Origin: a virus
Length of the DNA: 32,201 nucleotides
IMG/VR virus record: IMGVR_UViG_3300006749_000057
Coordinates: 1 to 32,201 of that record
Strand: one strand, 5' to 3'
In this document: in pieces, positions 1 to 32,201 of the stretch
How the letters are laid out: each line of letters opens with the position of its first letter
How positions within the stretch are numbered: position 1 is the first letter of the stretch
The notes under the pieces: model-generated
The model's input: only the letters and a program-made list of their open reading frames with translations
The model's database searches: none
Told to the model about the DNA's origin: nothing
Translations under genes and position numbers: made by a program

Positions 1-585
1 AGTTTCAAGACCTCCGCTATCACCAAGTCTCATCCTTAATTGAGTGCTGTTTGTATCCCAGCTAAGTTTTCCTACAATAAATTTTACAATATTTGCACCA
101 CTAGGTATTCCTGTGAAAGTAACCTGACTTTTGCTAGATAATGTTTGGTCAGATAAAAAAGTAAATCCACTGGTTAAGCCAGTAAGGGATGAGCCATCAA
201 TCGCGGGTAACGCACCTGTTAGTTTGCTTGCCGCCATTGTGTCTATTTTAGCATTAGTTACTGCACTAGCCGCCAGCTTTGCGGTTGTAATAGAAAGGTC
301 TGGTGCTTCTAGCCGTGTGGTTACTTCTGCCTGACCGCGATAGATAACGTACACATTACCCGTGCCAGACGGCGGAGCTTCATCAAACGTCAGGGTAGTT
401 CCTGTGGCTGTGTATGACTTACCAGACCCAGGCTCCTGCTGCACGTTGTCAACGAATACTTCTAGCTCCTCACCAGTGTTCACGGCGCGATTCAGTGTAA
501 ACGCGGTCGCCGAACCTGTGCCGTTAAAGGACTGGCTCGTTGTCTTTGTTAGCTGTTTATTTGGTTGTGCGCCTATGTATGCCAT
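1..585 (-). CDS. Tail fibre/appendage N-terminal region (partial)
   Basis: The gene starts at 585 and runs off the left edge; 195 codons are open. It begins MAYIGAQPNKQLTKTTSQSF and continues with a Gly/Ser/Thr-rich beta-type sequence including a VFVDNVQQEP segment and a YVIYRGQAEVTTRLE segment. This type of N-terminus is common on fibre or appendage proteins of marine phages, where it attaches the fibre to the virion; that is family knowledge from memory. The ribosome site AAAGGTG lies just upstream, inside the end of the preceding gene, and only 1 bp separates the two. It is last in the leftward tail-gene run, as expected for a host-recognition protein. The receptor-binding C-terminus is outside the window. 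Confidence 0.8.
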   Translation of the reverse strand, partial: MAYIGAQPNKQLTKTTSQSFNGTGSATAFTLNRAVNTGEELEVFVDNVQQEPGSGKSYTATGTTLTFDEAPPSGTGNVYVIYRGQAEVTTRLEAPDLSITTAKLAASAVTNAKIDTMAASKLTGALPAIDGSSLTGLTSGFTFLSDQTLSSKSQVTFTGIPSGANIVKFIVGKLSWDTNSTQLRMRLGDSGGLET

Positions 586-586
586 A

Positions 587-1123
587 TCACACCTTTATTT
601 CTGTAGCTGTCATTGAATATTGACCACCACCATGAACACTATAACAAACTCCAGACCCATAGCCGATGCTGTGATACCACTTGTAAGTTATTGCAGAAGT
701 TGTACTCGGAGTATCTATATGACGAGCAGAGTGTGACCCGTAATGATTGCTGTTATTATCGTAATGATAAGCCAATCCAAAATAATTTGGCACTGCGTAA
801 TCAGTTGAACGTGAAATAATAGCTGTGCTGTCTCTATAAAGTTCCCAAACCAAAGCAATACCAGCATTATAAAAAACCATAGTAGAGAAAATTTCTACGA
901 GTATTTTGCTGTTTGAAAATTTAGGGGTAATTGTAACTTGAGCGTTGTCATAGGAAGTGCCGTCACCTAATTGTGCGGCTGTTCCTGAACTGGTTTGTAT
1001 GTGTGAAGATGAATTTGTAAAAGCTTGAAACGTCTGTATCTGGACAACAGAACCCGCACCCATGTTAATTGCAGTGCCGCCAGAAGAATCTTGAATAGTA
1101 TCGACTTTGATTATGCTAGTCAT
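587..1123 (-). CDS. Small tail-fibre/receptor-binding-type protein
   Basis: A 178-aa protein starting MTSIIKVDTIQD, followed by a Gly/Ala-rich SSGGTAINMGAGS stretch, a start shared in style with the next two genes. The rest alternates polar and hydrophobic residues (FSNSKILVEIFSTMVFYNAG; later VWELYRDSTAIISRS), as in beta-sandwich fibre heads. No enzyme motif is seen. It has no signal peptide or membrane segment, so a virion role is likely. It lies between the C1q-like gene at 1133 and the fibre gene at 585. The exact function (receptor binding, side fibre or decoration) is inference. Confidence 0.75.
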   Translation of the reverse strand: MTSIIKVDTIQDSSGGTAINMGAGSVVQIQTFQAFTNSSSHIQTSSGTAAQLGDGTSYDNAQVTITPKFSNSKILVEIFSTMVFYNAGIALVWELYRDSTAIISRSTDYAVPNYFGLAYHYDNNSNHYGSHSARHIDTPSTTSAITYKWYHSIGYGSGVCYSVHGGGQYSMTATEIKV

Positions 1124-1132
1124 CCTGTTCCC

Positions 1133-1615
1133 CTATCCTACCAAATATCCACAAAAGCTACGATAAGAACCATGAACTGGCCCTTGGTCGCCAGCTTGTG
1201 TATCATAAATGACTTCGACATAATCAGCCGCCGCAAGAGTAGCAATCATTGCATAGCTAGTTCGGGCGTATGTTTCAGCTTCATTGAACATTTCAGACCC
1301 AATAAAAGTGTTTCCATTTTTTCTCAGTTGGGTGCGTAAATAGTTGTTTCCGTTAGACATGGCTGTATAAAAGAAATAATAGTCTCCTGCTATTGGGGCG
1401 GTGAAACGATAGGTGCTTGTCGAAAAACAATTTCCCACATTTACATCTGTTGCGGTAAATTGCATTACCGCAGGGCCAGTAGCACTTTGTGTAGCACCAT
1501 CACGAGCAGAAAAACGTGGAAGTGCAGGTTGCAATACCCGCCCACTACTGTCAATAGTCATAGCATCTGTGCCGTTGGTGTGCTGTATTGTTTGTACGCC
1601 TAGTTCTGATGCCAT
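1133..1615 (-). CDS. C1q-like virion protein, putative receptor-binding module
   Basis: A 160-aa protein with two parts. Residues 1-30 (ASELGVQTIQHTNGTDAMTI) are the common N-terminal segment of these fibre genes. From about residue 30 there is a C1q/TNF-like jelly-roll pattern: STYRFTAPIAGDYYFFYTA, then LRTQLRKNGNTFIG, and a closing VHGSYRSFCGYLVG strand. C1q-like domains form trimers and are frequent at the tips of phage fibres. The start is the ATG at 1615, with only a weak ribosome site in the end of the upstream gene. Family assignment is by pattern only. Confidence 0.75.
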   Translation of the reverse strand: MASELGVQTIQHTNGTDAMTIDSSGRVLQPALPRFSARDGATQSATGPAVMQFTATDVNVGNCFSTSTYRFTAPIAGDYYFFYTAMSNGNNYLRTQLRKNGNTFIGSEMFNEAETYARTSYAMIATLAAADYVEVIYDTQAGDQGPVHGSYRSFCGYLVG

Positions 1616-1616
1616 T

Positions 1617-2144
1617 TTAGTCGCCTAACCTTATTATGCCTATGCAACCGCCATTTGCTGTAAAGCTATTACCAGTGTTTTGATAAACGGCAAGTTGAAG
1701 ATAATCTGATGTTCCATTAAAATGAATAACACTAAAATGAATTGGAAAATCTAAGGTACAACTACCAGCGTAATTCCTAATCCCGCTATTTGAACTCCAA
1801 CTACTTCCATTTTTATAAAAGTAAGTAATAGGTGTAAACCCAGCCGAACCTGTGCCTGACGCTTGTGCATTACAAAAACAAAAATATCTACCCGCAACAG
1901 TGGGCGTAAGCCTGTTGTTTGATGCCACTGTTACTTTATGACTCGCATGATTTGTAGTGCTTAAATTAAGAACTGTAATGGTGTTATGACTTACCGTAGT
2001 GCTATTTACGGCATTCCATCCATACACCGCGCTTTTGCCTGTTAGGGCTGTAACAATAGAAACAAATCCATTGCTATCAATCGTTGCTCCACCCCCAGCA
2101 GAAGTTTTACCTGAAATTTCGTCTACGAGTATTTTACTAGACAA
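1617..2144 (-). CDS. C1q-like virion protein with TTG start
   Basis: A 175-aa protein whose start is a TTG at 2144, preceded by GGAG nine bases upstream; no suitable ATG exists in frame near it. The N-terminus SSKILVDEISGKTSAGGGAT matches a segment often seen at the front of marine phage fibre proteins. From about residue 75 a C1q-like pattern follows (RLTPTVAGRYFCFCNA, then ITYFYKNGSSW, ending CIGIIRLGD). It overlaps the preceding 70-aa gene by 8 bp, so translation is probably coupled. It resembles the neighbour at 1133 in layout, which suggests duplication and divergence of receptor-binding modules. Confidence 0.75.
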   Translation of the reverse strand: MSSKILVDEISGKTSAGGGATIDSNGFVSIVTALTGKSAVYGWNAVNSTTVSHNTITVLNLSTTNHASHKVTVASNNRLTPTVAGRYFCFCNAQASGTGSAGFTPITYFYKNGSSWSSNSGIRNYAGSCTLDFPIHFSVIHFNGTSDYLQLAVYQNTGNSFTANGGCIGIIRLGD

Positions 2145-2349
2145 CGGTCAATACTCCATTAACGGTGATTGTAGCGGAGATAGTTATTGGCCCAAACGCC
2201 CCTGCGTTTTCTGTAGAAGCTACAGTCAGGTTGCTGGTAATGCTATTAGCGTTTGTGCGAAACGGGTTAGTGGTGGTTGATGCCGCAATGTCTGCGTTAT
2301 GCACACCGCCATCCTTAATCTGATTTGTATCAATCGTGCTAAGTGCCAT
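2137..2349 (-). CDS. Short virion-type protein of unknown role
   Basis: A 70-aa protein starting MALSTIDTNQIKDGGVHNAD and ending in alternating Val/Thr (ISATITVNGVLTVV). The pattern fits a small beta-rich fibre or fibre-base piece. It overlaps the upstream gene end by 1 bp (TAATG) and the downstream gene start by 8 bp, so it is embedded in the tail operon. No domain is recognised. The N-terminal DTNQIKDGGVHNADIA wording is similar to segments found inside longer phage fibre proteins, so it could be a detached fibre segment. Confidence 0.65.
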   Translation of the reverse strand: MALSTIDTNQIKDGGVHNADIAASTTTNPFRTNANSITSNLTVASTENAGAFGPITISATITVNGVLTVV

Positions 2350-2705
2350 CAGGTAATCTCCAGTACAGATAGAACCGCATCACAAGAATTGTCTTGTGAC
2401 GCATACACTCGCAATACATCTCCAGCATTCATAACAATTTTCTGGTCACCACCAACCACAACAAGTGACGAGCCTACAGGAACGATTGCGTCTTTCACAA
2501 TGTGTCTTAAATTAGTTGTGCCACTTATACCGCCATCGTGAAGTTCAACCGTGACAGTAATTGATACCGCCAGTATATTAGCAATGTTAAGACCAATAAT
2601 TGTGGTTTCTGTGGTGGGCGAAGAAGGACAGGTGTATAAAGTCGTTTCACCTGTTGATGCAGTGTCAATATTTTGCGCCGAAAATGTTTTAAATGCGTTA
2701 GCCAT
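2349..2705 (-). CDS. Virion structural protein, unknown role
   Basis: A 118-aa beta-rich protein starting MANAFKTFSAQNI, with a CPSSPTTETTIIGLNIAN segment and a later PVGSSLVVVGGDQKIVMNAG segment. This resembles small virion proteins common in marine phages that sit near tail fibres, often thought to decorate the tail; the role is not established. It shares its general pattern (IIGLNIAN / VELHDGG / GD.LRVYAS) with the 92-aa protein at 9552-9830, suggesting a related fold. No catalytic residues are seen. Confidence 0.7.
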   Translation of the reverse strand: MANAFKTFSAQNIDTASTGETTLYTCPSSPTTETTIIGLNIANILAVSITVTVELHDGGISGTTNLRHIVKDAIVPVGSSLVVVGGDQKIVMNAGDVLRVYASQDNSCDAVLSVLEIT

Positions 2706-2709
2706 TTTT

Positions 2710-3090
2710 CTATCCCAATGCTATTGCGAATGCCAACGCATTCGGGTCTTGTTCTGTAAAACCTTGCACCGCATTACTTGCATCCAAGAACACAGCCTTT
2801 TGTGCTGGCAACGTGCAAAAAATAGTGCGAGTTCCTGATGTCCAATTAACAGCGCTATCAGAGTTACTAGACTGTAATATTGTGGTGCGGGCTAAGGTTG
2901 TGCCAGATGCAGTGTATGTTCCAATGCCAATCTCAAAGTCAGTTCCGTCCGTGCAGGCATAATAGGTAGTGTTAGTATTACCTATTTCACTAAACGCCTC
3001 AAAACCAGTTACCGCACCAGCAAGCGTATAAGTGCCTGTTCCGGTGGTGGTAGTGGTTTCTTTTATTCTGTCTTTAAGAACAAGCGCCAT
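2710..3090 (-). CDS. Virion structural protein, conserved in marine phages
   Basis: A 126-aa protein starting MALVLKDRIKETTTTTGTGT, followed by TLAGAVTGFEAFSEIG and a TASGTTLARTTILQSSN segment. I recognise this as a recurring small tail-region protein of marine and other environmental phages, usually next to fibre genes, but its function is unknown to me. Its stop is 4 bp from the next start; it overlaps the upstream gene by 1 bp. Sequence is beta-rich with no membrane segment or enzyme motif. Confidence 0.75.
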   Translation of the reverse strand: MALVLKDRIKETTTTTGTGTYTLAGAVTGFEAFSEIGNTNTTYYACTDGTDFEIGIGTYTASGTTLARTTILQSSNSDSAVNWTSGTRTIFCTLPAQKAVFLDASNAVQGFTEQDPNALAFAIALG

Positions 3091-3563
3091 TACTTCAACT
3101 CAATTTCAAGATTCCCAGCGTTGATACGGAAGATATCGCCCGTAGCAATAGTCTTTGACGCATCCAATGCACCGATAAACAGAACATTACCGCCACTGCC
3201 TTCTGTTACCAGACTAGCGCTTGCGTGGGTTGCTATAAATGCGTGTGTAACTGTATTGCTTGTTCCGCCTGACGCCGCAAACTCTACATTGTTAGTGTTT
3301 GTAGCCTTTTGAGCCTCAGTGGTATCTGACGTTACGGTCCAGTTTGCCGCTGTAACTTGCAATCGGGCATAGTTTGAAAAAGTAGCCTCTGTAATTACAG
3401 GGGCGTCTGTTTCGCCAGAGGTATTATTAAAGTTAGATACCGCTGTTGCCAGCCCAACATATATGCTGTCACCGGGTGTTGAAAAGGAACCAGCGTTATT
3501 CTTGAACAGAAAGTTAAGTAACTTATTCTCAAGAAACGTGGTTGCCGCGTTACTCGTTGCCAT
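3090..3563 (-). CDS. Virion structural protein, tail region
   Basis: A 157-aa protein starting MATSNAATTFLENKLLNFLF. The N-terminal helix (TFLENKLLNFLFK) followed by a segment of the form SIYVGLATAVSNFNN and a long beta-rich part is typical of a widespread phage tail-region protein whose exact job is not known to me. A helix at the start could mediate docking to the tail, with the beta part exposed. It is translationally linked to the next gene by a 1-bp overlap. Confidence 0.72.
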   Translation of the reverse strand: MATSNAATTFLENKLLNFLFKNNAGSFSTPGDSIYVGLATAVSNFNNTSGETDAPVITEATFSNYARLQVTAANWTVTSDTTEAQKATNTNNVEFAASGGTSNTVTHAFIATHASASLVTEGSGGNVLFIGALDASKTIATGDIFRINAGNLEIELK

Positions 3564-3573
3564 TTCTTACTCC

Positions 3574-4248
3574 TTATGTGCGAGGACGCTTTGGCAATCC
3601 CTGCCTGTAAGCGTCATCATTTTCCCTTGCTTCAGCAAGGTCCTTTAATCTTGTCATTGCCTCTTGGAAACGACCATCATACATAGATATAACATCCTGC
3701 TCACCCTTCATGTAAATATACGCCTCTATCAAAGAGCCGTAAAGAAGGGCATTGGAAGCATTCTTGCTCAACCATGTATACTCACTGTTTGCGCCAGCAG
3801 TCAGGCTTGCTGGTCGATAATAATAATGTAACTCCACAGCATACGCTTGGTCCGGTGTTGGACCGACTATGAAGTTTGCCTGAACTTGACCCGAAGATGT
3901 TGCGGTGGAATCAAAAAAAGCATAATATTTAGGAACGCCTGTTGTGGCTCTATTAGGATACGCCTCTCTAATAAAATTAACGTCTTTTTCTATTAAAAAG
4001 TTTTCATTGCTTGCGGTGGTTATAAATAAAGAAAAAGGAGCAAGAAAGTCTGATGGAGTAGAAAGGTACTCGTTGTTTTGTGTAAGCGCAGATGTGGCAT
4101 TTTTTCTAAAGTTTTCTAAATCTACGTTTGAAAAAATACGGTCTTCAGCAGAGCGAATAAACACAGGCAGATTTGTTACGAAACCCGCTTCATCGTTCTC
4201 AGTAAAATCTTGTATAGCCTGCTTTAGCTCTGCATATGAATAAGACAT
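3574..4248 (-). CDS. Phage adaptor protein (SU10-adaptor-like)
   Basis: A 224-aa protein starting MSYSYAELKQAIQDFTEND. It carries the hallmarks of the adaptor family named after phage SU10: an N-terminal helix, FIRSAEDRIFSNVDLENFRK, a YLSTPSDFLAPFSLF segment, and a C-terminal helical part with YTWLSKNASNALLYGSLIEA and RFQEAMTRLKDL. In that family the protein forms a ring under the portal and links it to the short tail. Its presence supports a short-tailed virion. It overlaps the upstream gene by 1 bp. The assignment is by remembered family pattern. Confidence 0.82.
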   Translation of the reverse strand: MSYSYAELKQAIQDFTENDEAGFVTNLPVFIRSAEDRIFSNVDLENFRKNATSALTQNNEYLSTPSDFLAPFSLFITTASNENFLIEKDVNFIREAYPNRATTGVPKYYAFFDSTATSSGQVQANFIVGPTPDQAYAVELHYYYRPASLTAGANSEYTWLSKNASNALLYGSLIEAYIYMKGEQDVISMYDGRFQEAMTRLKDLAEARENDDAYRQGLPKRPRT

Positions 4249-4667
4249 TAATCAATCCTGACTACCGCTGTTCCTGATGCCGAAGCGGGTATTGTTATTG
4301 TAAATGTCCCAGACGACACTGTTTGATTAGAGCCAAAAGAAAAAGCCGCTACCGCTTTGTTTGATTTGCTGGAGTTGTAAACAAGTGCGCCGTTTGCAGT
4401 AAATGAGGCGCTTGTCCAAGAAGGGTCATTAAAATCAACAATGGCAGATGTCCCATCTGTGGTTGGCGCGACCACAGTCAACGTAACGCCGCCAGCGCTA
4501 TATCCCGAACCTGAAACCTCGTTAGATGTAGAGTAAGCAGTGGTAGAGGCGTCTAGACTTGCACTGCTGGTAAACAGAGCAATTTTAAATGTATCTGATG
4601 TAAAGTCATGCGTTGCTTCAAAAAGCTCTTTTTTAAAACTTGTACACATTGCTGTAGTTATAGCCAT
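4248..4667 (-). CDS. Conserved virion protein, tail region
   Basis: A 139-aa protein starting MAITTAMCTSFKKELFEATH, then DTFKIALFTSSASLD. This opening is shared by a very widespread phage protein family found near tail or capsid-appendage genes, with a short helix followed by a beta-rich part containing GSGYSAGGVTLT. Function is unknown; attachment of an exposed beta domain is a reasonable guess. It is followed by the adaptor gene with a 1-bp overlap, and 12 bp separate it from the gene upstream. Confidence 0.72.
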   Translation of the reverse strand: MAITTAMCTSFKKELFEATHDFTSDTFKIALFTSSASLDASTTAYSTSNEVSGSGYSAGGVTLTVVAPTTDGTSAIVDFNDPSWTSASFTANGALVYNSSKSNKAVAAFSFGSNQTVSSGTFTITIPASASGTAVVRID

Positions 4668-4679
4668 TTTAAAATCTCA

Positions 4680-5333
4680 TCATACTATTGTTATGTTTCC
4701 AACCATACTGCTGTGGTTAGTGCATTGATACACCAAAGATGTATCGCTTGGCTCATGTGGAACGATAAACTGAGTCAGCCCAGTTGTTGAGTTGTAGTTA
4801 TCTGTTACCCCGGCTGTAAAGGCAGAGCCACCATTAGATGTTCTAATCTGCAAGGGGTGACTGCCTACATTAGCGGTGTTGTCAATTAAGTAAGTATGGC
4901 CTTTATAAAAAGTAAAGTTTGGGTTATTGCCTGAAGTAGCCCCCGGACCAGTAAATGTGTAGGCCGAGCTTCCACTTGTACCAGCAGTATACTTTGTTAC
5001 TGGCCCTGTGGTTTCATCATTCAACCTTATCCAAACGCCGCCATGAGCAAAATAAAAGCCACCTGTGGCATGAACATGAGCTACGGCCCCATGATAGGTT
5101 GAGGCACTTGGCAAATCAGTAAGAGCGCCATAATAAAAGACAATTTTATTTGCGCCAGAGTTAACATCAAAAAGGCCATTAGCATCTATGATATCAGTTA
5201 GCACACTAGAACTGTTCCCCAATGCCGCATAAATCTCATTGAAGTTATCATTTATTTTATCTGCACCAACACGAAGTGTGTCACCACTTCCGTCATTTGC
5301 GCTTGAGCCAATTCCTACTGTTTGCTTTGCCAT
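4680..5333 (-). CDS. Virion fibre-type protein with cupredoxin-like C-terminal domain
   Basis: A 217-aa protein. Residues 1-40 (GIGSSANDGSGDTLRVGADK, then INDNFNEIYAALG) are the known start of cyanophage and T4-like fibre or baseplate-associated proteins. The C-terminal part (about 115-217) reads as a cupredoxin fold: a PNFTFYKGHTYLIDN strand pair, then GSHPLQIRTS, and finally YQCTNHSSMVGNITIV. The spacing Cys-x2-His-x3-Met plus the earlier His is the ligand set of a type-1 copper site. Such domains occur in cyanophage structural proteins; copper binding there is, to my knowledge, untested. Role: exposed part of the virion. Confidence 0.8.
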   Translation of the reverse strand: MAKQTVGIGSSANDGSGDTLRVGADKINDNFNEIYAALGNSSSVLTDIIDANGLFDVNSGANKIVFYYGALTDLPSASTYHGAVAHVHATGGFYFAHGGVWIRLNDETTGPVTKYTAGTSGSSAYTFTGPGATSGNNPNFTFYKGHTYLIDNTANVGSHPLQIRTSNGGSAFTAGVTDNYNSTTGLTQFIVPHEPSDTSLVYQCTNHSSMVGNITIV

Positions 5334-5804
5334 TTACCCCTCGTCAAAGGTTTTGTTTGTAGAATCAAGTGTAACACTTGTAGAGTCGTAGGTCGATGCC
5401 GCGCCTATTGACATATTTCCTGCCGCACCAACCCCAAATACCGCACTAAGTTGTAAGGAAACATTCTGTGCAGGTACAGGCGCTCCGCTTGTTGTTACTT
5501 CTCCTACCCTGCCAATACCAAATCCTACATTGACTTGCGTTAAAGTAGACACATCAAATGTCGGAAACGTAACTGTAACCGAATCCGAAAATCTATCAGG
5601 CCTTGCGTTAGCTAGTGATTGTGGGTCATCTATACGCAATCTTCCTAAAAAATTTTGCGGGTGGTCAGGGTCAGCAACGTCAACGCCGACCCTTAAACCA
5701 GTTCTAACTCCGTTACGAACTTCGGGGATAAGCTCAGATAATTTATATCTAAAGCCCGTCCTGTCACAAAAGCCAAAAGCATATTTTCCTCTAGCTAACG
5801 GCAT
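5334..5804 (-). CDS. Virion-associated protein, conserved in marine phages
   Basis: A 156-aa protein starting MPLARGKYAFGFCDRTGFRY, then KLSELIPEVRNG and VDVADPDHPQNFLGRLRI. This N-terminal half (roughly residues 1-65) is a recurring phage sequence; the C-terminal half is beta-rich. It sits between the LysM-like basic protein and the cupredoxin-like fibre protein, in the neck/tail part of the operon. A neck or tail-base role is inferred from position only. Its stop abuts the next start. Confidence 0.7.
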   Translation of the reverse strand: MPLARGKYAFGFCDRTGFRYKLSELIPEVRNGVRTGLRVGVDVADPDHPQNFLGRLRIDDPQSLANARPDRFSDSVTVTFPTFDVSTLTQVNVGFGIGRVGEVTTSGAPVPAQNVSLQLSAVFGVGAAGNMSIGAASTYDSTSVTLDSTNKTFDEG

Positions 5805-5807
5805 TGA

Positions 5808-6575
5808 TTATCCAGCGCGACCGAAGCGCTTGCCCTTTGTGGCCGCACCAGCGCCACGAACCGTACCGCCAGATTTGTACCCCTGTACTTTTTTCATAGA
5901 GCCACCTGCCTTTTTACCAAACAACCTAGAAAACAAAGACTTTTTCTTTGGCTTCTTTGCATTATCCGCCTTCATTTGAGCAATTAGCTTGTCCTTTTTT
6001 GCCTTTGGAACAGCAGAACGAGAGTCCTTTGCCGCCGCCGCCTTCTTAGGCGTTGGAGAAGTTTGAGCGCCAGTATTCTTAACCTCATTACGCATGGCGC
6101 TAGTTACTGCGCGTTGCTGTCCTTTGTCCTTGGACCTCATCATGTTCATTTGGGTTTTAGACATACGGGCGTATGGGTTTTTAGTTTTAGTATTTCCCGG
6201 AACGCTTTTTGCTTTAGGCATTTTAATTTTTTGGCCTATGCGAATTGCATTGGCGTTTTTAATGCCGGGGTTCGCTGTAAGAAGCGCCTGTATCGAAGTG
6301 TTATTGTCTTTTGCAATTTGAGATAGGGTCATGCCCTTTCTAACTTCTACAGGACCACCCTTATTCATCTTGCCAACACCATCTGCGGCAAAGAACGGAA
6401 CCTTCTTACCACCCTTTTCCACCATCTTTAGCTTACCGCCGCCCTTCTTGCGAAGTGGGCCTGTGCGCTCTGTATTCATCGGATGCTTTGGATTTGCGTG
6501 GCGAGGGCGAGAAGGAGGAGCCTTTGGTAACTTCTTCTTTTTTTCTTCACCTTTTTTTCTAATCACTAATGGCAT
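5808..6575 (-). CDS. Very basic LysM-domain protein
   Basis: A 255-aa, Lys-rich protein. Residues about 77-120 form a LysM domain: VRKGMTLSQIAKDNNTSIQA then NPGIKNANAIRIGQKIKMP, the usual peptidoglycan-binding repeat. The flanks are low-complexity Lys/Ala/Pro. The C-terminus ends GGTVRGAGAATKGKRFGRAG, a Gly/Lys/Arg tail that I recall from other marine phage proteins. There is no signal peptide and no catalytic domain, so it is more likely a virion-carried wall-binding or DNA-binding protein than a lysin. It lies 3 bp from the next gene. Function is inferred. Confidence 0.75.
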   Translation of the reverse strand: MPLVIRKKGEEKKKKLPKAPPSRPRHANPKHPMNTERTGPLRKKGGGKLKMVEKGGKKVPFFAADGVGKMNKGGPVEVRKGMTLSQIAKDNNTSIQALLTANPGIKNANAIRIGQKIKMPKAKSVPGNTKTKNPYARMSKTQMNMMRSKDKGQQRAVTSAMRNEVKNTGAQTSPTPKKAAAAKDSRSAVPKAKKDKLIAQMKADNAKKPKKKSLFSRLFGKKAGGSMKKVQGYKSGGTVRGAGAATKGKRFGRAG

Positions 6576-6576
6576 A

Positions 6577-7254
6577 TTAGCCTCCTAAGTAAAACGTGTC
6601 GTATGGCACGAACTTGATTGACGATGAGTCTGAGTCTTCCCCTGCGGCAAGCTCAAATTGAAACTCATACTCTTGTTTAAGCGGAGCCACACGCGCCGCT
6701 ACTTCTGGCTTTTTCATCGCAATGTAATAAGCCAAACCTGACACCAAGCACGGAATAAACCGTGGCGGTACATCCGCACTTGTTCCTATCCCAGACGAGA
6801 CGCCAGAGATTCCACGAAGGCGGTAATACGAGAGAGTGTACGCGCTATCATCTGGAACAGGCCAGAGAGTAACATTGACAGCCGTTGCTTGACGGTCAAC
6901 AAATATTTGAGAGGGGCGTCCTTGAGTGTTCTTTGAAGATTGTTGAGCATACGTTGAAACGCTGATACGCTCCAAATTCGTATCCACCTGATTCGTACCC
7001 GTTCCCGTTCTAATTTGATGCTCAATGATGTCAATAGTGTCCGTAGGCATAGTGTAAGTTGCTGTGCCTGCCGTAAGAGATAAAGTACCCCCGTCAATGG
7101 TCCAGAGATTAAGCCCACGATTCTGCCACTCCAATGTTAATAAATTAAGGCTACGCCTAACTGTTTTAAGGTCGTAGCCAGTTGTCATCTGAAGCCCTGC
7201 GCGTTCAAACGCCTCATCAAATAGTTCTGGTAGGTCTGGTGTTACTACAGACAT
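6577..7254 (-). CDS. Putative head-tail connector/tail accessory protein (gp4-like)
   Basis: A 225-aa protein with an N-terminal helical part (LPELFDEAFERAG, LKTVRRSLNLLTLEWQNRG) and a beta-rich part (LSLTAGTATYTMPTDTIDII, then SQIFVDRQATAVNVTLWPVP). This order matches a family of short-tailed phage connector proteins placed under the portal, comparable in role to P22 gp4. The C-terminal RFIPCLVSGLAYYIAMKKPE helix is also typical. The call rests on pattern and position between capsid and adaptor genes; a second adaptor-type gene lies at 3574. Confidence 0.68.
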   Translation of the reverse strand: MSVVTPDLPELFDEAFERAGLQMTTGYDLKTVRRSLNLLTLEWQNRGLNLWTIDGGTLSLTAGTATYTMPTDTIDIIEHQIRTGTGTNQVDTNLERISVSTYAQQSSKNTQGRPSQIFVDRQATAVNVTLWPVPDDSAYTLSYYRLRGISGVSSGIGTSADVPPRFIPCLVSGLAYYIAMKKPEVAARVAPLKQEYEFQFELAAGEDSDSSSIKFVPYDTFYLGG

Positions 7255-7514
7255 TATTTGACCTTTCTATGTGGCTTCACTTTAGCTCGTATTTTTTTAG
7301 GCTGTTTGGCGAATTGCTTACCAGCCTTAGTTGCTTTTCGTTTAGCACGGGTTGTTGCCGCGTACTCTTGCGGCGATAAGGATTTAATGGCGCTTGCAGG
7401 TAAATATCTTTCCCCGGTTGCTTTCGGACCCTGTGTCGATGGCTTGCCACTTTTAGTCCTCCATTTTTGTTTCGTCCAAGCCTTTAAACTTTTTTGCGAT
7501 TTTTTAAGTGCCAT
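7254..7514 (-). CDS. Small basic protein, unknown role
   Basis: An 86-aa Lys/Arg-rich protein, MALKKSQKSLKAWTKQKWRT at the start, with GERYLPASAIKSLSPQEYAA and TTRAKRKATKAGKQFAKQPK later. I recognise the sequence as a common phage protein whose function is not known to me. A GTG at 7517 and the ATG at 7514 are alternative starts; I chose the ATG. It overlaps the upstream gene by 11 bp. It may bind DNA because of its charge; no fold is recognised. Confidence 0.7.
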   Translation of the reverse strand: MALKKSQKSLKAWTKQKWRTKSGKPSTQGPKATGERYLPASAIKSLSPQEYAATTRAKRKATKAGKQFAKQPKKIRAKVKPHRKVK

Positions 7515-7959
7515 CACGAACCAACCATATCATTGAAATTAGTATAACACTTATAACCACTATCCCAAAGGTTACGGCAATCCATGTTAAAATCTCCTCT
7601 ACTTTTTTCTTTTTTTGTAGCTCTAGCTCTTGTCTTTCTTTTCTTATCTTGGCCTGTATGCGTATTACTTCCTGCCAAGCTCCCACACCGTAATTAAACT
7701 GTATAAAGTTGCGAAGCTCCTCTTCCATTTTATCCGCCTTTTTTTTAGCGGCGAAAGTTTGCAATGCCTCTTCCTCAATAGACCCAAACATTTTACGGCG
7801 AGACTTGGCTTTTTCATGCCCGCTTTTTACAGCATTGATGGCATTCATCCAGCGCCCCATGTCCTTCGCCATCGACTCTACTTCCTTGCCCATCTGGAAG
7901 CCTTTAACAATGGCGGAATAGGCGCTAGAAGCGATACCGATAGCTGAAATTGGGTCCAT
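7504..7959 (-). CDS. Membrane-anchored coiled-coil protein
   Basis: A 151-aa protein starting MDPISAIGIASSAYSAIVKG at 7959, with a 1-bp overlap (TAATG) with the gene before. The middle is charged and helical (KADKMEEELRNFIQ, then IRIQAKIRKERQELELQKKK), ending in one strong membrane segment (LTWIAVTFGIVVISVILISM) close to the C-terminus with WLVRDGT after it. A longer reading frame continues upstream to 8028 but lies inside the previous gene. Holin/spanin-like or ejected internal protein are both possible; no lysis motif was seen. Confidence 0.7.
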   Translation of the reverse strand: MDPISAIGIASSAYSAIVKGFQMGKEVESMAKDMGRWMNAINAVKSGHEKAKSRRKMFGSIEEEALQTFAAKKKADKMEEELRNFIQFNYGVGAWQEVIRIQAKIRKERQELELQKKKKVEEILTWIAVTFGIVVISVILISMIWLVRDGT

Positions 7960-8318
7960 TAATTTTTGTAGCCGCCTCCCGCCTTTTTGTAAGCAGACGC
8001 CATCATTTGCGCTTTTCTCGCTGACCACTGTCCCGGAGCGCCGCCTTTTCCGCCTGCCTTGATTCTATTAAATATACGCTTTCTCATTTCCGGCTTTGTG
8101 TAATTCCCAGCCTCGTTTACTTTTGATTTAGTCTTGCCTCCAGATGACATAGGAAGGGCCTTGCCCTTCCGTGAATAAGACCCCTTTCCCTTTTTAGGCG
8201 CTACAACCTTGGGCTTGAACTTAGGGTCGGATAGCTTTTTAGCCATTGGATTTCCGCCCCTCTTCATTGCCACTGGCTTTTTACGCCCTTGGGCGCACTT
8301 CATCTTTGCCGCTCTCAT
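7959..8318 (-). CDS. Basic protein with conserved WSARKAQ tail
   Basis: A 119-aa, Lys/Arg/Gly-rich protein. The start at 8318 is chosen over 8339 because AGGAG sits about seven bases upstream and the start overlaps the preceding stop as ATGA. The C-terminal 45 residues (VNEAGNYTKPEMRKRIFNRI, then GAPGQWSARKAQMMASAYKK) are a recurring block in marine phage proteins, perhaps a DUF. Earlier residues are low-complexity Lys/Gly/Ser. It belongs to the cluster of basic proteins at 7254-9541. Nucleic-acid binding is inferred from charge only. Confidence 0.72.
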   Translation of the reverse strand: MRAAKMKCAQGRKKPVAMKRGGNPMAKKLSDPKFKPKVVAPKKGKGSYSRKGKALPMSSGGKTKSKVNEAGNYTKPEMRKRIFNRIKAGGKGGAPGQWSARKAQMMASAYKKAGGGYKN

Positions 8319-8509
8319 GCCCTCTCTCCTTGACAACAATCATGTACAACAGAACCGCATTTGGAACACTGCTCATGCCCATGCACAAACACGGTAATTA
8401 GCTTTTCATTACATCGTGGACAGTTGCCGCAGTGAACCCTTGTTCTGGTTGTGCTGTCGCTAGTTTTATAAACAGGAACAGCGTATCCATTTGAGCTACC
8501 AACGTACAT
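8315..8509 (-). CDS. Zinc-ribbon-like small protein
   Basis: A 64-aa protein starting MYVGSSNGYAVPVYK. The cysteines lie as C-x2-C (VHCGNCPRC, with a third Cys) and C-x2-C (EQCSKCGS), then VVHDCC; the two pairs resemble a zinc ribbon. Such folds bind nucleic acid or proteins. The gene overlaps both neighbours by 1-4 bp. No specific function can be named. Confidence 0.7.
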   Translation of the reverse strand: MYVGSSNGYAVPVYKTSDSTTRTRVHCGNCPRCNEKLITVFVHGHEQCSKCGSVVHDCCQGERA

Positions 8510-8766
8510 TATGACCTCCTGCTTACTTTTTTTGCTGTTCTGGTCCTTGGAAAAGACCTGTTAAGATTTCTAGAAACCACCCTTAGATTGCTTTTGCTAT
8601 TGTCCCTTGGGTTTCCGTTCTTATGAGCAACATCTTTTTTGTCACCTCTTTTTACCTTGCCCGCCGCAGTTAATTTTCTACGGGCTGTATTTCTACTGGC
8701 ACGGCGCTTTTTTTGCTCTGTAGACGAGTGATAATTTTTATACTCACCTTTATAATTTCGCTTCAT
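8509..8766 (-). CDS. HNH-like basic protein
   Basis: An 85-aa, very basic protein. Residues about 41-72 read GDKKDVAHKNGNPRDNSKSN then LRVVSRNLNR, which follows the D-x-x-H-x-(D/N)-x-(N)-P-x-(D/N)-N core of phage HNH endonucleases. The usual aspartate before the key His is replaced by Ala (DVAH rather than DVDH), so activity is uncertain. HNH genes near terminase often help cutting and packaging; here it lies further along, among small basic proteins. The start overlaps the previous stop (ATGA). Confidence 0.68.
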   Translation of the reverse strand: MKRNYKGEYKNYHSSTEQKKRRASRNTARRKLTAAGKVKRGDKKDVAHKNGNPRDNSKSNLRVVSRNLNRSFPRTRTAKKVSRRS

Positions 8767-8915
8767 TTATGAACTTTCTGCACAGGAAAAACAGCCCTTA
8801 GACTTGCTCCCTTGTGAGGTTTAAAACCGCCTTTAGGATTTTTCATTAACTTATAAGCAGAGCCATGCTTCATCCAATGAAAACCTTTTGGCGCTGTAAC
8901 AGTTTTTTTCTCCAT
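8763..8915 (-). CDS. 50-aa basic protein
   Basis: A short gene, found by reading the minus strand between its neighbours: it begins MEKKTVTAPKGFHWMKHGSA, continues with YKLMKNPKGGFKPHKG and ends AVFPVQKVHK. Its start shares TAATG with the stop of the gene at 8915-9250, and its stop shares ATGA with the start of the HNH-like gene at 8766, so it exactly fills the interval. That tight coupling is the main evidence for it. Strongly basic; function unknown. Confidence 0.78.
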   Translation of the reverse strand: MEKKTVTAPKGFHWMKHGSAYKLMKNPKGGFKPHKGASLRAVFPVQKVHK

Positions 8916-9250
8916 TACCTAATAGTTCCTTTTGTTTTGCCTTTGGATGCAATGCCGTCACGCTTTTTCTTTACAGCGCCACCACCGTACATTCTTTGCA
9001 TTTGTTTCATTTGGTCAGCTTCGATACCCTTTTTATCTTTATCTTTTCTTTGATTTCTAGCAATCATACCAGAAAGCCCAGCCGCACCGCCCATTTTACT
9101 AAGAACATCTGATATTGGACCCCTGCCCTTCATAACGCTGTATAAAGGAGAAACTGTTTCCAGTACCTTGCCCATGTTGGCCTTTATTACAGGTTTTTTC
9201 TTTTTTCCGTATTTCACTTGCTTCTCCATAGAGGTTCTTGAGATTGTCAT
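8915..9250 (-). CDS. Basic protein with RDGIASKGKTKG C-terminal tail
   Basis: A 111-aa Lys/Gly-rich protein. N-terminal half: ISRTSMEKQVKYGKKKKPVI and then a KGRGPISDVLSKMGGAAG segment. The C-terminus is MYGGGAVKKKRDGIASKGKT followed by KGTIR, a Gly-Lys-Arg tail that I recognise from several unrelated small proteins of marine phages. No membrane segment or enzyme motif. Virion-internal DNA binding is a guess from charge and location. Confidence 0.7.
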   Translation of the reverse strand: MTISRTSMEKQVKYGKKKKPVIKANMGKVLETVSPLYSVMKGRGPISDVLSKMGGAAGLSGMIARNQRKDKDKKGIEADQMKQMQRMYGGGAVKKKRDGIASKGKTKGTIR

Positions 9251-9541
9251 TTAACACTTCCACCGTCTTCTAGCTTGACGCAAGCGGCTGTTTGGATTTT
9301 TTGCCGCTTTAGGAAATTTCTTCATTTGACCAGCAGAACGAGCGCAGAAAGACTTACGTCTCTTTGCGTCCTTGCTTCCTTTTTTGACTTTACCAGTAAC
9401 AGCAGTTTTTAATTTACTGCCGGGGTTTGCTTTTCTATAAGCGGCAACACCCTTTTTGGTCATCCCCGCCCCACTTTTAGTAGAGCGGAAATTACCTGAT
9501 TTTACGGATGTCTTTATTGGGGTTTCTCTTTTTCTAGGCAT
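9251..9541 (-). CDS. DUF6321-like basic protein
   Basis: A 96-aa protein, about one-third Lys+Arg by count. The block GMTKKGVAAYRKANPGSKLK, TAVTGKVKKGSKDAKRRKSF and CARSAGQMKK, ending RRRWKC, fits what I remember as the DUF6321 family of environmental phages. Its function is not known; its charge and the CARSAG motif suggest nucleic-acid binding, perhaps inside the capsid. It abuts the next gene and lies 10 bp from the 92-aa virion protein upstream. Confidence 0.75.
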   Translation of the reverse strand: MPRKRETPIKTSVKSGNFRSTKSGAGMTKKGVAAYRKANPGSKLKTAVTGKVKKGSKDAKRRKSFCARSAGQMKKFPKAAKNPNSRLRQARRRWKC

Positions 9542-9551
9542 AGCCCACCCC

Positions 9552-9830
9552 TTATGACATGAACACCGTTACACTAGAACAAGCAGTCAAATCTAAATAT
9601 ACATCTGACTCAAACAAAATACCATTATCTGGGATGTTTACAGAAAATGTACTAGATGTTCCAAATGCAACATCTAATAAGGTTGTGCCGCTAGAGCCGC
9701 CATCTTTTAAAACAACTTGAGGGCTACCAGAACCAGCGGTTACAACCTGTATTTGGCGAACTCTTGCTCGGCCAGCAAATACCACAGCATCTGCTGTCTT
9801 AGTGACTGCAAATACATCAGACCTACTCAT
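9552..9830 (-). CDS. Small virion structural protein
   Basis: A 92-aa beta-rich protein starting MSRSDVFAVTKTADAVVFAG, with RARVRQIQVVTAGSGSPQVV and LKDGGSSGTTLLDVAFGTSS. It is like small capsid- or tail-decoration proteins, and its layout echoes the 118-aa protein at 2349. It lies 9 bp downstream of the 160-aa structural protein. No catalytic motif. Confidence 0.7.
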   Translation of the reverse strand: MSRSDVFAVTKTADAVVFAGRARVRQIQVVTAGSGSPQVVLKDGGSSGTTLLDVAFGTSSTFSVNIPDNGILFESDVYLDLTACSSVTVFMS

Positions 9831-9839
9831 ATCAGCCTC

Positions 9840-10322
9840 CTACGAAGCGTCTGATGAACTAGAAATACCCATGAACTTCAGAACAACAGTTGTGTCTGCT
9901 CCGGGGTCACCAGAAAGAACAACTTCAACCTCGTCTGCTGTTGCTGTAGCGGCTGTGGTTGTGCCACCAGACATACCCAATACACCATTACACGGGAAGA
10001 AGCCTTTAAATCCAGTTGCATTTACTGCCGCAGTAATGCCGTCAACAAATCCATCTGTATCTGCGTCTGTGCCGATATCAACTAAATTTACGTTGTTAGA
10101 TGCCGCGCCAGTACAGGCGACCATAACAGCCATAGGAATAAAGTTTGATGGAATGCCAATAGCTGATTCTTTTCCTGTAGTAGCACCGTTAGCAACTGTA
10201 ACAGTTGCGGTGTAAACAGAAAGTGTCATCTCACTGGTAAGGTCACCAGTTGTTGCGCTTTTAATAACATTCTTGAAACCGTTTTCTGAACGGACGGGAC
10301 CGTTAAAAGTAGTATTAGCCAT
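9840..10322 (-). CDS. Virion structural protein downstream of the capsid gene
   Basis: A 160-aa Ala/Thr/Gly-rich protein starting MANTTFNGPVRSENGFKNVI, with a VANGATTGKESAIGIPSNFI segment. The N-terminus is a known type of start in phage head-decoration or fibre proteins. It is the first gene after the terminator that follows the capsid gene, with AGGAG just before its start. Capsid decoration or head fibre are the best guesses, from position and composition. Confidence 0.7.
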   Translation of the reverse strand: MANTTFNGPVRSENGFKNVIKSATTGDLTSEMTLSVYTATVTVANGATTGKESAIGIPSNFIPMAVMVACTGAASNNVNLVDIGTDADTDGFVDGITAAVNATGFKGFFPCNGVLGMSGGTTTAATATADEVEVVLSGDPGADTTVVLKFMGISSSSDAS

Positions 10323-10381
10323 AGGAACTCCTTGTCTTGGCTAGTGTCAGTCGCAGTATACGACTGTCAAGGTTCACAATC

Positions 10382-10387
10382 ATTATA
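10382..10387 (-). promoter_or_regulatory. Possible -10 element for genes downstream of the capsid terminator
   Basis: On the minus strand TATAAT lies just after the capsid-gene terminator and about 60 bp before the start of the 160-aa structural gene. No good -35 box is seen at the right spacing, since the upstream sequence is the terminator itself. If the terminator is efficient, the genes to the left need a promoter of this kind. Weak evidence. Confidence 0.3.
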
Positions 10388-10388
10388 C

Positions 10389-10417
10389 AAAAAGAAAGGG
10401 CGGCCCGGAAGCCGCCC
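10389..10417 (-). terminator. Rho-independent terminator after the major capsid gene
   Basis: On the minus strand a perfect 7-bp GC stem (GGGCGGC / GCCGCCC) with a 6-base loop is followed by TTTCTTTTT. It lies about 28 bp past the capsid stop codon. It would end or attenuate the capsid transcript and so allow capsid proteins to be made in excess over downstream virion proteins. Confidence 0.85.
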
Positions 10418-10427
10418 AATCCAAAAG

Positions 10428-10445
10428 TTTGTACTCTGGTACAAT
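10428..10445. promoter_or_regulatory. GTAC dyad site, capsid 3' end
   Basis: The sequence TTTGTACTCTGGTACAAT is a near-perfect dyad with GTAC repeated at 4-bp spacing. It touches the stop codon of the major capsid gene and lies 10 bp before the terminator. It matches the motif found at about ten other places in the window, listed separately. A DNA-binding regulator site is inferred. Confidence 0.6.
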
Positions 10446-11350
10446 TAAGCTCCGGGAGAACCGTACATACCAAGTGGGTCAGAAACACCGAAGCTATAAC
10501 GCTCACGAGCTTTATAGCGAACATTGCCTGTATCAAAGTCACCATCCATAGATGTTGACATTGGTGTACGGACAAAGTGCTTCATGCCGTTTGGCACGTC
10601 AGTTGTCAGGAAGAAGGCATCAGTGTCAGTCAAGTAGTGATTGACGCGATGGCCCTCTGGTATTGAACCATTTGAACGAAGAGCATTCAAATCGTTGTCT
10701 GCTGTGCCAGTACGCAATTCTGTCTGCAATAGACGAGTTGCCACAAACATCAATGCAGGCGGAACAATCAACTTTCTTGGACGAGCCGCAATCAACAATC
10801 CGCGTTCGTCAACGAAAGCGGCAATATCAATTACCATTTGCTCTAAAGAAGTTTCGTTCAAATCTGCATTAGTAGCTAGGCGATTTGAATTGGACCCACC
10901 CGCAACAGTTGGGTGAGCGGTATTGAACAATGAAACCCCATCACCTGAACTAAAGGTGGTGAAACCATTGTTCAGAAGCGCGGCGGCTTTTACCTGCTTG
11001 GTATAAGCCATTGCTCTTGCAAGAGCCTTTGTATAACGTGCTGAAAGCGCATCATACAAATTATCTTCCATTGCTTCTTCAGTTACAGAAAAGCCCATTG
11101 CCACAGTTTCGTGGTTGTAACGGGCGGTGAACGATTCCTGCGCGTTGTCGTAGGAAATCGCTGAACCTTCAGGCTTTACCGGAGCCGCACCGAAACCAGA
11201 CAGCTTTACTTCTTCCTCGAAGCTACGCTCTGATGTTTCAGTTTCATAGATTTCTGCGTGTTCGTTTTCGTACTTGTCGTACTCCATACCGAACAGTGCA
11301 TTAAGACCCGGTAACAGTTCCTTAAGGAGTTGTGCGCGTGATATAGCCAT
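10445..11350 (-). CDS. Major capsid protein
   Basis: A 301-aa protein starting MAISRAQLLKELLPGLNALF. It has the order of Mu-like/HK97-fold capsid subunits: a charged N-terminal helix (EYDKYENEHAEIYETETSER), SFEEEVKLSGFGAAPVKPEG, YTARYNHETVAMGFSVTEEA-type middle (FTARYNHETVAMGFSVTEEA), the FNTAHPTVAGG loop, PPALMFVATRLLQ, and a C-terminal SFGVSDPLGMYGSPGA. It lies between a decoration-like protein and a strong terminator, with scaffold, GroES-like and portal genes upstream, which is the expected head module. Start is supported by AAGGAG-type sequence near 11360. Family call is by pattern; the location makes it firm. Confidence 0.88.
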   Translation of the reverse strand: MAISRAQLLKELLPGLNALFGMEYDKYENEHAEIYETETSERSFEEEVKLSGFGAAPVKPEGSAISYDNAQESFTARYNHETVAMGFSVTEEAMEDNLYDALSARYTKALARAMAYTKQVKAAALLNNGFTTFSSGDGVSLFNTAHPTVAGGSNSNRLATNADLNETSLEQMVIDIAAFVDERGLLIAARPRKLIVPPALMFVATRLLQTELRTGTADNDLNALRSNGSIPEGHRVNHYLTDTDAFFLTTDVPNGMKHFVRTPMSTSMDGDFDTGNVRYKARERYSFGVSDPLGMYGSPGA

Positions 11351-11363
11351 TACTTACACTCCT

Positions 11364-11966
11364 TTACGCAGAACCAGTGGCTGTGGTGTGCTGGTGGTAG
11401 TTAAACTTACACACCAGAATCGGGAAAGCAGAACCTTTCTCATCACCTTTATCACCGCCCAAATAATCAAGTACACGAATTGGATTATTTGCGTCAGTGT
11501 CAAGTTCAGAGATGTCCAGAGCAACACGGCTAATCTTCAATGAAGTGTTAGGTGCTGTCTGTACAAGCAAACAGTTCTTGCCATAGATATCACCAGTATT
11601 AGTTGGCGCACCATCAGCTTGGATGACGAACTCTACACCGGGGTTATCAACAACATAAGCCATTGCATCAGATGCAACGGTTGACGCAGGCCATAACTGT
11701 GAAAAAGTTATTTGACCTGTGTTAGGGTCGGTAAATGTGCAACCCATAAAGATACCTACCATATCAATATTGGTTGAATCATCACCTGTGCCGGACTGCT
11801 TTTCAATAGTCGTAGCAGTGCCACCGTCTACAAGTTGTACAATATCACCTTGAGCAATATTAGTACCGTAACCGGAGGCTATAGGATACTGGCGGAAAAC
11901 TTCCTGAGAACCAGAGCCTTGACGACCTATTGGGCGCAGACCGAAGGGAGCGGCTACTGAAGACAT
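11364..11966 (-). CDS. Capsid-associated (decoration/stabilisation-like) protein
   Basis: A 200-aa protein starting MSSVAAPFGLRPIGRQGSGS at 11966. The first ATG at 11972 is only two bases from AGGAG, while the second is eight, so I chose the second. The sequence is beta-rich (GDIVQLVDGGTATTIEK, MVGIFMGCTFTDPNTGQI), and the APFGLRP start is common in proteins encoded right before the major capsid gene in environmental phages. A decoration or capsid-stabilising role is inferred from this position. Confidence 0.75.
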   Translation of the reverse strand: MSSVAAPFGLRPIGRQGSGSQEVFRQYPIASGYGTNIAQGDIVQLVDGGTATTIEKQSGTGDDSTNIDMVGIFMGCTFTDPNTGQITFSQLWPASTVASDAMAYVVDNPGVEFVIQADGAPTNTGDIYGKNCLLVQTAPNTSLKISRVALDISELDTDANNPIRVLDYLGGDKGDEKGSAFPILVCKFNYHQHTTATGSA

Positions 11967-11992
11967 AATCATCTCTCCTTCATATCAAAGCC

Positions 11993-12001
11993 ATTATAAC
12001 A
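11993..12001 (-). promoter_or_regulatory. Possible extended -10 promoter for capsid genes
   Basis: On the minus strand TGTTATAAT is an extended -10 element, about 27 bp before the decoration-like gene. No convincing -35 box is present, as is usual for extended -10 promoters. Together with the terminator after the capsid gene it would define a two-gene capsid transcript. Needs transcript ends to be sure. Confidence 0.4.
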
Positions 12002-12022
12002 ACGGTAAGCGCCTTATTTTGG

Positions 12023-12466
12023 CTACTTACCAAACGAAGTTTTCGTAGACCGTTCTGGTTGCAGAACAGGCATACGAGAATCAGATTGTCTTAGATAGTT
12101 ATTATCTACAGACTCTATCTGTTGTGCGTTCATCTCATCGTGAGCATCACGGCGAGATTCCACATATTCGGTTGTATTCTCGCAAAGTAGCAAGCCTCCA
12201 ACCTCAACATTACCTTCAAATCGAGAGTCGATATCAGGCAACACTTGCAATTCAGGATGGTCCTCTGCCTTGACTGGCGTCCAACCCTCACGAAATTTAG
12301 ACGACACATTGGTGTTGTCAGCCTGCCCTAAAGTGGATGTGCGTACCCAGCGATATTCAACACCTTCGCGGGGTTCGGGGGTAGGTAACATGGTCGGTCT
12401 TTGCCAAGTTTTTTTACGAGCCTCGTTATCACGGGACTTGTTTGAGCGTGGGGTTCTGTCAGACAT
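12023..12466 (-). CDS. Conserved head-region protein, unknown role
   Basis: A 147-aa hydrophilic protein starting MSDRTPRSNKSRDNEARKKT, with an EGVEYRWVRTSTLGQADNTN segment and a C-terminal part that is charged and helical (YVESRRDAHDEMNAQQIESV). I recall similar proteins between scaffold and capsid genes in marine phages, with no known function. It overlaps the scaffold gene by 8 bp. Possible minor head or chaperone-like protein. Confidence 0.7.
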   Translation of the reverse strand: MSDRTPRSNKSRDNEARKKTWQRPTMLPTPEPREGVEYRWVRTSTLGQADNTNVSSKFREGWTPVKAEDHPELQVLPDIDSRFEGNVEVGGLLLCENTTEYVESRRDAHDEMNAQQIESVDNNYLRQSDSRMPVLQPERSTKTSFGK

Positions 12467-13403
12467 TAGATGCCTCCTTCAAGAGTTGCGCCGCATATTG
12501 TTCTGCCGTGAGGCCAAGGCGCTTGGCGAGAGCGACTTGTGTTGAGGTTAATTGCACTCTGCGTGGTTTCTTTGCACTCCGCTGTGCGGGGGCCACCACG
12601 GGGCCAGTTTGACGAACAGGTGCTTCTTCCTCAATTATCTGTTCACCAAACTTGTCTGGAAACCGTTGACGCATTTCTGCATCAATACGGTTATAATACT
12701 CATCTGCTTGTGTTTGAGGATTGATTCCCTCTTTCACGAGGCTTTCATGTACCCCAAAAGCAAATCCTGTCATGGCTGTGTCACTGCCAAACCATTCGTT
12801 TTTAGATGCCCACGCTTTTGTTTTTGCGTCTGGCTCTGGAACTTTAGCCTTTTGTGCCAGTGGCTCTGGAACTTCCTTGGCCTCTGGTTGGGGCTTTGGT
12901 TTGTAAGACTCAACCCTAAATTTTTCATTCTGGAGTGCAGTAAGTTTTTCTTGTGCTTCAATTAACTTATCTGGGTCACCTGTCTCATAGGCTTCCTTAT
13001 AGTCAGATTTTGCACGGTCTAACTGTGCCGCAACACGGTCCTTAGCCTGCTCAACCAAAACTCCCTCACCCTCTTGAAGGGTTTTACGGAGCTTTTGATT
13101 CTCCTCATAAATTTTTCGGGCGTAATCAACGGCCTCATCTTGAAGTCTTGACGCCTCTTCTTTGCGGCGGCGCTCTTCGTGAAACTCATACTTCAGTTGC
13201 TTAATGCGCTTCTGCACATTTTCACTGTAGTTTGCAATTTCGTCATCTTCTGGAATTTGCGGTTCAGCATCTTCCGAACGGCGAGGCTTGCCCTTGTCAG
13301 CTTCAGGTGTATCGTCAACGATATCAACCTCAAGCTCATTATTTGATTCTAACTCCACCTCAGTGAAGTCTTCTTGTTGTTTTTCGGCTGTATTATTATT
13401 CAT
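12459..13403 (-). CDS. Putative capsid scaffolding protein
   Basis: A 314-aa very charged protein with an acidic N-terminus (DFTEVELESNNELEVDIVDD), a long central coiled coil (KQLKYEFHEERRRKEEASRL then EENQKLRKTLQEGEG and KSDYKEAYETGDPDKLIEAQ), and a basic C-terminal tail (APAQRSAKKPRRVQLTSTQV). That layout, and its place just before the capsid genes, is typical of scaffolds, whose basic tail binds the capsid subunit during procapsid assembly. It overlaps the GroES-like gene by 4 bp (ATGA). No protease domain is seen. Confidence 0.78.
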   Translation of the reverse strand: MNNNTAEKQQEDFTEVELESNNELEVDIVDDTPEADKGKPRRSEDAEPQIPEDDEIANYSENVQKRIKQLKYEFHEERRRKEEASRLQDEAVDYARKIYEENQKLRKTLQEGEGVLVEQAKDRVAAQLDRAKSDYKEAYETGDPDKLIEAQEKLTALQNEKFRVESYKPKPQPEAKEVPEPLAQKAKVPEPDAKTKAWASKNEWFGSDTAMTGFAFGVHESLVKEGINPQTQADEYYNRIDAEMRQRFPDKFGEQIIEEEAPVRQTGPVVAPAQRSAKKPRRVQLTSTQVALAKRLGLTAEQYAAQLLKEASNV

Positions 13404-13768
13404 GCTCTTGTGTATCCCCTTGGGTCATCGACAACAGCCTCAACGGTGTCATCATTAATAAGACGGAACTCCTGTTTTTCAATCTTAAACCGTGTGCCGG
13501 AATACGAACGAAAAATTACGAAATCACCTTCTTTACAGTACGGGCCATTAGGAAACTTATCTGTGTCCTTATATGCGTCTGGCCCAGCCTTTACTACAAA
13601 ACCAATGACTGATGCGGTTTGTTCCGCTTGCTTCAGTGCGTCTGGCATATAAATACCGGCTTCTGTTTTTTCTTTAACCTCAAGTGGCTTTATTAAGAGT
13701 TTGTAACCAGTGGGTTCTGGTATCTTGCTGGCGACATTATCGTCAACCGTTTTTTTAGCAGAATACAT
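13400..13768 (-). CDS. GroES-like co-chaperonin (Cpn10)
   Basis: A 122-aa protein. The start at 13768 is chosen because AAAGGA lies about seven bases upstream. It shows the Cpn10 plan: TGYKLLIKPLEVKEKTEAGI at the front with a mobile-loop-like KTEAGIYMPDALKQAEQT, then SVIGFVVKAGPDAY, the YCKEGDFVIFRSYSGTRFKI barrel strands and a closing EFRLINDDTVEAVVDDP. GroES caps host GroEL; phage versions such as T4 gp31 replace it for capsid folding. Placement between portal and scaffold genes supports that. No GroEL gene is present. Confidence 0.88.
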   Translation of the reverse strand: MYSAKKTVDDNVASKIPEPTGYKLLIKPLEVKEKTEAGIYMPDALKQAEQTASVIGFVVKAGPDAYKDTDKFPNGPYCKEGDFVIFRSYSGTRFKIEKQEFRLINDDTVEAVVDDPRGYTRA

Positions 13769-13868
13769 TTCTGTTCCTTTGCAGTGATTTAGGTTCACAG
13801 TACCTTGCAGGTTATCCCTGAAAGTCTCCACAAAACAATATAGCGTAAGAAATGGCTTTACGGAACCC

Positions 13869-14045
13869 TTACGCCTCTTCTAGTCTTTTCTCCAAATCAA
13901 GAATGTCACGTTCTATTAAGGCTAAAGCCTCAACTTTGCCGACAAGGCGGATATATTCTTCATGATTTTGACAGCCGCCGCCAGCCATGTGGTCAGCTAT
14001 GTCATTCATATAAACTCGAATTTTATCCCTTATCACTTCCAGCAT
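13869..14045 (-). CDS. 58-aa helical protein next to the portal gene
   Basis: A short gene read from the minus strand: MLEVIRDKIRVYMNDIADHM, then AGGGCQNHEEYIRLVGKVEA and LALIERDILDLEKRLEEA. The start lies inside the last codons of the portal gene (23-bp overlap) with AGGAG seven bases upstream. The GGG..HEEYIRLVGKVEALALIERDILDLE pattern is common in small phage proteins after portal genes; function unknown, probably a small head-assembly factor. The 100 bp between it and the GroES-like gene hold only the ribosome site. Confidence 0.8.
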   Translation of the reverse strand: MLEVIRDKIRVYMNDIADHMAGGGCQNHEEYIRLVGKVEALALIERDILDLEKRLEEA

Positions 14046-16470
14046 TATCTATCTCCTCTGTAATTTCTTTACCAAGTTCTATACCGTATTTTACGTCTTC
14101 ACGCTGTCCTTGATAACGAGTCTTAGCTAAATCAACGCCCATTCTTGCGCCATCACGCCGCTCTTCAGATTCAATTCTTTCCTCTTGAACAGCAACATTT
14201 GCCTGTGACTTATCCATATCTGCTTGTAGCTTGGCTATGTCAAGCTGTTGTTTGTGTTGGAACTCAGCCTCTTTAAGAGCAATTTCACGCTGTTGAATCT
14301 GTGTGAGTGGGTCTTGCTGTTGTTGCATGGCCTGTTCTTGTGCAACCTCTGCCTGATTCTTATTGAGCAGTTTTTCTGCCGCCTGTGCCGCCAAACGAGA
14401 AATTTCAATCTCAACATCTTCTGGAAGAGGCTTGTCCTCATTAGGCATACCGACACCAAGATTTTTCTCAATTTCTTTGCGATACTGAAACGCAACGTGT
14501 TCTGTTATGTGTGATGAAAGAGCGGCTTGTATTGCGCCAGCAAAAGGAGACTGTCCTACAATTTCTTGTAGTTTAGGGTCTTGTGCGGCGGCGATGTGAA
14601 CCTGAATATGTGCCTCATGGTCTTGATACTTAAATGCTTTTACAGGCTCTTGTTTTAAGATAGCCATGTTTTCTGTAACTGGGTCAGACGGCGCAACATC
14701 TTCTGGCAACTTTACGATTTGGTCGGCGTCTTTGATTCCAAGCACTTCGAGCATTTGACGATGCAACTGACCCATGTTGTAGAGATTCGGAGCCTGTTGA
14801 GCAAGTTGCATAGCCGCTTGGTATTGCACGACTCTTTGCGACATGGTTGCGGCATTGGGGTCTGAAACCGGGATAATATCAACCCTATCATCAAAATCCT
14901 CCTGACGGTTAAAGTCCCCATCTAACTCATATGAATATTCTGGACCCATGTAATCTTTGATTACCTTACCCAGTATCCTTAGTTCCTTTTTAAGGGCGGC
15001 GTGAAGACGAGCCTGTACACCAGACATCACCTTCATAGAGCGTTCCATTAGCGCGAGCGTAGTTCCGACTGGAGCTTGCGGGTTGAGGTTTCCAACTTGT
15101 ACATCAGCAACGGAGCCAATCCTTCTCCCCTCTTCCACGATATTTCCAAGCAGTTGGTATAATACCGATGATGGTTCCTTGTAAGGAAGGAATGCAATCG
15201 AATCCCGAATTGCACCACCCGGAACGTCAACATCGCGGAATTCGCCCGGCATGAGAGGCGAATCGTCACCTTTAATACGCAATCCGCGAGCCTTAAGACC
15301 AGCGGGGAGATTAGAGAGTGTACCCGCATCAATAAGTTGGCGCAGAATACTTGTGGCACTTTTAGCAAGACCACCAATAAGATGAATAAGACCTGTTCCA
15401 TAGAACCCAAGTCCCGGCAAGTATCGGTAGTGAACAAAGTGCGCTCTTTTACGCTTCTTAATATCTTCTTCATACCAGTTCCTCCTTATAGACAAAATTG
15501 TCAAACTGGACTTATCAACAGTTACGACATAGGGACGAGCTATACCATCTGGGTCATCGAAAGGCTCTGGCAAATTTAGGTCAGCATGAACCTCAAGGAT
15601 GGTGTGCCTGTCGTCATCCTCCAGAACGGCGGTTTCTCCGTCAATCTCATCGTACTTTTCTTGGATGTCTGAATAGTCTGGCTCTGGGTCAGGTAACTCA
15701 ACATCAAGGTAAAAGCCATTAACCTGAAGCTCAATAATCTCATTTGGTGTCTTTTTCATAACATGAGTGTAACGAGGTGCGGTGGCTAAATCAGCCGCGC
15801 CATAAGAAACAACAAAGTCTTCCGCAGGAACAAACATTGCCGCAGGACGTTCATTAATTGGGTCGTAGTAAACTTTTTTGAAAGCAGAGCCTGCTAAAGG
15901 CAAGCGAAACAGCATTTGTTCTGTTTCATCACGATACTCACTCATCTCCTCAGTCAGAAGATAATTCATTTCATTTTCAACGCGAGTAGCCTGCTCCATT
16001 TTTTCTGGGTCGCGCTTACCAACAACCTTTGTTCTTACGGGACCAGACGCAGGGAATATCTCACCCATGGCCTGAGCCTGAAAGCGGACGACTGCTTCAG
16101 TCAGGACAGGATGAAATACACCAGCCGCACCAGCCCAAGGCTGTGTACGCTCTTCAATTTTCATGCCAAGAAGGTCTAGCCCCTTAACGTAAGACCGCGC
16201 CCACTCTTTACGAGACTGCCTATCCGCTACAAAATCATCAACGATTTCAGATGCAAGTGATTGCAAGTCACCGTCTTCAATAAATTCAGCAATATTACCG
16301 TCATGCTCTGGCCCCATAATCTCTTCGGCCATTTCGCCAGTAAAGTCGATAACCATTGACTCACCTTCAACGGAGATGCCAACAGCCTCTGGATTTACAA
16401 CTTCAACTTCAACTTCACCCGTACCTGCCATCTCTAATTCAGCAGGAGACATTTGTTTTTCTACAGCCAT
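14023..16470 (-). CDS. Portal protein
   Basis: An 815-aa protein forming the DNA entry vertex of the head. The N-terminus is acidic; then EWARSYVKGLDLLGMKIEER and TQPWAGAAGVFHPVLTEAVV, a RFQAQAMGEIFPASGPVRTK block, PAEDFVVSYGAADLATAPRY, and YLPGLGFYGTGLIHLIGGLA, all familiar from large portal proteins of short-tailed marine phages. The C-terminal 130 residues are a Gln-rich coiled coil (QEQAMQQQQDPLTQIQQREI), perhaps the barrel lining. It lies just downstream of TerL with one small gene between, the usual order. Confidence 0.9.
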   Translation of the reverse strand: MAVEKQMSPAELEMAGTGEVEVEVVNPEAVGISVEGESMVIDFTGEMAEEIMGPEHDGNIAEFIEDGDLQSLASEIVDDFVADRQSRKEWARSYVKGLDLLGMKIEERTQPWAGAAGVFHPVLTEAVVRFQAQAMGEIFPASGPVRTKVVGKRDPEKMEQATRVENEMNYLLTEEMSEYRDETEQMLFRLPLAGSAFKKVYYDPINERPAAMFVPAEDFVVSYGAADLATAPRYTHVMKKTPNEIIELQVNGFYLDVELPDPEPDYSDIQEKYDEIDGETAVLEDDDRHTILEVHADLNLPEPFDDPDGIARPYVVTVDKSSLTILSIRRNWYEEDIKKRKRAHFVHYRYLPGLGFYGTGLIHLIGGLAKSATSILRQLIDAGTLSNLPAGLKARGLRIKGDDSPLMPGEFRDVDVPGGAIRDSIAFLPYKEPSSVLYQLLGNIVEEGRRIGSVADVQVGNLNPQAPVGTTLALMERSMKVMSGVQARLHAALKKELRILGKVIKDYMGPEYSYELDGDFNRQEDFDDRVDIIPVSDPNAATMSQRVVQYQAAMQLAQQAPNLYNMGQLHRQMLEVLGIKDADQIVKLPEDVAPSDPVTENMAILKQEPVKAFKYQDHEAHIQVHIAAAQDPKLQEIVGQSPFAGAIQAALSSHITEHVAFQYRKEIEKNLGVGMPNEDKPLPEDVEIEISRLAAQAAEKLLNKNQAEVAQEQAMQQQQDPLTQIQQREIALKEAEFQHKQQLDIAKLQADMDKSQANVAVQEERIESEERRDGARMGVDLAKTRYQGQREDVKYGIELGKEITEEIDNAGSDKG

Positions 16471-16484
16471 AATAAATTCCTGAG

Positions 16485-16655
16485 TTAGTCGTCCTTCTGC
16501 ATGATAACAGAATACCTAGCGTGATGGGAGCCTGCAAAGTCTGAGACTACCCTCCAGCCCTCTTCTTGATATTTTTTTACTTCTTTGTGCGAAACATATC
16601 GTAATGTACGTTTTTCAGTAATATTCAACTGGTCTTCTGTATTTTTGTTCGTCAT
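16485..16655 (-). CDS. Small conserved protein between terminase and portal
   Basis: A 56-aa protein, start at 16655 inside the end of TerL (41-bp overlap): MTNKNTEDQLNITEKRTLRY, then VSHKEVKKYQEEGWRVVSDF and SHHARYSVIMQKDD. The phrase VSHKEVKKYQEEGWRVV resembles small conserved proteins beside phage terminase genes. The ribosome site is weak, and a TTG 27 bases further on could be the start. Function unknown. Confidence 0.6.
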   Translation of the reverse strand: MTNKNTEDQLNITEKRTLRYVSHKEVKKYQEEGWRVVSDFAGSHHARYSVIMQKDD

Positions 16656-18123
16656 CCCAATCATCCATAGAGCTTCTAATCCAACCACCCTGACGGAATC
16701 TCAGTAATGCTTGCGTTGTTGAGTCAACCAAGTCATCATTTTCTCCCGCAGGAAATGCCGCGCACTCTTCAATAACTTCTTCAGCCCACCTTGTGGCCGG
16801 ACACCATATTACACCAGAAGCAAAAAGGTCACTGACGGCATTAACTCTTGCTATCTTATCCTGTCCACGAGACGGTGTAAACTCTGTAACAGGAATGCCC
16901 ATAGCTCTAAGTTCAAAAATCAACGGCGCACCAGAAGCCTTTTTCTCTACGACCATTTGGTCGGGTTCATATTCCCAGTATTTGTCATACGCGGCACGTT
17001 TTAACTCTGGAAATTCTAACTTCTCTTTGTAGGCATCTAACAAAATTAGATTAGGCACTGTTTCGCCATCTTCGTTGGGGTGATTAAAAACTCCCCATGT
17101 GGTGCAGGCAGAATAATCCGCTCGTTGCGTTTTCAAAAACGCTGTGTCCCAACTTTGTATAATTGCTTCGCACGGTGGCGGGCTTTCATGCTCCCATTCC
17201 TGCCACCATTCTCGCTTAATAAGCGCCCCCTCTTCTGCTGTGGGGTCTTGCTGATACTGTGCAGACCACTTCGATACAGGCAGTTCTGCTTTTAGCGCCT
17301 GCAACTGGTCTAAAGGCCAAAACTCAGGCCACAGTGGTTCTTCTGACGGAAGAATTGCCGGAAGCTCAATTACCTCCCAATCATCTGCACCCTCTCTTTG
17401 TGTGGCTGATTTAATTATTTGTCCCGTTAAGTCACGCACTGACCAACGAGTCATAACAATTATTATCGCTCCTCCCGGTTGCAATCTTTGACGAGGCCCT
17501 GAAGTATACCATTCGTATACTTTGTCGTAGACATCTGGGTTGTAAGCCCCCAATGCCGCCTCCTGTTCCGAGTGTGGGTCGTCAATAATGAGAACGTCAG
17601 CACCTTTACCAGTAACTGCACCGCCGACACCAATCGCAAAGTAGTCTCCTTTTTTGTTTGTATTCCAACGGCCAGCGGCCTTTGAGTCTGCGGAAAGAGA
17701 TATTCCGGGAAACACCTCTTGAAAATCCTCTTGGTTAATTAGGTTTCTAACCTTACGGCCAAAACCCACAGCAAGCTCCGCAGTATGTGCGGTCTGAATA
17801 ATTTTTTTCTCTGGGTATCTTCCAAGAAACCATGCAGGAAACAGATATGATGCGAACTCCGACTTGGTGTGTCGTGGCGGCATATTGATAATTAATCGTT
17901 TTAGCTCTCCATTTGCCACACGCTCAAACGCATCAGACATAATGCTGTGATGACGCCCAGCAATAAACGAAGGCCACATTCTTTTGACAAAGGTTATGAA
18001 GTCCGTTCTAGACGACTCTTTTACCTTTGCTTCTTCTAACTCCTCTAGCAGACCAATAATCTCTTGCCTTTGCTGTACAGGCAACTGAGATATTTTGCTC
18101 ATAACTAACGCGGAGTTATTCAT
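16615..18123 (-). CDS. terL: Terminase large subunit (TerL)
   Basis: A 502-aa ATP-driven DNA packaging motor and nuclease. Walker A-like MPPRHTKSE at about 81-89, Walker B VLIIDDPHS at about 177-185, coupling motif MTRW at 224-227, and the RNase H-like nuclease with catalytic Asp in IQSWDTAF (about D326) and an acidic pair in GENDDLVDS near 471-479. The length fits the family. It overlaps the upstream 79-aa gene by 8 bp. The small subunit is not adjacent: it lies at 20352-20828, with plus-strand genes between. Start choice: ATG 18123; an ATG 21 bases further on is possible. Confidence 0.95.
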   Translation of the reverse strand: MNNSALVMSKISQLPVQQRQEIIGLLEELEEAKVKESSRTDFITFVKRMWPSFIAGRHHSIMSDAFERVANGELKRLIINMPPRHTKSEFASYLFPAWFLGRYPEKKIIQTAHTAELAVGFGRKVRNLINQEDFQEVFPGISLSADSKAAGRWNTNKKGDYFAIGVGGAVTGKGADVLIIDDPHSEQEAALGAYNPDVYDKVYEWYTSGPRQRLQPGGAIIIVMTRWSVRDLTGQIIKSATQREGADDWEVIELPAILPSEEPLWPEFWPLDQLQALKAELPVSKWSAQYQQDPTAEEGALIKREWWQEWEHESPPPCEAIIQSWDTAFLKTQRADYSACTTWGVFNHPNEDGETVPNLILLDAYKEKLEFPELKRAAYDKYWEYEPDQMVVEKKASGAPLIFELRAMGIPVTEFTPSRGQDKIARVNAVSDLFASGVIWCPATRWAEEVIEECAAFPAGENDDLVDSTTQALLRFRQGGWIRSSMDDWDDEQKYRRPVEYY

Positions 18124-18355
18124 CAGACACGCATCTATTCAACAAAACTGATTTAGCAAGCTCTAATAAAAATACCATATCAGGGGCTTTGCCATGAGAT
18201 GTAGCCATAAACAGATTTCCCTCGTCTGTCCAGCCAATAACCATAGCCTCAGTCATGGTTACCTCTTCCTGAAGAACCCCCAGCATTTCTTTTGGGTCTA
18301 ATTCAGGCTCTTCATGTATGGATGGGTTACCCGGAAATTGTATTATATTTGTCAT
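18116..18355 (-). CDS. Small protein upstream of TerL
   Basis: A 79-aa protein, start at 18355 (GGGAG ten bases upstream), MTNIIQFPGNPSIHEEPELD, then MLGVLQEEVTMTEAMVIGWT and KAPDMVFLLELAKSVLLNRC. The GWTDEGNLFMATSHGKAPDM part resembles small proteins of Alphaproteobacteria and their phages of unknown function. It is the first gene of the leftward virion transcript. Confidence 0.68.
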   Translation of the reverse strand: MTNIIQFPGNPSIHEEPELDPKEMLGVLQEEVTMTEAMVIGWTDEGNLFMATSHGKAPDMVFLLELAKSVLLNRCVSDE

Positions 18356-18684
18356 CAAAACTCCCTCTCCCAAAAAATGACGGTGGGGGAGCAAAGGGAG
18401 GATGCTCTACCCCACCGGAAGCGCCGGGAGACGTTGCGCTTCAAATTTCAGTATATAGTACATTATGTACTTTAACTAGAGATATATATAATATATAATA
18501 CTAGTATGTACTATATAGTACATATGTACTACGGTACATTTTACCGGACCAGACAACTCTGGAAGCATGGTAGGGAGAGCGGCTTTGGCTTTAATTGTAG
18601 AAAAAAAACCTACAGTATATAGTTATCATGAACCGGAAAAGTCAGAGCCGCAACACCCTTCTAAAGAAAAAGGGGGAGAGGCTA
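18356..18684. promoter_or_regulatory. Divergent control region with clustered GTAC palindromes
   Basis: This 329-bp stretch without a gene separates leftward virion genes from rightward early genes. Six GTAC sites lie at 18458, 18467, 18508, 18518, 18526 and 18534. The last two form the 18-bp dyad TATGTACTACGGTACATT (18523-18540), and the 18508/18518 pair forms ATGTACTATATAGTACAT. AT-rich TATATATAATATATAATA at 18483-18500 could hold promoter -10 elements in both directions. It probably controls both transcripts, and AT-richness also makes it an origin candidate. The remaining part (18541-18684) shows only a ribosome site. Confidence 0.7.
18483..18521 (-). repeat. Long regulatory repeat, copy 1 (inverted relative to 30058-30095)
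   Basis: The reverse complement of this segment matches 30058-30095 at about 36 of 39 aligned columns by eye, with one single-base gap. It has GTACTATATAGTACATA at one end and an alternating TATTATATATTATATATA tract at the other. The two copies point away from each other at the edges of the non-structural region. Confidence 0.75.
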
Positions 18685-18858
18685 ATGATGACACAGAACA
18701 AATCGACCTTGAAGAGTGCATCGCAAACGCGGGAAGTCTGCGATAAGTGTGATGAAACGGCACTCATTAAAACTTACGGCAAAAATTTATGTGCCAATCA
18801 CGGTCTTGAATATCTAAAAGACTTAAACAAAATCAAAAAACACGGGATACCCTTCTAA
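18685..18858 (+). CDS. Small Cys-motif protein, early region
   Basis: A 57-aa protein starting MMTQNKSTLKSASQTREVCD at 18685, with GGGGGAGAGG just upstream; the frame is open further upstream to 18628 but lacks a ribosome site. It contains C-x2-C (VCDKCDE) and, 17 residues on, C-x2-H (LCANHG), a small zinc-finger-like arrangement. First gene of the rightward early cluster; a DNA-binding or regulator role is possible but unproved. Confidence 0.7.
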   Translation: MMTQNKSTLKSASQTREVCDKCDETALIKTYGKNLCANHGLEYLKDLNKIKKHGIPF

Positions 18859-19073
18859 TGAAAGAATTTGCTCTTGTGATAAGTATGTGGGGCCACACAG
18901 GTGTTGAATGGGAGTTTGTAGGCAATCAATCCATTCTAAGAGAAACTCTATCTCAGGAACAATGTGAGTTTTTATCTCACGAAGAGATGTGGAATCACGA
19001 AAATGAAAACAAGTATTACAAAATACTTATTCAGTGCTACCCAACTGAATGTGCTGGTAAGGAGACTTGTTAA
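18858..19073 (+). CDS. Small protein of unknown function, early region
   Basis: A 71-aa protein starting MKEFALVISMWGHTGVEWEF, with an ILIQCYPTEC end. It shares TAATG with the previous stop. I do not recognise it. Its hydrophobic N-terminus is too short and interrupted for a clear signal peptide. Probably an early accessory protein. Confidence 0.65.
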   Translation: MKEFALVISMWGHTGVEWEFVGNQSILRETLSQEQCEFLSHEEMWNHENENKYYKILIQCYPTECAGKETC

Positions 19074-19322
19074 GTGTTTAAGGCAATTATCGTAGCTTGT
19101 CATATAGCTGACCCAACCAACTGTATAATTATAACGGACCAGCGTGGGCCATATGACACAGAAGATAAATGCCAAGCTAGAATCGAGGAAATGATACACG
19201 ATTCAATTTCAATATTTACGATGAAGCAATGGCCTATGATTTTTAAGCTAACAAGCTGTGTACACCCAGACGAGGCAGTATTTACAAATGTCAACACTAC
19301 TGACCAATATTCCAAACGCTAA
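19074..19322 (+). CDS. Small protein with GTG start, early region
   Basis: An 82-aa protein beginning with GTG at 19074, with AAGGAG about ten bases upstream, immediately after the previous stop: MFKAIIVACHIADPTNCIII, then RGPYDTEDKCQARIEEMIHD. The order is like small phage proteins in which the N-terminal strands carry Cys pairs (C9, C17, C33). Not recognised. It overlaps the next gene by 35 bp. Confidence 0.62.
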   Translation: MFKAIIVACHIADPTNCIIITDQRGPYDTEDKCQARIEEMIHDSISIFTMKQWPMIFKLTSCVHPDEAVFTNVNTTDQYSKR

Positions 19323-19923
19323 AGTTTATGTTCGTAAAGAATATCTCATGGACCATCAAGAGGGGCATGGTGAATTTGTTGAGGGGCATTGGGTAACGGC
19401 GAAGTCCATTCCCGGCAGAGCCTTTTACTTCGAGACTTATCTGCCCCATTACGGCGCTCTGTACGATAAACTGCCGATTAGTGCCTTTGTATCAGAGCCT
19501 AAAACGCCAGAACCTGACCTGTCCCTGCCCAATCTGCAATTCTGGAACTGCATGGACTACGGTGTCACGTCTATTTACAAGCAATTCATTGGTTCTATGG
19601 ATTTTGAGGTCCGAACGCGAGATGAGGGCAACTTTTACGGCACATATATCTGTACACTAGACAATTATCACGCACAGGCAGACGAAATAGACTACTCAAC
19701 GTCCGAAATCCCGGAAGAACACAAGTCATTTAACCTGATAGAGCTAGAGAACGGGCAATATGCACTGTACCCTAACAACAGAATGCGGGTATATGACAAC
19801 TCCCTGACGCCAGAGAACCCATCAATGCCCGATTTCAAGGTATCTACCGACTATTATCAGGTAGAGGCAGGTAATAAGTACAGACTAGGGGATACAGAAG
19901 AATACTTTTATGAAAAAAAGTAG
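19288..19923 (+). CDS. Conserved phage protein, unknown function
   Basis: A 211-aa protein starting MSTLLTNIPNAKVYVRKEYL at 19288; the frame continues upstream to a GTG at 19258. It has the conserved blocks GEFVEGHWVTAKSIPGRAFY, FETYLPHYGALYDKLPISAF, NLQFWNCMDYGVTSIYKQF, GTYICTLDNYHAQ and IELENGQYALYPNNRMRVYD. I recognise this as a protein found in many marine phages with no known function. No membrane segment or catalytic motif is clear. It ends the first rightward gene cluster. Confidence 0.78.
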   Translation: MSTLLTNIPNAKVYVRKEYLMDHQEGHGEFVEGHWVTAKSIPGRAFYFETYLPHYGALYDKLPISAFVSEPKTPEPDLSLPNLQFWNCMDYGVTSIYKQFIGSMDFEVRTRDEGNFYGTYICTLDNYHAQADEIDYSTSEIPEEHKSFNLIELENGQYALYPNNRMRVYDNSLTPENPSMPDFKVSTDYYQVEAGNKYRLGDTEEYFYEKK

Positions 19924-19928
19924 TAAAA

Positions 19929-20009
19929 TTTGTACGAGGTTAGGAATCCTAGGGAACTTATCCTGAAAAACACCCGGAGCGTTTTAAATAAATTGTATCC
20001 TAGTACAAA
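19929..20009. promoter_or_regulatory. Two GTAC sites between converging genes
   Basis: A half-site TTTGTAC lies at 19929-19935 just after a plus-strand stop, and a fuller dyad ATTGTATCCTAGTACAAA at 19992-20009. Between them is the short palindrome TAGGAATCCTA. A run of nine G (20014-20022) follows. The genes converge here, so a promoter role is less likely than a roadblock or terminator-like role. Confidence 0.5.
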
Positions 20010-20022
20010 TTAAGGGGGGGGG

Positions 20023-20238
20023 TCAGTGTTTTGTAGGCTCTTCCATTATCTCCCACATCATCCACGCATAGTTCATCCTATCATTGACCTCAAACGACAG
20101 CGCTAGACGCCCCTCAAGGCTCATAGAGCGCCATTCCTGCTTCTCACGCTCCGTCATACCACATTTAAGACAAAGGCTCTCTTCGGGCTTTCTTGGGCCT
20201 CTATAGTAGCACTCCCCTTTGCAGGGTTTGTAATTCAT
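20023..20238 (-). CDS. DUF1289-like Cys-rich protein
   Basis: A 71-aa protein starting MNYKPCKGECYYRGPRKPEE. The order Cys-x3-Cys, then SLCLKCGMTEREKQEWRSMS (Cys-x2-Cys, followed by E..EW..M) fits the DUF1289 family, small proteins with four Cys probably holding Zn or Fe. The start is uncertain: no ribosome site is seen at 20238, and ATG codons at 20262 and 20259 are alternatives. It lies alone between two control stretches. Confidence 0.65.
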   Translation of the reverse strand: MNYKPCKGECYYRGPRKPEESLCLKCGMTEREKQEWRSMSLEGRLALSFEVNDRMNYAWMMWEIMEEPTKH

Positions 20239-20351
20239 AGAGTAATCGGTTGTGTAGAACATCATGTATATAACGAGCCTAGCACAGGCATCTATCACGG
20301 GTGTGGGGGTAGGGTGGGGTCACGCCCTCGTACAAATTCGTCAGGGGGCGG
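20239..20351. promoter_or_regulatory. Gap with G-quadruplex-type tract and GTAC half-site
   Basis: Between the DUF1289-like gene and TerS, the plus strand at 20299-20319 reads GGG-TGT-GGGGG-TA-GGG-T-GGGG, four G runs with short loops, a typical G-quadruplex pattern. Ten bases on is the half-site GTACAAA at 20330. A minus-strand promoter for the DUF1289-like gene may lie near 20265 (TATATA), but it is weak. Confidence 0.5.
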
Positions 20352-20828
20352 TCACTCACCCATCAACACCGCCAAGCGCCGTTGCAGGTCGGCCTCAATG
20401 TCGGAAGCAGTGCGGTCAGACTTCTCTTCTGTCTCTATCCTGTCGCTGAACATAGCCACAGACTTGCCCAGTGCCACCAGTGCGCTAACCCGTGACGTAT
20501 CACTGCCACCCATTGCCTCTTCTTTGAGCCTGTCAGTCACCCAGATTTTCAGTCTGTCTTCGTCTGTCCGCTTTCGTGCGGTGATTTCGTCAGTTATGGC
20601 CTTTATCCTAGTTGTGACCTTAGTGTTCTTTGTCGCTAGGTTTGAGGCGTTAACCCATACAGTAGAAGGCTTTGTGCCTTCCTTGACGTTATATGCCGTT
20701 TTATAGGCGTCAGTCAGTGTCTGGCCCTGTGCGACTAGCTGACAGAAGTGTTCTTGTTTAGCTGTTAGCTTGTCCCCTTCATCTGACACTATTGTCAGGT
20801 GTGGATGTTTGTCTTTATCTTTGCCCAT
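20352..20828 (-). CDS. terS: Terminase small subunit (TerS)
   Basis: A 158-aa protein that recognises DNA for packaging and feeds it to TerL. It has the family signature LTAKQEHFCQLVAQGQTLTD followed by AYKTAYNV, a winged/helix-turn-helix region; then STVWVNASNLATKNTKVTTR and a helical oligomerising part; the last residues (EADLQRRLAVLMGE) resemble the usual TerL-binding tail. It is on the same strand as TerL but separated from it by 2.2 kb with four opposite genes between, which is unusual. AGGGG lies upstream of the start. Confidence 0.85.
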   Translation of the reverse strand: MGKDKDKHPHLTIVSDEGDKLTAKQEHFCQLVAQGQTLTDAYKTAYNVKEGTKPSTVWVNASNLATKNTKVTTRIKAITDEITARKRTDEDRLKIWVTDRLKEEAMGGSDTSRVSALVALGKSVAMFSDRIETEEKSDRTASDIEADLQRRLAVLMGE

Positions 20829-21238
20829 GTCTTTACCCCTATGAAGTGCCGCAACTATGCGCTATCGCTTGGTCGGGCTTTTTGAAATTGTACTACCATA
20901 CAAATATACCAGCCCAGACACGCTACCACCACCCAGCATTCTGTTCCTGTTTCGTTCTGCTTAACCTATTTTTAGTTAAACAGGCAATGTTCTTGCTTTG
21001 TTCATGCCGTTTAAACGCTCTAGGAGCTTCTGTGAGAGGTTTTAGGTATTTTTGCTAGGAAACATACACGGATAGTCGCTGACAGCGCTCTGTGAGCATT
21101 TTAGGTTTTGTCAACACTTTTAAGCATTTTAAGCGTCAATAATCCGACACACCCCAAAAAGGGTTTTCTGCATATATATAGTGTCGATACACCCCGTAAT
21201 TATTTTAAACTTTTTTTGTACTATAGGACTTTTTAGTG
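20829..21238. promoter_or_regulatory. Non-coding control stretch between TerS and the structured RNA
   Basis: No gene is supported in these 410 bp. Operator-like dyads lie at 20887-20904 (ATTGTACTACCATACAAA) and 21215-21232 (TTTGTACTATAGGACTTT, right half weak). A repeated phrase TCTGTGAG followed by TTTTAGGT occurs near 21030 and 21090. ACACCCC recurs at 21149 and 21189. TTGACA also occurs on the minus strand at 21114-21109, pointing to TerS, without a good -10. AT-rich blocks (21125-21235) make this a candidate origin or promoter hub. Confidence 0.5.
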
Positions 21239-21269
21239 TTGACAGTGCTTTTACAAGAGTCCATATAAG
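21239..21269 (+). promoter_or_regulatory. Sigma70-like promoter ahead of the structured RNA
   Basis: The plus strand carries a perfect TTGACA at 21239-21244 and TATAAG at 21264-21269 (19-bp spacing); CATATA at 17-bp spacing is an alternative. Transcription would begin near 21275, exactly where the hairpin series starts. The GTAC dyad at 21215-21232 lies seven bases upstream of the -35, suitable for control by a DNA-binding protein. Confidence 0.65.
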
Positions 21270-21273
21270 GGAA

Positions 21274-21597
21274 GGTTGCTCGCGCAACCGCTGGGTCAGC
21301 CCAGCACCTCACAGCCCCAGTTTGGCAATCGGGTTTCTGGACTTCTTCACCCCCAGATTAGGTTATAAAATCGCCTTGGTCGGCTTCCTAGATTTTGAGT
21401 TCCAAGCTATCTGGTATCGCTCTGAGATATCCGACACGCTCCGCGCTCCACCTCGACACTACGGCTGGCTGGTGCGGCGCGACAGTTCACTGTCGGTGAG
21501 GTAGGGGTTCACGCCACTAGCTGTACGGTTCTCAACACTTTGAGATTAGGCGGTGCTGATGCCGCCTACCTGTCGCTGGGCATTGGTAGCCCAGCCT
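21274..21597 (+). ncRNA. Candidate structured RNA or long 5' leader
   Basis: About 325 nt without a credible gene contain nine local hairpins by eye: GGTTGC/GCAACC (21274-21289), GCTGGG/CCCAGC (21290-21305), TCTGG/CCAGA (21336-21357), AAAATC..GCC/GGC..GATTTT (21367-21396), GGTATC/GATATC (21413-21431), CGACAG/CTGTCG (21480-21495), CTCAA/TTGAG (21531-21544), TAGGCGG/CCGCCTA (21547-21568) and GCTGGGC/GCCCAGC (21575-21595). Also ACCTCAC (21306-21312) can pair with GTGAGGT (21496-21502). It follows a promoter and ends just before AGGAG of the gene at 21626. I cannot assign it to tmRNA, RNase P, group I intron or another named class. Confidence 0.6.
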
Positions 21598-21625
21598 GAC
21601 GAGTAACCACGAAACAGGAGCTAAC

Positions 21626-21817
21626 ATGACACAGCCACAACCTGCTTATCTTTATTCACTCGCTGGTGTTTCATTTTATGAACACCCCACAATGGGCGAT
21701 GAACACCCAGTGCTGGTGAAACACAACGGCAAGTTTTACAACACAGGGTATTATGACCCTGACCACGGTGAAGCACTTGAGATTAAGGCGAAACTTAAAG
21801 CAAAGGGGAATAAATAA
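21626..21817 (+). CDS. Small protein after the structured RNA
   Basis: A 63-aa protein starting MTQPQPAYLYSLAGVSFYEH with AGGAG seven bases upstream. It has a DEHPVLVKHNGKFYNTGYYD segment and a Lys-rich end (LKAKLKAKGNK-like). Short, soluble, not recognised. Its long structured leader suggests its translation, or the RNA itself, is regulated. It shares TAATG with the next gene. Confidence 0.72.
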   Translation: MTQPQPAYLYSLAGVSFYEHPTMGDEHPVLVKHNGKFYNTGYYDPDHGEALEIKAKLKAKGNK

Positions 21818-22071
21818 TGGTTGAATATTTCCACATTTATGTAAACGGCGGCCTCACATATGTGGGGCTGGTTTTGTCTCAGGCTGTACAGGTCATGGAC
21901 AAGTTAAAGGCTGATGGCAACAAGCCAGTGATGAAATCTTATATGCTTGACCCTGCCGTACTCGAGGCAATGTCGCAGTCATATGATGATGAACGCTATG
22001 GAGCAAAAAATGAAATCGTCAAACAGTTTGCTGAAAAGCAAGGCTTGGACGTTCATGAAATCAAAATGTAA
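21817..22071 (+). CDS. Small protein of unknown function
   Basis: An 84-aa protein starting MVEYFHIYVNGGLTYVGLVL, then SQAVQVMDKLKADGNKPVMK and a charged C-terminal helix (IVKQFAEKQGLDVHEIK). It overlaps the previous stop by 1 bp, so the two are co-translated. Not recognised; no membrane segment. Confidence 0.7.
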   Translation: MVEYFHIYVNGGLTYVGLVLSQAVQVMDKLKADGNKPVMKSYMLDPAVLEAMSQSYDDERYGAKNEIVKQFAEKQGLDVHEIKM

Positions 22072-22086
22072 AAGCTACCTGATGAT

Positions 22087-22142
22087 GGGCGCATAGGACA
22101 CGCCCGAAACACCGCGCCCTGCGGTGTCGTAGCGTCCGCTAC
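22087..22142 (+). promoter_or_regulatory. Three-hairpin leader before the 223-aa gene
   Basis: Three successive perfect stems lie in the 97-bp gap: GGGCG/CGCCC (22087-22105), ACACCGC/GCGGTGT (22109-22127) and GTAGC/GCTAC (22129-22142), ending 17 bp before GGAG of the next gene. There is no U-run, so it is not a plain terminator. It may be an mRNA processing or regulatory structure. Confidence 0.5.
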
Positions 22143-22168
22143 ATATCAACAATCTTTTGGAGTACCAA

Positions 22169-22840
22169 ATGCAAAAATCTACTTTCGTAATCGCAGACAG
22201 CAACCTTAACACTATCGCTTCTAATGAAAAGCGCATTGGCCTTTTGAAGGGTGATGCTAAAGAGGCAAACGGTGAGGCTCAAACACTCAAGCTAAACAGC
22301 TACTGCCAGCTAATATCTGGCATTGCTGGAGCGCCTATGACTTCCAAGTCCAACCTGCCAACCGCAGTTTCATCCAGCCTTAAGGCTGACCTGATGGACA
22401 TCGGTGGCCTGACTGAGGGCATGGCAAACAAAATGGTTAAGAACGCAGTCGGCGCTCGTAACGTGTTCAAGATTGGCGGTGATAACATCACCCCTGAGAT
22501 GGTTACCCAAGTCTTTGAAGAGCAGGGTATCTCGTCTGAGGCCAAGCTAATCAAAGCAGTGTCAGGTGATGATGCTAAGTCTAAGGTTCAGCTTGCAGTG
22601 GACAAGATTGCTGGCAAGCGCTCTACCAAAAAGAACAACAAGGGCGAGCGTGTTGACGGTGACAAATGGCTGGGCGGTTTCACCTATGATGAAATCGAAG
22701 AGTTCCAGTCAGTGCTGGCCGATGCCCTGCGTGTTCGCGGTGAGATGGAAGCCGCCGCACAAGAGGCGGCAGACAAGGCTCAGGCTGAGAATGATGCGGT
22801 CAACGAGATGACTGCCCAACTTGAAGGTCAGGCCGCTTAG
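22169..22840 (+). CDS. Unknown helical protein of the MoxR/VWA module
   Basis: A 223-aa protein starting MQKSTFVIADSNLNTIASNE at 22169 (GGAG seven bases upstream). The middle has LPTAVSSSLKADLMDIGGLT and FKIGGDNITPEMVTQVFEEQ; the last 60 residues are a charged coiled coil (RVRGEMEAAAQEAADKAQAE). I do not recognise the family. Its stop is inside a terminator-type hairpin and 46 bp before the MoxR-like ATPase, so it may be the partner or substrate of that ATPase. Function is inferred from position only. Confidence 0.75.
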   Translation: MQKSTFVIADSNLNTIASNEKRIGLLKGDAKEANGEAQTLKLNSYCQLISGIAGAPMTSKSNLPTAVSSSLKADLMDIGGLTEGMANKMVKNAVGARNVFKIGGDNITPEMVTQVFEEQGISSEAKLIKAVSGDDAKSKVQLAVDKIAGKRSTKKNNKGERVDGDKWLGGFTYDEIEEFQSVLADALRVRGEMEAAAQEAADKAQAENDAVNEMTAQLEGQAA

Positions 22841-22862
22841 TGCGGCCTTCCCCCCCTTTTTT
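22831..22862 (+). terminator. Hairpin with C/T run over the stop of the 223-aa gene
   Basis: GGCCGC/GCGGCC with a 5-base loop (22831-22847) overlaps the stop codon, followed by TTCCCCCCCTTTTTT. It resembles a Rho-independent terminator, though the C run is unusual. It probably sets the ratio of the 223-aa protein to the ATPase. Confidence 0.6.
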
Positions 22863-22886
22863 CAACAACGCATCGGGAGTTTTATT

Positions 22887-23900
22887 ATGCGTATTTCACA
22901 AGCAAAAGCTATTGTCGAGGCTTCAATCGACAGCCAAATCCAGCACGTCAATGGACGTGATGCTCAACGCCCCATCGCCTACCTTGTCGGTGGCGCTGGT
23001 CTAGGTAAAACATCAGTCGTTCAGACTATCGCTAATGAACGCGAGGTTGGCCTCAATATCCTATCGCTGGCTCAGTATGATGCTGGCGAGTTGGCTGGCT
23101 GGCTTGTCGCTGACGGTGACAACATGAAGCGACTACGGCCTGACTGGATGCCAGCCGATGGCGAGGGCATACTGTTTTTGGACGAGTTGCCGCAAGCACC
23201 TGTCTCTAATCAGAACATTGCCGCACAGTTGGTCAATGAACGCCGTATCGGTGAGCATCGCTTGCCTGACGGCTGGTCAATCGTATGTGCTGGCAACCGT
23301 ACCAGTGACAGGGCTGGCACTAACAATATGCCAAGCCACCTCAAGGATAGGCTGTTGTTTGTCGAGGTCGATGCTGACCTAGAGGATACTGTAGCCTACA
23401 TGAACAGCGTTGACGTATCACCGCTAGTCACTGGCTTCCTGCGGTTCCGCCCTGAGTTGCTTCACAAGTTTGACCGTGATGCTAATTCATGCCCATCACC
23501 TCGCTCATGGGAGCGTGTTGATACCATGATGAAGTGGGGTCTAGATGCAGTGAATGAGCAAGAGGCTGTCGCTGGTCAGGTTGGACGTGGCGCTTGCGCT
23601 GAGTTCATGGGTTACAAGCAGATACACGATACCTGCCCTGACATTGACGCAGTGATTGCTGACCCTGACAACGCAGACATCAGTGAAGACCCTGCTGTAT
23701 GCTATGCGGTGTCTGCCGCTCTGGCTCACAAGGCTAACGACAAGAACATTGGCAACGTCATCAAATACCTGACACGCCTACCGCACAAAGAGTTTGCGGT
23801 GTTCGCCGTCAAAGACGCATACAGCCGCAACCCTGCCATCAAGCAGACACAGGCGTTTCGCCAGTTCCTGTTGACACATGGCAAAGAGTTGATGCTCTAA
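22887..23900 (+). CDS. MoxR-type AAA+ ATPase
   Basis: A 337-aa ATPase, start at 22887 with GGGAG upstream; the frame extends further upstream but overlaps the previous gene. Walker A GGAGLGKT at 35-42, Walker B ILFLDE at 95-100, sensor-1 type CAGNR at 134-138, and DRLLFVEV near 154 with the candidate arginine finger. Pattern and pairing with a VWA protein fit the MoxR group, which remodels protein complexes. It is followed by a hairpin and a GTAC site, then the VWA/metallopeptidase gene. Its substrate is unknown. Confidence 0.88.
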   Translation: MRISQAKAIVEASIDSQIQHVNGRDAQRPIAYLVGGAGLGKTSVVQTIANEREVGLNILSLAQYDAGELAGWLVADGDNMKRLRPDWMPADGEGILFLDELPQAPVSNQNIAAQLVNERRIGEHRLPDGWSIVCAGNRTSDRAGTNNMPSHLKDRLLFVEVDADLEDTVAYMNSVDVSPLVTGFLRFRPELLHKFDRDANSCPSPRSWERVDTMMKWGLDAVNEQEAVAGQVGRGACAEFMGYKQIHDTCPDIDAVIADPDNADISEDPAVCYAVSAALAHKANDKNIGNVIKYLTRLPHKEFAVFAVKDAYSRNPAIKQTQAFRQFLLTHGKELML

Positions 23901-23908
23901 CATTCTAT

Positions 23909-23928
23909 GGGGCGGTTCACGCCGCCCC
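23909..23928 (+). terminator. GC hairpin between the ATPase and VWA genes
   Basis: A perfect 7-bp GGGGCGG/CCGCCCC stem with a 6-base loop. It lacks a U run afterwards (ATTTATACC), so it may pause or process the transcript rather than end it. It is nearly identical to the hairpin at 26723, and both are followed by the TTTATACC..GTACAAA site. Confidence 0.55.
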
Positions 23929-23929
23929 A

Positions 23930-23947
23930 TTTATACCATCGTACAAA
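23930..23947. promoter_or_regulatory. GTAC dyad before the VWA gene
   Basis: TTTATACCATCGTACAAA is the common dyad with one change in the left half, right after a GC hairpin and 18 bp before the start codon of the VWA gene. Its partner at 26766 differs only in two spacer bases. The ribosome site is CGGGAG just downstream, so binding would affect expression of the VWA gene. Confidence 0.6.
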
Positions 23948-23965
23948 TTTTTCGGGAGTTCTGAC

Positions 23966-25117
23966 ATGGACGCAGAAACAAAAGTTGCTCGCGCAAAGAC
24001 TAGGCTAGTGCTAGACCACCCATTCTGGGGCAGTCTAGTGCTTGGCACTGCCTTTCATAAGGATGACATACCTACCATGTGTACAAACGGTCAGTGGATA
24101 AAATGGTCTGCTGATTTTGTTGATAAGTGTTCTGACAAGAATGTCATATTCACTGTGGCGCATGAGATATCACACATATTCCTCAAGCATTGTGACCCCA
24201 TCAAAGAAATTGATGGCAAGCCTGTGAATGCTGAGGTTCAAAACATGGCTATGGATTATGTAATCAATCCTATACTCATTGACGGTAATGTTGGTGAGAT
24301 GCCAGAGGGCGGCCTGTATGACCCCAAATATCATGGCTGGTCATGGCTCAAGGTTTACCGCGAGTTGATGAAGATGGATGAGAGTGACCGCCCCCAGCCA
24401 CAGCCATGGGGTGGTAATGTCGGCTCACCAGAGGATGACAATGGCAATGAAATGCAAGGCTCAGAACTTGAACAGTTCAACGCCACAATAGACCAGCGTG
24501 TGTTTCTGGCCGCTACTGGCGCTCAGTCTGCTGGTAAGTTGCCATCCGCTATCGCTGAGTTAGTCGAGCGTATGCGGCGCTCCAAAGTTGACTGGCGTGA
24601 TGTGTTCAATCGCTTCATTGGCGGTGACCAGCCTGATGACTACACGTTCCGCAAGCCCAACAAAAAGGTCTGGTATACGCAGGGCATATACACGCCCAGC
24701 ATTGACAAGATTGGTGTGGGTGATGTCGTGGTTGCTGTTGATACATCGGGGTCTGTCAGCACCGCTGAGTTACAGCAGTTTCTTGGCGAGTTGAACAATA
24801 TCACCGATGACCACAAGCCACGGTCTGTCACTGTTATCACTTGTGACGCTGATATCAAGTCTGTTGTTCGCTATGAACAGGGCGATATCATTGACACCAT
24901 TGAGTGCAATGGCAGGGGCGGCACTAGGGTAGAGCCTGTATTCAGATACATTCGCGAGAATGATTTATCAGTAGACAACATGGTTTACCTGACAGACATG
25001 GGCATCTGGGATTTTCCAGACAACACGCCTGACTATCCTGTGCTGTGGGTGTCAACAGACCCACAGTGCAATGACGCACCATTCGGTGAGACAACACGCA
25101 TACAGGTGGCGGCATAG
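23966..25117 (+). CDS. DUF2201-type metallopeptidase/VWA protein
   Basis: A 383-aa protein with two parts. The first resembles the putative metallopeptidase domain of DUF2201 proteins: AHEISH (HEISH at 66-70) with IFLKHCDPIK after it and an NMAMDYVINPIL block holding the usual later Asp. The second is a VWA-like domain with a MIDAS motif DTSGSVS (259-265) preceded by VVVAVDTSG, plus a later GGTR and TDMG segment. Such proteins pair with MoxR ATPases, here the gene just upstream. The HExxH is intact, so protease activity is possible but untested. Confidence 0.88.
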   Translation: MDAETKVARAKTRLVLDHPFWGSLVLGTAFHKDDIPTMCTNGQWIKWSADFVDKCSDKNVIFTVAHEISHIFLKHCDPIKEIDGKPVNAEVQNMAMDYVINPILIDGNVGEMPEGGLYDPKYHGWSWLKVYRELMKMDESDRPQPQPWGGNVGSPEDDNGNEMQGSELEQFNATIDQRVFLAATGAQSAGKLPSAIAELVERMRRSKVDWRDVFNRFIGGDQPDDYTFRKPNKKVWYTQGIYTPSIDKIGVGDVVVAVDTSGSVSTAELQQFLGELNNITDDHKPRSVTVITCDADIKSVVRYEQGDIIDTIECNGRGGTRVEPVFRYIRENDLSVDNMVYLTDMGIWDFPDNTPDYPVLWVSTDPQCNDAPFGETTRIQVAA

Positions 25118-25149
25118 TGCCGTCACCCTTTCATCTAATAGGAGACAAC

Positions 25150-25962
25150 ATGAAATACACAATAGAAATGCACAGACGTATGCAATTTATCAAACAGCAA
25201 ATTGCTGAGTGCCAACGTCAGTGGGCAGATGTAATGCCCAAAAATGTATCTGGGCAAATTGCCAAACATGGCAAGTACAGCTACCGCGCCAAGGGTGAGA
25301 CAGCTAAACAGATAGATGAAGCAGAAGACTTCCTGAGAAAAGAGACTGGTGGCAGAGATGTCTGGGATGGCGTTTCATCTTACCTGCATGAACTACGCAA
25401 TAGCATACGCAATGTGCGAAGCGAGTTGCGAGGTGATGTTGAGGAGTATGAGCCTGTCAAACGCGCAGGAGACTACGCTAGAAAACGCGCTGATGACTTG
25501 CTATCTAACGCATTCCCACGCACAAACATAGACCTGCATATTGGCTCTGGGCATGAGGTTGGAGCGAAACACAATGATGCAAACGCAAAGTGGAATTTAC
25601 GCAATGACGTAACAGTCGGCTTGGCGTGGTTCAAGTCTGTCGGCAGACGTGGCCTTGGCTTGATAAAAGCGCCAGAGGGTACACTGTTTGTTCTTAGGTG
25701 TAAGCCTCGCTTTGTTCAGTATGTCGATGAGGACGGCATGAATGCCTTTGAGGTTCAAGCTGTCGGGTTCAAGCATGGCAAGTGCTACGACATGAACGGC
25801 TGGCTGGTGACCCATCAGTCCAGTGACCACAGCCACAAGTTGCCGTTGGTCTGCAAGCACACTGGTAGCATGGACATTCCACACGCTTTCGGTGTCAATC
25901 TGGGCAAGGCTCACAAGCTATTGCAACGGCGCACTGTTGCACACTTAACCAAGCAACTTTGA
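25150..25962 (+). CDS. Unknown protein of the MoxR/VWA module
   Basis: A 270-aa protein starting MKYTIEMHRRMQFIKQQIAE at 25150 (AGGAGACAAC upstream). The N-terminal half is helical and charged (FLRKETGGRDVWDGVSSYLH, then RSELRGDVEEYEPVKRAGDY). The C-terminal half is beta-rich with GLGLIKAPEGTLFVLRCKPR, and many His and Cys (HQSSDHSHKLPLVCKHTGSM). I do not recognise it. The frame is open further upstream but starts with GTG inside the previous stop region. Likely acts with the preceding two genes. Confidence 0.78.
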   Translation: MKYTIEMHRRMQFIKQQIAECQRQWADVMPKNVSGQIAKHGKYSYRAKGETAKQIDEAEDFLRKETGGRDVWDGVSSYLHELRNSIRNVRSELRGDVEEYEPVKRAGDYARKRADDLLSNAFPRTNIDLHIGSGHEVGAKHNDANAKWNLRNDVTVGLAWFKSVGRRGLGLIKAPEGTLFVLRCKPRFVQYVDEDGMNAFEVQAVGFKHGKCYDMNGWLVTHQSSDHSHKLPLVCKHTGSMDIPHAFGVNLGKAHKLLQRRTVAHLTKQL

Positions 25963-25970
25963 TAAGGAGA

Positions 25971-25988
25971 TTTGTACGATGGTACAAA
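25971..25988. promoter_or_regulatory. GTAC dyad overlapping a start codon
   Basis: TTTGTACGATGGTACAAA is the most perfect copy in the window, symmetric except in the spacer. It covers the ATG at 25979 and begins 2 bp after AAGGAG. A protein bound at the DNA, or the hairpin it could form in mRNA, would block the start of this small gene. Confidence 0.65.
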
Positions 25989-26188
25989 AACCAATAGTTA
26001 ATTGCATAGGTCAAATTCAAGAGCAAATTGACAATGCAAATCACGCTGTCACCATTATTTGGGGAACGTGTGAAGACAAAACAGAAACATATGCCTTTGA
26101 TACAGAAGCAGACAAGGAGATGTTTTTGTTGGGTGTTGATGCCGCCTGTGGGTGGCTTGAGTATCGTATTGAGGGAGATGACGTATGA
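25979..26188 (+). CDS. Small protein whose start lies in the dyad site
   Basis: A 69-aa protein: MVQKPIVNCIGQIQEQIDNA, then HAVTIIWGTCEDKTETYAFD and AACGWLEYRIEGDDV. The dyad encodes its first residues. It overlaps the next gene by 4 bp (ATGA). Not recognised; a small acidic protein of the module. Confidence 0.7.
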   Translation: MVQKPIVNCIGQIQEQIDNANHAVTIIWGTCEDKTETYAFDTEADKEMFLLGVDAACGWLEYRIEGDDV

Positions 26189-26439
26189 TTAGTTGGCACA
26201 ATGCACCAAACTACCGATACAACGGCTATCGGTATGTTCCTGATATAGAAGAAGATGACGAGGGCATACGCAAGGCGTGGCACAATGTTTACAAGGTCGA
26301 GGACATTGACCCAAACAAAGATGCTCAACACCCTGTGTTGCCTGACTTCACCATTGACGCATCGCCTTACAGGTGGCTAACATATGATGAGTTTACTTAT
26401 CATGTGGATATGATGAGAGGAAATGTTTATGATGAGTAG
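26185..26439 (+). CDS. Small acidic protein, unknown function
   Basis: An 84-aa protein starting MISWHNAPNYRYNGYRYVPD, then IEEDDEGIRKAWHNVYKVED and ending DEFTYHVDMMRGNVYDE. Rich in Asp, Glu, Tyr and Trp. Its start overlaps the previous stop (ATGA). Not recognised. Acidic, DNA-mimic-like composition is only suggestive of an inhibitor. Confidence 0.7.
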   Translation: MISWHNAPNYRYNGYRYVPDIEEDDEGIRKAWHNVYKVEDIDPNKDAQHPVLPDFTIDASPYRWLTYDEFTYHVDMMRGNVYDE

Positions 26440-26608
26440 GTTTATGATGTGGTGCTACACTTGGGTGCTTGGCCTTGTAGTAATGATGGCTGGCACTGGC
26501 GCAATCGAAGACCCAAATGGTCATTTGATTGCTGGTATTATCGTTGCATACACTGGGTGTGGAATGATGATAGTAGCAACCATTCAACTGACCAGAAAGA
26601 GACGATAA
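26429..26608 (+). CDS. Small membrane protein
   Basis: A 59-aa protein, start taken at 26429 (AGAGG eight bases upstream; 26423 and 26432 are alternatives). It reads MMSRFMMWCYTWVLGLVVMM, then GAIEDPNGHLIAGIIVAYTG and TIQLTRKRR. Two membrane segments (roughly 9-24 and 32-50) end in a positive tail. It overlaps the previous gene by 11 bp. Holin-like or membrane-localised takeover protein are options; nothing more can be said. Confidence 0.65.
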   Translation: MMSRFMMWCYTWVLGLVVMMAGTGAIEDPNGHLIAGIIVAYTGCGMMIVATIQLTRKRR

Positions 26609-26722
26609 CAGTTACCTAGTGTGGGTTTGTTGACAGGCGGCGTGATGCGTCTGGAAAAAGTTGTGAGGTTACCGCACTGGGTAAGTTCTCCTGACCTCAC
26701 AACACATCACAAAAACTTGAGT

Positions 26723-26764
26723 GGGGCGGTTTGTCATGTGCCGCCCCGCTCTGTTCATTTTTTT
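26723..26764 (+). terminator. Terminator at the end of the MoxR/VWA gene run
   Basis: A GGGGCGG/CCGCCCC stem (26723-26747) with an 11-base loop is followed by GCTCTGTTC and then seven T (26758-26764). It probably ends the transcript that includes the small membrane protein. Confidence 0.7.
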
Positions 26765-26765
26765 A

Positions 26766-26783
26766 TTTATACCTTAGTACAAA
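26766..26783. promoter_or_regulatory. GTAC dyad before the ParB-like gene
   Basis: TTTATACCTTAGTACAAA lies just after the terminator and 101 bp before the ParB-like start. It differs from the 23930 site in two spacer bases only. The repeated order terminator then dyad then gene suggests each is a regulatory boundary. Confidence 0.6.
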
Positions 26784-26883
26784 TTTCCTGTGGACTGCCC
26801 ACCACTGGGAGACATGAACGCCCTTGGGCAAGGCAACCTAATCCCCCTACAAACGGACTGGGGAGAAAGGCAAGGTGATACCT

Positions 26884-27789
26884 ATGGATAAGGTATCGAA
26901 AAAGAGGCGCGTAAGTGCCAACATGAAAATTGACGAGCAGAAATCTAGTTTATCCTCGTTAATTTCAAACCCACCTGAGAACACACGCATTATTGAGTTT
27001 TCACCAGAACTCGCATCGTATGTTCTTGAAAATCTCAACATCAATAACAGGACAAAGAAGCCAAAGAATATCAAGCGCTACGCTAATGATATGGCAACTG
27101 GCAACTGGTCGCTGACAGGGGATACTCTTCAGTTTTCAAAGAAGGGTATTCTGATGAATGGTCAGAACCGCCTGTCTGCTTGTGTCAGGGCTGGCGTTCC
27201 TTTTGTCACTCATGTGGCATTTGGGATTGAGGCCACAAGTCGCGTTCATATGGATGTTGGGAAAGTGCGTAACAACGCTGACCTGTTTCATGGAGAGGGA
27301 GTGCCTTATCCAAACGAAACTGGTAAGGGTATTCGCATGATTATGGCATGGAAGTCTGGTAAGACTGACGCGAGGGGCATTGACCTCGACTTGCGCGAGA
27401 TGTTGGAATTATACAACAATGTAATCGACAAGTCAGTTCTTGAACTTTGCATCAAGAAAGCTAAGGCTGTGAAGAGGCACACTTCCTATCCCGAAGCACA
27501 CCTCATTGCTTTGATGTATTTTGCGTGGAGGCAAGGTCATTCGGAAAAGGTTAAAAAGTTTATGGACGACATGATTGCCGGGTACGGTAACGGCCCCCGG
27601 TCCCCTGTTCGTCTATTACTGTCAACCGTGTCTCGTTTGCGTATGGATAGGTTTAATACAATCACACCTCATATGTACGCAATTATGCTTACTCGTTCAT
27701 GGAATAATTACTTGGACGGCAAGGCATCAAAAGTGTCAGACATGAGTGTGACGCTTGATGACCCCTTACCAGTCGATACATCTATGTAA
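26884..27789 (+). CDS. ParB/DGQHR-like protein
   Basis: A 301-aa protein starting MDKVSKKRRVSANMKIDEQK at 26884 (AAGGTG upstream). The middle carries NRTKKPKNIKRYANDMATGN, then WSLTGDTLQFSKKGILMNGQ and NRLSACVRAGVPFVTHVAFG. The phrase NGQNRLSACVRA corresponds to the D/N-G-Q-H/N-R-L-x-A motif of ParB/sulfiredoxin-fold and DGQHR proteins, followed by VHMDVGKVRNNADL. Such proteins bind DNA, hydrolyse nucleotides or nick DNA; here the activity is open. Single gene, flanked by terminators, so expressed on its own. Confidence 0.72.
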   Translation: MDKVSKKRRVSANMKIDEQKSSLSSLISNPPENTRIIEFSPELASYVLENLNINNRTKKPKNIKRYANDMATGNWSLTGDTLQFSKKGILMNGQNRLSACVRAGVPFVTHVAFGIEATSRVHMDVGKVRNNADLFHGEGVPYPNETGKGIRMIMAWKSGKTDARGIDLDLREMLELYNNVIDKSVLELCIKKAKAVKRHTSYPEAHLIALMYFAWRQGHSEKVKKFMDDMIAGYGNGPRSPVRLLLSTVSRLRMDRFNTITPHMYAIMLTRSWNNYLDGKASKVSDMSVTLDDPLPVDTSM

Positions 27790-27804
27790 TTGCAAAATTC
27801 ATGC

Positions 27805-27838
27805 CAAAAAAAGAGGGGCAGAGTTAGCGCTCTGCCCC
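27805..27838 (-). terminator. Terminator for the leftward replication genes
   Basis: A 9-bp stem GGGGCAGAG/CTCTGCCCC (27815-27838) with a 6-base loop. On the minus strand it is followed by TC and then seven T, so it ends the transcript of the genes at 27904-29969. On the plus strand it also follows the ParB-like gene by 25 bp and may act in both directions. A further TGTAGTG/CGCTACA pairing lies around 27842-27884. Confidence 0.75.
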
Positions 27839-27903
27839 CCTGTAGTGTCGGGAGGAGTAGCGACTAAGGTCAGTAAGCCGCTACACTTATGACGTTAGAC
27901 TAT

Positions 27904-28200
27904 CTAATCCTTATGGTCAACATTAAAACACTCAACCCCTGCCGCCGCATATCCTGCCTTATCAAGATAACTATCCCAATGCTGAGGGCTTTCTATAAGC
28001 CTAGCTGTCTTCACCAAGTCCATCATCAGGCCATGGTCAAGAGGAGTTATCTCTTCCCCATCTTTAAGTTTGTGACCTAAGTAAGCAGTCCATAAATTAG
28101 CAATGCGTGTCCAGTTTTCCAAAGGTGAGCCGTAGTGGTCACCACGCGCATCTATAATTAACTTTGCTTCTTCCAATAAAATCTTACCTTTTCTTTCCAT
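27904..28200 (-). CDS. DUF6378-like phage protein
   Basis: A 98-aa protein starting MERKGKILLEEAKLIIDARG, then DHYGSPLENWTRIANLWTAY, and MMDLVKTARLIESPQHWDSY followed by LDKAGYAAAGVECF. These blocks (helix, HYGSP.ENW.RIA..W, KTARL...HWDSY.DKAGYA) fit DUF6378 of many phages, a small helical protein of unknown job. AGGAAGAT lies just upstream and the gene is 8 bp behind the primase-helicase gene. Confidence 0.78.
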   Translation of the reverse strand: MERKGKILLEEAKLIIDARGDHYGSPLENWTRIANLWTAYLGHKLKDGEEITPLDHGLMMDLVKTARLIESPQHWDSYLDKAGYAAAGVECFNVDHKD

Positions 28201-28208
28201 ATCTTCCT

Positions 28209-29969
28209 CTAAAATGGCACGTCTTCAGAATTGTACGATGGTACATCTGGAAAATTATCCTCGCCACCGATAGAATAGCGAGATGTTACTGGGTTAAAAA
28301 ACAATTCAGCAACACCCTGTTTGCCCACCCAACTAAAACGACATTTCCAGACGTGAACCTCACTGATTGCATTGTTCACTGGGTCTGGCCTGTGTACAGA
28401 CAATCCCACATCTGCCTTTGCAAACCAAGCCGCGCTTCCAGAAATATCATACCCCTTTGGGGCTGGCACTTTCCCATCTGTACCGCGCATCATTTTTGTT
28501 GGGTGTGCGACAAACCAAAGATGGATGCCATGAGATTGAGCGAATACCCGAAGCTGGGTCAGCATCTCACTAATCCAATCTGTCTCGCTCATATCGCCAT
28601 TTTTTTGGATGTAATTGTATGGGTCGATGATAGCGCCACGAATGCCGTGTCTCATTACAGCTATCTTCAATCTTTCTACAATGCCCTCTATCGTGGCTAG
28701 TGAGCCATCGTTCTGATACAGAAAGCTGAAGTGTTCCCGCACAAAGTCTTTGCCTCTGTTCAATTCGTCAGGCGTGAGCCGTGGCGTTACACCAGTAAAG
28801 AACGGCTTTGCAAAGTGCTTGCTAATTAACTTGGCAATGTGTAGGCGAGGCTCATTCTCGAAGGAACAGATGGCAAACTTCCATCCCTTTTCCTCTGCTA
28901 AGTTGACCATAATCTGGTCGATAAATTCTGACTTACCTGACGATGGGTGGCCTGTTACCACGGTCAACTGCCCCTCTACAATCGTGTAGTATTCATCCAC
29001 ATTTAGGTAGCCAGTGGACGCACCACTGCCCATTCCCTTTTCATAAATCTCATCCAACTCATCGTAGAAGTGCGAAGCATCGTATAGTCCAGCGACAGGC
29101 CATGGTATAATTTTTGAAACAACTTTATCCAGACCTTTACTGCCGTGCTTCAGCAAAACATCATTGGCATCTTTGCAGTCTTCTGGAAATTCAACCTTCC
29201 AGCACTTGTCCTTGCCAATTCTCCGCGCTATCTCCTCAGCCATAGCCTGACCAGCGCCGTCAGAATCTGTCGCAATGATTATTCTGTTTGCCTTTTCTAT
29301 CTTCTTTTTTGCATCCCACAAAAATCTAAACTTACTGTCTTCCTGTGGGTCAATTTTGCCATCCACAACCTTCATCACCGCGCCATTCGGTACAGACACA
29401 CAGCTTTCAAAGCCAGCTTCCATAAATGCCAGCACGTCCATCTCGCCCTCGCAGATAAAGAGGTCATCTCCTGCCACAACGGAGTCGAGATTAAAAAATG
29501 ATGCTGGTGAGCCGTTACAAGCAAAACCCTTGTCGGTTATCGCTCTAATTTTTGCGGCATATGTTTGACCTTGATTAGTGTAGGGAAAGACAACACAGTC
29601 AGTTTGGCTTTGTACCGCACCGATGTAATGAACGCCAGATTTTATCTTTGCCTTTCTGGCTGTATCCTCAGATATTCCACGCCCTTTGAGCCAGTTTATT
29701 GTTTTATCGTTTAAGTCATCCCAGTTATGTTGAACAGCTAGTGACACTTTGTTATTCCTCCTTGCTGGCATATATCGCTCTTCTAACGCCACGACACCAT
29801 TGGCGTTACAGTGCCAACAGTTATATAAAATACCTTCATCGCCCACCTTCAGTGAAAGTGTGCGCTCTCTTTTTTTCTTTCTTTGGGGTGAGCATATCGG
29901 GCAGACGACTTTGTGCTGACCCTCGCCCTTACGGAGTGCCTCTCCGCGAATTAGGTGTTCTGTTTGCAT
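28209..29969 (-). CDS. Primase-helicase (T7 gp4-like)
   Basis: A 586-aa replication protein, start at 29969 (GGAG upstream); an upstream in-frame ATG at 30026 lies in the control region. Zinc-binding Cys pairs C-x2-C at 23/26 and 51/54, a Toprim fold with EGEMD at 174-178 and DSDGAG at 235-240, then a RecA-type helicase with Walker A GHPSSGKS at 340-347, Walker B IIDPYNY near 447-453 and the WFVAHPT motif near 485-491. This joins primer making and DNA unwinding at the fork. No phage DNA polymerase was seen in the window, so it may use the host's or one outside. The last residues carry a GTAC dyad in the coding sequence. Confidence 0.9.
   Translation of the reverse strand: MQTEHLIRGEALRKGEGQHKVVCPICSPQRKKKRERTLSLKVGDEGILYNCWHCNANGVVALEERYMPARRNNKVSLAVQHNWDDLNDKTINWLKGRGISEDTARKAKIKSGVHYIGAVQSQTDCVVFPYTNQGQTYAAKIRAITDKGFACNGSPASFFNLDSVVAGDDLFICEGEMDVLAFMEAGFESCVSVPNGAVMKVVDGKIDPQEDSKFRFLWDAKKKIEKANRIIIATDSDGAGQAMAEEIARRIGKDKCWKVEFPEDCKDANDVLLKHGSKGLDKVVSKIIPWPVAGLYDASHFYDELDEIYEKGMGSGASTGYLNVDEYYTIVEGQLTVVTGHPSSGKSEFIDQIMVNLAEEKGWKFAICSFENEPRLHIAKLISKHFAKPFFTGVTPRLTPDELNRGKDFVREHFSFLYQNDGSLATIEGIVERLKIAVMRHGIRGAIIDPYNYIQKNGDMSETDWISEMLTQLRVFAQSHGIHLWFVAHPTKMMRGTDGKVPAPKGYDISGSAAWFAKADVGLSVHRPDPVNNAISEVHVWKCRFSWVGKQGVAELFFNPVTSRYSIGGEDNFPDVPSYNSEDVPF
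28230..28247. promoter_or_regulatory. GTAC dyad inside the primase-helicase 3' end
   Basis: ATTGTACGATGGTACATC lies in the last twelve codons or so of the gene. It keeps the same GTACGATGGTAC core as the site at 25971. Being within a gene, it may be a roadblock-type site rather than a promoter site, or chance. Confidence 0.45.
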
Positions 29970-30048
29970 TGTATTTCTCCACGACAACATAACGATATGC
30001 CGATGGTCAAATACTGTCAATATCAATTTTGAGGTAAGTTCAATATAA

Positions 30049-30126
30049 GTACACTATGTACTATAAAGTACATAATGTATTATATATTATATATACAATT
30101 AAAATACATTTGTACTATGGTATTAT
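30049..30126. promoter_or_regulatory. AT-rich GTAC control region upstream of primase-helicase
   Basis: GTAC sites lie at 30049, 30058, 30068 and 30112. The segment 30058-30095 is the second copy of the long repeat at 18483-18521, in opposite orientation. The 18-bp dyad TTTGTACTATGGTATTAT at 30109-30126 overlaps the stop codon of the gene upstream. A promoter for the leftward replication gene is expected here; origin function is possible because of the AT-rich run. Confidence 0.65.
30058..30095 (+). repeat. Long regulatory repeat, copy 2
   Basis: Matches the reverse complement of 18483-18521 at about 36 of 39 aligned columns. GTACTATAAAGTACATAA leads into the alternating TATTATATATTATATATA tract. 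Together the copies flank 11.5 kb of non-virion genes. Confidence 0.75.
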
Positions 30127-30431
30127 TTTCTATCAATCAAGTCTTTTAATTTACGCCCTTCATATCTGGCAATAGGCTCTTTGGATTCTAGGATATGAAT
30201 AAAATTATTTTTCATTTTGTCGTAATCTATGTCAGCTAAATCACACACCGTTATAAAGTCTTCTGTATGAATCCACATTTCTATTATTTCACGTTCTTTG
30301 GGTTCATTCAGATAGGCATCTGAGATAGCTTGGGATATCACCGCTCTCCAAAGCTGACACTCTGATGATTGTTCTTGGCCTTTCCCTATCAAGCCCCCAG
30401 TAAATATTCTTCTGCTTAACCTGTCGGTCAT
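30123..30431 (-). CDS. Small protein overlapping the RusA gene
   Basis: A 102-aa protein, MTDRLSRRIFTGGLIGKGQE at the start. The likely family part starts at about residue 24: ECQLWRAVISQAISDAYLNE, then REIIEMWIHTEDFITVCDLA and DIDYDKMKNNF, similar to a small phage protein family of unknown function that I recall from alphaproteobacterial phages (LWRAV..QA.SDA...W....DF..VC.LA). The first 43 codons overlap the RusA-like gene by 128 bp in another frame. A later start (TTG near 30392) is possible but would still overlap. Confidence 0.65.
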   Translation of the reverse strand: MTDRLSRRIFTGGLIGKGQEQSSECQLWRAVISQAISDAYLNEPKEREIIEMWIHTEDFITVCDLADIDYDKMKNNFIHILESKEPIARYEGRKLKDLIDRK

Positions 30432-30696
30432 TTTTATAAATTACCCCCTGCATCAAGTCTAATATCAAACTTTCATCGAGGTCTGGCCTCCTAGAAGAAT
30501 AATAAATTAACATCTCAACTTTTACATCGTTTTCAAAAAGCTCGTCAAGACTTTGACACTGTGCCAAAAACTTTACGGCATAATTACGAGCTTTTTCTGA
30601 CTTAATGGAAGCTGGACGCCCCCTTATAATCACTATCTTTCGACTATTGGCCTTTGATGCTGGTTCGCCAAATATCTGGAATATATGCTCTTTCAT
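30304..30696 (-). CDS. RusA-like Holliday junction resolvase
   Basis: A 130-aa protein that would cut branched DNA before packaging. The family order is visible: an early IFGEPASKANSRKIVIIRGR, then SSRRPDLDESLILDLMQGVI (acidic residues near 72, 74 and 80) and YKNDRQVKQKNIYWGLDRER with the Asp near 90, ending RPRTIIRVSA. The normal family end is near residue 115; the last 15 residues extend into the overlapped region. AGGA lies nine bases before the start. It is divergent from the nuclease gene at 30761. Confidence 0.82.
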   Translation of the reverse strand: MKEHIFQIFGEPASKANSRKIVIIRGRPASIKSEKARNYAVKFLAQCQSLDELFENDVKVEMLIYYSSRRPDLDESLILDLMQGVIYKNDRQVKQKNIYWGLDRERPRTIIRVSALESGDIPSYLRCLSE

Positions 30697-30710
30697 ACTA
30701 AAATATCCTG

Positions 30711-30739
30711 TTGACTTGTATATGCCTTAGTGATACAAC
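30711..30739 (+). promoter_or_regulatory. Candidate promoter for recombination genes
   Basis: TTGACT at 30711-30716 and TACAAC at 30734-30739 with 17-bp spacing, 22 bp before the start of the nuclease gene, whose ribosome site is GGGAG. The -35 matches well and the -10 poorly. Confidence 0.4.
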
Positions 30740-30760
30740 AAATTGTGAAGGGAGAACGCA

Positions 30761-31627
30761 ATGAAAATTACCAACAGCCACAATCTGCCACAGTCTTTTG
30801 TTGATTTTGCCAGAAATGACAAATATAGCAAGGGTCATGCAGATATATCAGTTACAACTCTAATTGATAGCTCAAGAGTTAGGGTCATGCGTGACCACTA
30901 CCACAATGAGCGCGTAGTGGATGTCGTTGACAACATCTGGGCTTTGTTCGGTACGGCTGTACACCACGTTTTGGAAAGCACTGAGCCGTCCGATGACGTG
31001 GTTATTGAAGAGCGTTTATTCACAAAAATAAATGGCTGGGTTTTGTCTGGGGCTGTTGACCATCAGGTTATTAAGGGTCAGACGGTGGAGATTACAGACT
31101 ATAAAGTTACCAGTGTCTGGTCTGTCATTCATGGCAAGATAGACTGGGAGCGACAGCTAAATGTGTATGCTTATCTGGTTCAAAAAAATAAGGGCAAGAA
31201 AGTAAAGAAGCTGTCTATCTGTGCGGTTCTTAGGGACTGGAACAGACGTGACGCACAGAACAAATCAAATTACCCCCAGTCACCTATTGTAATTGTTGAC
31301 ATTCCAATGTGGGATGAGATGAAGCGTATTCGCTACATACATGACCGCATAAATCAGCATCAGAACGCGCAAGTTTTATACGACATGGAAGGTTCGTTCA
31401 CGCTATGCTCAGACGAAGAGCGTTGGAAGCGTGATGATGCGTGGGCGGTAAAGAAAAAAGGATTAAAGAGGGCCATGCGTGTCTTTGATAATGAAGACGA
31501 GTCCAAGAAATTCTCTGAGGCACAGGACGTGTCAACTGAGATAGAACACCGCATTGGTGAATATGTGCGGTGTAATGGCGACTACTGCGGTGTCGCACAA
31601 TTTTGTTCACAGTATAAAGGAAATTAA
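30761..31627 (+). CDS. PD-(D/E)XK nuclease (Cas4/RecB-like)
   Basis: A 288-aa probable 5' exonuclease. The motifs of the RecB/Cas4 group are present: FGTAVHHVLE with the His near 68, SGAVDH with catalytic Asp about 100, VEITDYKVTS with the D-x-K pair (about 113-115) and ERQLNVYAYLV (Gln about 132). Three late Cys, C271, C276 and C282 (YVRCNGDYCGVAQFC), recall the iron-sulphur cluster of Cas4-type nucleases; a fourth ligand is not obvious. With the annealing protein gene 1 bp downstream it makes a two-part recombination system. Confidence 0.87.
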   Translation: MKITNSHNLPQSFVDFARNDKYSKGHADISVTTLIDSSRVRVMRDHYHNERVVDVVDNIWALFGTAVHHVLESTEPSDDVVIEERLFTKINGWVLSGAVDHQVIKGQTVEITDYKVTSVWSVIHGKIDWERQLNVYAYLVQKNKGKKVKKLSICAVLRDWNRRDAQNKSNYPQSPIVIVDIPMWDEMKRIRYIHDRINQHQNAQVLYDMEGSFTLCSDEERWKRDDAWAVKKKGLKRAMRVFDNEDESKKFSEAQDVSTEIEHRIGEYVRCNGDYCGVAQFCSQYKGN

Positions 31628-31628
31628 G

Positions 31629-32201
31629 ATGAGTAGTGTTTGGGAAACTTTATCTGGCATTGATGTGTCAGAACATACCGAAAAGAAGGGTGATTTAACT
31701 TACCTGTCTTGGGCTTGGGCTTGGGGGATAGTGAAAAAGCATTACCCTAAAGCTACGTTCACTAAAAATTTGTACTCTAGTGCAAAGGATGAATTTCCCT
31801 TGCCGTACATGATTGACCCAGCAGGGTATTCGTTTGTGTCGGTTACAGTTGATATTGATGGGGAGAGCCAGACTGAAGTTCTGCCTGTTCTCAATCACGC
31901 AAACAAGGCTGTGTCACAGCCAGACAGCTTTCAAGTAAATACTGCGCTTCAGCGTTGTCTTGCTAAGTGCTGTGCGATGCACGGCCTTGGGCATTACATC
32001 TATGCTGGTGAAGACTTGCCAGAGGGTGTAGAGCCAACAGTCACCGTAGAGAGTTCTACTGGTGAAAAGAAGGATATACAGGGAATGGATACGGTTGCCG
32101 CTGTATTCAATACCTTTATTCCTGAGTGTAAAGACTTGGAAACTTTGCGCGGCTTTTGGGGCATCAACAAGGGGGCTGTCGAAGCCCTTAAGAAGGGTGA
32201 T
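31629..32201 (+). CDS. Single-strand annealing protein (DUF1071/Sak-like), partial
   Basis: The first 191 residues are present; the gene runs off the right edge. It starts MSSVWETLSGIDVSEHTEKK, with GDLTYLSWAWAWGIVKKHYP and DPAGYSFVSVTVDIDGESQT, then QVNTALQRCLAKCCAMHGLG and HYIYAGEDLP. The order LTYLSWA..., VN.ALQR...KCCA.HGLG.YIYAGEDLP fits DUF1071, a phage annealing protein group related to ERF/Sak. It would pair with the nuclease upstream to rejoin DNA ends. No start ambiguity: AAGATG directly follows the previous stop. Confidence 0.85.
   Translation, partial: MSSVWETLSGIDVSEHTEKKGDLTYLSWAWAWGIVKKHYPKATFTKNLYSSAKDEFPLPYMIDPAGYSFVSVTVDIDGESQTEVLPVLNHANKAVSQPDSFQVNTALQRCLAKCCAMHGLGHYIYAGEDLPEGVEPTVTVESSTGEKKDIQGMDTVAAVFNTFIPECKDLETLRGFWGINKGAVEALKKGD
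31769..31786. promoter_or_regulatory. GTAC dyad inside the annealing protein gene
   Basis: TTTGTACTCTAGTGCAAA has one change from the dyad in its right half. It lies inside the coding sequence about 140 bp after the start codon. It may be chance or a roadblock site. Confidence 0.4.

Follow-up and report, generated by a model that had tools for sequence, protein, structure and literature searches.

The window analysed here, a whole stretch of 32,201 nucleotides of viral DNA (IMG/VR record IMGVR_UViG_3300006749_000057), contains a hairpin-rich segment at 21274-21597, and this locus raises the question of what kind of RNA is made there and how it relates to the genes that follow. A preliminary description read the segment as a structured leader RNA, and in this it was correct. 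Our answer, which we hold to be reasonably probable, is that the segment is the leader of an early operon and ends in a type III hammerhead, and that ribozymes cut the transcript into a leader RNA and end-protected mRNAs.

Promoter and leader RNA

The likely early promoter was read from the sequence on the plus strand at 21239-21267, where TTGACA (21239-21244) is followed after 17 nt by CATATA (21262-21267). An alternative -10 element, TATAAG, lies at a spacing of 19 nt from TTGACA. The promoter had been placed just upstream of the segment; its TTGACA stands, whereas its -10 element is weak and was not listed by a consensus scan. The pattern TTKACA-17-YATWTA is retained at this position in relatives. 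Operator-like inverted repeats (TTGTACNNTNGNACAA) at 20885-20904 and 21215-21234 flank the divergent intergenic region, also in relatives. With its start taken from the promoter, the leader RNA predicted after ribozyme cleavage would span 21274-21574 on the plus strand and would be non-coding. The ribosome site reported just 3' of the segment is present (AGGAG, 21616-21620), and the view that the segment holds no credible gene agrees with the 1-nt indels seen in the alignment with the closest relatives, L011 and L012. A 107-codon ORF spanning the leader (21181-21504) was rejected, as 1-nt indels in relatives break its frame.

The stems described earlier lie where they had been placed. The 5' end of the leader is formed by the hairpin GGTTGC..GCAACC (21274-21289), followed by GCTGGGTCAGCCCAGC (21290-21305, GCTGGG-TCAG-CCCAGC) and, further on, by GACAGTTCACTGTC (21481-21494), TTCTCAACACTTTGAGA (21529-21545), GGCGGTGCTGATGCCGCC (21549-21566), and GCTGGGC..GCCCAGC (21575-21595). 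The helix at 21529-21545 is kept with other sequence (CCAAC/GGTTGG) in L006 and L007, and the hairpin at 21549-21566 lies at the leader's 3' end, with 8 nt between it and the predicted cut. Such a 3'-terminal hairpin is not general across leader families, being strong in families A and D only. The identical stem halves at 21290 and 21589 had been thought able to swap partners, an arrangement that is not conserved: the identity with the ribozyme stem is lost in relatives of the same leader family, whose 5' hairpins (GGGGGTCAGCCCC, GGGGATCACCCC) differ and are unrelated to that stem.

The folding of the 324 nt is not exceptional, contrary to the earlier expectation, with a z of -1.56 against dinucleotide shuffles and 8 of 100 shuffles equally stable. 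A 306-nt frame of the leader reached only -0.93 sd relative to shuffles, and unusual folding was limited to the last 48 nt upstream of the predicted cut between 21574 and 21575 (z -3.55). Alignments of the leaders were folded and compared with column shuffles, with family C treated as separate alignments, and gave z values of -5.6 (C1), -3.9 (C2), -4.3 (A-alpha), -2.45 (B), and -1.1 (A-beta); the window's leader with its nearest relative, L043, gave -1.8. Between the window and L011, one helix changed on both sides from TAGG/CCTA to TAGAG/CTCTA, and a second changed from GCC/GGC to GTGA/TCAC around a retained TTGG. Covariance in relatives, proposed earlier as a check, is present in the ribozymes; conserved leader structure is well supported for the relatives' families, but is weak and only suggestive for the window's own leader.

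The leader at 21274-21568 matched no Rfam family on the plus strand at E up to 10 (cmscan), and the relatives' leaders, compared with Rfam at the gathering threshold and at E 10, gave sub-threshold hammerheads and chance-like matches only. The claim that the RNA belongs to no named class thus holds for the 5' 295 nt, but not for the 3' part, which is a type III hammerhead ribozyme. Two suggestions of the preliminary description, that of a replication structure and that of a metabolite-sensing leader, found no support, and the leader contains no Rfam riboswitch at E 10. Searches of the region detected no tRNA or tmRNA, and comparison of its DNA with named phages and plasmids returned no similar sequence apart from one weak match inside a tape-measure gene. 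In L070, L071, and L072, the leader upstream of 3432 (minus strand) includes a T-arm-like stretch, GGTATGTCGGTTCGAACCCCGGCTCACCCACC, in which ARAGORN found no tRNA.

Between the same promoter region and ribozyme, 21274-21568 is swapped as a block for unrelated sequences (families B, C, and D). Exchange of this kind, as in an arms race, would suit a leader RNA that is itself the main product, a trans-acting ncRNA directed at, for example, a host factor or a defence system, with the ribozyme providing a clean 3' end. Several unrelated families at the same place, some with strongly conserved structure (z -5.6, -3.9, and -4.3), and the hairpin at each end of the window's leader point the same way. 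However, single leaders fold with unremarkable energy (mean z -0.65), the window's own family gives a weak signal (z -1.8), and there is no leader for the downstream type I ribozymes to release, so that we consider a trans-acting leader unlikely, if worth keeping in mind.

The type III hammerhead at the end of the leader

A permissive cmscan search matched 21567-21620 to the type III hammerhead with 27.9 bits (E 0.002), which lies below the RF00008 gathering threshold of 48.5 bits, a curated score and not a structural feature. The element itself spans 21569-21618 on the plus strand; the end at 21597 given in the preliminary description splits it, as the ribozyme extends to 21618. Its layout reads CCTGT-C, then GCTGGGC ATTGGTA GCCCAGC, CTGACGA, GT AACC AC, GAA, and ACAGG. 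Stem III is formed by 21569-21573 and 21614-21618, stem I by 21575-21581 and 21589-21595, and stem II, of 2 bp, lies within 21603-21610, while the core consists of CTGACGA (21596-21602) and GAA (21611-21613). The elements CUGANGA, GAA, A15.1-U16.1, and H17 are all in the right order, stem III is open, and the predicted cut falls after C21574. The pairing GCTGGG...CCCAGC noted earlier at 21575-21595 is stem I of this hammerhead. Moreover, TGGT in loop I is complementary to ACCA in loop II.

A hammerhead descriptor applied to the whole window returned one type III and one type I element, and the 300 dinucleotide-preserving shuffles of the 32 kb, searched on both strands, gave one type III and no type I match. 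The leader ribozyme was found in 29 distinct versions, including the window's, at the same place in related contigs. Among 14 sequences with comparable cores, 99.6% were paired and 20 double changes were counted; stem I and the loop contact covary in this set, where stem III is invariant. Stem III of the type III element in L106 is CCCGT/ACGGG. The short stem II of the window contributed one pair to the covariation count. The hammerhead architecture, the loop-loop contact, the covariation, and the fixed position are thus all present at the level of sequence, and the core, the covariation, and the position in relatives confirm 21569-21618 as a type III hammerhead ribozyme with predicted cleavage.

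The cores of some relatives carry insertions, namely A6a in L011, L012, and L034 and one extra nucleotide near C3 in many others. Leader ribozymes of the latter kind include L091 3352-3400 (minus), L061 3046-3094 (minus), L108 3059-3107 (minus), and L010 5172-5222 (plus), with example cores TTATGATGA, CATGAAGA, and TTTGAAAA, and in them positions 3 and 8 change jointly (C-G, U-G, U-A). Core insertions of the relatives' kind lowered activity when tested (PMC3088659). These core variants, together with the score under the Rfam cut-off, might suggest decayed or incidental hammerhead-like hairpins that function at the DNA level only or not at all. The covariation, the positional conservation, the one and zero chance matches in 300 shuffles, and the intact cores of the window itself make such decay very improbable.

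The type III hammerhead also reaches into the signal for translation. The Shine-Dalgarno sequence AGGAG (21616-21620) of the ORF at 21626-21817 is part-paired in stem III, and in each of the 34 distinct contexts part of the following gene's Shine-Dalgarno is contributed by the 3' strand of stem III, and the start codon comes 7-12 nt later. When the type III region is folded uncut, the ribozyme is absent from the minimum-energy structure. On the minus strand, 20945-20955 (ACGAAACAGGA) is identical in letters to the 3' part of the leader ribozyme; this copy precedes a short ORF, itself located before the small terminase gene, and occurs in close relatives only. It was rejected as a further ribozyme, having no ribozyme core.

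The type I hammerhead and the copy of its stem I strand

The descriptor, covariation, and relatives identify a type I hammerhead at 22074-22133 on the plus strand, with a predicted cut between 22128 and 22129. The core and three helices are present, stem I is open, and an extra U at 22086 lies between the core and stem II; the Rfam hammerhead models did not list 22074-22133 at E up to 10. A GTCC tail (22134-22137) forms a pseudoknot with GGAC of loop II (22096-22099). The type I ribozyme was found in about 40 distinct versions; in the type I alignment, 95.9% of cells are paired and 18 of 22 pairs are altered on both sides, including double changes in the pseudoknot between loop II and the tail (AGGAC/GTCCT and GAGAC/GTCTC). 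On most measures, this covariation was far above shuffled and slid controls. As part of the set was gathered with a pattern that fixes the stem I strand GTCGTAGCGTC, the diversity of stem I is best judged from L006, L009, L060, and L086, which were found through genes, and from the neighbours on the L027 contig.

Just behind the predicted cut, GTAGC-GTCC-GCTAC (22129-22142) can form an alternative hairpin, with which the downstream cleavage product would begin at its 5' end. All 40 type I elements carry a second complementary copy 4-7 nt after the 3' strand of stem I, which was seen in 6% of shuffles, and the pairs of the downstream hairpin covary, with five of five changed on both sides and six different stem I strands represented. 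With this copy in 40 of 40 elements, a hairpin can form at the start of the cut mRNA. Folded uncut, however, the type I region favours the downstream hairpin over stem I at minimum energy, and the hairpin might therefore inhibit the ribozyme instead of capping the product.

Type I elements occupy the gap from a stop codon to the next Shine-Dalgarno sequence: they start within about 10 nt of the upstream stop codon in 35 of 43 cases and are followed by a Shine-Dalgarno and a start codon 30-42 nt downstream in 41 of 43. The window's type I begins 2 nt after the stop codon (22069-22085), similar to the other elements among those 35, and at this distance a terminating ribosome would cover stem I and the core. 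It is possible that translation and type I cleavage are coupled through this ribosome. Four type I hammerheads lie within 3 kb of L027 (1133-3887, minus strand), ahead of successive genes. Their stem I sequences all differ, and each is accompanied by a matching downstream copy; a fifth lies elsewhere on the contig (L025).

Two ribozymes flanking a 554-nt segment recall a mobile or circular RNA of the retrozyme kind. This is the least probable of the readings weighed here, as the two are of different types and their stem I strands do not match, so that neither could religate the segment. In addition, the four type I ribozymes of L027 have four different stem I sequences, and the positions of the ribozymes follow genes.

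Exchange of parts, predicted cleavage, and related systems

The two ribozymes enclose two small early genes on the plus strand, of 63 aa (21626-21817, phrog_11770) and 84 aa (21817-22071), and the content of this small-gene cassette varies among the phages. The type I ribozyme is followed by a conserved early gene (the gene at 22157; 22169-22840, plus strand) with its ATG at 22169 and its Shine-Dalgarno at 22159-22162; no named phage was found to encode it. It is followed directly at 22821-25117 (plus) by an ATPase (phrog_1297) and a VWA/metallopeptidase-like protein (DUF2201; phrog_1314). Elsewhere in the window, a Mu-gpT-DE RNA (RF03012, 56.5 bits) lies next to the major head protein gene at 10320-10372 (minus), and a ferredoxin moron family protein (phrog_3704, E 2.9e-105) is encoded at 19258-19923 (plus).

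Relatives were retrieved via the gene at 22157, the small terminase, and DNA patterns, and the same layout of leader and ribozymes recurs in dozens of uncultured relatives. Covariance models built from the ribozyme alignments, with the window a member of both training sets, find elements at the expected places in 72 loci, and type III variants outside the training set score 27 to 55 bits. One or two type I elements are present in six of nine long related records (41-66 kb). Leader family A has a type III hammerhead at its end in the window and a type I in L006, L007, and L040; likewise, family D has a type III end in L095 and a type I end in L028. Most relatives have a type I ahead of the gene at 22157; in L070, L081, L082, L085, L087, L092, L106, L131, and L148, a type III of another subclass stands there. 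As leader and conserved gene each occur with either ribozyme type, the place is kept and the ribozyme changes. Of two near-identical contigs, L008 (5739-5789) and L005 (905-1353), the former is without the gene cassette and the type I element, and its type III ribozyme directly adjoins the conserved gene. The ribozymes may thus mark recombination borders.

This exchange bears on whether the leader acts in cis as a riboswitch, an attenuator, or a put-like antiterminator that controls the ribozyme. In all 34 contexts part of the ribosome site falls in stem III, the ribozyme lies immediately 3' of the leader, and the stem I strand of type I can pair with either of two partners, all of which such a regulator could exploit. 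However, the same ribozyme is found behind unrelated leader families, and a single family can be followed by different ribozymes, which fits a dedicated sensor poorly; no Rfam riboswitch was found at E 10, and the swap of 21290-21305 with stem I is not conserved. We consider cis regulation by the leader improbable.

A tyrosine integrase is absent from eight of the nine related records, which may be incomplete. This favours a lytic phage and speaks against an immunity RNA, and the source is probably a lytic, uncultured phage. P4 CI RNA and HK022 put are structured phage leader RNAs found just behind an early promoter, and are not known to contain a ribozyme. The window likewise places a structured RNA behind an early phage promoter, but adds the ribozyme, and an immunity role is unlikely in view of the missing integrases. 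The glmS ribozyme also cleaves itself within the 5' leader of an mRNA of bacterial type, which the window's leader ribozyme is predicted to do; glmS, however, belongs to a different class, needs a metabolite, and lowers expression upon cleavage.

In the reading that we prefer, of an early leader ended by its own hammerhead, the transcript is inferred to cleave itself, to release the leader, to uncover the ribosome site, and to be protected by hairpins. The type III ribozyme would cut between 21574 and 21575 during transcription, releasing a leader RNA of ~300 nt with a hairpin near each end and detaching CCTGT from the AGGAG ribosome site with which it pairs; the mRNA that remains would begin with the stem I hairpin. 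The type I ribozyme would cut between 22128 and 22129, after which one stem I strand may re-pair with its downstream copy and cap the new mRNA end, and the stem III hairpin would close the 3' end of the upstream piece. With cutting, release, and hairpin ends combined, the ribozymes would serve as natural insulators that split the early transcript around an exchangeable small-gene cassette. The more specific proposal, that these phages carry exchangeable ncRNA leaders cut out by a built-in ribozyme, together with a type I cut-and-cap device that re-uses one strand, is tentative.

The insulator RiboJ is an engineered sTRSV hammerhead with a 23-nt hairpin; its product retains the 5' hairpin, and mRNA and protein levels are higher (PMC6206723, PMC7536230). 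As in RiboJ, a hammerhead would remove the leader here and the product would begin with a hairpin, with the ribosome site next; a predicted product of this build follows for type III by construction and was found for 40 of 40 type I elements. Unlike RiboJ, the window's ribozymes are natural, the type I hairpin is built with a strand of the ribozyme, and the ribosome site is paired within the leader ribozyme.

As described by Perreault et al. 2011 (PMC3088659), hammerheads cluster around prophage genes and cleave in vitro and in E. coli, and their suggested role is to cut long phage transcripts into smaller mRNAs. Clustered prophage hammerheads were thus already known, and the present arrangement is a variant of them: types I and III occur between phage genes in both, with a short stem II and loop-tail or loop-loop pseudoknots. 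The window differs in that its type III ends a structured leader and includes a Shine-Dalgarno in stem III, its type I carries one additional U ahead of stem II and repeats a stem I strand further downstream, and the place of the ribozyme is constant as its type changes. None of these features is described in the parts of PMC3088659 consulted. Standard covariance models miss a phage hammerhead group.

The purpose of hammerheads in bacterial viruses was left open by Perreault et al. (2011). The strict position of the ribozymes turns this into a testable statement: they would end the leader, hold part of the ribosome site while uncut, span the distance between a stop codon and the ribosome site that follows, and give the new 5' end a hairpin. 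If true, they would be the natural counterpart of the insulator that synthetic biology has built by hand and a source of new parts.
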